Shown here: one piece after another, positions 1 to 64,000 of the stretch
Numbering within the stretch: position 1 is the stretch's first letter
How the letters are laid out: every line of letters begins with the position of its first letter
Origin: Alphaproteobacteria bacterium
Lineage (GTDB): Bacteria > Pseudomonadota > Alphaproteobacteria > Micavibrionales > UBA2020
Assembly: GCA_016124645.1 (NCBI GenBank)
Contig: WGNE01000010.1
Location: 1 to 64,000, forward strand
Reading direction: 5' to 3'
Length of the DNA: 64,000 nucleotides
Position numbers and translations under genes: made by a program
The notes under the pieces: generated by a model
What the model was told of the DNA's origin: nothing
The model's input: only the letters and a program-made list of their open reading frames with translations
Database searches by the model: none

Positions 1-61
1 AATGTTTTTTTGATCAAGCGCGCAATGGTATATAACCACCTGTAAAGAAAGGACTTTATTG

Positions 62-493
62 ATGACCGTTCATCTCGTCAAACTCTCGGTGGGGCCGGAG
101 AATCTGGCGGAGCTTGCCGCGTGGCAAAAGCACCGGCTGAAAGAGCTCAAGGCGAAGGGGCGCAAGCCCGAACTTATCCACGTCACGCGCCAGACGCCCA
201 AAAGGGCGGAGGAGCTGCTGGACGGCGGCTCCATCTACTGGGTCATCAAGGGATGGATCGTCGCGCGGCAAAAGCTGGTGGAACTGCGCGCGATGAAGGT
301 GAAGGGCGTGCCGCATTGCGGCCTCGTCCTCGGCAGGAAGCTGGTGACGGTGCAGCCGCGCCAGCGGCGGCCGTTTCAGGGCTGGCGCTATCTCGACGCG
401 AAAGACGCGCCGCCCGACAGCGCCGGCCCCGCGGATGGCGACGACCTGCCCCCCGAATTGCGGCAGGAACTGGCGATGCTGGGGCTGGTGTAG
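62..493 (+). CDS. DUF1489 family protein
   Basis: A 143-residue soluble protein that I recognise as the alphaproteobacterial DUF1489 family, whose function is not established. There is no signal peptide or membrane segment. The N-terminal half contains the family-like stretch around HVTRQTPKRAEEL (about residues 41-53) and a central IYWVIKGWI core; the last 30 residues are acidic and proline-rich. A TTG at 59 could also start the frame, but the ATG at 62 is preferred because a GAAAGGA ribosome site at 47-53 sits nine bases before it. It is transcribed toward the membrane-protein gene on the opposite strand and ends three bases from it. Length matches the family. Function is unknown. Confidence 0.8.
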   Translation: MTVHLVKLSVGPENLAELAAWQKHRLKELKAKGRKPELIHVTRQTPKRAEELLDGGSIYWVIKGWIVARQKLVELRAMKVKGVPHCGLVLGRKLVTVQPRQRRPFQGWRYLDAKDAPPDSAGPADGDDLPPELRQELAMLGLV

Positions 494-496
494 GGG

Positions 497-2338
497 TTAT
501 TTTTTCTTCTTCTTTTCATCATCCGCCGTGAATGCCGCAAGGCAATTCTCCAGCTTGTCCGCATGGGCGATGCAGGATGATTTTTCGTTCCAGGCGAAGG
601 GCTTTTCCGTTACCGGGTCGGTCAGCTCCTTGCCTTGCTGCGCGATGAAATCCGCCATTTTCGCGGCGGGAATATCCTGCGCGCGCGCTTTCACCAGCAG
701 CGCGTCGGCCCTTGCCATGGCGCGCAGGGCGTATTGTCCGGTGAAAACGTCGAGGTTCTGCGCGAGGGTAAAGACGTAGCCGCGCCCCGTCGGGTTATAG
801 ATGCATTTGCCGAGCAGCGGTTCCAGCGGCAGCCCCGCCAGCTTGCAGTCGTATTTCTTTTGCAGCGCGGACAAGCCCTGCACCATGCCCCTGTCGCTTT
901 TTCCGTCAAGCTTTTCCGCGTCGCGGGAGAGGGCGAGCATTTGGCTATAGGTGTCATTCTCGTTGAACAGCGCGTTGCGGGAAAGGAAATTCAGCGCGGG
1001 TTTGGCCGTTACGAGTTCGGCCGTCATGCAATCCTTGATGTTCGAAAGGCCGCTTTCGCCGGTCTGCAAGGCGGCCAGCAGCGCATCGCGGTTTTTCGCG
1101 GCCAGCGCGGGGTTCGCTTGCAGAATGGCGGGCAGGGCGGAAAGGTTGACGCGGTAGAGCCGCTGCCAGAGATCCTGCTCCGCCAGCGTATGCAGGCCGT
1201 GCGAAAGAAAGCCGCGGGTGAAAGCGCCGTTGGCGATCCAGTCCTGCAGGGCCGCGTCGCCGTCGCCTTTTTCCGCCATCTTCGGCCAGTATTGCGCCAT
1301 GAAGTCTTGCAGGACGGGAAGGTCGCCGTAGCTTTCGGTTTCCGCCGGGTTGAAAGTACGGGTGTAATTGTCGAACGACTGGTGGTAGAGCGCCTGAAAG
1401 CGGGTGATGAGCTGGGCGTTGTCGTCATAAGTCTGTTGCAGGCTTCGCGCGGGCGGGCCCGGCTGCCAGTGAACCTCCGACTGTTCCTCCGGCGCCTGAA
1501 CGCGCGGGTCGATGCCCATGCCCTGCAGGGCGCGCAGGCCATAGCCGTATCTGTCCATGCTGACGGCGGGGGCGTGGATGCTGCGCAGTGCGGCATAGAA
1601 GTTGTCGTCGGCGTTGAAGTCCTTGATTGTCATGCGCGCCGCCAGCATCGGGTCCGGCGCGCGCGGGCGCGTGTTGAAGAAATACAGCAGCCCCAGCCAT
1701 GCCTGCGCCGCGATGAACAGCACGGCAAGAACGGAAAGCGCGGCCTTGCCCGCGCAAGCGGCCCCCGCCGTCGCGCCCTGCGGCGGCGGCTGCGGCCCGT
1801 CGTCGGGATAAACGACGGCGGTGGAGGTGATGTATTCGGGCAGCGACTTGCGCTGCGGGGAAAGCAGGGCCGGCAGGGCGAACCAGAATGCCCAGAAGAT
1901 GCCGCAAAGCAGGGTGGGCTCGAGATAGGCCGAGACGGAGGCGGTCATCGCGCCCGCGACCGAAAAATCCGTCACGCCCATGCGTCCGGCCTGTATCGCG
2001 GTCGCGGCGGCGTAGATGACGGGCGCCGCGAAGACGGCCAGCGGGGCGGCCAGCAGGATGAAGCGCAAAAGGCGGATGCGCTGCGGCGGCTTGCCGCCCG
2101 TTTTCGCATCGACGGTTTTCATGTGCGGGTATTTGCGCCGCATGCGCAGGTAGAACAGGCAGAGCGCGACGATGCCGCCGCTGACCGCCACGTTCATGCC
2201 CGGCCGCGCATCGTTCGCGACGCTGGCGTAAAGCGCGGCGCAAAAAAACACAAGACTGCCGAGGAAAATAAAGATCAGGACGCCGCCGGTCATGCGCGCC
2301 CAGAAAGGGGCGTAGGTCAGGCTGTCTTTTTCGGTCAT
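497..2338 (-). CDS. unknown multi-pass membrane protein
   Basis: A 613-residue protein of unknown function. About five hydrophobic segments are visible in the first 225 residues (roughly 17-40, 47-65, 91-115, 141-160, 199-222), followed by a large polar domain of nearly 390 residues with scattered cysteines (for example NIKDCMTAE and KYDCKLAG). The protein ends in a run of five lysines. The start is taken at the ATG at 2338 because a GGGGGA site lies just upstream, although the frame is open to 2416. It is transcribed in the same direction as the antiporter gene upstream and may follow it. I do not recognise a family and assign no role. Confidence 0.7.
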   Translation of the reverse strand: MTEKDSLTYAPFWARMTGGVLIFIFLGSLVFFCAALYASVANDARPGMNVAVSGGIVALCLFYLRMRRKYPHMKTVDAKTGGKPPQRIRLLRFILLAAPLAVFAAPVIYAAATAIQAGRMGVTDFSVAGAMTASVSAYLEPTLLCGIFWAFWFALPALLSPQRKSLPEYITSTAVVYPDDGPQPPPQGATAGAACAGKAALSVLAVLFIAAQAWLGLLYFFNTRPRAPDPMLAARMTIKDFNADDNFYAALRSIHAPAVSMDRYGYGLRALQGMGIDPRVQAPEEQSEVHWQPGPPARSLQQTYDDNAQLITRFQALYHQSFDNYTRTFNPAETESYGDLPVLQDFMAQYWPKMAEKGDGDAALQDWIANGAFTRGFLSHGLHTLAEQDLWQRLYRVNLSALPAILQANPALAAKNRDALLAALQTGESGLSNIKDCMTAELVTAKPALNFLSRNALFNENDTYSQMLALSRDAEKLDGKSDRGMVQGLSALQKKYDCKLAGLPLEPLLGKCIYNPTGRGYVFTLAQNLDVFTGQYALRAMARADALLVKARAQDIPAAKMADFIAQQGKELTDPVTEKPFAWNEKSSCIAHADKLENCLAAFTADDEKKKKK

Positions 2339-2412
2339 CTTGCATCCCCCGGGGCATAGCAGCCCCTTGATATTCCGGCTGTTTTCAATCAAACACCCTA
2401 TTGCGGGGCAAG

Positions 2413-3684
2413 TCAAGAATAGGGGGTTTCGGGCTCCGGCGGCAACGCGGGCGGCTCATCGGCGGGCGTGGGCTGTTCGGGTTCTCCGCCGCCCTCTTCA
2501 GGGAAGGCGGGCACGGGGCGTTCGCCCTCCAGCGCCGCGGGGGCTTCCTCTCCGCTTCGGGTTTCTTCTTCGTCTTCATCAGGCTTCTGGCCGTCCCCCT
2601 TGCGCAGCAGGATGCCGGGCAAGGCCGCGCTGACGAGGACGACGAGAAGCAGGACGCTGTAGAATTCCTCGGAGATGATGCCGGTTTCCAGTCCCACGTT
2701 GGCGGTGATGATGCCGAAGCTGAGGCGGTAGTTGAACAGGATGCCGATGTAGCGGTGGCGGGTCATCTTCATCATTTTGGCGGGCAGGGCGCTGCCCGCG
2801 AATTTCAGCATCGTCGCCAGCACGAAAAGCGCCCCCGCCACGACGAGCGAGGTGAAGTTCAGCGCGTGAAGGCTGATGCGCGTGCCCGCGCTCAAAAAGA
2901 ACAGCGGCGCGAAAAAGCTGAAGACGAGGCCCATCAGCTTGTCCTTCACGCCCTCGTTCTTCTCCAGCACCGAGGTCATGATCATCCCCAGCGTGAAGGC
3001 GACGAGCGCGGGGTGGATGCTGCCCACCGATTCAGCCATGAAGCCCATGCCGACGAGGATGACCATGAGGAACCGCAGCTCCGGCTCCGCCATCGAGTTC
3101 GGATAGCGGCGGAAGATCCAGTCGCCGAAATGCGGCAGGCCGAAGACCGAGATGAGCAGGAAGGCGGCGAAAAACGCCGTGCCCCATCCCGCGCTGCCCA
3201 GCAAAAGCGCGAGGGCGACCATGCTGAGCACATCGACGACGGAAGCGGCGGCGAAGATGACCTGCCCCTCGTCGGTGTCGAGTATCTGTTGTTCCTTCAG
3301 CACGTGATAGACGAGCGCGAGGGAGGTGGTGGACAGGCCGATGCTGACCAGCGCCGCCGGCATCGGGTCGAAGTGCAGCCCGAAGCGGGTGTAGAGATAG
3401 ACGCCGACCATCGGCACGCAGAGGGACGAGACGCCGATCGCGCTGCTGGGCCGCCACATGCGCTTGAACTTGTCGGCCTGCAGCTCGAAGCCCGCCACGA
3501 ACATCAGCGCCAGCATCCCGATATGCGCCATGTAGCGCAGCCAGTTCGCGCCCACGATGTCCGGCACCGCGGCGGCGAGGACGACGCCCGCCAGGATCTC
3601 CAGCACCGCGCTCGAGATATTGAACTCCCCGGAGATGATCGCCGCCATGATGAGGCAGAGGGAAACGGTCAGGTAGATTTCCAT
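2413..3684 (-). CDS. cation:proton antiporter, KefB/CPA2 type
   Basis: A 423-residue membrane protein of the monovalent cation:proton antiporter-2 family (Na+/H+ exchanger fold), expected in the inner membrane exchanging Na+ or K+ for protons. Ten or more hydrophobic helices fill residues 1-370, with family-like stretches GMLALMFVAGFEL near residue 55-67 and FFLSAGTRISL near 265. After the last helix there is no TrkA-N/RCK regulatory domain; instead the protein ends in about 55 acidic, proline-rich residues. The start is the ATG at 3684, next to the conserved first helix; the open frame upstream to 3765 lacks family similarity. Ion specificity cannot be read from sequence. Confidence 0.85.
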   Translation of the reverse strand: MEIYLTVSLCLIMAAIISGEFNISSAVLEILAGVVLAAAVPDIVGANWLRYMAHIGMLALMFVAGFELQADKFKRMWRPSSAIGVSSLCVPMVGVYLYTRFGLHFDPMPAALVSIGLSTTSLALVYHVLKEQQILDTDEGQVIFAAASVVDVLSMVALALLLGSAGWGTAFFAAFLLISVFGLPHFGDWIFRRYPNSMAEPELRFLMVILVGMGFMAESVGSIHPALVAFTLGMIMTSVLEKNEGVKDKLMGLVFSFFAPLFFLSAGTRISLHALNFTSLVVAGALFVLATMLKFAGSALPAKMMKMTRHRYIGILFNYRLSFGIITANVGLETGIISEEFYSVLLLVVLVSAALPGILLRKGDGQKPDEDEEETRSGEEAPAALEGERPVPAFPEEGGGEPEQPTPADEPPALPPEPETPYS

Positions 3685-3916
3685 TGATAAGGGAGCCTTT
3701 TCTTCTATCTGTACGTTTGCAGATGCTGCTGCGTGTGCGCCGGAATGGTTGAAGGGATAAAACAAGGGGCGGGGGAAGCCGGGGGTGGCTCCGGTGATGT
3801 TCTCATGGCCGTGGTTTTGTGGCCGTTGTCTTGTATGCCGCCGTTACTGTTGATACGTCATTTCATCACGGATATACGTAACACAAAAAGCCTTGAAAAA
3901 GCAACATGAAGTTTGT

Positions 3917-3945
3917 TTGACAGCGGGGCACTAACTCACTAGTAT
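3917..3945 (+). promoter_or_regulatory. sigma-70-type promoter of the mltB-like gene
   Basis: TTGACA at 3917-3922 and TAGTAT at 3940-3945 are separated by exactly 17 bases. The -35 is perfect and the -10 is a close match. The GTG start codon at 3970 lies 25 bases downstream of the -10, with a GGGGA ribosome site between. The surrounding 3685-3969 gap holds nothing else that I recognise. Confidence 0.75.
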
Positions 3946-3969
3946 TAAAGGATAAACGGGGAATTTACA

Positions 3970-4947
3970 GTGCGCTTTCAAACTTTATCCATCATCCTGG
4001 TCGCCGCTTTTCTCGGTCTGGCGACTGCCGCCCATGCTGCGACGCGGGATTTCCAGACATGGCTGAGGGCCGTCAAGTCCGAGGCGCGCACGCAGGGCAT
4101 CTCGCAGGATGTGCTCGACAGCGCGCTGCCGGACAATATGGAACCCATCGCGCGCGTGCTGGAGCTGGACAGGAAACAGCCGGAGAATACAAAGCATTTG
4201 AGCGATTACCTCAAGGGGATCATGAGCACGGAACGCGTCGAGCGCGGCCGCACACGCATCCTGAACTACCGCACGCTGCTGGGCCGCGTGCAGAAAGATT
4301 ACGGCGTGGACAAGCAGGTCATCGTCGCGCTTTGGGGCATCGAGACGAATTACGGCGTGAACAGCGGCAAATACGACGTGCCGCAGGCGCTGGCGACGCT
4401 GGCCTACGACGGGCGGCGCGGTGATTATTTCCGCGGCGAACTTTTCAAGGCTCTCAGGATCTTGCAGGAAGGTCATATCAAGCCGGATAAAATGAAGGGC
4501 TCATGGGCGGGCGCGATGGGGCAGAGCCAGTTCATGCCCTCCAGCTTCCTGAAATTCGCGCAGGATTTCGACCGCGACGGACGCCGCGACATCTGGACTT
4601 CCGAGCCGGACGTTTTCGCCTCGGCCGCCTATTACCTCGCGGAAAGCGGCTGGAAGCAGGGCAACCCGTGGGGCCACAAGATTCGCCTGCCGAAAAACAT
4701 CGACCGCAAGCTGCTGGGGCTGGACCGGAAATACTCGCTGGATTTCTGGCGCAAGCAAGGCGTGCGGCTGCTGAACGGTAAGATCATACCGCAGGAAGGC
4801 GAGTATCAGGCCTCGGTCATCCAGCCCGACGGGCCGGGAACGCCGTCCTTTATCGTATATGACAACTACAGGGTCATCCTGCGGTGGAACCGCTCGAACT
4901 ATTTCGCCACCGCCGTCTGCATGCTGTCCGACCGGCTGAAGGGCTGA
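3970..4947 (+). CDS. mltB: lytic murein transglycosylase (MltB/SLT_2 family)
   Basis: A 325-residue enzyme expected to cleave the MurNAc-GlcNAc bond of peptidoglycan in the periplasm, leaving 1,6-anhydro ends. It has a signal peptide (residues 1-24, ending in AHA) with no lipobox cysteine, so it is probably soluble rather than a lipoprotein like E. coli MltB. The catalytic glutamate is E125 in LWGIETNYG, followed by the family motif GAMGQSQFMPSSF. The length fits the family. The start is a GTG at 3970 with a GGGGA site and a strong promoter upstream. It stands alone, 134 bases before the rlpA gene. The family call is firm; the exact MltB subtype is less so. Confidence 0.92.
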   Translation: MRFQTLSIILVAAFLGLATAAHAATRDFQTWLRAVKSEARTQGISQDVLDSALPDNMEPIARVLELDRKQPENTKHLSDYLKGIMSTERVERGRTRILNYRTLLGRVQKDYGVDKQVIVALWGIETNYGVNSGKYDVPQALATLAYDGRRGDYFRGELFKALRILQEGHIKPDKMKGSWAGAMGQSQFMPSSFLKFAQDFDRDGRRDIWTSEPDVFASAAYYLAESGWKQGNPWGHKIRLPKNIDRKLLGLDRKYSLDFWRKQGVRLLNGKIIPQEGEYQASVIQPDGPGTPSFIVYDNYRVILRWNRSNYFATAVCMLSDRLKG

Positions 4948-5081
4948 GCCGGGCAGGGGAAGAAAACCGGCGCGAAAAACATTCAAAACGGCCTTGATTT
5001 GACGGGCGTAAAACTGGATTTTGCCAAGAGACTCCGCTATTCTGCGGGTGTTCAACATTTCTGACCGGAAGGCTGCGCCGC

Positions 5082-6296
5082 ATGACCGCAAAAAAAAGTT
5101 TCCTCAACCTCGCCATCGCGCTGGTCGGCGTTATCGCGCTTTCGGCCTGTTCGGAAACCCAGCTCGTCTCCCACTGGATGAAGAAAGTCACATGGCCCGG
5201 CCAGCAGGAAAGCGCCGGCAGCTACAAGGTCGGCAGCCCCTATCGCGTGGGCGGCACGTGGTATCGGCCGGAAGAGGACTTCAATTACGTCGAGACCGGC
5301 ATCGCCTCGTGGTACGGGCCTGACTTCGACGGCCACCGCACCGCCAATGGCGAGATTTACGATCAGGACGAGCTGACCGCCGCGCACCGCACCTTGCAGA
5401 TGCCCTGCCTCGTGCGCGTCACCAACCTTGAAAACGGCCGTTCCGTCGTCGTGCGCATCAACGACCGCGGACCCTATGCGCGCGGCCGCATCATCGACGT
5501 TTCCAAGCGCGCGGCGCAGCTGCTGGGCTTCATCGGACAGGGCACGGCCCGCGTGCGCGTCGCCGTCCTGCCCAAGGAAAGCCGCGAAATCGCCGCCGCC
5601 GCCAAGCGCGGTGAGGACACCTCGCGCCTGACCATGGCGGATCTCGAACGCTATGACACCGGCAGCCCCGTGGCCGCCGCCGTTCCCGCGCCGGCCCCCG
5701 TCCGCATGGCGGCGACCCCCGCGCGTTTCGTGCGCGGCGCGACGCTGGCCGCCAACAACAAGGACGTGGCCCTGCCGGAAAGCCTGCAGACGCCGTCCAT
5801 CACCGTGGAAGAGCTTTCCCAGCCCGCACCGCCCGCGCGGTCATGGCAGTCCGCGCCGCCCAGAACGGCGACCACGCCAAGCTATGCGCCGCCCGGCCGT
5901 CAGCCGGCGCCGCAGGAAGACACGCGCACCGCCCGCAAGAATTTCGTCAAGAGCCTCGATCTTGACGACAGCGGCGCGTCGGGCGGGGGCATGGCGCCCG
6001 GCCACATGGAAAACGGCCACTTCATGCCCGATCCCGTCGTGACGCAGGAACCCGTCATCCCCACCGGCATTTACGTGCAGGCGGGGGCCTTCGGCGTGTA
6101 TAACAACGCACAGCGACTGAAGGCGAAGCTGAGCCCGATCGCGCCCGTGGTCATCGAGCCGATGACGACGTCGCAGGGCAAAACGCTCTACCGCGTCAAG
6201 CTCGGCCCGCTCGCGAGCGTCCAGCAGGCCGACAGCGTGCTCGACCGCGTCCTCGCCGCGGGCGGCGACGGCGCGCGCGTGGTGCACAAGCGCTAA
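5082..6296 (+). CDS. rlpA: RlpA family septal ring lytic transglycosylase with SPOR domain
   Basis: A 404-residue lipoprotein. The signal peptide ends in a lipobox LSAC with C23 as the lipidation site. Residues about 70-160 form the double-psi beta-barrel typical of RlpA (IASWYGPDFDGHRTANGE, then VRINDRGPYARGRIIDVS), the part that in Pseudomonas cleaves naked glycan strands. A long Ala/Pro-rich linker follows and a SPOR domain (YVQAGAFGVYNNAQRLK to the end, about 330-404) that should bind denuded septal peptidoglycan. It is the first gene of a run of seven same-strand genes, 52 bases before the carboxypeptidase, consistent with a shared envelope role. No convincing promoter was found in the 134-base gap upstream. 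Confidence 0.93.
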   Translation: MTAKKSFLNLAIALVGVIALSACSETQLVSHWMKKVTWPGQQESAGSYKVGSPYRVGGTWYRPEEDFNYVETGIASWYGPDFDGHRTANGEIYDQDELTAAHRTLQMPCLVRVTNLENGRSVVVRINDRGPYARGRIIDVSKRAAQLLGFIGQGTARVRVAVLPKESREIAAAAKRGEDTSRLTMADLERYDTGSPVAAAVPAPAPVRMAATPARFVRGATLAANNKDVALPESLQTPSITVEELSQPAPPARSWQSAPPRTATTPSYAPPGRQPAPQEDTRTARKNFVKSLDLDDSGASGGGMAPGHMENGHFMPDPVVTQEPVIPTGIYVQAGAFGVYNNAQRLKAKLSPIAPVVIEPMTTSQGKTLYRVKLGPLASVQQADSVLDRVLAAGGDGARVVHKR

Positions 6297-6348
6297 GGCG
6301 CCTGCACCGGAACTCAACCGCAAGACATGAAAGATATGAAGAGGTACT

Positions 6349-7482
6349 ATGAATAAACTTATGCTGTCCATCGCCGCACTGCTTGTCCTGCTCACGACGG
6401 GCGCGCCCGCCTACGCGCAGATGTCAACGACGGCCAAGCAGGCCATCGTCGTCGATACCGGCACGGGCACGGTGCTGTTCGAGAAGAACGCGAACGAACA
6501 CATGCCGACCTCGTCCATGAGCAAGGTCATGACGGCCTATATGGTCTTCGAGGCGCTCAAGAACGGCTCGCTGCACCTGAAGGATAAATTCACCGTCAGC
6601 AAGAAGGCGTGGCAGACGGGCGGGTCCAAGATGTTCATCAAGGTCGGCGACCGCGTGTCGGTCGAGGACCTCATCCGCGGGCTGCTCATCGATTCCGGCA
6701 ACGACGCCGCCGTCTGTCTTTCCGAAGGGCTGGGCGGCAGCGAGGAGGCCTTCGTCAAGGCCATGAACCTCCGCGCCAAGGAAATCGGCCTGACCAACAG
6801 CCATTTCGTGACCGCCAGCGGCCTGCCGGACCCCGACCATTATTCCACCGCGCGCGACCTTGCCGTGCTGGCCTACCGCATCATGACGGACTTCCCCGAG
6901 TATTATCACTATTTCTCGGAAAAGGATTTCACTTACAACAAGATCCACCAGCCCAACCGCGACCTGCTGCTGGGCAACGTTTCCGGCGTCGATGGCCTGA
7001 AGACCGGCCATACCGAGGTCGGCGGCTACGGGCTGATGAGCTCCGCCCAGCGCGACGGGCGCCGCGTCATCATCGTGCTGAACGGCATGGGCAGCATTCA
7101 GGAGCGCAAGGACGAAGGCATGCGCCTGATGGAATGGGCCTTCCGCAGCTTCGAGAGCAAGAAACTGCTGACCGAGGGCGAAACCGTGGACACGGCGAAA
7201 GTCTGGCTGGGCAAGAAGGAGGAGCTTCCGCTTGTCGCCGCCAAGGATTTGACCGTGGTGCTGCCCAAGGCGCAGCGCGACGACATGAAGCTGACCGTGA
7301 AATACGACTCGCCGCTGAAGGCGCCCGTGAAAAAGGGCGACAAGGTGGGCGAGCTCGACATCGCCATTCCCAACCAGGCGCCGCTGAAGATGGATTTGCT
7401 GGCCGGCATCGACGATCCGCGTCAGGGCATTTTCGGCCGCGTCAAAAGCCGGCTGGGCTACCTGATCACGAAAGATTTCTGA
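6349..7482 (+). CDS. dacC: D-alanyl-D-alanine carboxypeptidase (PBP5/6 family)
   Basis: A 377-residue penicillin-binding protein that trims the terminal D-Ala from peptidoglycan stem peptides in the periplasm. It has a signal peptide ending in AYA (about residue 23). All three active-site motifs are present: SxxK as S56-M-S-K59, SGN at 116-118 and KTG at 218-220. A C-terminal PBP5_C-type beta domain occupies about 280-360. The extreme C-terminus (SRLGYLITKDF) is amphipathic and may anchor it to the membrane. The ATG at 6349 has a GAAGAGG site. The stop is two bases before tmk, so the two are probably co-translated. Whether it corresponds to DacA, DacC or DacD cannot be settled. Confidence 0.93.
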   Translation: MNKLMLSIAALLVLLTTGAPAYAQMSTTAKQAIVVDTGTGTVLFEKNANEHMPTSSMSKVMTAYMVFEALKNGSLHLKDKFTVSKKAWQTGGSKMFIKVGDRVSVEDLIRGLLIDSGNDAAVCLSEGLGGSEEAFVKAMNLRAKEIGLTNSHFVTASGLPDPDHYSTARDLAVLAYRIMTDFPEYYHYFSEKDFTYNKIHQPNRDLLLGNVSGVDGLKTGHTEVGGYGLMSSAQRDGRRVIIVLNGMGSIQERKDEGMRLMEWAFRSFESKKLLTEGETVDTAKVWLGKKEELPLVAAKDLTVVLPKAQRDDMKLTVKYDSPLKAPVKKGDKVGELDIAIPNQAPLKMDLLAGIDDPRQGIFGRVKSRLGYLITKDF

Positions 7483-7484
7483 CC

Positions 7485-8171
7485 ATGACGCAAAAGGGGC
7501 GCTTCATCACGCTGGAGGGCGGCGAGGGCACGGGCAAAAGCACGCAGCTCAAGCTTCTGCAGCGCGCCCTGTCCTCGGCGGGCGTCGAGGTGACGACCAC
7601 GCGCGAGCCGGGCGGCACCCCGCAGGCCGAGCGCATCCGCAACCTGCTTTTGCAGCGCGACAGCGGCAAGTTCGACCCGCTGACCGAGGTGCTGATGATG
7701 TTCGCCGCAAGGCGCGAGCATCTGGTGGACAAGATCTGGCCCGACATGGCGCGGGGCAAATGGGTCATCTCCGACCGTTTCGCGGATTCCACCCGCGCCT
7801 TTCAGGGCTACGGCATGGATATTCCGCAGGAGACCATCGAAAAGGTCTATGCGCTGGTGGCGGGCGATTTTCAGCCCGACCTGACCTTCATTTTCGACAT
7901 CGACCCCGAGGCGGGGCTGCAGCGCTCGCTCAAGCAATTGCAGGTCACGCAGGACGCCACTGAATCGACCGAGGACCGCTACGAACGCATGGGCATCGCC
8001 TTCCACACCCGGTTGCGCGAAGGCTTCCTCGAGATCGCGAAAAAGTTTCCCGACCGCTGCGTCGTCATCGACGCCGCACAGGACATCGACACGGTGCACC
8101 GCGCCATGCTGGACGCCATCACGGAACGCTTCGGCGTGACCCCGGTGGCGGAGGAGGCGCGCCATGGCTAG
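7485..8171 (+). CDS. tmk: thymidylate kinase
   Basis: A 228-residue kinase that phosphorylates dTMP to dTDP in the cytoplasm, needed for DNA synthesis. The P-loop GGEGTGKST lies at residues 12-20, and the DRF nucleotide-binding motif is in SDRFADSTRAFQGYG. The start is the ATG at 7485, only two bases after the preceding stop; the same frame is open far upstream but overlaps the carboxypeptidase. The last eight bases overlap holB, the usual tmk-holB pairing of alphaproteobacteria, where dTTP supply and the clamp-loader subunit are co-expressed. Length and motifs are normal. Confidence 0.96.
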   Translation: MTQKGRFITLEGGEGTGKSTQLKLLQRALSSAGVEVTTTREPGGTPQAERIRNLLLQRDSGKFDPLTEVLMMFAARREHLVDKIWPDMARGKWVISDRFADSTRAFQGYGMDIPQETIEKVYALVAGDFQPDLTFIFDIDPEAGLQRSLKQLQVTQDATESTEDRYERMGIAFHTRLREGFLEIAKKFPDRCVVIDAAQDIDTVHRAMLDAITERFGVTPVAEEARHG

Positions 8172-9351
8172 CCTTTTCGCCGAGGAAGACGACGGACTTC
8201 CCGAAGATATCGACGATATCGACGGCGCGGTGGACGAAGCCGTCGGCGACGGCGAGGAAGAAGAGCTTACCCCGCGCAACAACCCCGACCTGCTGGGGCA
8301 CGAGGAGGTGGAAGCCGCGCTGCTGCGTGACTTCAACGCGGGCCGGTTGCCGCACGCCATCGTGCTTTTCGGGCCGGAAGGCATCGGCAAGGCGACGCTG
8401 GCCTATCGCCTCGCGCGGTTCCTTTTCACGCAGGGCGCGCAAGGCGCGGGGCTGTTCGGAGAGGACATGCAGCCCGAAAGCCTTTACGTCGCGCCGGAAA
8501 ACCCGGTGTTCCGCCGCGTGGCTTCCGGCGGCCATGCCGACATGGAGGTGGTGGAGCGCGAGTTCGACGAGAAAAAAGGCAGGCTGAAGAACGATATTTC
8601 CATCGGCGCGGTGCGCCGCATCCAGCCCCTGCTGCGCAAGACGGCGGCGGAGGGCGGCTGGCGCGTCGTCATCGTCGATAGCGCGGAGCACCTCAACCAC
8701 AGCAGCCAGAACGGGCTGCTCAAGATACTGGAAGAGCCGCCGAAACAATCGGTGCTGATATTGACGACCTCGCAGCCCGGCGCCTTTTTGCCGACCATCC
8801 GCTCGCGCTGCCGCATGATCCAGATGGAGCCGCTGTCGGACCGGAACGTCGCGACGCTGCTCGACAAAATGGCGCCCGGCCTGCCCGCGGCCGAAAAATC
8901 CGCCATCTGCCATTTCGCGGAAGGCAGCATCGGCAAGGCTTTGCAGTTCCATGCCAACGGCGGCGTGCAGCTCTACCGCGAGCTGCTGTCGCTGGTGACG
9001 GATTTGCCGGAAATGAACATCGCGGCCGTGCACGACGTGACGGACAAGATCACCCGCGGCGCGAAGTCCGACAGCGGCTATGAAACCGCGCGGGAAATCC
9101 TTTCCGGCTGGTGCCAGCGCGTGGCGCGGCAACAGGCGCGGGGGGAGGCGGTGACGGACGTGCTGCCCGGCGACGCCGATATTTTCTCCCGCATCGCGGG
9201 CGATTATCCGCCGCATCATTTCCTCGAGACGTGGGAGAAGATGTCGCAATTGTTCCACCAGACGGACCAGTACAATCTCGACAAGCGGCAGGCGCTCATC
9301 GGCGCGCTGCTGATGCTTCAAAAACCGGGCCATGCCGGGCTCAGCGTGTAA
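8164..9351 (+). CDS. holB: DNA polymerase III subunit delta'
   Basis: A 395-residue clamp-loader subunit of the replicative polymerase. Residues 1-40 are a very acidic leader; the AAA+ fold begins at about residue 40 (LLGHEEVEAALL) with a Walker A-like loop FGPEGIGKATL near 69-80. The Walker B-type segment is VVIVDSAEHLN, followed by LLKILEEPP and the arginine-finger region IRSRCR, all typical of delta'. It overlaps tmk by eight bases and is followed 27 bases later by metG. The length fits alphaproteobacterial HolB, which is longer than that of E. coli. Confidence 0.93.
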   Translation: MASLFAEEDDGLPEDIDDIDGAVDEAVGDGEEEELTPRNNPDLLGHEEVEAALLRDFNAGRLPHAIVLFGPEGIGKATLAYRLARFLFTQGAQGAGLFGEDMQPESLYVAPENPVFRRVASGGHADMEVVEREFDEKKGRLKNDISIGAVRRIQPLLRKTAAEGGWRVVIVDSAEHLNHSSQNGLLKILEEPPKQSVLILTTSQPGAFLPTIRSRCRMIQMEPLSDRNVATLLDKMAPGLPAAEKSAICHFAEGSIGKALQFHANGGVQLYRELLSLVTDLPEMNIAAVHDVTDKITRGAKSDSGYETAREILSGWCQRVARQQARGEAVTDVLPGDADIFSRIAGDYPPHHFLETWEKMSQLFHQTDQYNLDKRQALIGALLMLQKPGHAGLSV

Positions 9352-9378
9352 ACGGCGCGAAGAAGAACAGAGGGTAAC

Positions 9379-10950
9379 ATGACCAAACCGCATTTCTACA
9401 TCACCACGGCGATTTCCTACGTCAACGGCCCGCCGCACATCGGCCATGCCTATGAAGCCATCGGCGCGGACGTCATGGCGCGCTTCAAGCGGCTGGACGG
9501 CTTCGACGTCTATTTCCTGACCGGCACGGACGAGCACGGGCAGAAGGTGCAGAAAACCGCCATCGCCAAGGGCAAGCAGCCGCAGGAATTCTGCGACGAG
9601 ATCGCCGCGCTCTTCATCAACATGTGCGAGAGCATGAACGTGAAGTTCGACCAGTTCATCCGCACCACGCAGGACAGCCACAAGGCGAGCTGTCAGGCCA
9701 TCTGGGGCAAGATGCAGGAAGCGGGGGACATCTACCTCAACAAATACGCCGGCTGGTATTCCGAACGCGACGAGGCCTTTTACGGCGAGGACGAGCTGGA
9801 AGAGCGCGACGGCAAGAAATACACCACCACCAATACCGAGGTCCACTGGATGGAGGAGGAAAGCTATTTCTTCAAGCTGTCCGCCTATACCGACAAGCTG
9901 CTGGCCTATTACGAGGAACACCCGGACTTCATCCAGCCCGCCTTCCGCAAGAACGAGGTCGTCAGCTTCGTCAAGCAGGGGCTGAAGGATCTCTCCATCT
10001 CCCGCACCAGTTTCGACTGGGGGGTGAAGGTGCCCAACAGCAAGGACCACATCATGTACGTCTGGGTCGATGCGCTGACCAACTACATCAGCGCGCTGGG
10101 CTACCCCGAGGACAAGGGCGGGAACTTCAGGAAATACTGGCCGGCCGACGTGCACCTCATCGGCAAGGACATCATGCGCTTTCACGCCATCTACTGGCCC
10201 GCGTTCCTGATGTCCGCGGGGCTGGAGCTGCCCAAGCGGGTCTTCGGCCACGGCTTCCTGCTGACCAAGGGCGAGAAAATGTCCAAGTCCCTCGGCAACG
10301 TCATTTCGCCGCAGGACCTCATCGACCGTTTCGGCGTGGACCAGACGCGCTACGGGCTGATGCGCGAGGCGACCTTCGGGCAGGACGGCGACATTTCCTA
10401 CGAGCTGCTGGGCAACCGCATCAACGCGGAGCTGGCCAACAACCTCGGCAACCTCGCCCAGCGCACGCTCTCGCAGATCGCCAAGAACTGCGACGGCAAG
10501 GTGCCGAACCCCGGCATTCTCGAGGACGCCGACCACCATCTGCTCGACAAGGCGGGACAGGCGATGCTGATCGCCGTGCGCGGCGAGTTCGAGAGGCTGC
10601 AGTTCAGCAAGGCGATCGAGGAAATCGTGCAGGTCGCCAACGCCGCCAACCTCTATATCGACGAAATGGCGCCATGGACGCTGAAAAAAACCGACACCGA
10701 ACGCATGGCCACCGTGCTTTACGTGCTGGCGGAGGTCATCCGCAACCTCGGCCTCATCATGCAGCCCTTCACCCCGGTCGCGGCGAACAAGATCCTCGAT
10801 CAGGTCGCCGTCTCGCCGGATGCGCGCGATTTCAGCTTCATCGGCGCCGCCCACGCGCTCGAAGCCGGCACGCCGCTGCCCAAGCCCGAAGGCGTCTTTC
10901 CGCGCTACGTGCATGAGGAAGCCGAGCAAGCGCAGGAGAAAACAGCCTGA
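9379..10950 (+). CDS. metG: methionyl-tRNA synthetase
   Basis: A 523-residue class I aminoacyl-tRNA synthetase that charges tRNA-Met. The HIGH signature is H20-I-G-H23 and the KMSKS loop is at about 300-304 (GEKMSKSLGN). The anticodon-binding helical domain follows (ANNLGNLAQRTLSQI onward). There is no C-terminal tRNA-binding OB domain, so it is the short, probably monomeric form. It starts with ATG after an AGAGGGTAAC site. Its stop codon TGA overlaps the ATG of tatD by one base, so the two are translationally coupled. Confidence 0.97.
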   Translation: MTKPHFYITTAISYVNGPPHIGHAYEAIGADVMARFKRLDGFDVYFLTGTDEHGQKVQKTAIAKGKQPQEFCDEIAALFINMCESMNVKFDQFIRTTQDSHKASCQAIWGKMQEAGDIYLNKYAGWYSERDEAFYGEDELEERDGKKYTTTNTEVHWMEEESYFFKLSAYTDKLLAYYEEHPDFIQPAFRKNEVVSFVKQGLKDLSISRTSFDWGVKVPNSKDHIMYVWVDALTNYISALGYPEDKGGNFRKYWPADVHLIGKDIMRFHAIYWPAFLMSAGLELPKRVFGHGFLLTKGEKMSKSLGNVISPQDLIDRFGVDQTRYGLMREATFGQDGDISYELLGNRINAELANNLGNLAQRTLSQIAKNCDGKVPNPGILEDADHHLLDKAGQAMLIAVRGEFERLQFSKAIEEIVQVANAANLYIDEMAPWTLKKTDTERMATVLYVLAEVIRNLGLIMQPFTPVAANKILDQVAVSPDARDFSFIGAAHALEAGTPLPKPEGVFPRYVHEEAEQAQEKTA

Positions 10951-11732
10951 TGCTCGTCGATAGCCATTGCCATCTCGACTACCCCGATTTCGAGGAAGAG
11001 GGGGTCGCGGAAATCGTCACCCGCGCGCAATCGGCGGGGGTGGGGCATTTTCTGACCATCTGCACGGAAATCTCGAAGTTTCCGCAGGTGCTGAAAATCG
11101 CGGAAAGCTCGCCGCTCATCCACTGCACCGTCGGCACCCATCCGCACCACGCGGCGGACGCGGGGGAGGTGAATGTGACGAAGGAAGAGCTTATCGCCTT
11201 CACGCAGCACCCCAAAGTCGTCGGCATCGGCGAGACGGGGCTGGATTACTATTACGACCATTCCCCGCGCGAGGAACAGCAGCGCATTTTCTCGACCCAT
11301 ATCGAGGCCGCCTGCGAAACCGCGCTGCCGCTGGTCATCCATACCCGCGATGCGGACGACGACACGCTGCGGCTGATGCGCGACGCCGGGCAGGGCAAGG
11401 CCGCGGGCGTCATGCACTGCTTCAGCGGCGGGCCGCGGCTGGCGGAGGAATCGCTGGCGCTGGGTTTTTACATTTCTTTCTCCGGCATCCTGACCTTCAA
11501 GAAGGCGGAGGAACTGCGCGAGGTCGCGAAAATGGTGCCGATGGACAAGGTGCTGGTCGAAACCGACAGCCCCTATCTGGCCCCCGTGCCCAACCGCGGC
11601 AAGCGCAACGAGCCGTCCTATGTCGTGCATACGGCAAGGGTGCTGGCGGAGCTGAAGGGCGTATCGCCCGAGGCGCTGGCGGAACAAACCACGGAAAACT
11701 TCTTCAGACTGTTCAACAAGGCAAAAGAATAA
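10950..11732 (+). CDS. tatD: TatD family metal-dependent hydrolase
   Basis: A 260-residue TIM-barrel hydrolase of the TatD/YcfH family. The metal-binding H6-C-H8 motif is in DSHCHLD at the N-terminus; GETGLDYYY carries the conserved glutamate, and VIHTRDADDD, MHCFSGG and VETDSPYLAP supply the remaining ligands. Members act as 3'-5' deoxyribonucleases or D-aminoacyl hydrolases; the true substrate here is unknown. It overlaps metG by one base and the next MBL gene by one base (TAATG), the usual metG-tatD-MBL order of the class. Confidence 0.94.
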   Translation: MLVDSHCHLDYPDFEEEGVAEIVTRAQSAGVGHFLTICTEISKFPQVLKIAESSPLIHCTVGTHPHHAADAGEVNVTKEELIAFTQHPKVVGIGETGLDYYYDHSPREEQQRIFSTHIEAACETALPLVIHTRDADDDTLRLMRDAGQGKAAGVMHCFSGGPRLAEESLALGFYISFSGILTFKKAEELREVAKMVPMDKVLVETDSPYLAPVPNRGKRNEPSYVVHTARVLAELKGVSPEALAEQTTENFFRLFNKAKE

Positions 11733-12517
11733 TGAAAATAACGGTATTAGGGTGTGGCGGGTCTTTGGGAACGCCCGCGCCGGGCGGCTTCTGGGGGAAA
11801 TGCGACCCGGCCGAGCCGCGCAACCATCGCACGCGGGCCTCGCTGCTGGTGCAGTCGGGGGAGTCGAGCGTCATCGTCGATGCGACCTACGACCTGCGTA
11901 TCCACCTCAACCGTCTCGGCCTGCAACAGCTGGACGGGGTGCTGCTCAGCCACCACCACAACGACCACGTGAACGCCATCGACGATTTGCGCGTCATCGC
12001 CTATCACGCCAACAAGCTGATGGACATCTACGGCAATCAGGAGACGATGGACGAGGTGCACCGCCGCTGGCCCTATCTTTTCGAGCCGAAGTTCGAGGGG
12101 ATCTACGTGCCCTTCCTGCAAAAGCATGTCATCGGCAATTACGACAAGTTCAGGATCGGCGACATCGACATCGAAAGCTATGAGCAGGACCACACCACCT
12201 GCACCTCGCTCGGCTACCGCTTCGGCGATTTCGCCTATAGCGTGGATGTCGCGAACCTGAATGAAAAATCGCTGCAGGCGCTCGAGGGCATCGAGACATG
12301 GGTGGTCGATGGCGGCGCCTACCAGCGCGAAAGCATCTCGACCCACGCCAACCTCAAGCGCGTGATGGAATGGACGGAGCGGCTGAAGCCCAAGATGACC
12401 TATATCACCGTCATGACGACGCATATGGACTACAAGACGCTCTGCGACGAGCTGCCGCCCCACATCCGCCCCGCCTATGACGGGCTGGAGATCGAAATGG
12501 GCGGGAATATGCGCTAA
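11732..12517 (+). CDS. MBL fold metallo-hydrolase, PhnP-like
   Basis: A 261-residue metallo-beta-lactamase-fold hydrolase. The N-terminus MKITVLGCGGSLGTP and the metal motif H74-H-H-N-D-H79 are as in the PhnP/phosphoribosyl cyclic phosphodiesterase-like group; DHTTCTSLGYRFG and THMDY supply later ligands. PhnP itself works in phosphonate use, but no phn genes are near and this gene is a fixed neighbour of metG and tatD in the class, so a nucleotide or RNA-related phosphodiesterase is equally possible. It is the last gene of the rlpA operon and is followed directly by a terminator. Confidence 0.88.
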   Translation: MKITVLGCGGSLGTPAPGGFWGKCDPAEPRNHRTRASLLVQSGESSVIVDATYDLRIHLNRLGLQQLDGVLLSHHHNDHVNAIDDLRVIAYHANKLMDIYGNQETMDEVHRRWPYLFEPKFEGIYVPFLQKHVIGNYDKFRIGDIDIESYEQDHTTCTSLGYRFGDFAYSVDVANLNEKSLQALEGIETWVVDGGAYQRESISTHANLKRVMEWTERLKPKMTYITVMTTHMDYKTLCDELPPHIRPAYDGLEIEMGGNMR

Positions 12518-12521
12518 AAAA

Positions 12522-12552
12522 AGCGGCGGCGCCTTATAAGGGCGCCGCCGCT
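12522..12552. terminator. strong bidirectional hairpin terminator
   Basis: A perfect 12-bp GC-rich stem (12522-12533 with 12541-12552) around a 7-base loop. An A run at 12516-12522 precedes it, giving a U tract for the minus strand, and a weaker T run follows at 12566-12571. It lies between the convergent MBL hydrolase gene and pepN and can serve both. Confidence 0.85.
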
Positions 12553-12572
12553 TTCCTGTATCAGGTTTTTTG

Positions 12573-15362
12573 TCAGCCGTGCTTCTTCGGCTTCGACGCG
12601 GCGCTGAATTTCTTCGCGTTGTCGTTGGAGGGCTCGGGCTCTTTCTCGACCGTGTCGAGCGCCTTGCCGATGATTTCCTTGATGCCGACGTCGAGCTGGG
12701 GCGTCTGCATGATGCGCTTCATCTCCTTGACCATCAGCGCCTGGCGTTCCTCGTCGTAACGCTTGAACTGGGTGAAGCGCTTGGCGAGGTTGGTCGCGGT
12801 CTTGGCGTTCACCTCATTCATGTGGATGACGGTGTCGGCCAGGAACTTGTAGCCCGAGCCGTCGGTGTTGTGGAACAGCGTCGGGTTGCCGCCGATGAAG
12901 CCGCCGATGAGGGCATAGACCTTGTTGGGGTTTGTCTCGTCATAGCTTTCGTGCTTCATCAGGTCTTTCACGCGCTGCAGCGGGTTGCCGTCGGGGATGG
13001 AGGCGTTGAGCGACAGCCATTTGCCCACGACGTTGTTGTTGTCCTTGAACTTTTCGTAGAAGGCGTCGAGGGCCGTCTGGCGCGTGTCGGCCGCGCCCGA
13101 GGGCGGGATGCGCGAGAGGGTGGAGAGCGCGGAAAGGCGCTCGGTCATGTTGGTGGCCTCGCTGAACTGCTTGTAGGCCTTGGCCGCCATTTCCGGCGAT
13201 TCCAGCTTGCCGAGGTAGGAAAGGCTGAGGTTGTGCAGGTCGCGGCGGCCGACCTGTTCGGGCACCACGTCGTATTTCTCGCCCGCGGGGGCCTTGGTCT
13301 CGTCGTAGATGCGGCGGAACTCGTCCTCGAAGGTCTCGGCCAGCGTCTTGCGCATGAAGCTCATCGCGTCGTTGACGTCCTCGGGGTCGAGGGTTTTGAG
13401 GTCCTGCGTCACGAGGTTGTAGGCAGGCATGGACAGCAGCATGGCATGGAAAGCCGCGTCGCCATCCGTCGCATTGGCGAGGTTGACGGCATAGGCGTCG
13501 AGGAAGTCCTGCGGCAGGGAGAGCGGCAGCTCGTCGCGCACGTCCTTGATCAGATTTTGCAGGGTCTTGATCATCAGGCGCTCGGTCGCCTCGTATTTGT
13601 TGTAGCCGTCGCTGTCATGCGCCATGCGGAAGATGAGCTCGCCGTCCGTCGGCTGGGTGGTGATTTTGACCGGCGCGGAGAAGTTGCGCAGGATGGAAGG
13701 AACGACCGGCCCGTCCACGTTCTCGAAGACGAAGGTCTGGCTGCTTTCGGTCAGGTCCAGCACGCGGGTGGTCTCGGCCGCGCCGGGGGCTTCGCCTTTC
13801 AGCGTCAGCGGCACGTCCTTGCCGCTCTGGCCGATGAGGCCGACGGCGACGGGAATGTGCAGCGCTTCCTTGGTTTTCTGGTCCGCGGTGGGCGGGGTGT
13901 TCTGGCTGAGGGTCAGGGTATAGGTCTTGCTGGCGGCGTCATAGTTGCCGGTATAGCTGATCTCCGGCGTGCCGGACTGGCTGTACCATTTGCGGAACTG
14001 GGTGAGGTCCTTGCCGGAGACTTCCTGCATCACATCGACGAAATCGTCGCAGGTCACGGCTTGCCCGTCGAAGCGGTCGAAATACTCGTCCATCGCCGCG
14101 CGCCACGTTTTCTCGCCCAGCATGGTTTTCAGCATCCCCAGCACGTGGGAGCCTTTTTCGTAGATGGTGCCGGTGTAGATGTTGTCGAATTCCTCGACCT
14201 TGTCGGGACGGATGGGGTGGGAAAGGGGGCTCGCGTCCTCCATGAACTGGCCCGCGCGCAGGGTGATCGCGTCGTCGATGCGCTTGATGGCCTGCGAGTG
14301 CATGTCCTCGGTGAAGGTGCGGTCGCGCAGCACGGTCAGGCCTTCCTTCAAGGTCAGCTCGAACCAGTCGCGCACGGTCACGCGGTCGCCGGAATAGTTG
14401 TGGAAGTATTCATGGCCGATGACGCCCTCGATGCGCATGAGCTCGTCGTCGGTCGAGGTTTCGGGCGTGCCGATGAGGTAGGAGACGTTGAAAACGTTCA
14501 GCCCCTTGTTCTCCATCGCGCCCGCGTTGAACTTATCGACCGCGGCGATGTGGAAGACGTCGAGGTCGTATTCGCGGCCGTAGGTGTCCTCGTCCCATTT
14601 CATCGCGCGCTTGATGGATTCCATCGCCCAGGCGATCTTGTCCTCGTAGCCCGGCTGCACCACGATGCGCAGGTCCACTTCCTTGCCGCTCATGGTCACG
14701 AATTTGTCGCTCATCACGTGCATGTCGCCCGCGACGACGGCGAAGAGGTAGCTCGGCTTCGGCCAGGGGTCGTCCCAGGTGATGCTGTGGCGACCGTTGC
14801 CGATATCCTTGGTCTGGCTGTAGTCGCCGTTGCCGTTGGACAGCAGCACGGGAAATTTTTCCTTGTCCGCGTCCAGCGTCACGCTGAAGGTGGCAAGGTT
14901 GTCCGGGCGGTCGAGGTAATAGGTGATGCGGCGAAAGCCCTGCGCCTCGCACTGGGAGCATAGGATGTCGCCCGCCATGTAAAGCCCGCTGAGCGAGGTG
15001 TTCTCGGCGGGGTTGACTTCGGTGGTGATGTCGAGGGAGAAGGGGCCGGCCGGCGGGTTCTTGATGATGAGGTTCTTGTCGGTGACGAAATATTCGCTGC
15101 GGTCCATCGGGCGGGTGACGCCGTTTTCGGTGATTTCGAGGGAGGTCAGCTTCAGGTCTTCGCCGTCCAGAATGAGCGCGCCGCCCGCGTCCTTGACGTC
15201 GGGGTTGCGGGTGACGTCGATGCGGCTTTTGACGACGGTCTTTTCCTCGTCAAGGCTGATGCCCAGTTTGACCTTCGGTATCTTGTAGTCCGAGGGGCGG
15301 TAGTCGTCGCGGAAAAGGGGGTTGCGTTTGGGGTCAAAAAGGGCGTCTCTCTTCGCGGACAT
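12573..15362 (-). CDS. pepN: aminopeptidase N (M1 family)
   Basis: A 929-residue zinc aminopeptidase that removes N-terminal residues from peptides in the cytoplasm. The substrate-anchoring motif GAMENKG is present, and the zinc site is H317-E-x-x-H321 with E340 eighteen residues later, so it should be active. It has the four-domain E. coli PepN layout, including the long C-terminal helical domain. About 22 lysine-rich residues extend the C-terminus (KEPEPSNDNAKKF onward). The start is the ATG at 15362 with a GGGAG site and a clear promoter upstream. It is monocistronic. Confidence 0.96.
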   Translation of the reverse strand: MSAKRDALFDPKRNPLFRDDYRPSDYKIPKVKLGISLDEEKTVVKSRIDVTRNPDVKDAGGALILDGEDLKLTSLEITENGVTRPMDRSEYFVTDKNLIIKNPPAGPFSLDITTEVNPAENTSLSGLYMAGDILCSQCEAQGFRRITYYLDRPDNLATFSVTLDADKEKFPVLLSNGNGDYSQTKDIGNGRHSITWDDPWPKPSYLFAVVAGDMHVMSDKFVTMSGKEVDLRIVVQPGYEDKIAWAMESIKRAMKWDEDTYGREYDLDVFHIAAVDKFNAGAMENKGLNVFNVSYLIGTPETSTDDELMRIEGVIGHEYFHNYSGDRVTVRDWFELTLKEGLTVLRDRTFTEDMHSQAIKRIDDAITLRAGQFMEDASPLSHPIRPDKVEEFDNIYTGTIYEKGSHVLGMLKTMLGEKTWRAAMDEYFDRFDGQAVTCDDFVDVMQEVSGKDLTQFRKWYSQSGTPEISYTGNYDAASKTYTLTLSQNTPPTADQKTKEALHIPVAVGLIGQSGKDVPLTLKGEAPGAAETTRVLDLTESSQTFVFENVDGPVVPSILRNFSAPVKITTQPTDGELIFRMAHDSDGYNKYEATERLMIKTLQNLIKDVRDELPLSLPQDFLDAYAVNLANATDGDAAFHAMLLSMPAYNLVTQDLKTLDPEDVNDAMSFMRKTLAETFEDEFRRIYDETKAPAGEKYDVVPEQVGRRDLHNLSLSYLGKLESPEMAAKAYKQFSEATNMTERLSALSTLSRIPPSGAADTRQTALDAFYEKFKDNNNVVGKWLSLNASIPDGNPLQRVKDLMKHESYDETNPNKVYALIGGFIGGNPTLFHNTDGSGYKFLADTVIHMNEVNAKTATNLAKRFTQFKRYDEERQALMVKEMKRIMQTPQLDVGIKEIIGKALDTVEKEPEPSNDNAKKFSAASKPKKHG

Positions 15363-15409
15363 GCTGTGCGGCTCCCGTTGGTTTTGTATAAGAAATGGAA
15401 TGTTGGGCA

Positions 15410-15438
15410 AGCCTAGGCGACAGGATATTATATGTCAA
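15410..15438 (-). promoter_or_regulatory. promoter of pepN
   Basis: Read on the minus strand, TTGACA (15433-15438) and TAGGCT (15410-15415) are 17 bases apart. The -10 is about 47 bases before the pepN start codon. Confidence 0.65.
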
Positions 15439-15477
15439 GCCGGATTCGGATAACTATAATACATAACTATTTTCATC

Positions 15478-16545
15478 TTATATTGAGAATCTACTTTTAT
15501 TATCTTCCTTAACATGCTGAATTAAATTTTCTTTTTCGTCATAAATCAAATGCGCCAGCGTTTCGCCGAGGGCGAAGAAAATATCGCTCGGCCGGTCGAT
15601 CATCCGGTGGGAGAAAAGCCCGCGCATGGCCTCGAAGGGCGTCAGCGGTTTTCCGGCATCGGCCAGCACGGCGCGCAGCTTTTCAAGGCGGCGGTCATGA
15701 TGTTCGCGCAGCTCCTTGATGCGCTGGTGCAGCCCCGTGAAGGGCACGCCGTGGGAGGGCAGCACGACGACTTCGTCCGGTACCGTTTTCTCGATCCGGT
15801 CGAGGGAGTCGAGATAGACGCCCAGCGGGTTGTCCGACAGGTATTCATCTGGAAAATAGCTGATGTTGGGGCTGATGTCCGGCAGCACGATGTCGCCGGC
15901 GATGAAGCCCTTGTCCTGCGCGTTGTAACGGCATGCGTGCTCGGGGCTGTGGCCGTAACCCGCGATGACCTGCCAGTCGCGCCCTCCCAGCCGCACCATC
16001 TCGCCCGGCGCCGTGCGGGCATAGTCGGCGGGCGGGGGGTAGATGATGCTTTTGAAGGTGAAACGCCGCTGCAAAAGGTTTTCCGCCACGTCTTCCGGCA
16101 CGCCTGCTTCGCGGTAGTAAGGGCGGTAGATATCGACCAGCGCGTCGGCCAGCGGCTGCTCCGTCAGGGTGCGGGCCATGTCGTATTCTTTTTCCGTCAT
16201 GCGGAGGGTCACGCCCGTGCGCTCCGCCAGCCAGCCCGCAAGCCCGTAATGGTCGGGGTGGAAATGGGTGACGAAGATGTCCTCCACCGGCTTTCCGGCA
16301 AAGGTTTCCGCGAAGACCTTGTCCCAGCGGTCGCGGGTTTCGGCGGCGTTATAGCCGGTATCGACGATGCTCCAGCCGTTTTCGCTTTCCAGCAGCCAGA
16401 TGTTGATGTGATCGAGGTCGAAGGGCAGGTCGGCCCTGAACCACTGCAGCCACGGGCGCAGGGGCGCGGGCGTCGCGTCTTTCGGGATGTAGTCCAGTAC
16501 CGGCTTGTAGGTCTTGGCGCGGCGGTGGGCGGGGTCTTTTTTCAA
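15478..16545 (-). CDS. MBL fold metallo-hydrolase (LACTB2-like)
   Basis: A 355-residue metallo-beta-lactamase-fold protein. The zinc motif is H94-F-H-P-D-H99, with VDTGYN upstream and GYGHSPEHAC and LPSHGVPF downstream as further ligands. The C-terminal 80 residues look like the winged-helix tail of LACTB2-type hydrolases (RRLEKLRAVLADAGKPLTPFE, split here at its natural loop). The substrate is unknown; relatives act on thioesters, RNA or lactones. The start is a TTG at 16545 preceded by an AGGA site; no in-frame ATG lies near. Its final 25 bases are AT-rich compared with the rest. It is divergent from the HIT gene. Confidence 0.85.
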   Translation of the reverse strand: MKKDPAHRRAKTYKPVLDYIPKDATPAPLRPWLQWFRADLPFDLDHINIWLLESENGWSIVDTGYNAAETRDRWDKVFAETFAGKPVEDIFVTHFHPDHYGLAGWLAERTGVTLRMTEKEYDMARTLTEQPLADALVDIYRPYYREAGVPEDVAENLLQRRFTFKSIIYPPPADYARTAPGEMVRLGGRDWQVIAGYGHSPEHACRYNAQDKGFIAGDIVLPDISPNISYFPDEYLSDNPLGVYLDSLDRIEKTVPDEVVVLPSHGVPFTGLHQRIKELREHHDRRLEKLRAVLADAGKPLTPFEAMRGLFSHRMIDRPSDIFFALGETLAHLIYDEKENLIQHVKEDNKSRFSI

Positions 16546-16670
16546 TAAGAAATCCTGAAAGCGTAAGTGACGGGATATTTTAACTCTTTTTTTGCTTTTT
16601 TGTCGCCATATTCATCAGATATGCTCTTGAGGGATTGTTTCAAGCATGTGGCGCGAAAGGACGTGTGACC

Positions 16671-17111
16671 GTGGCATTCGAGATGGACGAAAGACTGGCC
16701 GGGAGCTCGCATTTCATCGAGGACTGGGGCTTGTGCCGCGTCTCGCTGAAAAACGACAAGAACTGGCCGTGGCTCTATCTTGTGCCGATGCGCGACGGTG
16801 TTTCGGAAATACACGAACTCTCGCCGGAGGATTGCGCGCTGCTGGCCGATGAAATCGCCTTCGCGGGCGCGGCGATCAAAAAGCTGTATAACGCCGATAA
16901 AATCAACACCGCCGCCTTCGGCAACATGGTGCCGCAGCTGCATATCCACGTCTTCGGCCGCTACAAGACGGACGCGGCGTGGCCGGGCGCCGTATGGTCT
17001 GTACAGACGGCGGAAATTCCCTATACTGTTGATGAGAAGAATACGGAGATTCAAAAGCTTAAGAACTGTTTCGCTGAGATGAGAGGGGATAAAACCGCAT
17101 GTCAACAATGA
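16671..17111 (+). CDS. HIT family protein
   Basis: A 146-residue histidine-triad-superfamily protein, probably a nucleotide hydrolase or transferase. The motif is QLHIHVFGRY (Q89 to Y98), the variant typical of alphaproteobacterial HIT proteins, preceded by NMVP. There is no signal peptide. The start is placed at the GTG at 16671 because an AAAGGA site lies nine bases upstream; GTG 16665 and ATG 16683 are alternatives. The gene end overlaps the HAD gene by 13 bases, so it begins a four-gene operon. The substrate is not predictable. Confidence 0.88.
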   Translation: MAFEMDERLAGSSHFIEDWGLCRVSLKNDKNWPWLYLVPMRDGVSEIHELSPEDCALLADEIAFAGAAIKKLYNADKINTAAFGNMVPQLHIHVFGRYKTDAAWPGAVWSVQTAEIPYTVDEKNTEIQKLKNCFAEMRGDKTACQQ

Positions 17112-18028
17112 CGCTTTGCAGCGGCCTTTACGAGCTGATGGACAGCTATGACGGTTTCATCATGGACCAGTGGGGGGTGCTCCACAACGGCCTGCAGGCC
17201 TATGACGGCGTGATGGAAACGCTCAACCACCTCAAGCAGCGCAAGAAGCAGGTGGTCATTCTTTCCAACTCCGCCAAGCGGTCGGAAGACAACGTCGAAC
17301 GCCTGAAAAAGCTCGGCATCAAGCCCGGTCTCTACAAGGCCGTGGTGACGGCGGGCGAGGTGACGTGGCAGGGGCTGAAACAGCAAAAAGACCCGCCCTT
17401 CAAGGACATCGGCAGCAAATGCTTCCTGATCTCCCGCCCCGACGACCGCGCCCTGCTGGCCGGGCTGGACGTGGAGGTGGTGGACGACGTGGAGCAGGCG
17501 GAATTCATCCTCATCACCGGTTTCGACTCCCCGAACAAAAAGCTGGAAGACCTCGACGCGGACTTCAAGAAAGCCGTGGTCAAGCGCCTGCCCGCATACT
17601 GCGCGAACCCTGACATGGTGACGGTCTATGGGCACGAGCGGGCCATCGGCCCTGGCGCGGTCGCCAAGCGCTACCATGAGCTGGGGGGCATGGCGCATCT
17701 CATCGGCAAGCCGCACAAGACGATTTTCCGCTACGCGCTGGGCCTGTTCGACGACATCATTCCCTCGCGCGTGCTGGTCATCGGCGACAGCCTGCAGCAT
17801 GACATCGCGGGCGCCATCGGCGTCGATCTGGACAGCGCCTTCATCACCGCGGGCATTCACGCCAACGCTTTCAAGGGCGACATGTCGCCCGAGCAAAAGC
17901 GCAAGGTGATGGAGCATCTGGCGCAGAGCTACGGCGGCATCCGTCCCAACTGGGTGCTGGACAGCCTCATCTGGCAGACGGCCGAGGCCGCGCTGCGAGA
18001 GCGCGAACGCGCGCGGATGAAGGAATAG
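17099..18028 (+). CDS. TIGR01459 family HAD-superfamily hydrolase
   Basis: A 309-residue class IIA HAD phosphatase of the TIGR01459 group, found largely in alphaproteobacteria. The nucleophile motif is degenerate-looking at its first position but conserved in this group as MDQWGVLHNG (residues 22-31). Motif II is VILSNSAKR; the lysine and acidic motif are in IGKPHKTIF and VIGDSLQHDIAGA. The IIA group includes NagD and phosphoglycolate or pyridoxal phosphatases; the substrate here is unknown. The ATG at 17099 has a GAGGGG site. It is followed five bases later by a second, unrelated HAD gene. Confidence 0.88.
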   Translation: MSTMTLCSGLYELMDSYDGFIMDQWGVLHNGLQAYDGVMETLNHLKQRKKQVVILSNSAKRSEDNVERLKKLGIKPGLYKAVVTAGEVTWQGLKQQKDPPFKDIGSKCFLISRPDDRALLAGLDVEVVDDVEQAEFILITGFDSPNKKLEDLDADFKKAVVKRLPAYCANPDMVTVYGHERAIGPGAVAKRYHELGGMAHLIGKPHKTIFRYALGLFDDIIPSRVLVIGDSLQHDIAGAIGVDLDSAFITAGIHANAFKGDMSPEQKRKVMEHLAQSYGGIRPNWVLDSLIWQTAEAALRERERARMKE

Positions 18029-18033
18029 GCTGA

Positions 18034-18753
18034 ATGCCGCCAAAGCCAAGGGCCGTCATTTTCGACTGGGACGACACGCTGGTCGATACGTGGCAGGTCA
18101 TCCGCAACGCCCTCAACGTCACCCTGAAAGCGATGGGCCGTGAGCCCTGGACGGAGGAAGAGGCGCGCAACCGCATCGGCCCGCCGGCGAAAGTGCTGTT
18201 TTCCGGCCTGTTCGGCGAAGACCGGTGGCAGGAAGCGGACGCCATCTACATCAAGGCCTATGTCGATGGCATCACGGACCATCTGGCGACGCATCCCCAT
18301 GTGACGGAAATCCTCGACCTGCTCCACGGCAACGGGGTGCAGCTCTTCGTCGTCAGTTCCAAGCGCGGCCCGATACTGCGGCGGGAAATGGCGCATCTTT
18401 CTTTCGACCGATATTTCGAAAGCGTCGTGGGCGCGGGCGATGCGCCCGCGGACAAGCCGCATGCCGAGGCCGTGATGTTCGCCCTTGACGGAAGCGGCGT
18501 CGAACCCGGCCCGGACGTCTGGTTCATCGGCGACGGATTGACGGACATGAAAAGCGCCCACAATGCGGGCTGCCTGCCGATATTGGTCGAGACGAAATTG
18601 CCCGGCGAAGAAGGCCTCATGCAGGCGCCGCCCGCCTTTCGCCTGAAGACGCACGCGGATCTTCTGGCTTTCGTGAAGGAGCATATGAACGCCGGGCAGG
18701 GGCGCGCGCCGGAAGCGGACGCCGTAAAATCCGCATCGCCGAAAGCGCGCTAG
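18034..18753 (+). CDS. HAD family hydrolase (phosphoglycolate phosphatase-like)
   Basis: A 239-residue class I HAD phosphatase. The nucleophile motif DWDDTLVDTW is at residues 10-19, motif II is LFVVSSKRG, and motif IV is FIGDGLTDMKSAHNAG. The helical cap between residues 20 and 90 resembles phosphoglycolate phosphatase and beta-phosphoglucomutase. The substrate cannot be deduced. It lies five bases after the TIGR01459 gene and four bases before the TPR/glycosyltransferase gene, clearly in one operon. Confidence 0.88.
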   Translation: MPPKPRAVIFDWDDTLVDTWQVIRNALNVTLKAMGREPWTEEEARNRIGPPAKVLFSGLFGEDRWQEADAIYIKAYVDGITDHLATHPHVTEILDLLHGNGVQLFVVSSKRGPILRREMAHLSFDRYFESVVGAGDAPADKPHAEAVMFALDGSGVEPGPDVWFIGDGLTDMKSAHNAGCLPILVETKLPGEEGLMQAPPAFRLKTHADLLAFVKEHMNAGQGRAPEADAVKSASPKAR

Positions 18754-18757
18754 TCTC

Positions 18758-20167
18758 ATGTCACGCGCCAAAACGACCCCGCCGTATCCGGCCATCGACC
18801 CCGCCATTCTGGCCGAAACGCAAAGCCTCTATGCAGAGGCCGAGGCGCTGATGCGCAACGGGCAGTCGGAAAAGGCCTTGCCGCTTTATCAGGCGGTTTT
18901 GCTGCACAATCCCTTCAACGCCCCCGCATGGTCGAACATGGGGCTCATCCTGCGCGAGTCCAAAAAGCACGAGGCGGCGCTGATCTGCGCCTGCCGCGCG
19001 CTCGAGCTCGACCCTGAAAACCCCGTTTTGCTCTCCAACCACGCCGGCGCGCTGGTCTCGCTCGACCGCAACGAGGAAGCGCTGAAATCGAGCCGCGTCG
19101 CCGTGGAAAAGGCGCCCGACCATCCGCAAATCCGCATCCAGCACGCCATCGTGCTGCGCGAGACGGGACTGGCGGCGGAAGCGCAGGCGCATTTCGACAT
19201 CGCGCTCGAGATGATGCCGGACGCGCCCAACCTGCGGTGGGAGCGCGCCATCAACCTTCTCATCCTCGGCCGTTTCGCGGAGGGCTGGCCCGCCTTCGAG
19301 GACCGCTGGAACATCGGCAAGATCACCCCGCACGTTTATGACGGCGTGCCGCGCTGGCGGGGCGAAGACGTTTCGGGCAAGACCGTCCTCGTCTATGAGG
19401 AGCAGGGCTATGGCGACACGATGCTTTGCGCGCGCTACCTGCCGCTGCTGAAAGAACGCGGGGCGCGGGTGATCTTCGAAGTGACGCCGCCGTTGCGCAG
19501 GCTGATGGAAGGTCTGCCCGGCATGGATCGCGTCATCGCGCGCGGCGCGCCCGCTGGCGAGACATGCGATTACAACGTGCCGGTCATGAGCCTGCCGGGG
19601 CTGTTCGGGACGGAGGCGTCCTCCATCCCGCCGCCGCTGGAAATCTTCACGCGGGCCTCCCCGCCGCCGGAAGCGGAACGGTTGCTGTCTTTGGGCGCCG
19701 GGCGGTTGAAGGTCGGCATCCTCTGGTCCGGCCGCGCGAATTTCGCGCAGAACCACAAGCGTTCCGTGGCCCTGAAGCGTTTCCTGCCGCTGGCGGAAAT
19801 CCCGGGCGTGCAGCTCTACAGCCTGCAAAAAGGCCCGGGGGAAGAGCAGCTGGCGGGGCGGGGGCTGCGTGGCGTCATCCACGACCTCGGCGCGCAGGTC
19901 GGCGATTTCACGGATACGGCGACGATCGTGCGCGATCTCGACCTCATCGTCATGACGGACAGCGGCCTTGCGCATCTCGCGGGCTCGATGGGGCGGCCGG
20001 TCTGGAACCTTTTGTGCCATCGCCCTTACTGGCTCTACGGGTCGGGGGGGGAGGACTGCCCGTGGTATCCCTCCATGCGCCTGTTCCGCCAGCAGACCCC
20101 CGGCGACTGGGACGGCGTCTTCGCGCGCGTGGCGGCGGCGCTTTCTAGGCTGGCTTCTTCTTCCTGA
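18758..20167 (+). CDS. TPR-repeat protein with C-terminal glycosyltransferase-like domain
   Basis: A 469-residue fusion. Residues about 10-190 carry four to five tetratricopeptide repeats (for example AWSNMGLILRESKKHEAAL and LLSNHAGALVSLDRNEEAL). The C-terminal half resembles the GT-B fold of GT9/GT41-type enzymes: TVLVYEEQGYGDTMLCARYL, KVGILWSGRANF, LYSLQKGPGEEQL and the nucleotide-sugar loop VMTDSGLAHLAGSMGRPVW. Similar proteins modify flagellin, surface polysaccharide or proteins, but the acceptor here is unknown. It ends the HIT-HAD-HAD operon and its last 23 bases overlap, tail to tail, the sterol-desaturase-like gene. Confidence 0.82.
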   Translation: MSRAKTTPPYPAIDPAILAETQSLYAEAEALMRNGQSEKALPLYQAVLLHNPFNAPAWSNMGLILRESKKHEAALICACRALELDPENPVLLSNHAGALVSLDRNEEALKSSRVAVEKAPDHPQIRIQHAIVLRETGLAAEAQAHFDIALEMMPDAPNLRWERAINLLILGRFAEGWPAFEDRWNIGKITPHVYDGVPRWRGEDVSGKTVLVYEEQGYGDTMLCARYLPLLKERGARVIFEVTPPLRRLMEGLPGMDRVIARGAPAGETCDYNVPVMSLPGLFGTEASSIPPPLEIFTRASPPPEAERLLSLGAGRLKVGILWSGRANFAQNHKRSVALKRFLPLAEIPGVQLYSLQKGPGEEQLAGRGLRGVIHDLGAQVGDFTDTATIVRDLDLIVMTDSGLAHLAGSMGRPVWNLLCHRPYWLYGSGGEDCPWYPSMRLFRQQTPGDWDGVFARVAAALSRLASSS

Positions 20168-20945
20168 ACGGATACATCATCTGCGCCCAGAACCCCGGCG
20201 GGATTTCCTCCTTATACAGGCCGAATTTTTGCGGCAGTTTTCCTTTCGGCATGTAATAGGTGCCGAAGATACGGTCGATCCACGGGAAAAGCCCGGCGAA
20301 GTTCTTGTCCAGTCCTTCCTCCTGCGAGGTATGGTGCCAGCGGTGAAAGCGCGGGCTGGCGATGATATTGCCCAGCCAGCCGAATCCCCATGTCACGTTC
20401 GCGTGCAGCAACAGGCCGTAAAAGGAAAGAAAGGGGATATAGGCGACGATGTCCGGCGGGTTGAAGCCGACGCCGAGGAGAGCCACGGCCTCTATCCAGC
20501 GCGTCAGCCATGTATTGACGGGATGCACGCGCACGGAGGACAGCCAGTCCAGTTCCTCCGACCCGTGGTGCACGGCATGGAATTTCCACAGCTTGCGGCC
20601 GTGAAAGAAGCGGTGCATCCAGTACCCCATCATATCCGCGCAGACGAGCAAAAGGATGATTTGCACCGGCGTCGAAAAATGAGTGGTGATCCACGTTTCG
20701 CGCGTCGCGAAAAGCTGCTTGAGCATTCTCGGCTTCGTGTGGAAGGCGATGGATAAAACAATCACGGTGCCCGCGAATGTCGTCGATTTGACGACCAGCG
20801 GCGTGAAAAGCCAGTAGATGAGGTCGGTTTTGAAACCCTTGCGGATGCGCTTTTGCTTTTTGTCGGCGGCGAAAAACCGCTCCAGCACCGAAAAAACCAG
20901 CGAAAGCAGCAGGAAAGCGATGATCAGGCCGGCGAGTTTGCCCAT
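20145..20945 (-). CDS. sterol desaturase/fatty acid hydroxylase family protein
   Basis: A 266-residue integral membrane di-iron enzyme of the fatty acid hydroxylase superfamily. The histidine clusters are all present: HRFFHGRKLWKFHAVHHG in the middle and HRWHHTSQEE near residue 205. Hydrophobic helices lie at about 3-20, 40-62 and 92-112. Bacterial members hydroxylate or desaturate lipids, hopanoids, ornithine lipids or carotenoids; the substrate is not evident. The ATG at 20945 follows a AAGGGGG site. The 3' end overlaps the convergent glycosyltransferase gene. Confidence 0.88.
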   Translation of the reverse strand: MGKLAGLIIAFLLLSLVFSVLERFFAADKKQKRIRKGFKTDLIYWLFTPLVVKSTTFAGTVIVLSIAFHTKPRMLKQLFATRETWITTHFSTPVQIILLLVCADMMGYWMHRFFHGRKLWKFHAVHHGSEELDWLSSVRVHPVNTWLTRWIEAVALLGVGFNPPDIVAYIPFLSFYGLLLHANVTWGFGWLGNIIASPRFHRWHHTSQEEGLDKNFAGLFPWIDRIFGTYYMPKGKLPQKFGLYKEEIPPGFWAQMMYPFRKKKPA

Positions 20946-21038
20946 GTCGGTCCCCCTTGAAACAATCCCGTATGTTTCTTCTACCGGCCTTGCGGACCGC
21001 GCCCTGCGCGGAAAGAAATATTATTTTCTCAAGGCACG

Positions 21039-22073
21039 TCAGCCCTGATAGGGCACGTCATCCTCGCTGTACTGGGTGCAAAGGATGGTATAGGCGGCCT
21101 TGATGTCGGGCATGGCGCGCTCGACGGCGGCTTCGCCTTCGGCGATGAGCTCTTCCGCGCGGTCGAATTCCATCAGCCCGATATGGCCGATGCGCGGCAC
21201 GATGAGAACGTCCGGCGGGTCGCCCGCAAGGCGTGAGCGGGCGAGGCGGTCCTGCACGATGTTGAGCGCGGAAACCATGACGCCGAAGATGCTGGGCCCG
21301 CCCTGTTCGCGGCGGAAGACGCGCTGCATGAGGCCTTGCTTCTTCACGTCCTCGACCTGCTGCGGCGCCTCGAAGTTCAGAAGGTCGAAGCCCGCAACGG
21401 TCGGGATGGTTTCGCCCGGCCGCTTGACCTTGCCGATGATGTCGCCGCTGACGTTGACCGCGATGGTCATGCGCGCGCCGTTGGCGGTGCAGGCGGAAAC
21501 CGGCACGGGGTTGACCAGCGCGCCGTCGATGAGCCAGCGGTTGTTCATATAGACCGGCGGAAAGATGCCGGGCAGGGAGAAGGAGGCGCGCATCACGTCC
21601 ACCAGCGGGCCGCGGCGCAGCCAGACCTCGTGACCGGTCACGAGGTCGGCGGTGATGGCGATGAAGGGGCTGGGCAGGTCTTCGACCTTGACGTCGCCGA
21701 AGTTGTCGAGCATCAGCTTCACGAGACGCTCACCGCCGATAAGGCCGCTGCTCTTGACGCGAAAATCGAGATAGGAAAGCACCTTGAACTTGGTCAGGGA
21801 ATAGGCCCATTCCTCCACCGCGTCCAGCCGGTTGGCCAGATAGGCGCCGCCGATGAGCGCGCCCATGGAAGAGCCCGCGATGACCGTCGGCTCGATGCCG
21901 TGACGTTTCAGGGCGCGCACGACGCCGAGGTGGGCGAAACCGCGGGCGAGGCCGCTGCCGAGCGCCAGCCCGATTTTGGGCGGGGTGGCCATTTGCATGT
22001 CAGAGCGATCCTGAGCGCGCAAGCCAAGGCTGGCTGGCGTGACCTCAGGTCCTTTTTTATCCTTGCCGAACAT
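21039..22073 (-). CDS. patatin-like phospholipase family protein
   Basis: A 344-residue serine hydrolase of the patatin/RssA type. The oxyanion loop is GLALGSGLARGFAHLG (about residues 35-50), the nucleophile elbow is GSSMG in VIAGSSMGALIGG, and the catalytic aspartate is in LIDGALVNPVP. No signal peptide is seen; it probably acts at the inner face of the membrane. The lipid target is unknown. The first 30 residues are polar and may be a leader; an internal ATG before ATPPKIG is a possible alternative start. It is divergent from msbA across a 125-base AT-rich gap. Confidence 0.88.
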   Translation of the reverse strand: MFGKDKKGPEVTPASLGLRAQDRSDMQMATPPKIGLALGSGLARGFAHLGVVRALKRHGIEPTVIAGSSMGALIGGAYLANRLDAVEEWAYSLTKFKVLSYLDFRVKSSGLIGGERLVKLMLDNFGDVKVEDLPSPFIAITADLVTGHEVWLRRGPLVDVMRASFSLPGIFPPVYMNNRWLIDGALVNPVPVSACTANGARMTIAVNVSGDIIGKVKRPGETIPTVAGFDLLNFEAPQQVEDVKKQGLMQRVFRREQGGPSIFGVMVSALNIVQDRLARSRLAGDPPDVLIVPRIGHIGLMEFDRAEELIAEGEAAVERAMPDIKAAYTILCTQYSEDDVPYQG

Positions 22074-22198
22074 TGAACCCCATTGATTTTTAGTATTATG
22101 TTTATTATTTACACAGGGCGGATTAAAGACTAAACTCCATCCTCACTATAGTATAGCAGGAATTTCTAAAGTATTAACAAAATGATGCAAGGCCGCCT

Positions 22199-23980
22199 GT
22201 GACCAAAGCCGCAACCGCCGACAAGACCGCCCCGGAAATCTCTGCTTCGCTGCCGCTGATGCTGCGGATGTTCAAGACCTATGTCCGCCCGCGGCTGAAA
22301 ACCATCGCTTTCGCCATGGTCCTGATGATGATTTCCGCCGCCATGACGGGCATCATGGCCAAGCTGATGGAACCGGTCATCGACAAGGTCTTTGCCGACA
22401 AGGACGCCGCCATGCTCTGGCCCGTGGCGCTGGGGGTTCTGGCGGTTTTCACTTTGCGCGGTGCAGCAAACTACGGCCAGAACGTGCTGATGAACATGCT
22501 GGGCCAGCGCATCGTCAGCGACATGCAGCAGGATCTTTTCGCGCATCTGGTCTATGCGGACCTCGCCTTTTTGCAAAAGGAATACAGCGGCCAGCTCATC
22601 TCGCGCTTTCTGTCGGACATCAACACCATCCGCATGGCGGCCGTGCAAAGCCTGACCGGCATCGGCAAGAACCTTTTCACCGTGGTCTTCCTCATCATCG
22701 TGATGTTCATGCAGGACTGGAAGCTGGCGGCGTCCTCGCTCTTCGTCTTTCCGGCGGCGGCGTGGTCGGTTTCGCTGCTCGGCAAGAAGCTGCGCAAGGT
22801 CTCGGCCAGCACGCAGGTCAGCATGGGCGATTTTTCGAGCGCGCTGGGGCAGGCCTTTCAGGGTGCGCGCCACATCAAGTCCTACGGCATGGAAGAGCAT
22901 GAGAAGCTGCGCGTGTTCAGCTACATCAACCGCGTCTGCAAGCTCATGAACCGCTCCTACCGCTTTTCCGCCATCGCCACCCCGGTGGGAGAGGTCTTGA
23001 GCGGCGTCGCCATCGTCACCATCATCGTCTATGGCGGGCACGAGGTGATTACCGGCGGCAGCACGGCGGGCAAGCTGTTTTCCTTCATCACCGCTTTCCT
23101 GCTGGCCTTCGAGCCGATGAAGCGTCTCGCCCAGCTCAACAACTCGATGCAGATGGGGCTTGCGGGCATGGAGCGCCTGTTCTCCCTGCTCGACATGAAG
23201 CCCGAAATCACCGACAAGCCGGGCGCGAAAGACCTGGCGCTGAAGGATTCCACGGTCCGTTTCGACGACGTGGTCTTCGCCTACCCGGACGGCACGCTGG
23301 CCCTCAACGGTCTTTCGTTTACCGCGCCCACCGGCAAGACGGTGGCGCTGGTGGGCGAGAGCGGGGCGGGCAAATCGACCATCCTCAACCTCATCCCGCG
23401 CTTTTACGACGTCAGCGAGGGCGCGGTGCTGGTGGACGGGCAGGACGTGCGCGACGTGACCATGAGAAGCCTGCGCGCCAACATGGCGCTGGTCAGTCAG
23501 GAGGTCGCCATCTTCACCGATACGCTGCGCGAGAACATCGCCTACGGCAGGCCCGACGCGACGGAGGAGGAGATCATCGCCGCCGCCAAGCTGGCCGCCG
23601 CGCATGACTTCATCATGGAACAGCCGCAGGGCTACGACACCCGCGTTGGCGAGCAGGGAGTGAAGCTTTCGGGCGGGCAGCGCCAGCGCATCTCCATCGC
23701 GCGCGCCATGCTGCGCAACGCGCCCATCCTGCTGCTGGACGAGGCGACCTCCGCCCTCGACGCCAATTCCGAGCGGCTGGTGCAAAGCGCCATCGACCGG
23801 CTGCAAAAGGGCCGCACGACCATCGTCGTCGCTCACCGGCTTTCGACCATCATGGACGCGGACATCATCTACGTCATGTCGCAGGGCAGGGTCGTGGAAA
23901 GCGGATCGCACGACGCATTGCTGAAAAGCGGCGGCGCCTATGCGCGGCTCTACGGCACGTTGATGCGGGAAACGGCGTGA
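22199..23980 (+). CDS. msbA: lipid A export ABC transporter, ATP-binding/permease (MsbA type)
   Basis: A 593-residue half-transporter that as a homodimer would flip core-lipid A across the inner membrane. Six membrane helices lie in about residues 20-315; the ATPase domain follows with Walker A GESGAGKS (386-393), signature LSGGQRQRISIARA, Walker B ILLLDEATSALD and the H-loop VVAHRLST. The start is a GTG at 22199, with AAGG six bases upstream; upstream ATGs are out of frame. Fused exporters of this kind can also be drug or peptide exporters, so the lipid A role rests on overall MsbA likeness. It is followed four bases later by an alpha/beta hydrolase gene. Confidence 0.85.
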   Translation: MTKAATADKTAPEISASLPLMLRMFKTYVRPRLKTIAFAMVLMMISAAMTGIMAKLMEPVIDKVFADKDAAMLWPVALGVLAVFTLRGAANYGQNVLMNMLGQRIVSDMQQDLFAHLVYADLAFLQKEYSGQLISRFLSDINTIRMAAVQSLTGIGKNLFTVVFLIIVMFMQDWKLAASSLFVFPAAAWSVSLLGKKLRKVSASTQVSMGDFSSALGQAFQGARHIKSYGMEEHEKLRVFSYINRVCKLMNRSYRFSAIATPVGEVLSGVAIVTIIVYGGHEVITGGSTAGKLFSFITAFLLAFEPMKRLAQLNNSMQMGLAGMERLFSLLDMKPEITDKPGAKDLALKDSTVRFDDVVFAYPDGTLALNGLSFTAPTGKTVALVGESGAGKSTILNLIPRFYDVSEGAVLVDGQDVRDVTMRSLRANMALVSQEVAIFTDTLRENIAYGRPDATEEEIIAAAKLAAAHDFIMEQPQGYDTRVGEQGVKLSGGQRQRISIARAMLRNAPILLLDEATSALDANSERLVQSAIDRLQKGRTTIVVAHRLSTIMDADIIYVMSQGRVVESGSHDALLKSGGAYARLYGTLMRETA

Positions 23981-23984
23981 CGTC

Positions 23985-24869
23985 ATGATCATCGTATTTC
24001 GCGTGCTGGGCATCGCCGCCGCTTTTTATCTGGTCGTGCTGGCGCTGGTCTATATATTCCAGCGGCAAATGCTCTACTTCCCCGACAAGCGCGCGCTGCC
24101 CGCACTGGCGAAGGACAACGCGCTGGGCATGGAAACGGTCGAGACGAAGACCGCCGATGGGCTGAAGCTCAAGGCATGGTTCGCCCCGCCGCGCGACAAG
24201 GACGGCGAGATCATCGTCATGTACCACGGCAACGCGGGCAATGCGGCCGACCGTGCGGGCAAGGCGAAGGTCTTCATCGACCAAGGCTATGGCGTCTATC
24301 TTTGCGAATACCGCGGCTACGGCGGCAACCCCGGCAGCCCGACGGAGCGGGGGCTCTATGCGGACGGGCGCTCGGCCCTTGCGTGGCTGGAGGACCATGG
24401 CTACAGCCCCTCGCATTTCATCATCTACGGCGAAAGCCTCGGCACGGGCGTCGCGGTGCAGATGGCGCTTGAAATGCAGCCGAAGCTGCTGGTGCTGGAA
24501 GCGCCCTTCAGCAGCGCGGTCGAGGTGGGACAGGCGCATTACCCCTTCCTGCCCGTCGATACGCTGATGAAGGACCGCTATGACAGCATCGCCAAGATCG
24601 GCAAGGTCAAATCCTCGCTGCTCATCGTCCACGGGGACGAGGACGCGGTCATTCCCATCGCCCTGTCGCACCGCCTGTTCGAGGCCGCGAACCACACCAA
24701 GGAATTTTCCTCCGTGCATGAAGGCACCCATGTGGATCTTTACGAGCGCCATGCGGGCAATATCGTCCTCGACTGGCTGAAGGCGCAGTTGAAGCTTATG
24801 AAACCGAAAGACGATGAAGCGGCGCAAGCGCAGGGCAAAAAAGCCCGGACCGGGGGAGGCGCGAAATGA
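23985..24869 (+). CDS. alpha/beta hydrolase, BEM46/ABHD13-like
   Basis: A 294-residue serine hydrolase with one N-terminal membrane anchor (residues 1-24). The oxyanion region is YHGNAGNAAD, the nucleophile is S151 in IYGESLGTG, the acid is in VHGDEDAVIP and the histidine in HEGTHVDLY. The layout is that of the BEM46/ABHD13 family, for which no general substrate is known. The basic C-terminal tail is polar. It lies four bases after msbA and its ATGA stop/start overlap couples it to the queuosine-salvage gene, so the three form one operon. Confidence 0.87.
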   Translation: MIIVFRVLGIAAAFYLVVLALVYIFQRQMLYFPDKRALPALAKDNALGMETVETKTADGLKLKAWFAPPRDKDGEIIVMYHGNAGNAADRAGKAKVFIDQGYGVYLCEYRGYGGNPGSPTERGLYADGRSALAWLEDHGYSPSHFIIYGESLGTGVAVQMALEMQPKLLVLEAPFSSAVEVGQAHYPFLPVDTLMKDRYDSIAKIGKVKSSLLIVHGDEDAVIPIALSHRLFEAANHTKEFSSVHEGTHVDLYERHAGNIVLDWLKAQLKLMKPKDDEAAQAQGKKARTGGGAK

Positions 24870-25876
24870 CGCCGCCGAACACGCAGCCGCGCACCAAAAA
24901 GGCCATGCAGAACCTGCCGCAGCAGGCGCGTGAGGCCGCCGCATGGGTGGCGTCGCAGGCGGAGCATATCGCCATCCGTCACGACCGCATAGAGGATTAT
25001 GCGGCAGACCTGCTTTCGCGCTATGACATCATCACCGCGCTCGACGCGGAAACGCATTTCATCTCCGAGGCCTCGCCCGCCGCGACCGCCGCCTTCGTCC
25101 TCGCGCTCGACAGCGTGAACTTCGGCTCGGGCTATTTCTATCTGGCGAAGCAGGAAGGGGTGGAACTGGAATATGAAACGGTGGCCGCCGGGCTGAAGAC
25201 CGCTTTCCTCGTCGGGCGCATGAACACGCCGGAAAAATGGGGCCGGGCCACGGCGGAGGAATGCCACGATATTTTCGCCATCCCCGCCGGGCTCAACCCC
25301 GCGCTTGATCGGCTGATGGCGCTTTTCGCCGAACACCTGCAGGACAGCGGGCGCATGGTCGTTTCGCAATGCGGCGGTGACGTGCTGGAACTGCTGGCCG
25401 CGTCCAAGGGTTCCGCCGCGCGGCTGGCGGGCATCGTCGCCGGCTGGACGGGGTTCGAGGACAAGGCGGTCTATAAAGGTCGCGAAATTCCCTTTTACAA
25501 GCGCGCGCAGATACTGGCGGCGGATATGCATCTCGCTTTCCACGGCAAGCCGCCCGCGGCTTTTGCTGATTTAGACGCGCTTACCAACTTCCCCGACAAC
25601 ATGGTGCCGCATGTGCTGCGCTGCGACGGCATCCTCGAATACAGCCCCGCGCTGGCGGCGGCGATCGACGCGGGGCGGATGCTGGAAGCGGGCAGCGACG
25701 AAGAAACCGAGCTGCGCGCCCACGGCATTCACGCCGTCGAGCTTTTGAAGGAAGCGGCATTGCGGCAGGGGCGGGAGGTGACGTCCATGAACATCGACCA
25801 CATCCTGTGGAACCGCGGTTACGAACCCGACATCTACGCAAGGCCCAGCCACCGCACGATGACGGACTGCTATTAA
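24866..25876 (+). CDS. queuosine salvage protein, Qng1/DUF2419 family
   Basis: A 336-residue protein that I recognise as the DUF2419 family, known as Qng1: queuosine 5'-phosphate N-glycosylase/hydrolase, which frees queuine base from Q-nucleotide for tRNA modification. Family-like segments are FVLALDSVNFGSGY (about residue 72), ALTNFPDNMVPHVL (about 235), GILEYSPALAAAID, EETELRAHGIHAVELL and the C-terminal MNIDHILWNRGYEPD. There is no signal peptide. The family is common in eukaryotes and patchy in bacteria. It overlaps the hydrolase gene by four bases. The functional call rests on recalled family features and should be confirmed by profile search. Confidence 0.8.
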   Translation: MTPPNTQPRTKKAMQNLPQQAREAAAWVASQAEHIAIRHDRIEDYAADLLSRYDIITALDAETHFISEASPAATAAFVLALDSVNFGSGYFYLAKQEGVELEYETVAAGLKTAFLVGRMNTPEKWGRATAEECHDIFAIPAGLNPALDRLMALFAEHLQDSGRMVVSQCGGDVLELLAASKGSAARLAGIVAGWTGFEDKAVYKGREIPFYKRAQILAADMHLAFHGKPPAAFADLDALTNFPDNMVPHVLRCDGILEYSPALAAAIDAGRMLEAGSDEETELRAHGIHAVELLKEAALRQGREVTSMNIDHILWNRGYEPDIYARPSHRTMTDCY

Positions 25877-25894
25877 ATTCTCTGAAGAATCTTC

Positions 25895-25969
25895 GTCATG
25901 CCCGTTTTGCGCGGGCATCCGGTTTGCGGCGCCAATAAAACCGGACCCCCGCGCAAGGCGGGGGTCGCG
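25895..25969. repeat. paired palindromic REP/BIME-like element A
   Basis: Two GC-rich hairpins face each other: a left one (25898-25918, ATGCCCG...CGGGCAT) and a right one with a perfect 9-bp stem (GACCCCCGC...GCGGGGGTC, about 25944-25966). The spacer is itself closed by CCGGTTT...AAACCGG, so the whole can fold as a three-armed structure. It lies between the convergent Qng1 and gltA genes and may also act as a transcription barrier. Confidence 0.75.
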
Positions 25970-26003
25970 TTTGTATCAGGATGAATGACAGGCGAAAAGC
26001 GGC

Positions 26004-27320
26004 CTAGCGCTTGTCAACCGGCACGTAGTCGCGGGCGACGGGGCCGGTGTAGAGCTGGCGCGGGCGGCCGATTTTCTGGGTCGGCTCCTCGATCATCTCT
26101 TTCCACTGGGCGATCCAGCCGACGGTGCGCGCCACGGCGAAAAGCACCGTGAACATGGAGGTCGGGAAGCCCATGGCCTTCAGGATGATGCCGGAATAGA
26201 AATCCACGTTGGGGTAAAGCTTTTTCTCGATGAAGTAGGGGTCGCTGAGCGCGATTTTCTCCAGCTCCATCGCCACGTCCAGCAGCGGATCCTGGATGCC
26301 CAGCTCGCCCAGCACTTCGTAGCAGGTGTCGCGCATGATCTGCGCGCGCGGGTCGTAGTTTTTGTAGACGCGGTGGCCGAAGCCCATCAGGCGGAAGGGG
26401 TCGTTCTTGTCCTTCGCGCGGGCGACGAATTCGGGGATGCGGCTCTTGTCGCCGATCTCGCCCAGCATTTTCAGCACGGCCTCGTTCGCGCCGCCATGCG
26501 CCGGGCCCCAGAGCGAGGCGATGCCGGAAGCGATGCAGGCGAAGGGGTTCGCGCGCGAGGAACCCGCGAGGCGCACGGTGGAGGTGGAGGCATTCTGCTC
26601 GTGGTCCGCGTGCAGGATGAGGATGCGGTCCATCGCGCGGGCCATGACAGGGCTGATCTTGTAGGGCTCGCTCGGCACGGCGAAGGTCATGTAGAGGAAG
26701 TTCTCCGCATAGCCGAGGTCGTTGCGCGGATACATGAAGGGCTGGCCGATGGAGTATTTGTAAACCATGGCGGCGATGGTCGGCACTTTCGCGATGAGGC
26801 GGAAGGCCGCGATCTCGCGCTGCTTTTCATCGTCGATGTTCAGGGAGTCGTGGTAGAAGGCGGACAGCGCGCCGATGGTGCCGACCATGACGGCCATCGG
26901 GTGGCTGTCGCGGCGGAAACCGCGGAAGAAGAACTGCATCTGCTCATGCACCATCGTGTGGATGGTGATCATGTGGTGGAAGTCGTCGTATTCCTGTTTG
27001 TTCGGCAGCTCGCCGTTCAGCAGCAGGTAGCAGACTTCGAGGAAGCTGCTCTTCTCGGCCAGTTCCTTGATGGAATAGCCGCGGTGCAACAGCACGCCCT
27101 GATCGCCGTCGATGAAAGTCAGGCCGCTTTCGCAAGCGGCCGTCGAGGTGAAGCCGGGGTCGTAGGTGAACATGCCGGTTTCGCCGTAAAGCTTGCGGAT
27201 GTCGATGACGCGCGGCCCGGTCGAACCGTCAAGCACCGGAAACTCGTATTGCTTTCCCGTGGCGTTGTCGGTGAGGGTGACGGTTTGCTGGGCGTTTTCT
27301 TGCGGTGCTGCGTTGCTCAT
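26004..27320 (-). CDS. gltA: citrate synthase
   Basis: A 438-residue enzyme that joins acetyl-CoA and oxaloacetate to open the TCA cycle. The catalytic histidines lie in the conserved stretches [12 protein letters not shown] and [14 protein letters not shown], and the aspartate in PNVDFYSG. The N-terminal beta domain ([16 protein letters not shown]) is that of the large, hexameric, NADH-sensitive type of Gram-negative bacteria. The ATG at 27320 has a CCGAGG site and a good promoter with 17-base spacing. It is monocistronic. Product supply comes from the pdh genes about 25 kb away and from fadE next door. Confidence 0.97.
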
Positions 27321-27368
27321 TTGATGCCTCGGGATATAAAAATGTTCACAGTTCTTTTGACTGAGCCC

Positions 27369-27397
27369 ATCATATGTGACGCGGTCAAAGATATCAA
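27369..27397 (-). promoter_or_regulatory. promoter of gltA
   Basis: On the minus strand TTGATA (27392-27397) and TATGAT (27369-27374) are 17 bases apart, about 49 bases before the start codon. A perfect 7-bp inverted repeat (ATGGTGC, GGC, GCACCAT; 27405-27421) lies just upstream of the -35 and could bind an activator. Confidence 0.65.
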
Positions 27398-27531
27398 TGA
27401 CTTGATGGTGCGGCGCACCATTATATAAGTGTAAATAGGCGTAATATGTTTAAAAACAAGGAAAAACGCGAAGAAATCCCATAATGGGGCATATGTGCCG
27501 CCGCCGTTTTCGCGCGCCCGGAAAGTAAGAA

Positions 27532-27557
27532 CGCCGCGGCTTTTTCAAACCGCGGCG
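27532..27557 (-). terminator. hairpin terminator of the fadE-type gene
   Basis: An 8-bp stem (27532-27539 with 27550-27557, CGCCGCGG/CCGCGGCG) with a 10-base loop lies 25 bases after the stop codon on the minus strand, followed by a modest T-rich stretch. Confidence 0.6.
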
Positions 27558-27581
27558 CCCTGTCCTGGGTAATCAGGTTGG

Positions 27582-29867
27582 TTAAGCCGCTTTCGGCCCT
27601 TTGGGGGGCTTGGGCGGTGCGGCCGGCTCCGGCTTTTTCTCTGCGCCGGCGGGTTGCGCCTGCGGGAAGGAATCGACGGCGATGACTTCGCGGCGGATCG
27701 CGTCTGCTTTTTTCAGCGTGGCGAATTCCTCCTCGGTGATCACGCCGGCGTTCTTGGCGTTGTCCAGCACCTGGTTGCGGGTGTTGGCGCTTTCGAACTT
27801 GCCGTCGCGCTGGGCGCGGGAGAGTTTCTTCTCCAGCGGCTCGGTCGCGATGCTCTGGCGGAAGGCTTCCTCAAGCTTGGCCAGCGGGTCGTTCTGGTTG
27901 CCGGCGCCGGGCTTGTAGATGGCCTTGGTCAGGCGGTCGCGCAGCTCGCTCGGGTTGCGGACGATGTCCGCGACCTGACGGTCCAGCTTGTCGGAGGGCT
28001 TGGCGGTGTGCTTGCCCGTCGGGAAGACGATGGGACGCAGCATCATGCCGACCGATTTTTTCGGGTAGTTCTTCAGCGTGTCGTCCAGCGCGTTTTCCGC
28101 GTTGTTCAGGCAGCGCTGGCACGCCCAATGGACGAGCGGCAGGTCTTCCTTCGGACGGCCCTGCTTCTCGTAGTACCAAAGCACGGTGGAGGCGAGATAC
28201 ATGTTGCTGTACACGTCGCCCATGCGCGCGGAGGTGCGCTCCATCTTCTTCAGCCCGCCGCCGAGAACCGCGAGCGAGGTATCCGCGACGAGGTTGAAGG
28301 AGGCCGAGAGGCGGTTGATCTGACGGTAGTATTTCTTCGTCTCTTTATCGACGCCCTTCGGCACCTTGCTGAGACGGCCGCCGGAAATGCCATAGACGAT
28401 GCTTTTCGCGAAGCTCTTCACGCCGTTGAAGACGTGCGCGGCCAGCGTGCCGGTCAGCTTGCGGAAGGATTTTTTCTCGTCCGGCTCTTCCGCCGCCGCC
28501 AGCTCTTTCAGCACATAGGGGTGCGCGCGAACGGCGCCCTGGCCGAAGATGATGAGGTTGCGGGTCATGATGTTCGCGCCCTCGACGGTGATGGCGACCG
28601 GAACGCCCTTGTAAAGGGTGGAGAACAGGTTGTTCGGGCCGTTGCTGATCGCCTTGCCGCCGTGGATGTCCATGGCGTCGTTGACGATCGTGCGCATGCC
28701 TTCCGTCAGGTGGTACTTCAGGATGGCGGAGGGGATGGCCGGGCGTTCTCCGTTATCGACCATCTGCAGCGTGGCTTCGCGCGCGGCGTTCATCATGTAG
28801 GTGAGGCCGCCCATGCGCGCCAGCGGTTCCTCGATGCCCTCGAAGTTGGAAATCGCGGTGCCGAACTGGCGGCGGGTGCGCGAATAGGCGCCCGAGGCAT
28901 AGGTCGAGAGCTGCGCCGCCGCGGTGGAAAGCGCGGGCAGGGAAAGCGAGCGGCCGACGGCCAGGCTTTCCATCAGCATCCGCCAGCCCTGGCCGGCGCG
29001 CTCGGGCCCGCCGATGATGTTGTCGAGCGGGATGAAGACGTCATGGCCCTTGTTGGGGCCGTTGTGGAAGGGCAGGTCCATCGGCATGTGGCGCTCGCCG
29101 ATTTCGACGCCGGGGGTTTCGCGCGGCACGAGGGCCACGGTGATGCCCATGTCCTTCTTGTCCTTGCCCAGCAGGTTGTCGGGGTCTTCCAGCTTGAACG
29201 CGAGGCCGATGAGCGTGGCGATGGGGCCGAGCGTGATGTAGCGCTTTTCCCAGTTCAGCTTGATGCCGAGCTCGCCTTTCTCGTTCTTGCAGACGACGCC
29301 CACGTCGGGCAGGCCGCCGGCGTCCGAACCCGCGTCGGGGCCGGTGAGGGCGAAGCAGGGAATTTCCTGGCCGTTGGCGAGGCGCGGCAGGTAATAGTCT
29401 TTCTGCTGCTGCGTGCCGTATTCATGAATCAGCTCGGCGGGGCCAAGCGAGTTGGGAACCATGACCGTGACCGCGGCGGTGATGCTGCGGCTGGCCAGCT
29501 TCATGACGACGGCGGAATGCGCCTTGGACGAAAAGCCCTTGCCGCCGTATTCCTTGGGGATCTCGAGGCCGAGGAAGCCTTCGTCCTTGATGATCTTCCA
29601 CGCCGCTTCGGGCAGGTCGTTTTCTTTCTGGATTTCCCAGTTGTCGAGAATGGCGCAAAGCTTTTCGCAGGGGCCGTCGAGGAATGCCTGTTCTTCCGCG
29701 GAGAGTTCCGCCTTTTCGTATTTGAAAAGCTGGCTCCAGTCCGGGCGGCCGCTCATCAGCTCGGCGTCCCAGCCGACAGTGCCGGATTCAAGCGCCTCTT
29801 TTTCCGTATCGGAAAGTTTGGGCAGGGCTTTTTTGAAAGTATCGAGAAGTCTGGAACGGAGTGACAT
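27582..29867 (-). CDS. fadE: acyl-CoA dehydrogenase, FadE type
   Basis: A 761-residue flavoprotein for the first step of fatty acid beta-oxidation, making trans-2-enoyl-CoA. Residues about 80-460 form the acyl-CoA dehydrogenase fold (CFALTGPDAGSDAGGLPDVG in the middle domain, FGTAISNFEGIEEPLARMGG and the FAD-side IHGGKAISNG near 400). The remaining 300 residues are the DUF1974 domain peculiar to FadE and absent from short-chain enzymes. It is slightly shorter than E. coli FadE and ends in a proline/alanine/lysine tail. The ATG at 29867 has a GAGGAAGG site. It stands alone; no other fad gene is in the window. Confidence 0.9.
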   Translation of the reverse strand: MSLRSRLLDTFKKALPKLSDTEKEALESGTVGWDAELMSGRPDWSQLFKYEKAELSAEEQAFLDGPCEKLCAILDNWEIQKENDLPEAAWKIIKDEGFLGLEIPKEYGGKGFSSKAHSAVVMKLASRSITAAVTVMVPNSLGPAELIHEYGTQQQKDYYLPRLANGQEIPCFALTGPDAGSDAGGLPDVGVVCKNEKGELGIKLNWEKRYITLGPIATLIGLAFKLEDPDNLLGKDKKDMGITVALVPRETPGVEIGERHMPMDLPFHNGPNKGHDVFIPLDNIIGGPERAGQGWRMLMESLAVGRSLSLPALSTAAAQLSTYASGAYSRTRRQFGTAISNFEGIEEPLARMGGLTYMMNAAREATLQMVDNGERPAIPSAILKYHLTEGMRTIVNDAMDIHGGKAISNGPNNLFSTLYKGVPVAITVEGANIMTRNLIIFGQGAVRAHPYVLKELAAAEEPDEKKSFRKLTGTLAAHVFNGVKSFAKSIVYGISGGRLSKVPKGVDKETKKYYRQINRLSASFNLVADTSLAVLGGGLKKMERTSARMGDVYSNMYLASTVLWYYEKQGRPKEDLPLVHWACQRCLNNAENALDDTLKNYPKKSVGMMLRPIVFPTGKHTAKPSDKLDRQVADIVRNPSELRDRLTKAIYKPGAGNQNDPLAKLEEAFRQSIATEPLEKKLSRAQRDGKFESANTRNQVLDNAKNAGVITEEEFATLKKADAIRREVIAVDSFPQAQPAGAEKKPEPAAPPKPPKGPKAA

Positions 29868-30243
29868 AGCTGTGGCCTTCCTCGTTTATAAAAAGACGTT
29901 GAGTCATGCACACCCGTTATTTTTTGAGCCTGATGACCCAGAGCCGTTTTTTTTGTTTTTTGATTTTGATGGTTGCTATAATTGATTTTTGAAAACGAAA
30001 AGTCAAAGCATAATAAATACCCATAACGTCTTGCGAGAATCCTGAAATTATTTTTCGAAAATCTGCTGCGATGCATCATGGCGTCACCTGTTTTTTCGCG
30101 CAACCGCGCGGAAAGAGCGGCAACAAAGAATGGAAACGCGCGCGCGTTTATGAAATATTATCCGCATCCAGAAAAATGCGGAGGCGGCGCTGCGCGAGAC
30201 GATAGAATATTTACGGGAAAGAACCTGCGCGCTGCGCGACACG
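29868..30243. other. 376-base AT-rich intergenic region between fadE and comEC
   Basis: This divergent region is much richer in A and T than its neighbours up to about 30060. It contains the fadE promoter, a TATAAT at 29978-29983 on the plus strand that could serve comEC (no good -35), and from 30154 an open stretch in the comEC frame that may be real coding sequence. No RNA gene or repeat was recognised. Confidence 0.6.
29979..30007 (-). promoter_or_regulatory. candidate promoter of fadE
   Basis: On the minus strand TTGACT (30002-30007) is followed after 17 bases by AATTAT (29979-29984), which continues into ATAG. The leader would be about 100 bases long. The same arrangement, TTGACT-N17-AATTAT, precedes kdsA. 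Confidence 0.45.
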
Positions 30244-32403
30244 GTGCTCGACCAGCGCGAGCGGTGGATCTTGTGGATGCCCGTGCCCGTCGCCTTCGGC
30301 ATCGCGGCCTATTTCGCGTTGCCGCTGGAGCCGCCGTTGATGACGGGCGTGATTTTGCTTTTCATGGCGGGGCTGATCTTCGCCGCCTTCCGCGCGAACC
30401 GGGTTTTCTATCATATATGGCTCGCGGTGTTCCTGTTCCTGCTCGGCTTTACGGCGGGGCAGTGGCGCACCTACCGCATCGAGGCGCCGATCTTGAAGCG
30501 CACGGGTTTCGGCGTCACCCTGCAGGGGCGGGTGGTGGACGCGGAGACGCTGCCGAAGGTATATCGCGTCACGCTGGATAACCTGAGCTTGCTGGACGGC
30601 GAGCTGGGACGCGGCGACGTGCTGCCCGCGCGGGTGCGTATCCGCCTGAAGCCCAACGACCCGTCGGAGCCGGTGGCGGGGGACGTCGTGAAGATCCGCG
30701 GCACGCTCTTGCCGCTTTCCCCGCCGGTGATGCCGGGGGCTTTCGATTTCCAGCGGCACGCGTTTTTCAAGCAGATGGGCGCGACCGGCTATGCGCTGGG
30801 CGATCTTTCCGTCGTGAAACCCCACGTCAGCGATTTCTTCTTCGAGAACATGCGCCGCTACATCCGCCGCCATATCGAGGCGGACGTGCAAAACAAGGAG
30901 AACGCCGCCGTCATCACCGCCTTCATGGTGGGGGACAGCGCGGGGATCTCGCAGAAGATATGGGACATTTGCCGTTTTTCCGGCATCGCGCATCTCATCG
31001 CCATTTCCGGCTCTCACTTCATGCTGATCGCGGGCTTCGCCTTTTTCATCACCCGCGCGCTGCTGGCGGCGGTGCCCTATATCGCGCTGCGCTGGCCGGT
31101 GAAGAAGATCGCGGCGGGGGCGGCGATGGCGGCGGCGATTTTCTACATGATGCTCATCGGCGCGCCCATACCGGCGCAGCGCGCGGTGCTGTCCGTCTGC
31201 GTCGTCATGGCGGCGGTGATGCTGGACCGCGACCCTTTCACCTTGCGGCTCGTCGCGCTCTCGGCGCTCGCGATTTTACTGGTGGAGCCGGAAAGCCTGA
31301 TGGGGGCGAGCTTCCAGATGTCTTATGCCGCCGTGGTCGGGCTGGTGGCTTTTTATGAGTCAACGCGCGGCTGGTGGCACGCGCAGCTGCAGGGCAAGCC
31401 GCTGGTGGCGCGCTGGGGACTGTACCTGCTGGGCTGCTTCCTGACCACGGTGGTCGCGAGCCTTTCGACCGGGCCTTTCGCGCTGTACCATTTTTCGCGG
31501 ATGCCGCTGCTGGCGGGGCTGGCGGCGAACATGGTCGCGGTGCCGCTGTCGTCTTTCCTGACTTTTCCGGTCGGGCTGTTCGCCTGCCTGCTCATGCCCC
31601 TCGGGCTCGACAAATGGCCGATGCGGCTGATGGAGCAGAGCGTGGACATCATCCTGCAGGTCGCGGGCTATGTCGCGAAATGGCCGCACGCCATGCAGCA
31701 GTCGGACGCATGGCCCGCCTGGATCCTCGTCGTCATGACGCTGGGCGGCATGTGGCTTTGCGTCTGGCGCGGGCGGATGCGCTATGCGGGCGTGCTGCCC
31801 ATCGTGCTGGCCGCGCTGTTCATTCCGCACGCGCCGCGGCCCGACATTCTGGCGGTGGATACCGGCAAGCTTTTCGCCGTGCGCGACGATGCGGGCAAGC
31901 TGTGGTTTTCCAGCAAGCGGCGTGAAAAATTCGTGCGCAACGAATGGACGGATATGGCGGGCGGCAGCGGCACGGGCTTCTGGCCGACCGTGAAGAAAAA
32001 GGATGCGCAGAACGCGGATGACTTCGACGATTTCGCGACCGCGAGCTTTTCGCCGGAGCCGGACGACGCACCGTTTTTGCAATGCGACGCGCGGGGGGAT
32101 TGCCTCTACCGCGAGAAGGGCGTGACCGTCGCCTTCCTGACCACGCGCGATGCGCCGCAGGCAAGGCTGAAACGCGCCTGCCGCGCGGCGGATATCGTCT
32201 TCACCGTCGATCCGGTCAAGAACAAGACGCTGTGCAAGGGCGGTCGGGACGGGCACGGCGGCATCCGCCATACGGTGCTGGTCGATAAATGGCATATGTA
32301 CGATAACGGCGGCTATGCCGTTTACCTCAGGCCCGGCCAGCCGCCGGACATTCGCAGCGTGAAGGACGCGCGGGGCAAAAGGCCGTGGACGTCTTACCGC
32401 TGA
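30244..32403 (+). CDS. comEC: ComEC/Rec2 family DNA-uptake channel protein
   Basis: A 719-residue polytopic membrane protein expected to carry transforming DNA across the inner membrane. An N-terminal DUF4131-type region (with FGVTLQGRVVDAETLPKV) precedes the competence domain of about ten helices, with the hallmark HLIAISGSHFMLIAG near residue 252-266 and LIGAPIPAQRAVLSV. The C-terminal part (about 520-719) is in the position of the metallo-beta-lactamase domain but has no HxHxDH motif. The GTG at 30244 lacks an obvious ribosome site; the frame is open back to 30154, with no usual start codon, so the N-terminus is uncertain. No other competence genes are present. Confidence 0.88.
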   Translation: MLDQRERWILWMPVPVAFGIAAYFALPLEPPLMTGVILLFMAGLIFAAFRANRVFYHIWLAVFLFLLGFTAGQWRTYRIEAPILKRTGFGVTLQGRVVDAETLPKVYRVTLDNLSLLDGELGRGDVLPARVRIRLKPNDPSEPVAGDVVKIRGTLLPLSPPVMPGAFDFQRHAFFKQMGATGYALGDLSVVKPHVSDFFFENMRRYIRRHIEADVQNKENAAVITAFMVGDSAGISQKIWDICRFSGIAHLIAISGSHFMLIAGFAFFITRALLAAVPYIALRWPVKKIAAGAAMAAAIFYMMLIGAPIPAQRAVLSVCVVMAAVMLDRDPFTLRLVALSALAILLVEPESLMGASFQMSYAAVVGLVAFYESTRGWWHAQLQGKPLVARWGLYLLGCFLTTVVASLSTGPFALYHFSRMPLLAGLAANMVAVPLSSFLTFPVGLFACLLMPLGLDKWPMRLMEQSVDIILQVAGYVAKWPHAMQQSDAWPAWILVVMTLGGMWLCVWRGRMRYAGVLPIVLAALFIPHAPRPDILAVDTGKLFAVRDDAGKLWFSSKRREKFVRNEWTDMAGGSGTGFWPTVKKKDAQNADDFDDFATASFSPEPDDAPFLQCDARGDCLYREKGVTVAFLTTRDAPQARLKRACRAADIVFTVDPVKNKTLCKGGRDGHGGIRHTVLVDKWHMYDNGGYAVYLRPGQPPDIRSVKDARGKRPWTSYR

Positions 32404-32448
32404 TTGCCCCGGCTGCAAGGGAGGCTGTGTGGCAATTTTAAATACCCG

Positions 32449-32541
32449 CCATGCCCGCCTTGGGCGGGCATCCGGCAAGCCGTCAAGTGACATGACGCGC
32501 CGACGCGCTTTCCAGACTCCCGCGCAAGGCGGGGGTGGCGG
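32449..32541. repeat. paired palindromic REP/BIME-like element B
   Basis: The left hairpin is ATGCCCGCC-TTG-GGCGGGCAT (32451-32471); the right arm (about 32512-32541) has the CCCGC...GCGGGGG core followed by TGGCGG. The halves are inverted relative to one another as in element A, with a different spacer. It sits between the convergent comEC and lexA genes. Confidence 0.7.
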
Positions 32542-32555
32542 CTTGTTTATTAAAT

Positions 32556-33254
32556 TTAGTAGGTGCGGAACAGGCTGCGCAGCTTGCCCTGAATCCGCAC
32601 GCGGTTGGGCGGCAGGCGGATGGGTTCGTAGGCGTCGTTTTCCGGCATCAGCACGATGGAGCCGATTTCGCGGCGCAGTCGTTTCAGCGTGACTTCTTCC
32701 TCGTCCACCAGCGCGACGACGATTTCGCCGTCGTTGGCGCGGTCGCATTCTTCGATCACCACGATGTCGCCGTCCATGATGCCCGCCTTCATCATCGAGT
32801 CACCCTCGATGGTCAGGGCGTAGCAGGGCTGGGGGCCCAGCATGCTCATGGGCACGTCGATGGTGTCATGATCCTGCCGCAGCGCCTCGATGGGCGTGCC
32901 GGCCGCGATCTTGCCGTGCAGGGGCAGGGCGACGATTTCGGGCGCGGGGGCGCGGGAAGATGTCTTGAAATTGCTGACGGAAGGCTTGCGCGCGGCTTTG
33001 GGCGAAGGCTGTCCGCCGCCGCCGCCCATGGGCACCACGTTCTCGGGCAGTTTCTTGACTTCCAGCGCGCGGGCCTTGTTGGGCAGCCGTTCGAGGAAGC
33101 CGCGCTCCACCAGCGCGTTGATGAGCCGGTGAATTCCCGACTTCGACTTGAGGTCCAGCCCCTGCTTCATTTCCTCGAAAGAGGGCGAGAGGCCGGTCTT
33201 CTGCGTGTAATCATTGATGAAAATCAGCAGGTCGCGTTGTTTCTTGGTGAGCAT
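32556..33254 (-). CDS. lexA: LexA repressor
   Basis: A 232-residue SOS repressor that binds DNA as a dimer and cleaves itself when RecA is activated. The N-terminal winged helix (residues 1-65) includes SPSFEEMKQGL and SGIHRLINALVERGFLERL. The cleavage site is A118-G119 in GKIAAGTP, and the catalytic dyad is S153 (EGDSMMKAG) and K191 (EVTLKRLRRE). A glycine-rich hinge lies at 77-81. The ATG at 33254 has a GGGGAG site. Its promoter contains a perfect alphaproteobacterial SOS box, so it represses itself. Confidence 0.97.
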   Translation of the reverse strand: MLTKKQRDLLIFINDYTQKTGLSPSFEEMKQGLDLKSKSGIHRLINALVERGFLERLPNKARALEVKKLPENVVPMGGGGGQPSPKAARKPSVSNFKTSSRAPAPEIVALPLHGKIAAGTPIEALRQDHDTIDVPMSMLGPQPCYALTIEGDSMMKAGIMDGDIVVIEECDRANDGEIVVALVDEEEVTLKRLRREIGSIVLMPENDAYEPIRLPPNRVRIQGKLRSLFRTY

Positions 33255-33288
33255 CTGAAGTTCTCCCCTTCAAAAATATTCTTCTTTT

Positions 33289-33317
33289 GTTCTAGTTTAG
33301 TTCAGGTTGTGTGTCAA
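33289..33317 (-). promoter_or_regulatory. lexA promoter with embedded SOS box
   Basis: On the minus strand TTGACA (33312-33317) and TAGAAC (33289-33294) are 17 bases apart. The box GTTC-N7-GTTC (plus strand 33289-33292 and 33300-33303) covers the -10 and half the spacer, so bound LexA would block RNA polymerase. The box is also about 105 bases before the divergent deacetylase gene and could affect it. Confidence 0.88.
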
Positions 33318-33407
33318 CAGGTTTTTGTCATTCGGCTCTGGTCTTGGGGCGGCAAAATTGTCATGATGTGGCCTGTAAACGCCTCTCGAACCGGAATTTT
33401 TGCCGCC

Positions 33408-34472
33408 ATGACCTTCAGGAAACTCTCCATCGCCCTTTGCTTCGTCATCGCCGTTACGGCCGCGGGCGGGGCGAAGGCCGCGAAATTCTTCTACCCGGAC
33501 GAGACGGGCATCGCCTGGTTCTCCAGCCCCGAAAGCGCCGCCACGCCGCAGCCGCAACAGCAGGCCACCGCCGCGCCCGCGAAGGAGGGCGGGGGCATCG
33601 TGTCCGATTCAGGCAAGTACCAGTACGAGGAAACCCCCGAGGCCGAGGATTCCGAAAGCGCGGCCATCGCCGCCGCCAGTCCGCACGCCATCCCCGCCGA
33701 CCATAAACCGATGATCGCCATCGTCATCGACGACATGGGCGTGGACCGCAAGCGCTCCGCCCGGGCGATGGACGATTTGCCCGCGGCGGTCACGTTCTCC
33801 TTCCTGCCCTACAGCACGGATATCGAGATTCAGGCGGAAAAATCCATCGCCAAGGGGCACGAGATCATCGTCCACATGCCCATGCAGCCCGAGCGCGCGA
33901 CGGCGGACCCGGGGCCGAACTACCTCGGCGTCGATATGCCCGCATCCGAAATCCGCGCCCATGTGCTGAAGAACCTTTCGCTTTTCAAGGGCTATGACGG
34001 CGTGAACAACCACATGGGCAGCAAGTTCACCTGCGACCGCGCGGGGCTTGAAACCGTGATGAAGATTTTGCGCAAGCGCGACCTTTATTTCCTCGATTCA
34101 AAAACCATCGCCCAGAGCGTGGCGGAGGACGTGGCGCGGGAGAACGGCTTGCCGACCTCGCACCGCGACGTGTTCATCGACAACACGGAATCCGTCGCCG
34201 CCGTCGCGCAGTCCCTGCGGCGCATCGAATACGTGGCGAAACACGCGGGCACCGCCATCGCCATCGGCCACCCGAAGGACGTGACGCTGGACGGGCTTGA
34301 AAAATGGCTGCCGACGCTGAAAGACAAGGGCTTCGACCTCGTGCCGTTGCGCACCGTCATCTCCCTTCGCACCGCCCACCACCGCGCCGCGGCCGCCGCC
34401 GGGCATGTCGCCAAGGCCGACGTGAAGAAGGAGGATGCGGTGAAGTCGGCGCCCGTATCCGCCGCGCATTGA
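33408..34472 (+). CDS. divergent polysaccharide deacetylase (DUF610/YibQ) family protein
   Basis: A 354-residue secreted protein. A signal peptide (about 1-25, ending in AKA) is followed by a low-complexity Ala/Pro/Glu linker and the NodB-like barrel of the divergent polysaccharide deacetylase family: MIAIVIDDMGVDRKRSARA, VTFSFLPYS, GHEIIVHMPMQPE, NHMGSKFT and AIAIGHPKDVTLDGL. The family is envelope-associated and its substrate is unknown. The ATG at 33408 gives the cleanest signal peptide; ATGs at 33363 and 33366 are alternatives. It is transcribed away from lexA and precedes two further genes, with a small secreted protein 17 bases on. Confidence 0.85.
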   Translation: MTFRKLSIALCFVIAVTAAGGAKAAKFFYPDETGIAWFSSPESAATPQPQQQATAAPAKEGGGIVSDSGKYQYEETPEAEDSESAAIAAASPHAIPADHKPMIAIVIDDMGVDRKRSARAMDDLPAAVTFSFLPYSTDIEIQAEKSIAKGHEIIVHMPMQPERATADPGPNYLGVDMPASEIRAHVLKNLSLFKGYDGVNNHMGSKFTCDRAGLETVMKILRKRDLYFLDSKTIAQSVAEDVARENGLPTSHRDVFIDNTESVAAVAQSLRRIEYVAKHAGTAIAIGHPKDVTLDGLEKWLPTLKDKGFDLVPLRTVISLRTAHHRAAAAAGHVAKADVKKEDAVKSAPVSAAH

Positions 34473-34489
34473 AGGAAAGGTTCATCACC

Positions 34490-34843
34490 ATGAAAAAGAC
34501 TGCCGTCATCATGCCTGTCATCGCCATCGCCCTGATGTGCCGGGCGGGGGCGGCGCTGGCGGCGGATAATCCGCCCATGCTGAAGAACGACCCGAAGCGG
34601 CCGGTGGCGGCCATCGCGCATGACCTCGGCGTCACGCCCGGGCAGTTCGTCGCCTGTTTCGACATGGTGAACCCCACGCCCGGCGGCAACCGCCCGGAAT
34701 CCGAAACGCGGGTCAAAAGCAACAAGGCGGCCCTGCTGCCCTGCCTGCAAAAAGCCAACCCCGACATCACCAACGAAAAGCTCGACGAAGTCATGGACCG
34801 CTACCGCCCCGGCGGGCACGAGGCGCAGGTGCCAAGGCAGTGA
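34490..34843 (+). CDS. small secreted protein of unknown function
   Basis: A 117-residue protein with a clear signal peptide (about 1-24, ending in ALA). The mature part is about 93 residues with two cysteines (FVACFDM and LLPCLQK), proline- and asparagine-rich segments and a charged C-terminus, suggesting a small periplasmic protein with one disulphide. The ATG at 34490 has a GAAGGAAAGG site. It follows the deacetylase by 17 bases, and its stop codon is overlapped by the GTG of the next gene (GTGA). I do not recognise a family. Confidence 0.7.
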   Translation: MKKTAVIMPVIAIALMCRAGAALAADNPPMLKNDPKRPVAAIAHDLGVTPGQFVACFDMVNPTPGGNRPESETRVKSNKAALLPCLQKANPDITNEKLDEVMDRYRPGGHEAQVPRQ

Positions 34844-36540
34844 AACGAGGCTTTCACTTTATTCTGAACCGATGGGTTCTGTTTTGTTTATATGCTTTGA
34901 TGGTCCTATTGCCATCTTTAAGTCATGCAATGGTGCCGGGTGAGGTTAGTCGATCTGAAAGGGATTTCAAAACTATTGAGCGTGCCGCAGAAGACGGCAA
35001 TATGGTCTGGCAAAGAACGCTCGGCTTTATATATGTCAGTGGTGCCAAGCTGACGAAGGCTGTCAAGTTCGTTCCCAGTAAAAACATTGGCCTCTCTCCA
35101 GTAACTAACGAGTTCGGAGAGATGTATCAGTGGTCTCGCAATATTGGCAAGAATCCGGCTTTGGCCGCTAAATGGCTGGGTGCTTCCGCTGCTCAAGGCG
35201 ACGAGGCCTCTTTGATATATTTGGGCAAGATGTATCAGCAGGGTGAGGGCGTTCAAAAAGATACTACAAAGGCTGCAGGGTTATTCAAGACGGCGGCTAC
35301 CCAAGGAGATCCGCTAGCAGCGCTTTTTCTGGCTAGGCTATATCGTGATGGAAAGGGAGTTAAACAGGATTGCAAACAAGCTTCCTTATGGTTTCGTCAG
35401 TCGGCACTGAGACTTGAAAATTACGGCTCTGTAGGCCTTTTCATGTTATATGCAGGAGGCTGTAAAGATTTTCCCGCCGACTATCGCAAGGCTTATTTCT
35501 GGTTTCGTCTTCTTCAGAGTCGATATTGGAAAAAAAGTGGCAGCGTTATGCAGAAGGCAGATGATCCTTTTATCGCGGGTAGATATTCGGACAAGGAAAT
35601 TCACAAGGCGCAAAAGATAGTTGAAGAACACCTTGCCGTAACGCAAAGAAATCATATTGAGAGCGTTGCGAGTAGTATGAAGCCGATGCATTTGCAATAT
35701 TCTCGGCATCGGCCCCTAGTGGCGTCTGCATACTATCGTGACGGATATTGCACGAAAGCGGGCTATGCTATCCCGGATACTGTACGGCTTGATAAAAATA
35801 TTCGTAAGGCGCTTCCCTGCAGAGACATAAGAACCGAACCTGAGCCTAGTTATAATGAAGCCTTGGACGAAGTGCGTAAAGGCAATGTACAGGCGCAAGT
35901 TTTTCTCGGGTGGCTGTATTACTTGGGAAAGGGGTGCCATGAGGATAAAGAAAAGGCGTTTGCCCTCATCAAAAAAGCAGCCGAGGAAGGATCGCCAGAA
36001 GGTCAGCTTTCATTGAGCTTGTTCTATGGCGATGTAAAGAATCCCCATCATGATAATGTGCAAGCCTACTTTTGGCGCAAGCTTTCAGAAAAGGCGTATA
36101 TAGGCGGAACGGCCGATGAAGATGCGGCAAAATTGAGCACAAAACAAAAAAGTGAAGTTGGCAAAGAATTGCGTGCATGGCAGCCGAAGATCGACTTGAA
36201 AAAGGCTGAAACGGGAAATCTGGAACTGCAGTACTGGGTGGGAATGCTTTTCAACAACGGTTGGGGATATGCGCAGGATAGCCTTACGGCTGCCAAGTGG
36301 TTCAAAAAATCCGCGCTGAAAGGCAATCCCTATGCGCAGTATATGCTGAGTGCTGCCTATTCCCGTGGAGATGGGATAGAGAAGAGTTTTCAAGACGCAT
36401 TTTTTTGGGACATGGTTCGGTTAAAAGGTAACCGTGAAAAGGTTGTCGATATTGAAAATGAGTTGGAGGGCTCGAGATATTTGAATCACGTTGAAATCGT
36501 GAAGCTACGTCAAAAAGCATTTTCTTGGCGTCCCGAATGA
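34840..36540 (+). CDS. Sel1-repeat secreted protein, AT-rich and probably acquired
   Basis: A 566-residue protein. A hydrophobic N-terminus (about residues 5-25) is a signal peptide or anchor. Several Sel1-like repeats follow: near 110 (LIYLGKMYQQGEGVQKD), near 145 (LFLARLYRDGKGVKQD), near 350 (VFLGWLYYLGKGCHED) and near 465-505 (YWVGMLFNNGWGYAQD, YMLSAAYSRGDGIEKS). Such repeats mediate protein contacts, often in secreted or virulence-related adaptors. Base composition drops sharply: A/T-ending codons dominate, whereas every neighbour is GC-rich. The GTG start overlaps the preceding TGA by four bases. A terminator follows 22 bases after the stop. The partner and role are unknown. Confidence 0.82.
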   Translation: MKRGFHFILNRWVLFCLYALMVLLPSLSHAMVPGEVSRSERDFKTIERAAEDGNMVWQRTLGFIYVSGAKLTKAVKFVPSKNIGLSPVTNEFGEMYQWSRNIGKNPALAAKWLGASAAQGDEASLIYLGKMYQQGEGVQKDTTKAAGLFKTAATQGDPLAALFLARLYRDGKGVKQDCKQASLWFRQSALRLENYGSVGLFMLYAGGCKDFPADYRKAYFWFRLLQSRYWKKSGSVMQKADDPFIAGRYSDKEIHKAQKIVEEHLAVTQRNHIESVASSMKPMHLQYSRHRPLVASAYYRDGYCTKAGYAIPDTVRLDKNIRKALPCRDIRTEPEPSYNEALDEVRKGNVQAQVFLGWLYYLGKGCHEDKEKAFALIKKAAEEGSPEGQLSLSLFYGDVKNPHHDNVQAYFWRKLSEKAYIGGTADEDAAKLSTKQKSEVGKELRAWQPKIDLKKAETGNLELQYWVGMLFNNGWGYAQDSLTAAKWFKKSALKGNPYAQYMLSAAYSRGDGIEKSFQDAFFWDMVRLKGNREKVVDIENELEGSRYLNHVEIVKLRQKAFSWRPE

Positions 36541-36562
36541 AATTGTTATTCAGCTACACCCC

Positions 36563-36604
36563 AAAACAAAACGCCCCTCCAACCGGAAGGGCGTTTTGTT
36601 TTTT
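36563..36604. terminator. bidirectional rho-independent terminator
   Basis: A 14-bp stem (about 36563-36576 pairing with 36589-36602; AAAACAAAACGCCC against its complement) with a 12-base loop, flanked by A-rich and T-rich tracts. It separates the convergent Sel1-repeat gene and ppiD. Confidence 0.85.
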
Positions 36605-36622
36605 GCTTGGAAGCGGGGCCCG

Positions 36623-38551
36623 TCACTCGCCCGCGTCGTCGTTGTTTTTGTACATCGAAGCCAGCACTTCGGGGTAGGTTTCGACGTCGTATTTGTTCCA
36701 CAGGTGGTGGCGGTATTCCATCAGCAGGTCGGACTGGATGGACTGGCCGAGCAGGGCGCGCAGCGCGTCCATGTCCTCGCGCTTGGTGTCCTTGGGCAGG
36801 TCGATCTTGCGGCCCGCGAGGCGCATGATGGTGACGCTGTCCGCGCCGTTGACGGTCGTGACCTCGCCCACCTTGTCGATGGAGAAGAGGGCGGGGACCA
36901 TGCCGCGGTCGAGCTTGGGCGCCTTCTTGTCGGCGGGGTCTTCCCGTCGCTGGACGAAATCCGTCATCTGCGGCTTCTTGCCGAGGCTTTGCGCGACCTT
37001 GTCGAAAGAATCGCCGAGCTTGATGCGCTCCATCACCTTCGAGACTTTTTCGTCCAGCGCGGCGATGTCCTTTTCATGATGCCAGTCCTTCAGCACCTCG
37101 GCGCGCACCTTGTCGAAAGCGCGTTCCTGCGCGGGGGTGACGCCCGTCACCTCGACCAGCAGGAAGCCGCCGTTCGGCGTGTCGATGCGCTCGCTCGGGA
37201 CGTTCTTTTGCCCGGTGAAGGCGGCGGCGAGAACCTTGTCGAAGACGGGCACGCCGTCGGTATCGGCCTTCTTGCCGTCCTCGGTCATGCCTTTTTCGTC
37301 GAGGCCGGCGAAGCTGTGCAGCTTCAGCCCGTAATGCTTGGCGATCTCGGCGAGGTTCTGCCCGCCGCCGACCATGTCATCGACGTCGTCCGCCAGCTTG
37401 TACATCGCCTCGCCGTCGTCGTGCTCGGATTCATAGGCTTTCGCGACGTCCTTCTTGACGCTGTCGAAAGGCTTGGGCGCGGCGGGGGTGATTTTTTCGA
37501 TATCCAGCACGTGCCAGCCCAGCGGGCTTTTCACCGGCTCCAGCAGCCCGCCCGCGTCCTGCTTGAAGGCGCCGGACAGTTCCTGCGGCAGGTCGTTGGC
37601 GGTATAGGTGTTCTCGACGTAACTGGCCTTCTTGGGCTTGCCCTTGACGGCGTCCTTGTCCAGCGCGTCGGCCAGCTCTTTCAGGCTCTTGCCCGCCTTG
37701 GCGTCGGCGTAGATCTTTTTGGCCGTCGCCTCGTCGTCCACGACGACCTGCGCGATTTGGCGTTTTTCGGGCTCGGTGTAGCTGTCGGCATGGGCGTCGT
37801 AATAGGCCTTCAGGTCCGCGTCGTCCGGCTCCGCCTTGCCGCCGATGGCGGTGCGGTCGAGCATCAGCACGGAGAAGCTGCGGAATTCCGGCAGCATGAA
37901 GCGCGAGGAAATCGTCTTGTAATATTCCTTCAGCTTGTCGTCGGAAGGGTCGGGCGTCTTGGGCAGGTCGGCGGCGGTGATCTTGACATACTCGCCGCGC
38001 CGCCATTCATAGCGGTACTTCATCGCGTCGTCCAGCATCTGGCCCGGCGCTTTCGCGCCCTCGGTGATGATGCGGCCGAGGGTTTCGTTGGCGGTCTGGC
38101 GGCGGAGGAGCGCGACCAGTTCGTCTTCGTTCATGCCATAGCCGTACAGAAGCTGGCTCAGCGCCTTTTTCTCGTCCAGCCCCTGTCCCGTGAAGGGCTT
38201 GAGCAGTTCGAGGATTTTCTTGCGCACGATCTCGTCGTTGACGAGGATCCCCATATCGTTCGCCTTCAGCGAAAAGAGGCGGCGGGTGATTTCCTGGTCC
38301 AGCTCTTTCTGCGGCAAGCCGGAAAGGACGGCCTGCTGCGGGCTCATGCGCTGCATGCGCATGGTGGATTGCATCATGCGGTCGAATTCCCCGCGGGAAA
38401 TCTTCTGCCCGCCCACGCGCGCCACGTTCAGGCCGCGGCTGCCGCCCATAAAGGTACCTTGGTTGACCAGCGCCAGCCCGCCCATCGCAAGGAAGATGAT
38501 GGAAACGAGGATGTATTTGAGCTTCGACGACGAGCGCATGACGTTCAGCAT
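36623..38551 (-). CDS. ppiD: SurA N-terminal domain/peptidyl-prolyl isomerase, PpiD type
   Basis: A 642-residue inner-membrane-anchored periplasmic chaperone that assists folding of exported proteins at the Sec exit. One membrane helix lies at about residues 12-31, followed by the SurA_N-like helical domain (about 35-170) and a parvulin-like domain around 265-360 (ending GWHVLDIEKITP), then a second helical part. Lengths match PpiD. The ATG at 38551 has a AGGAGA site. It is divergent from tpiA, a common arrangement in the class. Isomerase activity of the parvulin domain cannot be judged; many PpiD proteins are inactive. Confidence 0.92.
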   Translation of the reverse strand: MLNVMRSSSKLKYILVSIIFLAMGGLALVNQGTFMGGSRGLNVARVGGQKISRGEFDRMMQSTMRMQRMSPQQAVLSGLPQKELDQEITRRLFSLKANDMGILVNDEIVRKKILELLKPFTGQGLDEKKALSQLLYGYGMNEDELVALLRRQTANETLGRIITEGAKAPGQMLDDAMKYRYEWRRGEYVKITAADLPKTPDPSDDKLKEYYKTISSRFMLPEFRSFSVLMLDRTAIGGKAEPDDADLKAYYDAHADSYTEPEKRQIAQVVVDDEATAKKIYADAKAGKSLKELADALDKDAVKGKPKKASYVENTYTANDLPQELSGAFKQDAGGLLEPVKSPLGWHVLDIEKITPAAPKPFDSVKKDVAKAYESEHDDGEAMYKLADDVDDMVGGGQNLAEIAKHYGLKLHSFAGLDEKGMTEDGKKADTDGVPVFDKVLAAAFTGQKNVPSERIDTPNGGFLLVEVTGVTPAQERAFDKVRAEVLKDWHHEKDIAALDEKVSKVMERIKLGDSFDKVAQSLGKKPQMTDFVQRREDPADKKAPKLDRGMVPALFSIDKVGEVTTVNGADSVTIMRLAGRKIDLPKDTKREDMDALRALLGQSIQSDLLMEYRHHLWNKYDVETYPEVLASMYKNNDDAGE

Positions 38552-38587
38552 GGGCGGTATTCTCCTGTATAAATGCCTTGATAATCC

Positions 38588-38611
38588 ACAGCTTTTTATT
38601 CAAGATGTCAA
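38588..38611 (-). promoter_or_regulatory. candidate promoter of ppiD
   Basis: On the minus strand a perfect TTGACA lies at 38606-38611. The best -10 candidates are TGGATT after 17 bases or GATTAT after 19; neither is strong. A promoter here fits the divergent layout. Confidence 0.4.
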
Positions 38612-38652
38612 GGCTTTAAAAACGGCAACTCTTGCAGGGAAGGAATGACGCC

Positions 38653-39426
38653 ATGTCCGTCGCCAAGCTTATCGTGGGGAACTGGAAAATGAACGGGTTG
38701 CTGGATGACAGCCGCACCCGCGCGCAGGAACTGGCCGATGCCGCCAGAAACCATAAATCCGCGGATTTCGAGATGGTTCTCTGCCCGCCCGCGCCGCTCA
38801 TCGCCATGGTCGGGGACATCGTGAAGGATACGGACATAAAATGGGGCGCGCAGGACTGCCACGAACAGGTCTCCGGCGCCCATACCGGCGATATATCGGC
38901 CCAGATGCTCAAAGACCTCGGCTGCAGCTACGTCATCCTCGGCCATTCCGAGCGTCGCCAGAACCACGGCGAAACCAGCGCGCAGGTCAACGCCAAGGCG
39001 CAGGCCGCGCAGGCCGCGGGGCTGATCGCCATCATCTGCATCGGCGAGACGGACGCGCAGCGCAGCGCGGGTAAGGCGGATGAAGTCGTGACGGAACAGC
39101 TGCGCGCCTCCGTCCCCGAGACGGCGACGCCGGAAAACACCGTCATCGCCTATGAGCCCATCTGGGCCATCGGCACGGGCAAGACCGCCTCGGCCGACGA
39201 TATCCGTCACATGCACGCGCTCATCCGCGCCAAGGCCAGCGAAAAGGTCAAGAACGGTGCGTGGCTCAAGCTTTTGTACGGCGGCTCGGTCAAGCAGGGC
39301 AACGCGGGCGAGATTCTCCATATTGCCAACGTCGATGGCGTTCTGGTCGGCGGCGCGAGCCTGAAGTCCGGCGAATTCTGGGGCATCGCGCAGGCCAGCG
39401 CCGAAGGAAAGGCGTTAAGCGCCTGA
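38653..39426 (+). CDS. tpiA: triosephosphate isomerase
   Basis: A 257-residue glycolytic TIM-barrel enzyme interconverting dihydroxyacetone phosphate and glyceraldehyde 3-phosphate. The substrate lysine is in VGNWKMNG, the catalytic histidine in VILGHSERR, the catalytic glutamate and loop 6 in AYEPIWAIGTGKTA, and the phosphate loop in LLYGGSVK. The ATG at 38653 with an AGGGAAGGA site is preferred over the TTG at 38632, which is too close to nothing recognisable. Downstream, secG normally follows tpiA in the class; here an unknown secreted-protein gene has been inserted. Confidence 0.97.
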   Translation: MSVAKLIVGNWKMNGLLDDSRTRAQELADAARNHKSADFEMVLCPPAPLIAMVGDIVKDTDIKWGAQDCHEQVSGAHTGDISAQMLKDLGCSYVILGHSERRQNHGETSAQVNAKAQAAQAAGLIAIICIGETDAQRSAGKADEVVTEQLRASVPETATPENTVIAYEPIWAIGTGKTASADDIRHMHALIRAKASEKVKNGAWLKLLYGGSVKQGNAGEILHIANVDGVLVGGASLKSGEFWGIAQASAEGKALSA

Positions 39427-39476
39427 TACAAAAGCGTTTCCTTCCTTCAGCTGCGCTTCACTTGCGCGGGATAAAC

Positions 39477-39504
39477 TTGCATTAACACAGTGAGGCCATA
39501 TACT
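39477..39504 (+). promoter_or_regulatory. candidate promoter of secreted paralogue 1
   Basis: TTGCAT (39477-39482) and TATACT (39499-39504) are 16 bases apart. The leader to the start codon would be about 100 bases. The region between is AT-rich and has no other recognised signal. Confidence 0.5.
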
Positions 39505-39613
39505 GTTTTCATCGGCGGCATGGTTTCATGGCTGTCAATATTACAAAAAAAGAATATCTTTTAAAAAATCGGCGGGCGAATATTTCAATTTTATAGACGG
39601 ACGGGTGGGCGAT

Positions 39614-40375
39614 ATGCGTATGAGATGGATAGCGGCGGCTTTTGTTCTTTGCGGCCTTTTCCTGCTGCCTGCGGCCGGGCGCGCGGCGGATGACGCGCAT
39701 ATGTCGCCGCTCTATCAGTCGCTGAGCTTCAACGCGGCCAAGAAAGGCGTCGATGCCGCCGTTTCCCTGATCGACCGGACCATCAGCGACAGCAAGACGG
39801 ATATCGCGACCCTCGGCGTCATGTCTTCATGGCTGATCGACAATACCTACGGGCAGGTGGACGACAGCAAGATCAACGCGGTCTATTTCCTGAAGCTCTA
39901 CGACGTCGAATACGCCCGCGCGCAGATGGTCAAGCAGATGCGGGGCGGGGGAGGACAGGCCACGCAGTACCGGCAGGCCACGCTGGACGCGTTCAAGGCG
40001 TTGCTGACCTATGAGCTGATGGCCATGGCGGATGCAAGGCGCTGCAGCGACGATTCCGTCGTCGGCGTCGTCGCGCAGAACCTGCTGCCGCGCTACAAGG
40101 ACATCGACTATGCCTATACCTACCTGAACAGGAACGAGGTCAAGCTGGCATGGTATTCGGCCATGCAGGTGGAGGCCCAGAAAAGCGACCGCCCGTTCAA
40201 CCTGCAGCTTTGCCTGCAGGGGGAGAGGGCGCTGAGCGACCCGTCCCGATACAACCCGCGGGACGTCACCACCTCGCAATGGACGGATATCCGCAGCGAA
40301 TTGCGCTCGAAATACACGGATTACTGGAAGGGGCGCTATGCCGAGGCTCTGCGCAACAAGCACAACCATCACTAA
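39614..40375 (+). CDS. secreted two-cysteine paralogue 1, unknown function
   Basis: A 253-residue protein with a signal peptide (about 1-25, ending in GRA) and a mainly helical mature part. It is the shortest of three related proteins in this window (see 42686-43636 and 43747-44778). Shared motifs are YFLKLYD (about 91), ELMAMADARRCSDD with C144, LLPRYKD, DRPFNLQLCLQG with C200, and W-x3-R-x3-L...W-x2-RY at the C-terminus. The two cysteines are 56 residues apart, suggesting a structural disulphide in the periplasm. The start is the ATG at 39614; GTG 39605 is possible. It sits between tpiA and secG, where the class usually has nothing. I recognise no family. Confidence 0.72.
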   Translation: MRMRWIAAAFVLCGLFLLPAAGRAADDAHMSPLYQSLSFNAAKKGVDAAVSLIDRTISDSKTDIATLGVMSSWLIDNTYGQVDDSKINAVYFLKLYDVEYARAQMVKQMRGGGGQATQYRQATLDAFKALLTYELMAMADARRCSDDSVVGVVAQNLLPRYKDIDYAYTYLNRNEVKLAWYSAMQVEAQKSDRPFNLQLCLQGERALSDPSRYNPRDVTTSQWTDIRSELRSKYTDYWKGRYAEALRNKHNHH

Positions 40376-40545
40376 TTCCGGCCCCCCGTTCCGGTCGAGC
40401 AGCGGCACGGGGCTTTATATAAAAACTTCTGGATTTTTCCCCCAAAGGGCACTAAACATTCAGCAGAATATATAACGCCGCAAGTTCACATAATAATATG
40501 GACGGGCCGCCGGAAGGCTGCCCGCGGGAATACGCCGAGGGAACC

Positions 40546-41001
40546 ATGGAATCAGTACTGCTCGTCATTCACCTTATCGTCGCCGTTTCGATCATCGCGC
40601 TCGTGCTTGTGCAGCCGGCGGAAAGCGGCGGCTTCATGGGCAGCTCGGGTACGATGTCGAACCTGATGATGCCGCGCCGTTCCGGCGACGTGCTGACCCG
40701 CGCCACGACCCTGCTGGCGGCCGTCTTTTTCACGACCAGCATGTTCCTGGCCATCGCGGCCAGCCACCGTCCCGCGCAGAAAAGCATTCTGGACGGCGTG
40801 AACGACGGCGCCGCCAAGAAACCCGCGCTTGTCATCAAGACCGGCGAAGCCAAGCCGGACGACAAGAAGAAAGAAGTTTCCGTTCCCGCCGCGCCCGCAG
40901 ACAAGGACGCAACGGCGGTAAAGAAACCCGCAGAGACGAAAACAGAGACCAAAGCGACCACGAAAACGGAGAAGACGCCCACGGCGCCCGTCGCGAAATA
41001 A
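40546..41001 (+). CDS. secG: preprotein translocase subunit SecG
   Basis: A 151-residue inner-membrane subunit of the SecYEG channel. The SecG core is at the N-terminus: helix one (about 2-20), the loop QPAESGGFMGSSGTMSNLM, where the Gly/Ser-rich stretch is conserved, and helix two (about 50-72). The last 75 residues are a Lys/Ala/Thr/Pro-rich tail, a common alphaproteobacterial extension. The ATG at 40546 has a GAGGGAA site; the open frame reaches back to 40498 without similarity. It is followed 30 bases later by pyrG, the usual neighbour. Confidence 0.94.
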   Translation: MESVLLVIHLIVAVSIIALVLVQPAESGGFMGSSGTMSNLMMPRRSGDVLTRATTLLAAVFFTTSMFLAIAASHRPAQKSILDGVNDGAAKKPALVIKTGEAKPDDKKKEVSVPAAPADKDATAVKKPAETKTETKATTKTEKTPTAPVAK

Positions 41002-41016
41002 GGACAGGATCAGTAA

Positions 41017-42675
<1,659 letters not shown>

Positions 42676-42685
42676 GGAACGATCC

Positions 42686-43636
42686 TTATTTTTTCCCGCC
42701 GCTCGTCGCGGCACTGCCCGACTGCCCGCTGAATCCGCCGGCGCCGGCCGCCTTGCGGTAGATTTTGTAGCGGTTCGGCCAGTCGGTCCTCAGGTAGTTG
42801 CGGATATCTTCCCGCCATGCAAGCCATTGGCCGTCCGGCACTGTTTTGGGCTGGAACTTGTAGCCTTCCGGCAGGGTCATGCGTACTTTCTTTCCGCCGG
42901 GGGCGGAAGGATCCTTGACGACTTCCTTCTTCATGTTTTTCTGGCTCATCATGTCGTTCATGGCATCCGCGCCCAGCATGCACAGGTCGATGTTGGGGGG
43001 GCGCTTACCGTGCTGTTCCTCTTCCTGCAGGGCGGCGCGGCTCATGTCTTCATAAGCTTTTTCCGGGATGAGCCCATAGGCGTCCTTCAGCGAGTCGAAA
43101 CGCGGCGCCATCATGCGCCCGCGCAGTACGCTCATGACCGAGCGGTCTTCGCATCGCTTGGCGTCTGCCATCAGCACTGCCTCCGCCGACATGAGCGCCA
43201 GCAGGGAGTTTTTGAGCATGATGTCCGCGTTCTTCTTGTTGCCGGACTTCATCAGGCTGTCGCCGAGACTGTGCAGATAGTCTGAATACAGGATGAGGTA
43301 ATTGCCGTCGTAATCCGCCCGGTCGGGCCAGTGCATCCCGCGCATTTCCAGCCAGTGCAGCGCGATGGAAAGGAGCTTTTCGTTTGCTTGCACGCGCTTG
43401 TTGATGTAGCCGGAAACCTCCGGCGCGTTGTGGTCTGCGGCCATCGTGTCCAGTTCTTTGAAGAAAGGGTCGTTTTCCATCTTTGCGACGCCGGCCCGGA
43501 CCTGTGCGTCCAGATTTTTCTGCGCGCCCGCAGCGCTCGTTGCGGAAAAGGCGGGCGTGGCGGCCATGGAAAGCCCGATGCAGGCGCAGCAGGCCATCGC
43601 CAGCAGCGCGCGGGAGAAAACGGATGATGATGCCAT
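42686..43636 (-). CDS. secreted two-cysteine paralogue 2, unknown function
   Basis: A 316-residue protein with a signal peptide (about 1-32). It is related to the proteins at 39614-40375 and 43747-44778: YLILYSDYLHS aligns with YFLKLYD, MSAEAVLMADAKRCED carries C162, RPPNIDLCMLGA carries C219, and W-x3-R-x3-YL-x-TDW-x2-RY closes the domain. The cysteines are 57 apart. A Lys/Pro insert (about 230-255) and a Gly/Ser-rich tail distinguish it from paralogue 1. The ATG at 43636 has a GAAAGGG site; the frame is open to 43720. It lies 110 bases after paralogue 3 on the same strand. Function is unknown. Confidence 0.72.
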   Translation of the reverse strand: MASSSVFSRALLAMACCACIGLSMAATPAFSATSAAGAQKNLDAQVRAGVAKMENDPFFKELDTMAADHNAPEVSGYINKRVQANEKLLSIALHWLEMRGMHWPDRADYDGNYLILYSDYLHSLGDSLMKSGNKKNADIMLKNSLLALMSAEAVLMADAKRCEDRSVMSVLRGRMMAPRFDSLKDAYGLIPEKAYEDMSRAALQEEEQHGKRPPNIDLCMLGADAMNDMMSQKNMKKEVVKDPSAPGGKKVRMTLPEGYKFQPKTVPDGQWLAWREDIRNYLRTDWPNRYKIYRKAAGAGGFSGQSGSAATSGGKK

Positions 43637-43746
43637 GGAGAAAGCCCTTTCCTGAAAAATGCCTTGCGCCCACAAGCATAGAATAAATGCGCCGGGCTTG
43701 CGCGGGTTATTTTTCCGCATTTGCCGTAACGGTCAAGGCGCGGGGA

Positions 43747-44778
43747 TTATTTTTGGCGCGCCGCGGCGGTTTCGCCGATGTCATCCTCGTCTTGCGCGCC
43801 CTGCGCTGCCTGCTGCTTTTCCGCCGCGTCTTTCAGCACCACGTAGCGGCGCAGCCAGTCGCTCTGCAGGAAGGCGTCCAGCTCGTCGCGCTTTTTGTTC
43901 CACGCCTTAACGGGAATGAGCCTGGAGTGATAGACATAGCCGGGCGGCGGCACCAGCCGGGCGCGCAAATGGCCGCTGGCGTAAGGATCGTCCACGAATT
44001 TCTTTTTCGTGCCGGGCTGTTTTGAAATATCGAGGATGCGCCCCGCGCCCATGCCGCAGATGTCGTGGTTGGGCGGTCTTGCGGCGAAGCGCTTTTCGAG
44101 CAGGACCGCGATCTTGCCCATGGCGGTGAATGTTTCCTCGGGGAACATCAGGTAGGCGGGCAGCACGCGGTCGAAGCGGTTCAGCAGCATGTTGTTGCGC
44201 ACGGACTGCAGCGCGGTGGCGTCTTCGCAGCGCTGCGCGTCGGCGCTGGCCAGCGCTTCGAAGGCGTAGAGGCTTTGCAGCGATTCCTTCAGGAAGGCAT
44301 GGTAGGAAACCTTGTCGCCCTTCGCCTTGAATTCATCCGCGCGCCAGAACAGCACGTCCGCATAGGCCATGAAGTAGAGGGAATTGACCTTGGCGGCGTC
44401 CTTTTCAAGGAAGGAATGGTCGCGCAGCCAATAGGCGATGACCTCCATCCGCTGGCTGTCCTGCTGTATCGCCATGTCGATGAAGTCCACCATATCCCGG
44501 CCCCGCAGCGTTTTCGCCGCCGCCATGATCTGGGAGTAGAAGGGGTTCGAGAAGATGCGCTTCCGGTAGGCCTGTTCTTCCGGCGAGATTTCGGGCGGCG
44601 CGTTATCCTGCGGCGCGGCGGCGGATTCCAGAGTGGATTTCGGGACGGTTTTGGGCGCGGCTTTCGTTTCCGTTTTCGTCTTTTCCTTCGCGGCGACGGC
44701 GGGCGCGGCAGCCAGCCCCGTGCCGGCCGCAATCAGCAGCGACAGCATCAGGGCGGGCAGCGGCATACCGCGTTTCAT
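43747..44778 (-). CDS. secreted two-cysteine paralogue 3, unknown function
   Basis: A 343-residue protein with a signal peptide (about 1-30, ending in AVAA) and a Lys/Thr/Pro-rich linker to about residue 65. The domain matches paralogues 1 and 2: VNSLYFMAYAD, YAFEALASADAQRCED with C184, LLNRFDRVLPAY, RPPNHDICGMGAG with C241, and W-x3-R-x3-FLQSDWLRRY. The cysteine spacing is 57, as in paralogue 2. It begins 32 bases after the eno stop codon on the same strand, so it may be transcribed with eno. No catalytic motif is visible; a binding or structural role is possible. Confidence 0.72.
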   Translation of the reverse strand: MKRGMPLPALMLSLLIAAGTGLAAAPAVAAKEKTKTETKAAPKTVPKSTLESAAAPQDNAPPEISPEEQAYRKRIFSNPFYSQIMAAAKTLRGRDMVDFIDMAIQQDSQRMEVIAYWLRDHSFLEKDAAKVNSLYFMAYADVLFWRADEFKAKGDKVSYHAFLKESLQSLYAFEALASADAQRCEDATALQSVRNNMLLNRFDRVLPAYLMFPEETFTAMGKIAVLLEKRFAARPPNHDICGMGAGRILDISKQPGTKKKFVDDPYASGHLRARLVPPPGYVYHSRLIPVKAWNKKRDELDAFLQSDWLRRYVVLKDAAEKQQAAQGAQDEDDIGETAAARQK

Positions 44779-44810
44779 CGGCCGTGTTTCCGTTGTGGCG
44801 CGCGGCGCGA

Positions 44811-46178
<1,368 letters not shown>

Positions 46179-46194
46179 TTAAAAAACTGCCCTG

Positions 46195-46223
46195 AGAATA
46201 GCCCTTGCGGGGGGCTGTTGCAA
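46195..46223 (-). promoter_or_regulatory. promoter of eno
   Basis: On the minus strand TTGCAA (46218-46223) and TATTCT (46195-46200) are 17 bases apart, about 40 bases before the start codon. Confidence 0.6.
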
Positions 46224-46256
46224 ATCATTGTTCGCCGTCTTTCCCTGCTGCTGCAT

Positions 46257-46285
46257 TTGCCGGATTTTCGTTTTTATGTTAAGAT
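46257..46285 (+). promoter_or_regulatory. promoter of the unknown gene at 46336
   Basis: TTGCCG (46257-46262) and TAAGAT (46280-46285) are 17 bases apart. The expected start of transcription, about 46292, is just before a CtrA-type box. Confidence 0.6.
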
Positions 46286-46296
46286 ATTCAGGTGGA

Positions 46297-46312
46297 TTAA
46301 CTTCCTGTTAAC
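46297..46312 (+). promoter_or_regulatory. candidate CtrA-binding box
   Basis: TTAA (46297-46300), seven bases, then TTAAC (46308-46312): an exact match to the CtrA consensus TTAA-N7-TTAAC known from Caulobacter. It lies immediately downstream of the putative transcription start of the gene at 46336, a position suited to repression. Confidence 0.5.
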
Positions 46313-46335
46313 CTTCCGAACGGCGGGTCTTTTCA

Positions 46336-47136
46336 ATGTCGCAAAACGGGCAGAGCGCTGGCGCCGATACGGTGAACGTCGATGGCTATTACGTCATCCG
46401 CGGCTATACCGAGGGGCATGATTTCAGCTCCACGCTCGACCTGCCGAAAGAGGACGCCATCAAGGTCATGGAGGAAAGGCATCCTTTCCGCGGCAAGGGG
46501 CCGGCCGATGAAAACGGCAACCGCGACCAGCGCGTCTATTACGAAGACCGCAAGGCGACCGACGAGTGGCTGCGCGAGCAGGGCGGCATCAAGGGCGACC
46601 GCGAGAACCCGGTTTTCTTCACCCTGACGAAGGACCCCGAAAACCTGCTGAAGCTGATGGCGGGCCACGGCAGCTCCTATTCGCATTTCATGGTCGTGCC
46701 GGTCGCGAGTCTGGATGCGAATAAATGGACCTTCACCGTCGATGACAGCATGGGCAATTTCTTTTCCCGCCACGGCGACGACGTGAACGAGAATACCGCC
46801 AACTTCCTGCACGACAGCAACCCGGAACACGGCAAGGTGAAAAACCTCCGGCAGATCGTGGAGGCGATGGAGAAATACCCGAATACCCCGAACGGCATGC
46901 CGCGCGAGTTCGAGGCGCAGTTCTGGGGCCCGAAATTCGACGCCGAGGAACTGGGCGGCAAAATCGTCGAGACCCCGGCCATCCGCGCGCAGGTGCTGCG
47001 GGAGGAAAAAACCGCCGCGGCCGGCGGCAGCAAGTTCATGGGCACGAAACCCGCGGCGCTCGATGCCGGGCAGGCCAATCCCCCCGCCAAAGCCCCGCCT
47101 AAAAACGCCAGCCAGATCAAGCCGGGCGCGGGGTGA
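46336..47136 (+). CDS. conserved-looking cytoplasmic protein of unknown function
   Basis: A 266-residue soluble protein without signal peptide or membrane helix. Residues about 15-200 look folded (VDGYYVIRGYTEGHDF, VFFTLTKDPENLLKLM, SYSHFMVVPVASLD, KWTFTVDDSMGNFFS), followed by a Pro/Ala/Lys-rich tail. It contains no cysteine and no recognisable catalytic motif. The ATG at 46336 follows a good promoter and a CtrA-type box. It lies between eno and an SDR gene, in a block of accessory genes that separates eno from kdsA. I do not recognise it. Confidence 0.7.
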   Translation: MSQNGQSAGADTVNVDGYYVIRGYTEGHDFSSTLDLPKEDAIKVMEERHPFRGKGPADENGNRDQRVYYEDRKATDEWLREQGGIKGDRENPVFFTLTKDPENLLKLMAGHGSSYSHFMVVPVASLDANKWTFTVDDSMGNFFSRHGDDVNENTANFLHDSNPEHGKVKNLRQIVEAMEKYPNTPNGMPREFEAQFWGPKFDAEELGGKIVETPAIRAQVLREEKTAAAGGSKFMGTKPAALDAGQANPPAKAPPKNASQIKPGAG

Positions 47137-47181
47137 GATTTTCATTCATCGTGAATTTGAAGCCGCCGCTGCCCGCGCCGT

Positions 47182-48099
47182 TCAGGCCGTCAGCTCCAGC
47201 GCGGTTTCCCAAAGGCGTTCGGCGTTTTCCGGGTCGAGGGCGTAGGGGGCATAGCCGCCCGTGAAGTCGGTCGGTCGCTTCGCGACTTGCCGGGCCTCGT
47301 TGCAATCCTCGAAATACAATCCGCCGATGCCGTCGAGAAGCGGCGAGGCGGCGAGAAGGACCGACGTCGCCGCGCCCTGCGGCACGGTTTTGCGCAGGGG
47401 CGGCGGCGTTTTCAACCCGCCGGTGTATTTTTGCAGCCCCGTCGCAATGGCGCCGGGATGCAGCGCGTTCGCGCAAATGCCGTCGTCCGCCCACCGGCGC
47501 GTGACGGCGACGGCCAGCAATGCGCTGGCGGTCTTGGACTGCCCGTAGGCGCCGAAGGGCGTATAAGGAATGAAGTCGAAGTTCAGATCGTCGAAGATGA
47601 CCGGCGAGAAAAGATGGCCGCTGGAACTGACGGAAACCACGCGCGCGCCCTGCGCGGCCGCCAGCGCCTTGTGCAGGCCGGCGGTCAGGGCGAAGTGCCC
47701 GAGGAAGTTGGTGCCGAACTGAAGCTCGAAGCCCTGTGGCGTTTTCTGCAGCTCGGGCACGGCCATGATTCCGGCGTTGTTGACGAGGATGTGCACGGGG
47801 CCGCTCCATTCCCCGGTGAAGGCCTTCACGGAATTCAGGTCCGCCAGATCGAGATGCCGAACGCTGACGGACGGATTTCCCGTCGCGCGGCTGATGTCGG
47901 CGGCGACAGGTTCCGACGCTTGCACGCGCCTGACGGCAAGTGTGACGGCCGCGCCTGCCGATGCAAGGGCGCGCGCGGTTTCCGTGCCGATTCCGCCGCC
48001 ACCGCCGGTGACGATGGCAGTCTTTCCGCGCAGGTCGATCTTCTGGATGATTTCGTCCGCCGTCGTTTCAAATCCGAAGGGGGTCGTAAAGCGGGACAT
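47182..48099 (-). CDS. SDR family NAD(P)-dependent oxidoreductase
   Basis: A 305-residue short-chain dehydrogenase, most like the retinol-dehydrogenase/WW-domain oxidoreductase-type bacterial SDRs. The cofactor motif is TGGGGGIG (31-38), NNAG is at 107-110, the catalytic serine lies in VSVSSSGHL (about 158-160) and the Y185-x3-K189 pair is in AYGQSKTA. NADPH preference is suggested by the basic RR after the second strand. The substrate is unknown. It lies six bases after the exonuclease gene on the same strand. Confidence 0.87.
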   Translation of the reverse strand: MSRFTTPFGFETTADEIIQKIDLRGKTAIVTGGGGGIGTETARALASAGAAVTLAVRRVQASEPVAADISRATGNPSVSVRHLDLADLNSVKAFTGEWSGPVHILVNNAGIMAVPELQKTPQGFELQFGTNFLGHFALTAGLHKALAAAQGARVVSVSSSGHLFSPVIFDDLNFDFIPYTPFGAYGQSKTASALLAVAVTRRWADDGICANALHPGAIATGLQKYTGGLKTPPPLRKTVPQGAATSVLLAASPLLDGIGGLYFEDCNEARQVAKRPTDFTGGYAPYALDPENAERLWETALELTA

Positions 48100-48105
48100 G
48101 TGGCG

Positions 48106-48657
48106 TCAAGCCTCCCTTTGTTTGGTCGCCCTCAAATAAATATTTGCGCAGCCGTGCGCGTCGGAGGCCGCGTCGTGGTGGTCGAGGGGGATGTCGAGGT
48201 GGCGGCAGACGGTGGAAAGCTTGTGGTTTTCAAGCCCCGGCCATGTCACGCGCGAAACATCGACGGTGCAGACCCAGTCGAAGCTGGGCAGGTTGATGCC
48301 GTAGTGGTCGGCGGTGGCGTATAAAACATTCCGGTCGAAGCGCGCGTTATGCGCGAGCAGGGTGCGGCTCTGTTCGAGGTAGGGCATGATCTCCGGCCAG
48401 ACGCCGGAAAAATCGGGCTTGCCCTCGAGGTCTTCGGGGCGGATGCCGTGGATGGCGATGAAATCGGGCCGGATATAGGCGGGCCGGCCGCGCGAACCCG
48501 GCGGACGGAACAGCCACGACCGCGTCTCCGTCACCACGCCGCCGCGGATGACCGAAAGCCCGAGGGCGATGGCGCTGTGCGGCTGGTACCACGCGGTTTC
48601 GAAATCTATCGCGGTGATGACCTTGTCATCCAAGATGTCCGGCGCGGGCAGGCTCAT
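48106..48657 (-). CDS. 3'-5' exonuclease, DnaQ/DEDDh fold
   Basis: A 183-residue exonuclease-fold protein. Motif Exo I is TAIDFETAW with D18 and E20; Exo II is in LLAHNARFDRNVL; Exo III is DHHDAASDAHGCA with the DEDDh histidine. It resembles stand-alone epsilon-like nucleases (DNA polymerase III epsilon family, RNase T-like). Whether it edits DNA or trims RNA is not known. It lies between kdsA and the SDR gene, six bases from each, and is probably in the kdsA transcript. Confidence 0.87.
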   Translation of the reverse strand: MSLPAPDILDDKVITAIDFETAWYQPHSAIALGLSVIRGGVVTETRSWLFRPPGSRGRPAYIRPDFIAIHGIRPEDLEGKPDFSGVWPEIMPYLEQSRTLLAHNARFDRNVLYATADHYGINLPSFDWVCTVDVSRVTWPGLENHKLSTVCRHLDIPLDHHDAASDAHGCANIYLRATKQREA

Positions 48658-48663
48658 GCCTTG

Positions 48664-49533
48664 TCAGGCCGCCTTGGTCTTGGCCGCCGCATAGGCCTGC
48701 GGCTTGATGAGGCGGTCGATGTCCAGAAGCTGCTCGAGGATAGCGGGCATGTCCTTCAGGTTGACCATGTTGGGGCCGTCCGAAGGCGCGCTGTCCGGGT
48801 TCTGGTGCGTTTCCATGAAGACGGCGGCGCAGCCGACGGCGATGGCCGCGCGGGCGAGGGGCGGCACCATCCGGCGGTCGCCGCTGGTGGCCGTGCCCGC
48901 GCCGCCCGGCTGCTGGACGGAGTGGGTGGCATCAAACACCACGGGGTGGCCCGTTTCCGCCATGATGGGCAGGGCGCGCATGTCGTTGACCAGCGTGTTG
49001 TAGCCGAAGGTTACGCCGCGCTCGCACAGCATCACGTTGGCGTTGCCGCTTTCGGTGACCTTGGCGGCGACGTTCTTCATGTCCCAGGGGGCGAGGAACT
49101 GGCCCTTCTTGACGTTGATGATCTTTTGGGTCTTCGCGGCCGCGACCAGCAGGTCCGTCTGGCGGCAGAGGAAGGCGGGGATCTGCAGCACGTCCACCGC
49201 TTCGGCCACTTCGGCGCATTGCTCGGGCGCGTGAACGTCGGTCACGACCGGCAGGCCCAGTTCCTTGCGGATGTCGGCGAAGATGGGCAGGCCTTTTTCG
49301 ATGCCCATGCCGCGCCCGGCTTTGAGCGAGGTGCGGTTGGCTTTGTCAAACGAGGATTTGTAGATGAGCGGAATGCCCAGCTTTTGCGTCATCTCCTTCA
49401 GCGCGCCCGACATGTCGAAGGCGTGGTCGCGGCTTTCAAGGGCGCAGGGCCCCGCGATGAGGACGAAGGGCATGTCGTTGCCGATCTTGAAATCCTGCAG
49501 GGAAATGTGGTGCTGGGCGGGGTTGGCGGTCAT
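48664..49533 (-). CDS. kdsA: 3-deoxy-8-phosphooctulonate synthase
   Basis: A 289-residue enzyme joining arabinose 5-phosphate and phosphoenolpyruvate to KDO-8-phosphate, the precursor of the inner core of lipopolysaccharide. Signature stretches are [43 protein letters not shown] and [14 protein letters not shown]. It has the length of the family. Its use of phosphoenolpyruvate links it to eno, normally its direct neighbour. It is divergent from the ftsB-like gene and heads a three-gene run (exonuclease, SDR). Confidence 0.96.
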
Positions 49534-49574
49534 GGCGCGCGTGTCCTTTAAAATTGCGGTTTTCGGCTGCCGCT

Positions 49575-49603
49575 ATAATTAGCTTTCGCGGCGCGGGAGT
49601 CAA
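49575..49603 (-). promoter_or_regulatory. candidate promoter of kdsA
   Basis: On the minus strand TTGACT (49598-49603) is followed after 17 bases by AATTAT (49575-49580). A GANTC methylation site overlaps the -35. Confidence 0.45.
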
Positions 49604-49694
49604 CATTTTACCCATTTTCTGGAATATCGTCTTTTTGCGTGTATCTCATTGAATCAAAGCAATTTTTGTTGACGTTATGACTCATGTATGATTC
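49597..49694. promoter_or_regulatory. cluster of four GANTC (CcrM) sites
   Basis: GAGTC at 49597-49601, GAATC at 49651-49655, GACTC at 49679-49683 and GATTC at 49690-49694 lie within 98 bases between kdsA and the ftsB-like gene. In alphaproteobacteria GANTC is methylated by CcrM and read by GcrA at promoters of cell-division genes. Regulation here is inferred from position and density only. Confidence 0.5.
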
Positions 49695-49702
49695 GATAGG
49701 GT

Positions 49703-50029
49703 ATGAGAGTTCCAGAGTCCCGCCGCAACGCCTCCATATCGCAATTCCTCGCAACCTTCATCAGTTTCGGGCTCTTCTTCTATTTCGCCTACCACCTCAT
49801 GCACGGGGAGCGCGGCTATTTCGCCTACAAGGGGCTGGAGCGCAAGAAGGCGGCGAGCCAGAAGCTCTATGACGAAAAGCTGGCCGAGCGGCAGGCGCTT
49901 GAAAACCGCGTCAAGCTGCTGCGCCCCTCCAGCCTCGACCTCGACATGCTGGACGAGCGCGCGCGCATCGTGCTGGGCTACGTCCAGCCGGACGAAAAAG
50001 TCATCGTGACGGACAAGCAAGAACGATAA
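49703..50029 (+). CDS. ftsB: septum formation initiator, FtsB/DivIC family
   Basis: A 108-residue bitopic protein expected to join FtsL and FtsQ at the division site. A single membrane helix lies at about 12-30, followed by a charged, coiled-coil-like segment (about 45-75, LERKKAASQKLYDEKLAERQ) and the conserved C-terminal part LDLDMLDERARIVLGYVQPDE. The position before pdhA is the standard place of this gene in alphaproteobacteria. The ATG at 49703 follows an AGGGT. The upstream region is rich in GANTC sites, suggesting cell-cycle timing. Confidence 0.92.
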   Translation: MRVPESRRNASISQFLATFISFGLFFYFAYHLMHGERGYFAYKGLERKKAASQKLYDEKLAERQALENRVKLLRPSSLDLDMLDERARIVLGYVQPDEKVIVTDKQER

Positions 50030-50049
50030 TAAAAACGGGTTTCAGGGGT

Positions 50050-51150
50050 ATGAAAAGTTTTCTTCCGCGCTTCTTGGTCATGGCGCTTTTCGCGCTGCTC
50101 GTTCCCCTTTCCGCCGCGCTGGCGCATGAGGGGGAGGGGCTGCCCGTCGGCGACGGCAAGGTCTCCACGTCACCGCGCGCGGGCTATATCTATTCCTGCC
50201 AGCAGCATTTCTTCGGCAACGGCGCGCGCCATTCGGGCGACTGGCTGGACGGCGATACATGGTATCCCGATGAAAAACCGCATGTGGGCGGCGCGCAGGA
50301 ATGGCCGTCTTCGCAAGTCTCCGTCAGCGTGGAGGACGGCATGCGCGTCATCCGCGCCAACAACCTGCCCGAACATGCGACGGGAAATTTTCCCATCCGC
50401 CGGTCCGACCCGGCCTATCGCTATGACACCAACCCCAACGCCATTTCGGCGCAGAACATCCTGTTGAAACTGCCGTTGATGCCGCAAGAGGCCGCACAGC
50501 CTTCCTGCGTGCCGATGGGCATGATCGGCTTCACCCTCGACGGCGTGGCGCTGTTCAACGGGCTGGACGCCGCGGGCCGCGACGCCGCCGCGCACGAGGT
50601 GCAGGACAAATGCGACGGCCACCCCGAGCGCAGCGGGCAATATCATTACCACAGCAACAGCCCCTGCCTGCGCGACGACGACGGCGCGGCGGGCAGGCCC
50701 AGCGACCTTGTCGGCTATGCGCTCGACGGTTTCGGTATTTACGGCATGCACGGCGATGACGGAAAAATTTTGCACGACAAGGACCTCGACGCCTGCCACG
50801 GCCATGTCAGCAAGGTGATGTGGAACGGCAAGATGCAGGAGATTTACCACTACAACATCACGCCCGAATATCCCTATATCATCGGCTGCTTCAAGGGCAC
50901 GCCGGTCTCGCGCGGGCAGCGGGGCGGCATGGGCCGGAACGACGACATGCGCGGTGGCGGCAATGGCGACCCGCACCGACAGATCATGGAAGAAGCCGCG
51001 CGCACGCTGGGCGTCGATTTCCACCGGTTGCAAAAAGCCGTCGGCCCGCCGCCGCCCGATTTCGGCCGCGCCGCGCGGGAACTGGGTATCTCCGAAGAGG
51101 ACGTGCGCAACGCCTTCGAGAACGCCCGCCGCAACGCGGGCATGCGCTGA
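50050..51150 (+). CDS. YHYH-domain secreted protein
   Basis: A 366-residue secreted protein with a signal peptide (about 1-25, ending in ALA). The family hallmark YHYH lies in SGQYHYHSNSPCL near residue 200, with the flanking GFTLDGVALFNG and VGYALDGFGIYG repeats typical of YHYH-domain proteins. Histidines, aspartates and about seven cysteines suggest a metal-binding, disulphide-bonded fold. The last 80 residues are a separate Gly/Arg-rich and helical part (LGVDFHRLQKAVGPPPPDF). The function of the family is not established. It follows the ftsB-like gene by 20 bases and overlaps the next gene by one base. Confidence 0.83.
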   Translation: MKSFLPRFLVMALFALLVPLSAALAHEGEGLPVGDGKVSTSPRAGYIYSCQQHFFGNGARHSGDWLDGDTWYPDEKPHVGGAQEWPSSQVSVSVEDGMRVIRANNLPEHATGNFPIRRSDPAYRYDTNPNAISAQNILLKLPLMPQEAAQPSCVPMGMIGFTLDGVALFNGLDAAGRDAAAHEVQDKCDGHPERSGQYHYHSNSPCLRDDDGAAGRPSDLVGYALDGFGIYGMHGDDGKILHDKDLDACHGHVSKVMWNGKMQEIYHYNITPEYPYIIGCFKGTPVSRGQRGGMGRNDDMRGGGNGDPHRQIMEEAARTLGVDFHRLQKAVGPPPPDFGRAARELGISEEDVRNAFENARRNAGMR

Positions 51151-52427
51151 TGCCGGGCGGGGAGGGGACGGAGAAATCTTCGCGCTGCCGCATGGGTTTC
51201 CTGCGCGAGGCCAAATGGCTGAACGCCCGCCGCGTGCGCGACTATCCGCGCATCTTCCTCGTTATTTACGCCATCGCCATCATCATTGTGCTGGCGGCCA
51301 GCCGCCACGGGATCGATCAGGGGCGCCGCCCGCTGGGTACGGATTTCATGGACGTCTGGGCGGCGGGAAGGCTTTCCCTGCGGGGCCATCCGGCGGATGC
51401 CTATGACTATAAAAAGCACTATGCCGTACAAAAAGCGGCGCTGCCCTACAAGCAAGACGTGAAGCCGCCGTTCTTCGGCTGGCATTACCCGCCCATCTTC
51501 CTGTTGCTGGCGACCGCGCTCGCCATGCTGCCTTACGTCTGGGCGCTTTTCGTCTGGATGGCGGCGACGCTGCCGATGTATCTGGCCGCCATCCGCGCCA
51601 TCATCCCCGGGCGCGTCGCGATGACGGCGGCGCTGGCCTTTCCGGGCGCCTTCATGACGCTGGGCCACGGGCAGAACAGCTTTTTGACCACCGCGCTGCT
51701 GGGCGGCGGGCTGGTGCTGCTAAAGAAACGTCCGTGGATAGCGGGCGTTTTATTCGGGCTTTTGTGCTACAAGCCGCAGTTCGGGATGATATTGCCGCTG
51801 GCCTTGCTGGCGGGCGGGCACTGGCGGGCGATTTTCTCGGCGGGTTTCACCGTCGTCGCCGTCTGCGCCCTGTCATGGCTGGCCTTCGGCACGGAGACGT
51901 GGATCGCCTTTTTCCACAGCCTCGGCCTCACGCGCCATTACGTGCTGGAGCAGGGGCCGACCGGCTGGGAGAAGATCGAGAGCATATTCTCCGCCGTGCG
52001 GATGCTGGGCGGCGGCATCCAGCTCGCCTATGCCGCGCAGATGTTCGAAAGCGTCTTTTGCACCCTTTGCGTCATCGCCGTCTGGCGCAGCCCGGCGGTG
52101 GAAGACGGGCTGAAATACGCCATGCTGGTCACCGCGGCCATGATGTCCACGCCCTATATACTGGATTACGACCTGACCGCCATGGCCCTGCCGATGGCGT
52201 GGCTGGCGGTGACGGGGCTGCGCGACGGCTTCCTGCCGTGGGAGAAGATCACGCTGGTGGTGATGTTCGTCCTGCCCGTCATCGCGCGGCTGCTGGGCAA
52301 GCTGACGACCACGCCGGTCGGGCCGGTCATGATGATCTATTTCCTCGCCATGCTGCTGCACCGTATCGTGCACCAGATAAATGCGGGAAAAACCCAGCAG
52401 GAACAATCCACCAGCGGAAGTTTTTGA
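51150..52427 (+). CDS. glycosyltransferase family 87/DUF2029 membrane protein
   Basis: A 425-residue polytopic membrane protein with about ten helices. It has the DUF2029/GT87 features: an early acidic loop GTDFMDVWAAGRL, HYPPIFLLLA, GHGQNSFLTTALLGGGL and GLLCYKPQFGMILPLALL. Known relatives are polyprenol-phosphate-mannose-dependent mannosyltransferases acting at the outer face of the inner membrane; the donor and acceptor here are unknown. The ATG at 51150 overlaps the YHYH stop codon (TGATG), so the two are coupled. The pair interrupts the usual ftsB-pdhA adjacency. Confidence 0.85.
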   Translation: MPGGEGTEKSSRCRMGFLREAKWLNARRVRDYPRIFLVIYAIAIIIVLAASRHGIDQGRRPLGTDFMDVWAAGRLSLRGHPADAYDYKKHYAVQKAALPYKQDVKPPFFGWHYPPIFLLLATALAMLPYVWALFVWMAATLPMYLAAIRAIIPGRVAMTAALAFPGAFMTLGHGQNSFLTTALLGGGLVLLKKRPWIAGVLFGLLCYKPQFGMILPLALLAGGHWRAIFSAGFTVVAVCALSWLAFGTETWIAFFHSLGLTRHYVLEQGPTGWEKIESIFSAVRMLGGGIQLAYAAQMFESVFCTLCVIAVWRSPAVEDGLKYAMLVTAAMMSTPYILDYDLTAMALPMAWLAVTGLRDGFLPWEKITLVVMFVLPVIARLLGKLTTTPVGPVMMIYFLAMLLHRIVHQINAGKTQQEQSTSGSF

Positions 52428-52582
52428 TGTAGCGCGCCGACAGGCTGCCTTTGCTCCAAAGCTTTACGTAAATTATCTAATCAGCGTTATGTTTCCAGCC
52501 TTGCAAAAACCCCTTCATTTGCTTAATTAGGGGAGGTCAGTTTTATCGTTTTACCGTTATTTTACCGAGAAAAGAGGCTCCA

Positions 52583-53599
52583 TTGGCATCATCAGGTTCA
52601 TCGGGAAAGGCAAAGCTCCAGAGCGTGAAATCGCCTTCCAACATCGCGTCGCCGGAGCAGATGCTCCAGTACTATAAAGACATGCTCTTGATCCGCCGTT
52701 TCGAGGAGAAGGCGGGCCAGCTTTACGGCATGGGGCTCATCGGCGGTTTCTGCCACCTTTACATCGGTCAGGAAGCGGTCGTCGTGGGCGTGCAATCGAC
52801 GCTGCAGGAAAAAGACACCGTCATCACCGCGTACCGCGACCACGGCCACATGCTGGCCTGCGGCATGGACGCCAAGGGCGTCATGGCCGAGCTGACCGGG
52901 AGCAAGGGCGGCTACTCCAAGGGCAAGGGCGGCTCCATGCACATGTTCAGCCGCGAAAAGGGCTTCTACGGCGGCCACGGCATCGTCGGCGTGACGGGCC
53001 CGCTGGGCGCGGGGCTCGCCTTCGCGCATAAATACCGCGGCGACGGCGGCATCAGCGTTGCCTATTACGGCGACGGCGCGGCCAACCAGGGCCAGATCTA
53101 CGAGGCATACAACATCGCCGCCCTGTGGAAGCTTCCGGTGTTGTTCATCATCGAGAACAACAAATACGGCATGGGCACCAGCCAGAAACGCCACGCGGCG
53201 GGCGAGCTTTACAAGCGCGGCGAGGCCTACGGCATCCCCGGCGAGAAGGTCGATGGCATGAACGTGCTCTCCGTGCGCGAGGCCGCGCTGAAGGCGGAGG
53301 AATACATCCGCGGCGGCAACGGCCCGATGATTTTGGAATTTTCGACCTACCGCTACCGCGGCCACTCGATGTCCGACCCCGGCAAATACCGGAGCAAGGA
53401 AGAGGTCACGGAAATGCGCGAGCATCACGACCCCATCGACACCATCAAGAAAGTCATCCTCGAAGCCGGCAAGGTGAGCGAGGACGAGTTCAAGGCCATC
53501 GAAAAAGAAACCAAGGCCGTCGTCAACGAGGCCGCGGAATTCGCACAGCAGAGCCCGGAGCCGGACCCGTCCGAGCTTTGGACCGACGTATTGCTTTAA
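52583..53599 (+). CDS. pdhA: pyruvate dehydrogenase E1 component, alpha subunit
   Basis: A 338-residue thiamine-diphosphate enzyme that decarboxylates pyruvate and reductively acetylates the lipoyl group. The TPP motif starts at G163-D-G (YGDGAANQGQIYEAY) and ends in FIIENNKYGMGT; the phosphorylation-loop equivalent STYRYRGHSMSDPG is conserved. The start is a TTG at 52583 with an AAGAGG site five bases before it; the next ATG would remove conserved residues. No convincing promoter was seen in the 155-base gap upstream. pdhB follows 15 bases later. Confidence 0.96.
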   Translation: MASSGSSGKAKLQSVKSPSNIASPEQMLQYYKDMLLIRRFEEKAGQLYGMGLIGGFCHLYIGQEAVVVGVQSTLQEKDTVITAYRDHGHMLACGMDAKGVMAELTGSKGGYSKGKGGSMHMFSREKGFYGGHGIVGVTGPLGAGLAFAHKYRGDGGISVAYYGDGAANQGQIYEAYNIAALWKLPVLFIIENNKYGMGTSQKRHAAGELYKRGEAYGIPGEKVDGMNVLSVREAALKAEEYIRGGNGPMILEFSTYRYRGHSMSDPGKYRSKEEVTEMREHHDPIDTIKKVILEAGKVSEDEFKAIEKETKAVVNEAAEFAQQSPEPDPSELWTDVLL

Positions 53600-53614
53600 G
53601 GAGAGGGAACAGAC

Positions 53615-54991
53615 ATGTCCATTCAGATACTCATGCCCGCCCTTTCGCCCACGATGACAGAAGGCAAGCTTGCCAAGTGGGTCAAGAAGGAAGGCGACGA
53701 AATCAAGGCCGGCACCGTCATCGCCGAGATCGAGACCGACAAGGCGACGATGGAGGTCGAGGCCGTGGATGAAGGCATTCTCGGCAAGATCCTCGTGCCC
53801 GAGGGGACCGAGGGCGTCGCCGTCAACACGCCCATCGCCGTGCTGCTCGAAGACGGCGAAAGCGCCGCCGACGTGAAGTCCGAAGCTGCGGCACCCGCTG
53901 CCGCGCCCGCCGCCGCCGAAGCGCCCGTCGCAGAGCCGTCGTGCCATCCGCAATCGGCTCCGCCCGCCGCCGCGCCCGTGGCGCAGGAAAAGGACTGGAC
54001 CGGCCCCACCGTCACACTGACCGTGCGCGAAGCTTTGCGCGACGCGATGGCGGAAGAAATGCGCAACGACCCTGACGTGTTTGTCATGGGCGAGGAAGTC
54101 GCGGAATACCAAGGCGCCTATAAAGTCACACAAGGGTTGCTGCAGGAATTCGGCGACAAGCGCGTCATCGACACGCCGATCACCGAATACGGTTTCGCCG
54201 GCATCGCCGTCGGGGCCGCCTTCTCGGGCCTCAAGCCCGTCACGGAATTCATGACGTGGAATTTCGCCATGCAGGCCATCGACCATATCATCAACTCCGC
54301 CGCCAAGACGCTTTACATGGCGGGCGGGCAGCTGGGCTGCCCCATCGTGTTCCGCGGCCCGAACGGGGCGGCGTCGCGCGTGGGCGCGCAGCACTCGCAG
54401 TGCTACGCCAGCTGGTACGCGCATGTGCCGGGGCTGAAGGTCATCGCGCCCTGGTCATCGGCGGATGCGAAGGGGCTTTTGAAAGCCGCCATCCGCGACC
54501 CCAACCCGGTCGTCTGCCTCGAGAACGAGATCATGTACGGCCAGTCCTTCGAGGTGCCGACGGACCCGGACTTCATCCTGCCCATCGGCCGCGCCAAGAT
54601 CGAGCGGGCGGGGACGGACGTGACCATCACCGCTTTCTCGCGCATGGTCGGCGTCGCCCTTCAGGCGGCGGAGGAACTGGCCGCGCAGGGCATCAGCGCG
54701 GAGGTCATCAACCTTCGCACCCTGCGCCCGCTGGATACCGAAACCATCGTCGAGAGCGTGAAGAAGACCAACCGCCTCGTCTCCGTGGAGGAAGGCTGGC
54801 ACGTCGCGGGCATCGGTTCGGAAATGGCCGCGATCATGATGGAACAGTGCTTCGATTACCTCGATGCGCCCGTCACCCGCGTCTATGGCGCGGACGTTCC
54901 CATGCCCTACGCCGCCAACCTCGAAAAACTGGCGCTGCCGCAGGTCGAACATATCGTCGATGCAGCGAAGAAGGTGTCCTATGCCGCATAA
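53615..54991 (+). CDS. pdhB: pyruvate dehydrogenase E1 component, beta subunit with lipoyl domain
   Basis: A 458-residue E1-beta subunit. Residues 1-80 form a lipoyl domain with the modified lysine K43 in ETDKATME, followed by an Ala/Pro linker (about 90-125) and the E1-beta core from about 130 ([18 protein letters not shown]) to the end. The N-terminal lipoyl domain on E1-beta is a known peculiarity of alphaproteobacteria. The linker contains one odd Cys-His pair (EPSCHPQS). The last 11 bases overlap pdhC. Confidence 0.96.
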
Positions 54992-56273
54992 TGTCCTCAT
55001 GCCCGCCCTGTCGCCCACGATGACCGAGGGCAAGCTCGCCAAATGGCTGAAAAAGGAAGGCGACGAGATCAAGGCCGGCACCGTCATCGCCGAGATCGAG
55101 ACCGACAAGGCGACGATGGAAGTCGAAGCCGTGGAGGAAGGCACGCTCGCCAAGATCCTCGTGCCCGCGGGCACGGAAGGCGTGGCCGTGAATACCCTCA
55201 TCGCCGTGCTGCTGGAAGAGGGGGAGGACGCCTCCGCCCTGAAAAACATCGGTGCGGGCGGCGCGCCCAAGACGGTGACGCCCGCCAACCAGCCCTCGGC
55301 CGAGCCCTCGAAGCCCGCACCCAGCATGGCGGTGGCGCAAAAAGCCGCGCCCGCGCCGGTATCGGCCACGGGTGGACGCATCTTCGCGAGCCCGCTGGCC
55401 AAACGGATTGCAAAAGAGCGCGGCATCGACCTTTCGACCGTCAAGGGTTCCGGCCCGCACGGGCGCATCGTCGTGACGGATCTGGACAAGGCCAAAGCAG
55501 GGGCGGCTCCCGTCGCGGGCGCACCCGCAACGCGCGCACCTGTCGCGCCCTCCGGCCCCGGCGCGCAGGCGCTGGCGGATGCTTACGGCATTCCTTACAG
55601 CCTCGTGCCGAACTCCGGCGTGCGCAAGGTCATCGCCCGCCGCCTTGGCGAGGCGAAGCAGACCGTGCCGCATTTCTACTTAAGCGTGGACATCGACCTC
55701 GACGCGCTTTTGAAGCTGCGCAAGGAGCTGAACGATTCCGCCGAGGGGTTCAAGATATCGGTCAACGATTTCGTCATCAAGGCCACCGCCGTCGCGCTCG
55801 AGAAATACCCGGCCGCGAACGTTTCGTGGACGGATGAAAACATCGTGCAGTACGAGCGCGCGGATGTTTCCGTGGCGGTCGCGACCGAAAACGGGCTCAT
55901 CACCCCCATCATCAAGGACGCGGCGAACAAGAGCCTGAAGGTCATCTCCAACGAGATGAAGGTTCTGGCCGCCAAGGCCCGCGACGGCAAGCTGAAGCCC
56001 GAGGAATTCCAGGGCGGGACGATTTCCGTCTCCAACCTCGGCATGTTCGGCATCCGCGAATTCGCCGCCATCGTCAACCCGCCGCAGGGGGCCATCCTTG
56101 CCGTCGGCGCGGGCGAGCAGCGCGCGGTGGTGAAGGACGGCCATCTCGCCGTCGCCACGCAGATGACCGTGACCATGTCCACCGACCACCGCTGCATCGA
56201 CGGCGCGGTCGGCGCGGAATACCTGCAGGTCTTCAAGAAGCTGCTTGAAAGCCCGATGAGTTTGATCCTTTAA
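54981..56273 (+). CDS. pdhC: dihydrolipoamide acetyltransferase (E2) of pyruvate dehydrogenase
   Basis: A 430-residue core enzyme of the complex. It has one lipoyl domain (1-80, lysine K43 in ETDKATME), a linker, the peripheral subunit-binding domain (about 131-167, [17 protein letters not shown]) and the catalytic domain from about 205, ending in the active-site motif H403-R-C-I-D407-G. The ATG at 54981 overlaps the end of pdhB. Its lipoyl-domain DNA is almost the same as that of pdhB over 53 bases. A REP-like element follows the stop codon. Confidence 0.96.
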
Positions 56274-56278
56274 ATCGC

Positions 56279-56357
56279 GCCATCCCCGCGAAGGCGGGGA
56301 TCCGGCCCGATGATTAAAATAAAAAAGTCCAGACCCGCGCCTGCGCGGGGGTGGCGG
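56279..56357. repeat. paired palindromic REP/BIME-like element C
   Basis: The left hairpin is ATCCCCGC-GAA-GGCGGGGAT (about 56282-56301); the right arm runs CCAGACCCGCG...CGCGGGGGTGGCGG to 56357, with an AT-rich spacer. The halves are inverted as in elements A and B. Unlike those, it lies inside a same-direction gene pair, and its last bases adjoin the ribosome site of lpdA. Confidence 0.75.
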
Positions 56358-56367
56358 AGGAGGGAAA

Positions 56368-57771
56368 ATGTCCGAACAAACTTTTGACATCGTCGTCATC
56401 GGCGCCGGTCCCGGCGGGTACGTCGCTGCCATCCGCGCGGCGCAGCTGGGGATGAAGGTCGCCATCGTGGAGCGCGAGCATCTGGGCGGCATCTGCCTGA
56501 ACTGGGGCTGCATCCCGACCAAGGCGCTGCTGCGCTGCTCGGAGATCAACCACCTTTTGCACAACCTCGACGCCTTCGGCTTCAAGGCTGAAAAAGTCAG
56601 CTTCGACTTCAAGAAAATCGTCGAGCGTTCGCGCAAGGTCGCGGCGCAGCTGTCGGGCGGCATCAAGCACCTGATGAAGAAGAACAAGGTCACCGTGTTC
56701 GACGGTTCCGGCAAGCTGCTGGGCAAGGGCAAAATCGCCGTCACGGACAAGGACGGCAAGCCGGTCGCGGACCTGAAATCGCCGCATATCATCATCGCCA
56801 CCGGCGCGCGCGCCCGCGTCCTGCCGGGGCTGGAGCCGGACGGCAAGCTGGTCTGGACCTACAAGGAAGCGATGACGCCGGAGGCCATGCCGAAATCACT
56901 GCTGGTCGTCGGCTCCGGCGCCATCGGCATCGAGTTCGCCAGCTTCTACCGCAACATGGGCGCGGAGGTCACGGTCGTGGAGGTCATGGACCGCGTGCTG
57001 CCCGTGGAAGACGCGGATATTTCCGCCTTCGCGCGCAAGGCCTTCGAGAAGCAGGGCATGAAGATCATGACCTCCGCCAAGGTCGTCAAGCTGGACAAAT
57101 CCGCAGACAGCGTGACCGCGCATGTCGAGGTGGGGGGCAAGACGGAGAAGATCACCGTCGATCGCGTCATCTCCGCCGTCGGCATCGCCGCCAATACCGA
57201 AAACCTCGGCCTTGAAAACACCAAGGTCAAGCTGGACCGCGGGCATATCGTGGTGAACCAGTGGCTGGAAACGGGCGAGCCCGGCGTCTATGCCATCGGC
57301 GACGTCGTCGCGGGCCCGTGGCTGGCGCACAAGGCGAGCCACGAGGGAGTCATCTGCGTCGAGAAGATCAAGGGCGTGAACGACGTCCACCCGATGAAGA
57401 CCGAGAACATTCCCGGCTGCACCTATTGCATGCCGCAGGTCGCCTCCGTTGGCCTGACCGAAGCGAAGGCGAAGGAGAAGGGCTATCAGGTCAAGGTCGG
57501 CAAGTTCCCCTTCATCGGCAACGGCAAGGCCAGCGCGCTGGGCGAACCGGAAGGTTTGGTCAAGACCGTCTTCGACGCCAAGACCGGCGAATTGCTGGGC
57601 GCACATATGGTCGGCGCGGAAGTGACGGAAATGATTCAGGGCTACGGCATCGCCAAGACGCTGGAGACGACCGAGGTCGAGCTGATGCACGCCATCTTCC
57701 CGCACCCCACGCTCTCGGAAATGATGCATGAATCCGTGCTGGACGCCTACGGCAAGGTCATCCATATGTGA
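56368..57771 (+). CDS. lpdA: dihydrolipoyl dehydrogenase (E3)
   Basis: A 467-residue flavoprotein reoxidising the dihydrolipoyl group with NAD+. The FAD motif is GAGPGGY (12-18), the redox disulphide is C43-L-N-W-G-C48, the NAD motif is VVGSGAIGIEFASFY (about 182) and the C-terminal base is H446 in FPHPTLSEMMHE. The LNWGC form differs from the more usual LNVGC and is typical of one alphaproteobacterial/plastid-like E3 group. A GGAGGAGGG site directly after REP element C precedes the ATG. It serves the pdh complex and probably others. Confidence 0.96.
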   Translation: MSEQTFDIVVIGAGPGGYVAAIRAAQLGMKVAIVEREHLGGICLNWGCIPTKALLRCSEINHLLHNLDAFGFKAEKVSFDFKKIVERSRKVAAQLSGGIKHLMKKNKVTVFDGSGKLLGKGKIAVTDKDGKPVADLKSPHIIIATGARARVLPGLEPDGKLVWTYKEAMTPEAMPKSLLVVGSGAIGIEFASFYRNMGAEVTVVEVMDRVLPVEDADISAFARKAFEKQGMKIMTSAKVVKLDKSADSVTAHVEVGGKTEKITVDRVISAVGIAANTENLGLENTKVKLDRGHIVVNQWLETGEPGVYAIGDVVAGPWLAHKASHEGVICVEKIKGVNDVHPMKTENIPGCTYCMPQVASVGLTEAKAKEKGYQVKVGKFPFIGNGKASALGEPEGLVKTVFDAKTGELLGAHMVGAEVTEMIQGYGIAKTLETTEVELMHAIFPHPTLSEMMHESVLDAYGKVIHM

Positions 57772-57778
57772 TGACCCC

Positions 57779-57806
57779 CGTCATTCCGGCGAAAGCCGGA
57801 ATCCAG
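57779..57806. repeat. REP-like palindrome D (left border of the GIY-YIG unit)
   Basis: A 28-base element beginning CGTCATTCCGGC, centre GAAA, then GCCGGAATCCAG; the stem ATTCCGGC/GCCGGAAT is perfect. It lies eight bases after the lpdA stop and 13 bases before the GIY-YIG start codon. Confidence 0.85.
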
Positions 57807-57819
57807 AAGGCCTAACTGC

Positions 57820-58112
57820 ATGGAAAAACAGTATTTTGTGTATATTCTGGCCAGCAAACGGAACGGTACCCTTTACGTGGGCGTGACGCGCGACCTTGTA
57901 AAAAGGGTCTATGAGCATAAAAATGGGCTGGTCGAAGGCTTCACAAAGAAATATGGTGTAAAGCAACTGGTGCATTATGAAACATTCGGAGAGGCCGCGA
58001 ACGCCATTCACCGCGAAAATGCCTCAAGGAATGGAAGCGCCGCTGGAAAACGGATTTGATCGAAAAAGGGAAACCGGACTGGAAAGATTTGTACAGCGGC
58101 ATAGCTATGTAA
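57820..58112 (+). pseudogene. GIY-YIG nuclease family protein, frameshifted
   Basis: The frame from the ATG at 57820 encodes the N-terminal part of a small GIY-YIG (UPF0213/YhbQ-like) nuclease: YFVYILASKRNGTLYVGVTR, then GFTKKYGVKQLVHYETF. After HRE (about 58013) the frame goes wrong and stops at 58059. The missing C-terminus is intact one frame over: from 58023 it reads LKEWKRRWKTDLIEKG, then PDWKDLYSG, and stops at 58110-58112. One lost A in the run at 58016-58019 explains the break (four As now, five expected). Restored, it would be about 97 residues. It may be a true pseudogene, a sequencing error or a slippery-site gene. It is boxed by REP elements D and E. Confidence 0.82.
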
Positions 58113-58140
58113 CTGGATCCCGGCTTTCGCCGGGATGACG
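58113..58140. repeat. REP-like palindrome E (right border of the GIY-YIG unit)
   Basis: A 28-base element, CTGGATCCCGGC, centre TTTC, GCCGGGATGACG: the reverse complement of element D apart from one compensated base pair in the stem. It starts at the base after the restored GIY-YIG stop codon, so D and E form inverted borders of the gene. Confidence 0.85.
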
Positions 58141-58181
58141 CTGAAAAGACTTTCCAGCGCAGAACCGGAAGACAGGACGAA

Positions 58182-59153
58182 ATGGAAGACATCAAACAAC
58201 AACCCGCCGAAAAGAAAAAATCCGAGCACCGCCACCCGGAAAAACGCAACCGGCCCGATACGCCGATTTTGCGCAAGCCGGAATGGATCCGCGTGAAGGC
58301 GCCGGTTTCGCCGGAGTACCATGAAACGACCAAGCTGATGCGTCAGCTCAACCTCGCCACCGTATGCGAGGAGGCGGCCTGCCCGAACATCGGCGAATGC
58401 TGGAAGCAGCAGCACGCGACCTTCATGATTCTGGGCGCGACCTGCACGCGCGCCTGCTCGTTCTGCAACGTGGCGACGGGCATCCCCGACAAGCTGGACC
58501 CCTTCGAGGCCGCGCGCGTCGCCATCGGCGTGCAGAAACTGGGCCTGAAGCACGTCGTCATCACCTCCGTCGATCGCGACGACCTCGACGACGGCGGGGC
58601 GCAGCAGTTCGTGAAGGTCATCAACGAAATCCGCCGCCTGTCGCCCGGCACGACCATCGAGATCCTGACGCCCGACTTCAAGGACAAGCAGGGCGCGATC
58701 GAGGCGATCGTGGAAGCGAAGCCCGACGTCTTCAACCACAACATGGAGACGATTCCGCGGCTCTATCCCACCATTCGCCCCGGCTCGCGCTATTTCACTT
58801 CGCTCGAGCTGCTGAGCCGCGTCAAGCGCCTCGACCCCACCATCTTCACCAAGTCGGGCCTGATGGTCGGCCTTGGCGAGAGCAAGACAGAGGTCATGCA
58901 GGTCATGGACGACTTGCGCGCCGCCGACGTCGATTTCCTGACCATGGGCCAGTACCTGCAGCCCACGACCAAGCACGCCGCGGTCGAGAAGTTCGTGACG
59001 CCGGAAGAATTCAAGACCTATGAAACCATCGCGCGCGGCAAGGGTTTCCTGATGGTCTCGGCCACGCCGCTGACCCGTTCCTCCTACCACGCCGACGCGG
59101 ATTTCGAGAAGCTGCGCGCCGCGCGCGAAGCGAAACTGGCCGCCGCGCAATAA
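58182..59153 (+). CDS. lipA: lipoyl synthase
   Basis: A 323-residue radical SAM enzyme that inserts two sulphurs into octanoyl-lipoyl domains, maturing the E2 and E1-beta lipoyl groups encoded upstream. The auxiliary cluster cysteines are C62, C67 and C73 ([14 protein letters not shown]), and the radical SAM cluster cysteines are C88, C92 and C95 (CTRACSFC). The C-terminal RSSYHA motif is present (LTRSSYHAD). The first 40 residues are charged and variable. It lies 41 bases after repeat E and 25 bases before the COQ10-like gene. Confidence 0.97.
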
Positions 59154-59178
59154 CCAGAGGGGAAGGGCGGCGCGCCAC

Positions 59179-59622
59179 ATGCCCACGCATCAGGAAAAAC
59201 GCATCGTCCCCTATTCGCCGGAACAGCTTTTCGGCCTCGTCATGGATATCGAGAAATACCCGGAATTCCTGCCGTGGTGCATCGGCGCGCGCGTGAACGA
59301 GCGCAAGGACAACAACGTCAGCGCCGAGGTCATCGTGGGCTACAAGGTGCTGCGGGAAAAATTCGTCTCCCGCGTGCATTTCGAGCCGAACAAGGAGATA
59401 GAGGTCGAATACCTGAAGGGACCCATGCGTCACCTGCACAACAAATGGGTCTTCCGCGCGCTGCGCGGCGGCCAGTGCGAGGTGGATTTCTACGTCGATT
59501 TTTCCCTGAACACGAAACTGCTGGAAAAGCTGGTCGATCAGTTCTTCCAGCGCGCGCTGGTCAAGATGATCAACGCCTTCGAGGCGCGCGCGCTCGCGCT
59601 TTACGGCGGCAACCGTCATTAA
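59179..59622 (+). CDS. SRPBCC/COQ10-like polyketide cyclase family protein
   Basis: A 147-residue START/SRPBCC-fold protein. It aligns with the COQ10/RatA family: PYSPEQLFGLVMDIEKYPEFLPWC near the N-terminus (residues about 11-33), then VSRVHFEPNKEIEVEYLKGP and a C-terminal amphipathic helix. Mitochondrial COQ10 binds ubiquinone and supports respiration; E. coli RatA was described as a ribosome-association inhibitor. In alphaproteobacteria the place after lipA is conserved and the ubiquinone role is more likely. It ends six bases from the convergent ankyrin-like gene. Confidence 0.87.
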   Translation: MPTHQEKRIVPYSPEQLFGLVMDIEKYPEFLPWCIGARVNERKDNNVSAEVIVGYKVLREKFVSRVHFEPNKEIEVEYLKGPMRHLHNKWVFRALRGGQCEVDFYVDFSLNTKLLEKLVDQFFQRALVKMINAFEARALALYGGNRH

Positions 59623-59628
59623 AGAAAT

Positions 59629-60384
59629 CTAGAGCTTGAAGCCTTTATGGTCCGGCGTATCCGGTTTCCCTGGCGTTTTGCGCTCGGGCGGCGTGTGGCG
59701 GGGCTTGGGCGTGACGCCTTTTTGCCGCGCTTCCAGTTCTTCCGCCTCGCGCAGCAGTCTTGCGGCTTCCTCGCGCTTTTGCTTGGCGGCGGCGGCCAGT
59801 TCTTCTGCTTCCTTTGCGGCGCGGCGCGCCTGCAGGGGCTTCAGCCTGTCCTCGATCGCCTGCGCGACGTCTTCCATGCCTTTCTCGCGGGCGAGGGCCA
59901 GCGGCTTTTTGACGAGGGCGTAAAGGCCGTCTTCGGGCGGCAGGTTGCGCAGGCTGCCCGGCTGCAAAATCTCGCCCGGACGTTCGACGTCGATCAGCGC
60001 GTGCTTCGCCAGCAGGATTGCGATGGCGGGCTTATCCTCCTCGATCGCGGCATAAAGGTAGGAGGGCAGGAAATAGGCCTGCTTGCCGGGGTCGGCGGGG
60101 TTGTTCAGCCGGCGGAAGTCCGTGTGCCAGAAATGGGCGGTCATGCCGCCTTCCTCGGTATTCAGCAGGGCTTCGAAGATACGGGCGTCGCCCGCTTTCA
60201 GCGCCTGGCAGAGCGGCTTTTTCTTGTGACTGGAGCCGGGCATGTAGCCGGGGTCCGCGCCCGCATCCAGCGCCGCCTTGACGCCGCCGAGGTCGCGCGA
60301 CTTGATGGCCCGCGCCAGCGCATTGTATTTTTTGCGGGCTTCTCGTTTTTGGGCGATCTTGTTGAATATCGACTTGATGTTCAT
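59629..60384 (-). CDS. ankyrin-repeat-like protein with coiled-coil tail
   Basis: A 251-residue cytoplasmic-looking protein. Residues about 20-75 have ankyrin-like helices (ALARAIKSRDLGGVKAALDA then GADPGYMPG, and KPLCQALKAGDARIFEALL), with a further possible repeat at 105-130. Residues about 180-225 form a charged alanine/glutamate-rich coiled coil (AAKEAEELAAAAKQKREE), followed by a Pro/Lys-rich tail. No catalytic motif is seen; it probably binds a protein partner. It interrupts the usual coq10-cinA adjacency, on the opposite strand to lipA. The partner is unknown. Confidence 0.7.
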   Translation of the reverse strand: MNIKSIFNKIAQKREARKKYNALARAIKSRDLGGVKAALDAGADPGYMPGSSHKKKPLCQALKAGDARIFEALLNTEEGGMTAHFWHTDFRRLNNPADPGKQAYFLPSYLYAAIEEDKPAIAILLAKHALIDVERPGEILQPGSLRNLPPEDGLYALVKKPLALAREKGMEDVAQAIEDRLKPLQARRAAKEAEELAAAAKQKREEAARLLREAEELEARQKGVTPKPRHTPPERKTPGKPDTPDHKGFKL

Positions 60385-60448
60385 GGGGCAGTTCTAGCAT
60401 ATTTATTAACCATAATCAAACAGCAAATAAATATTCTAAAACAGGTGG

Positions 60449-60952
60449 TTAGCCGCCTCGCGCTTCCTTCAGCAAGATGTCCAGCGCGGTTTCGACCGTC
60501 TCCAGCCGCACGGTGGAACGGTCGCCGCCGAAGATGTTTTTCAGCGCGTAGCTCTGCCCCGTCTTCGCGTTGGCGACGCCGAGATAGACGAGGCCGACCG
60601 GCTTGTTTTCCGTCGCGCCGCCCGGACCCGCGATGCCCGTGGCCGCCACGACGATATCCGCGCCCGAGGCTTTCAGCGCGCCCTGCGCCATTTGCAACGC
60701 GATCTCGCTGCTGACCGCGCCGGATTTTTCCAGCAGGTCGCGGTCCACGCCCAGCAGGGCGGTTTTGGAATCGTAGGAATAGGTGATGAAGCCGCGGTCC
60801 AGCACGTCGGAGGAACCGGGAATTTCCGTCAGGCAGCCCATGATGAGCCCGCCCGTGCAGGATTCCGCGGTGGCGATGCGCAGGTTGTTCTTGCGCGCGG
60901 CGTCAAGGACGGCGGTGGCGAGCTCGGTGAGCGCCGGCGGATAAAGAGACAT
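60449..60952 (-). CDS. pncC: CinA family nicotinamide-nucleotide amidohydrolase
   Basis: A 167-residue protein equivalent to the C-terminal domain of CinA, which deamidates nicotinamide mononucleotide to recycle NAD by-products. The family stretches are ATAESCTGGLIMG, GVDRDLLEKSGAVS and ATGIAGPGGATENKPVGLVY. The N-terminal molybdopterin-binding-like domain of full CinA is absent. The ATG at 60952 with AAGG eight bases upstream is preferred over the ATG at 60961. It lies 24 bases after pgpA on the same strand. Confidence 0.92.
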   Translation of the reverse strand: MSLYPPALTELATAVLDAARKNNLRIATAESCTGGLIMGCLTEIPGSSDVLDRGFITYSYDSKTALLGVDRDLLEKSGAVSSEIALQMAQGALKASGADIVVAATGIAGPGGATENKPVGLVYLGVANAKTGQSYALKNIFGGDRSTVRLETVETALDILLKEARGG

Positions 60953-60976
60953 CGGGATCATCCTTGCTGCTTGATC

Positions 60977-61492
60977 TTAGTTGAAATGCGCCAGCGCCAT
61001 GGTCGCCACGCCGGGAAAAGCGTAGATGCCGGCGACGACGTCGTCCATCATCACGTCGAAGCCGCCGCGCGACTTCTTGTCGAAGTAGGAGGCGGGCCAC
61101 GGCTTGTAAATGTCGAAGATGCGGAACAGGATGAAGGCCAGCAACCAGAGCTGCAGGTCCGTCCCCGCGGGAATGGCCGCGATCCAGACGCCGACCACCT
61201 CGTCCACGACGATGGACTGGTCGTCCTTCAGCCCCGAGTGCCTGCCGTAGTAGCTGGCCGCCACGGTGCCGATGAGCAGCATGACGACGGAGGCGATGAA
61301 GAGCCCCAGCGGGCCCGAAGCGGCGGCGATGGCGTAGCCGAAGGGCAGGGCGGCGATGGTGCCCATGGTGCCGGGCGCGGGCCGCAGCCGGCCGGAGCCG
61401 AACCATGTCGCGATGAGCGAGAGCGGGTGGGCGATTGTGGTGCCGTCCGGCAGGGGCTTGATGCCCGGCTTGCATTTATCCTTGAAGCTCAT
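60977..61492 (-). CDS. pgpA: phosphatidylglycerophosphatase A
   Basis: A 171-residue membrane enzyme that dephosphorylates phosphatidylglycerol phosphate to phosphatidylglycerol. Family stretches are TWFGSGRLRPAPGTMGT, IVVDEVVGVWIA and FRIFDIYKPWPASYFD, with the conserved acidic residues in VVDEVVG and VMMDDVVAG. Four hydrophobic segments are visible. It is four bases after ispDF on the same strand, forming an ispDF-pgpA-cinA run. Confidence 0.93.
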   Translation of the reverse strand: MSFKDKCKPGIKPLPDGTTIAHPLSLIATWFGSGRLRPAPGTMGTIAALPFGYAIAAASGPLGLFIASVVMLLIGTVAASYYGRHSGLKDDQSIVVDEVVGVWIAAIPAGTDLQLWLLAFILFRIFDIYKPWPASYFDKKSRGGFDVMMDDVVAGIYAFPGVATMALAHFN

Positions 61493-61496
61493 TTTT

Positions 61497-62744
61497 TCAA
61501 GTCCCCCATTTTCTGGTGTCGTCGTCCTCGGTCGCCGCAGCCATTTGAATAGCGGGCGTGAAGGGCAGGCGCACGGTGGCCACGGCCTGCGCCGCGATGC
61601 CCTCGCCCCTGCCGGTGAAGCCCAGCCCCTCGGTCGTCGTCGCTTTCAGGCTGATGCGGCTTTCGGGCAGGCAGAGGATTTCTGCCATGCGCGCGCGCAT
61701 CTTGTCGCGATGCGGTCCGATCTTCGGCGCCTCGCAGATGAGCGTCAGGTCCACATGGGTGACGACGCCGCCCCGCGCGGCGATAAGGTCCGCCGCGTGG
61801 CGCAGGAAGGCGGCGCTGTCCGCGTTTTTCCAGCGCGCGTCCTTCGGGCTGAAGTGCATGCCGATGTCGCCGTCGCAAATCGTGCCCAGCAGCGCGTCGG
61901 TCACCGCGTGCAGCCCGACGTCCGCATCCGAATGGCCTTCCAGCACCTTGTCGTGCGGGATGGCGATGCCGCAGATCATCAGCCTGCGCAGGTCGTCCGG
62001 CGGCGGGATGAGACGGTGGACGTCATAGCCCGTGCCGGTGCGGATGTCGCCACAGCGGTTGGCCAGCGCCTGTTCCATGCGGGCAAGATCGTCCGCCTCG
62101 GTGATCTTGAAATTGTCCTTTTCGCCCGCCACCAGCGTGACGGCATGGCCGGCTAGCTCGCAGAGCGCGGCGTCGTCCGTCACCACGGTATCGGCATGGC
62201 TTTGGTGCAGGCCGTGGATAAGCTCGAAACGGAAGCCCTGCGGCGTTTGCACGCTGTAAAGCTTCTCGCGGCTTTCGGTCTGCGTCCTGCCGTCCGGCTG
62301 CAGGCGGCGCAGCGTATCGGCGACGGGCAGGGCGGGGATGGCGGCATCCGATTCCGCCAGCGCGTCGCAGATACGGCGGATAAGATCGACGCTCAGGCCC
62401 GGCCGGGCGGCGTCGTGGATGAGCACGTAATCGGGTTTTGCAGCGTCGCTGGCGGCAATCGCCTCCAGCCCGCGGCGCACGGTTTCCTGCCGCGTTGCGC
62501 CGCCGGTGACGGGCGGCGGCAAATCCATGCCTTGCGTCGCATGAATGAAAAGCAGTTCGTGAAGCGGATTTATAACGACATAAATATTATTTATATCAAT
62601 AATTTGAGACAGTTTGTTAATGTTATACTTTAATACAGGAATCCCCAGCAAGGGCTGGTATTGCTTGGGCAGCGAAGCGCCAAAACGTTCTCCCGCACCG
62701 GCGGCGACGATCAAGGCTGCAATGACCGGCTTTTTGTTAGACAT
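61497..62744 (-). CDS. ispDF: bifunctional IspD/IspF of the MEP isoprenoid pathway
   Basis: A 415-residue fusion. IspD (about 1-230) attaches CMP to methylerythritol 4-phosphate: the nucleotide loop is LIVAAGAGERFGASLPKQY and the catalytic region includes LIHDAARPGLS. IspF (about 245-402) forms the cyclodiphosphate: GYDVHRLIP supplies the metal ligands, followed by HSDADVGLHAVTDAL and the C-terminal TTTEGLGFTGRGEGIAAQA. The fusion is typical of alphaproteobacteria. The ATG at 62744 is chosen for homology; the open frame reaches 62792. A segment near 62560-62640 is noticeably AT-rich inside the IspD part. Confidence 0.96.
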   Translation of the reverse strand: MSNKKPVIAALIVAAGAGERFGASLPKQYQPLLGIPVLKYNINKLSQIIDINNIYVVINPLHELLFIHATQGMDLPPPVTGGATRQETVRRGLEAIAASDAAKPDYVLIHDAARPGLSVDLIRRICDALAESDAAIPALPVADTLRRLQPDGRTQTESREKLYSVQTPQGFRFELIHGLHQSHADTVVTDDAALCELAGHAVTLVAGEKDNFKITEADDLARMEQALANRCGDIRTGTGYDVHRLIPPPDDLRRLMICGIAIPHDKVLEGHSDADVGLHAVTDALLGTICDGDIGMHFSPKDARWKNADSAAFLRHAADLIAARGGVVTHVDLTLICEAPKIGPHRDKMRARMAEILCLPESRISLKATTTEGLGFTGRGEGIAAQAVATVRLPFTPAIQMAAATEDDDTRKWGT

Positions 62745-62805
62745 AATGCCCGTAACTGTCCTGATGGGTTGATGGGGCGGCGGCTTTCGCACTTTCCTGA
62801 AAAAT

Positions 62806-62834
62806 ACTTTAGGGCGCGGGTTTCACGCGGTCAA
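62806..62834 (-). promoter_or_regulatory. promoter of ispDF
   Basis: On the minus strand TTGACC (62829-62834) and TAAAGT (62806-62811) are 17 bases apart, about 60 bases before the start codon. The 62745-62940 gap also holds two GTGCACAAA direct repeats (62873-62881 and 62901-62909) toward ntrB. Confidence 0.55.
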
Positions 62835-62940
62835 CGCTTGTTATTTGCCTAAAAATGGGGCAGATATATGCCGTGCACAAAAAATAGGCGGTAACCTTGC
62901 GTGCACAAATAACAGGCAACAACAAGAAACCAAATCGTTC

Positions 62941-64000
62941 ATGCGCCCTCTGAAACAAAACAGGCAAGCCGGTCCCTCCGGCGAAGTGCAGGATATGGCG
63001 CAGGATATGGCATCACCGGAAACGATGATGCCGGCCGTGCTGCACGCGCTGCCCGACGCCGTTTTCGTGACGGATGCGGCGGGGGCGGTTTTGTTCGCCA
63101 ACCACAATGCGCAGGCCTTCGCGGGTCTGGGCGGCGCGCGGCTGATGGGGCGCGACATCCGCGCCGTGCTGGGTGTGGACAATGCGGCGACCAATACGCT
63201 GAAAACACCGCAGGACGGCAAAAGCGTCACCCTGCGCGACCTGACGCTGCAGGGCAGGGCGGTGGAAAGCCTTTGCGTGGTGCCGATGGAAGAACAGGGG
63301 CTGTTCCTCTGGTCGCTGCGCTGCGCGCCCGTGCCGGTCAAGAGCGCCTGGATGGCGAACGCAAGGCGCGCGCTGAAGCCCGCGCAGCACCTCGCGCGGA
63401 TGCTGGCGCATGAAATCAAGAACCCCCTTTCGGGCATTCGCGGCGCGGCGCAGCTTTTGATGCGCGCGCCCTTGTCGGAGGACGACAAGGAGCTGGCCGC
63501 GCTCATCGACAGCGAGACGCAGCGCATCTTCCGCCTTATCGACAAGGTCAATATTTTCGACGACGCGCCGCAGGGCAGCTTCGCGCCCGTCAACCTGCAT
63601 AGCGTGCTGGGGCATGTGATGCGGCTGGCGTCGTCCGGTTTCGCGGCGCATGCAAATATTTCCACGCAATACGACCCCTCGCTGCCCGACATCTGGGGGA
63701 ACGAGGACCGGCTGGTGCAGGCGCTGCTCAACATGGTCAAGAACGCGGCGGAGGCCGTGGGTCCGGCAGGCGGCAAGATCACCCTGCGCAGCTATTACGA
63801 CACGGCGCCGGGCTTCCACCCCGAAAGCCACGCGCGCCTGCCGATTTGCATCAACATCGAGGACAATGGCGCGGGTCTTTCGGCGGAGGCGCAACGGCAT
63901 CTCTTCGACCCCTATTACACCACCAAGGCTGCGGGCGAGGGGCTGGGGCTTTCCATCGTCTCCAAGATCATCGACGACCACGGCGGGGCGATCGACGTTT
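62941..64000 (+). CDS. ntrB: nitrogen regulation histidine kinase NtrB (partial, runs off the window)
   Basis: The first 353 codons of a sensor kinase that phosphorylates the activator NtrC under nitrogen limitation. A PAS-like sensor domain (about 30-130) precedes the H-box with phosphoacceptor H157 in MLAHEIKNPLSGIRGAAQLL, then the N-box NMVKNAAEAV, G1 box DNGAGLS and G2 box GEGLGLSIV. No membrane helix is present, as expected of cytoplasmic NtrB. The ATG at 62941 has no clear ribosome site and no other in-frame start lies near. dusB, which usually precedes ntrB, is missing here. The 3' end lies beyond 64000. Confidence 0.93.
   Translation, partial: MRPLKQNRQAGPSGEVQDMAQDMASPETMMPAVLHALPDAVFVTDAAGAVLFANHNAQAFAGLGGARLMGRDIRAVLGVDNAATNTLKTPQDGKSVTLRDLTLQGRAVESLCVVPMEEQGLFLWSLRCAPVPVKSAWMANARRALKPAQHLARMLAHEIKNPLSGIRGAAQLLMRAPLSEDDKELAALIDSETQRIFRLIDKVNIFDDAPQGSFAPVNLHSVLGHVMRLASSGFAAHANISTQYDPSLPDIWGNEDRLVQALLNMVKNAAEAVGPAGGKITLRSYYDTAPGFHPESHARLPICINIEDNGAGLSAEAQRHLFDPYYTTKAAGEGLGLSIVSKIIDDHGGAIDV

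What the first reader, a model, noticed from the sequence alone, without database searches (positions are those of the whole stretch)
46257..46336. Full CtrA-type box directly downstream of the promoter of an unknown gene
TTAA-N7-TTAAC at 46297-46312 is an exact consensus match, rare in GC-rich DNA, and is placed about five bases after the expected transcription start of a gene I cannot identify. A repressor position suggests that the unknown protein is limited to a cell-cycle stage.
Basis: partly seen in the sequence, partly recalled or inferred. Interest (0 to 1): 0.55.

Follow-up and report, generated by a model that had tools for sequence, protein, structure and literature searches.

The report
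Probable CtrA site before unknown gene
A sequence matching the binding site of CtrA, the cell-cycle regulator of alphaproteobacteria, lies between the predicted promoter and start codon of an uncharacterised gene; it is probably a real repressor-type site of an ordinary kind, although only one of five close relatives of the gene keeps it.

Summary
The box is real: TTAACTTCCTGTTAAC at 46297-46312 is the only exact TTAA-N7-TTAAC in the window (0.06 expected). The genome has 39 matches against 8 for the reversed control pattern, so about one match in five could be chance; 32 of 36 distinct sites are intergenic and one precedes divK-pleD. The box lies 11 bp after a weak sigma70-like promoter and 23 bp before the ATG, a steric-repressor position.

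ctrA is absent from this assembly, but so are fliI, flhA and chpT although flagellar rod genes are present; nearly all relatives have ctrA, and in the two examined it lies beside fliI, so a missing block is the likely cause. Of five stand-alone close orthologues, one (G008) has an exact box in the same layout, at a different place in its genome; four lack it. Two paralogue-like genes have one-mismatch boxes upstream of their -10.

A rival remains: the core is palindromic and a -10-like TATCTT lies 10 bp to its left, so it could activate leftward transcription toward eno; but eno has its own conserved promoter and no eno orthologue in the family has an exact box. Verdict: probable ordinary CtrA regulon member; low interest.

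The parts
46257..46262 (+). candidate -35 element TTGCCG of the 266-residue gene
   Evidence: sequence; 4 of 6 consensus bases, below scan threshold together with the -10
46280..46285 (+). candidate -10 element TAAGAT, 17 bp after the -35
   Evidence: sequence; 4 of 6 consensus bases
46297..46312 (+). CtrA-type box TTAACTTCCTGTTAAC, full TTAA-N7-TTAAC
46281..46286 (-). candidate leftward -10 TATCTT, 10 bp from the palindromic core (rival reading)
46336..47136 (+). ORF of 266 residues, no Pfam family; family nearly restricted to this order
46195..46223 (-). eno promoter TTGCAA-N17-TATTCT, conserved in the family
44811..46154 (-). divergent neighbour, enolase (eno)
   Evidence: 76-89% identical best matches in family genomes

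Best explanation
The box is a genuine CtrA binding site just downstream of the sigma70-type promoter of the 266-residue gene. CtrA~P bound at about +5 to +20 would hinder RNA polymerase, so the gene would be expressed when CtrA is low. Shown: the motif, its genome-wide and intergenic enrichment, the lack of a -10 between box and ATG, and the same layout in the G008 orthologue. Inferred: the promoter, CtrA binding, the direction of regulation, and any cell-cycle timing.
For: 39 exact boxes against 8 reversed-control matches, 32 of 36 intergenic. Similar excess in 16 of 17 other family genomes, 15 of 17 with ctrA. The divK-like gene beside pleD has a box 23 bp before its predicted start. The bases between box and ATG (CTTCCGAACGGCGGGTCTTTTCA) hold no -10. 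The G008 orthologue, 45% identical and at a different place from its eno, has TTGCGC-N17-TATAAT-N14-TTAATAATTTGTTAAC-N16-start. Two other boxes (L021, L030) lie 3-5 bp after good promoter matches, and 9 of 24 gene-directed boxes have a promoter-like match within 25 bp upstream against about 10% in shuffles. In Caulobacter, a full box with its 5' base at -14 is thought to repress ctrA P3 (PMC4287350).
Against: No ctrA in the assembly. Four of five stand-alone close orthologues lack the box (best 3 mismatches in G009, G001, G011; 2 in G033). The family as a whole is not clearly richer in boxes than control genes: 4 of 11 against 12 of 68 with at most one mismatch, and the control set includes the window gene and loci chosen for having boxes. 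The promoter is weak. Full boxes are mostly activators in Caulobacter. Genes usually have promoters, so 9 of 24 is only mild support.
Confidence: 0.5

Rival explanations
1. The box is a CtrA activator site for a leftward promoter toward eno (with or without repression of the rightward gene at the same time). The core TTAA-N7-TTAA is palindromic, and on the minus strand a -10-like TATCTT follows it after 10 bp, giving a start near 46274 and a leader of about 120 bases.
For: TATCTT at 46286-46281 lies 10 bp from the core, next to the 11-bp spacing that is commonest at gene-directed boxes of this genome (L002, L008, L010, L014, L085). Full boxes usually activate from -35 (PMC4287350).
Against: eno has its own promoter TTGCAA-N17-TATTCT, conserved in other family genomes, about 116 bp away. 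None of 14 orthologous eno upstream regions has an exact box; three genomes of one genus have a one-mismatch box at another position. The spacing is 10 and not 11, and no other gene-directed box has 10. The G008 box is beside the orthologue of the 266-residue gene and not beside eno.
Confidence: 0.17
2. The box is a chance match with no function.
For: Eight reversed-control matches against 39 suggest about one in five exact matches is background. The box ranks 32nd of 39 and most close orthologues lack it.
Against: It is intergenic, in the 181-bp gap between two divergent genes, 23 bp before a start codon, with both half-sites TTAAC; an orthologue at a non-syntenic place has an exact box in the same layout.
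Confidence: 0.23
3. The box activates the 266-residue gene from -35, with a start of transcription at or next to the ATG (leaderless message).
For: Most full sites of Caulobacter activate from -35 (PMC4287350); 23 bp from box to start is within the range of other boxes here.
Against: No TANNNT at the needed distance; none in G008 either, by inspection.
Confidence: 0.06

Closest known systems
CtrA full-site regulon of Caulobacter crescentus (PMC4287350) and Hyphomonas neptunium (PMC7200025)
   Same: Same consensus TTAA-N7-TTAA(C), mostly intergenic, present at divK.
   Different: The target is a clade-restricted gene of unknown function; Caulobacter full sites are mostly at -35 and activate, whereas this one lies downstream of the predicted start of transcription.
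CtrA-repressed promoters of Caulobacter ctrA (P1 half-site over -10; P3 full site at -14)
   Same: Site lies where RNA polymerase starts, so repression is expected.
   Different: Here the site is at about +5 to +20, further downstream; no expression data exist.

Membership tests
CtrA binding site / regulon | exact TTAA-N7-TTAA(C) | tested here: met
CtrA binding site / regulon | motif over-represented in the genome and mostly intergenic | tested here: met
   39 against 8 control matches; 32 of 36 distinct sites outside predicted ORFs
CtrA binding site / regulon | ctrA present in the genome | tested here: inconclusive
   Not in the 91%-complete assembly (best-scoring hit 35% and next 39% identical), but a clear ctrA in 50 of 55 genomes searched. 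fliI, chpT and flhA are missing too although flagellar rod-type genes are present, so a gap is likely.
CtrA binding site / regulon | box kept upstream of orthologues | tested here: inconclusive
   exact in G008 only; absent in G009, G001, G011, G033; one mismatch in G000_C49 and G004_C5 homologues, at another position
CtrA binding site / regulon | binding by CtrA and CtrA-dependent expression | not testable with these tools
   needs ChIP, footprinting or a reporter
CtrA-repressed promoter | site overlaps the -10 or the start of transcription | tested here: inconclusive
   box follows a weak candidate promoter by 11 bp; start not mapped
ADP-ribosyltransferase fold (for the 266-residue protein) | significant structural or profile match | tested here: not met
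   model pLDDT 79; no PDB match at E<=0.001; best viral match a DUF3626 protein at E=0.086; no Pfam or PDB sequence match

The most novel reading that the evidence does not exclude
CtrA represses, from a full site just downstream of the start of transcription, a gene of a clade-specific family whose domain also occurs inside a giant multi-domain, effector-like protein of a relative, so that a possible interaction protein is timed to the CtrA-low part of the cell cycle.
Probability: 0.1. Interest if true: 0.4.

Novelty: new member of a known kind. Interest (0 to 1): 0.18.

Why it matters
If true, it adds one clade-specific gene of unknown function to the CtrA regulon of a poorly studied alphaproteobacterial order, and gives a testable case of a full CtrA site acting from downstream of the start of transcription. 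It does not change the picture of how CtrA works.

Tried and rejected
Pfam, PDB sequence and fold searches did not identify the 266-residue protein. An ADP-ribosyltransferase reading, prompted by invariant R22, the T134..D137-S138 stretch and E193-x-Q195, is only a lead: the fold matches are not significant and a distant homologue, G288, seems to lack the first arginine. No homologue was found in phages or viral contigs and no convincing one in plasmids. A strict ctrA-is-absent reading was rejected because fliI, chpT and flhA are missing together with it while flagellar rod genes remain; in G001 and G004 ctrA is divergent from fliI, and chpT is nearby in G004 (names given from sequence by me). 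The empty chpT search has no positive control of its own. Enrichment of a -10 at a fixed distance after boxes was weak. A family-wide box excess among homologues was not significant by eye.

Full report
Observation. The exact box TTAACTTCCTGTTAAC is at 46297-46312 on the + strand and is the only one in the window; shuffles give 0.06 on average. It lies in the 181-bp gap between the divergent genes eno (44811-46154, -) and a 266-residue ORF (46336-47136, +). A candidate promoter TTGCCG-N17-TAAGAT lies upstream, its -10 ending 11 bp before the box; the box ends 23 bp before the ATG. The promoter has only 8 of 12 consensus bases and is not listed by the scan.

Is the box more than chance? The whole assembly (2.85 Mb, 71 contigs) has 39 exact matches on both strands against 8 for the reversed control pattern. 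Of 36 distinct sites, 32 lie outside predicted ORFs. Sixteen of 17 other genomes of the family show an excess of two- to nine-fold over the same control, the exception being G010; many genomes of other families in the order do not. One site precedes a divK-like gene that is followed by a pleD-like one. So CtrA-type sites are real in this family, and about four in five exact matches should be. The window's box is not among the strongest by a leave-one-out matrix (32nd of 39), since its N7 is GC-rich.

Is ctrA there? No orthologue is in the assembly: the best hits to Caulobacter CtrA are 35-39% identical, whereas 50 of 55 genomes searched have one, nearly all at 64-73% identity over most of its length. 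In G001 and G004 ctrA is divergent from fliI, with chemotaxis genes nearby and, in G004, a chpT-like gene. In G000, fliI (only ATP-synthase-like hits), chpT and flhA are missing too, although six flagellar rod-type matches are present. The simplest reading is that one block of the genome is missing from this 91%-complete assembly. This is inference; a complete genome would settle it.

Do orthologues keep the box? Homologues occur in 11 of 142 genomes of the order and in only one genome outside it among about 385 sampled from the class. Of five stand-alone close orthologues (41-50% identity), G008 has an exact box TTAATAATTTGTTAAC, 14 bp after TATAAT and 16 bp before the likely TTG start; the promoter there is TTGCGC-N17-TATAAT. 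G009, G001, G011 and G033 have none within two or three mismatches better than background. A second G000 homologue (contig 49) and a G004 homologue have one-mismatch boxes 78 and 41 bp before the start, upstream of -10-like sequences, an activator-like layout. The whole set (4 of 11 with at most one mismatch) is not clearly different from control genes (12 of 68). G008's copy is on another contig than its eno, so box and gene occur together at two non-syntenic places; that is the best evidence tying the box to this gene.

Direction of action. Between the box and the ATG there is no -10, so activation of the 266-residue gene from -35 is unlikely. Binding just after the promoter would be expected to repress. 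In Caulobacter, full sites are mostly at -35 and activate; repressors are mostly half-sites over -10, but a full site with its 5' base at -14 is thought to repress ctrA P3 (PMC4287350). In this genome, 9 of 24 gene-directed boxes have a promoter-like match within 25 bp upstream against about 10% in shuffles, with the clearest cases at L021 and L030; part of this may only reflect that genes have promoters.

The leftward rival. The core is palindromic, and on the minus strand TATCTT follows after 10 bp. Gene-directed boxes here have a slight excess of -10-like hexamers 11-13 bp after the core, so a leftward CtrA-activated promoter toward eno is possible. Against it, eno has its own promoter, TTGCAA-N17-TATTCT, whose TATTCT is conserved in other family genomes, and no other eno upstream region has an exact box; G001, G007 and G011 have a one-mismatch box at about -93 to -96 from eno.

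The protein. It has no Pfam, PDB or significant fold match. The model is fair (pLDDT 79). In G004 the same domain lies at about residue 1779 of a 2805-residue protein with Sel1 repeats, metallopeptidase-like DUF6782 domains and a weak PARP-like stretch. This hints at an effector-like context but assigns no function.

Verdict. It is an ordinary member of a known kind of regulation.

Noticed in passing
G000:C58:28282-30482 (locus L060 2283-4483): A divK-like response regulator gene followed by a pleD-like one with an exact CtrA box just upstream, a classical type of CtrA target, in an assembly that lacks ctrA.
   Followed up: partly
window 46195-46223 (minus strand): eno promoter TTGCAA-N17-TATTCT; TATTCT with flanking bases is conserved before eno in several family genomes. 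One genus (G001, G007, G011) has a one-mismatch CtrA-like box just upstream of it.
   Followed up: partly
L094 2832-11246 (-), genome G004: A 2805-residue protein with Sel1 repeats, two DUF6782 metallopeptidase matches, a weak PARP-like stretch and, at about residue 1779, the domain of the 266-residue family; looks like a giant multi-domain effector.
   Followed up: partly
L021 and L030 (G000:C51:12860 and C59:5149): Two other CtrA boxes lie 3-5 bp after good sigma70-like promoters, so repressor-type placement may recur in this genome.
   Followed up: no
G010: The one family genome without an excess of CtrA boxes over the reversed control (23 against 26) although it has a ctrA match.
   Followed up: no
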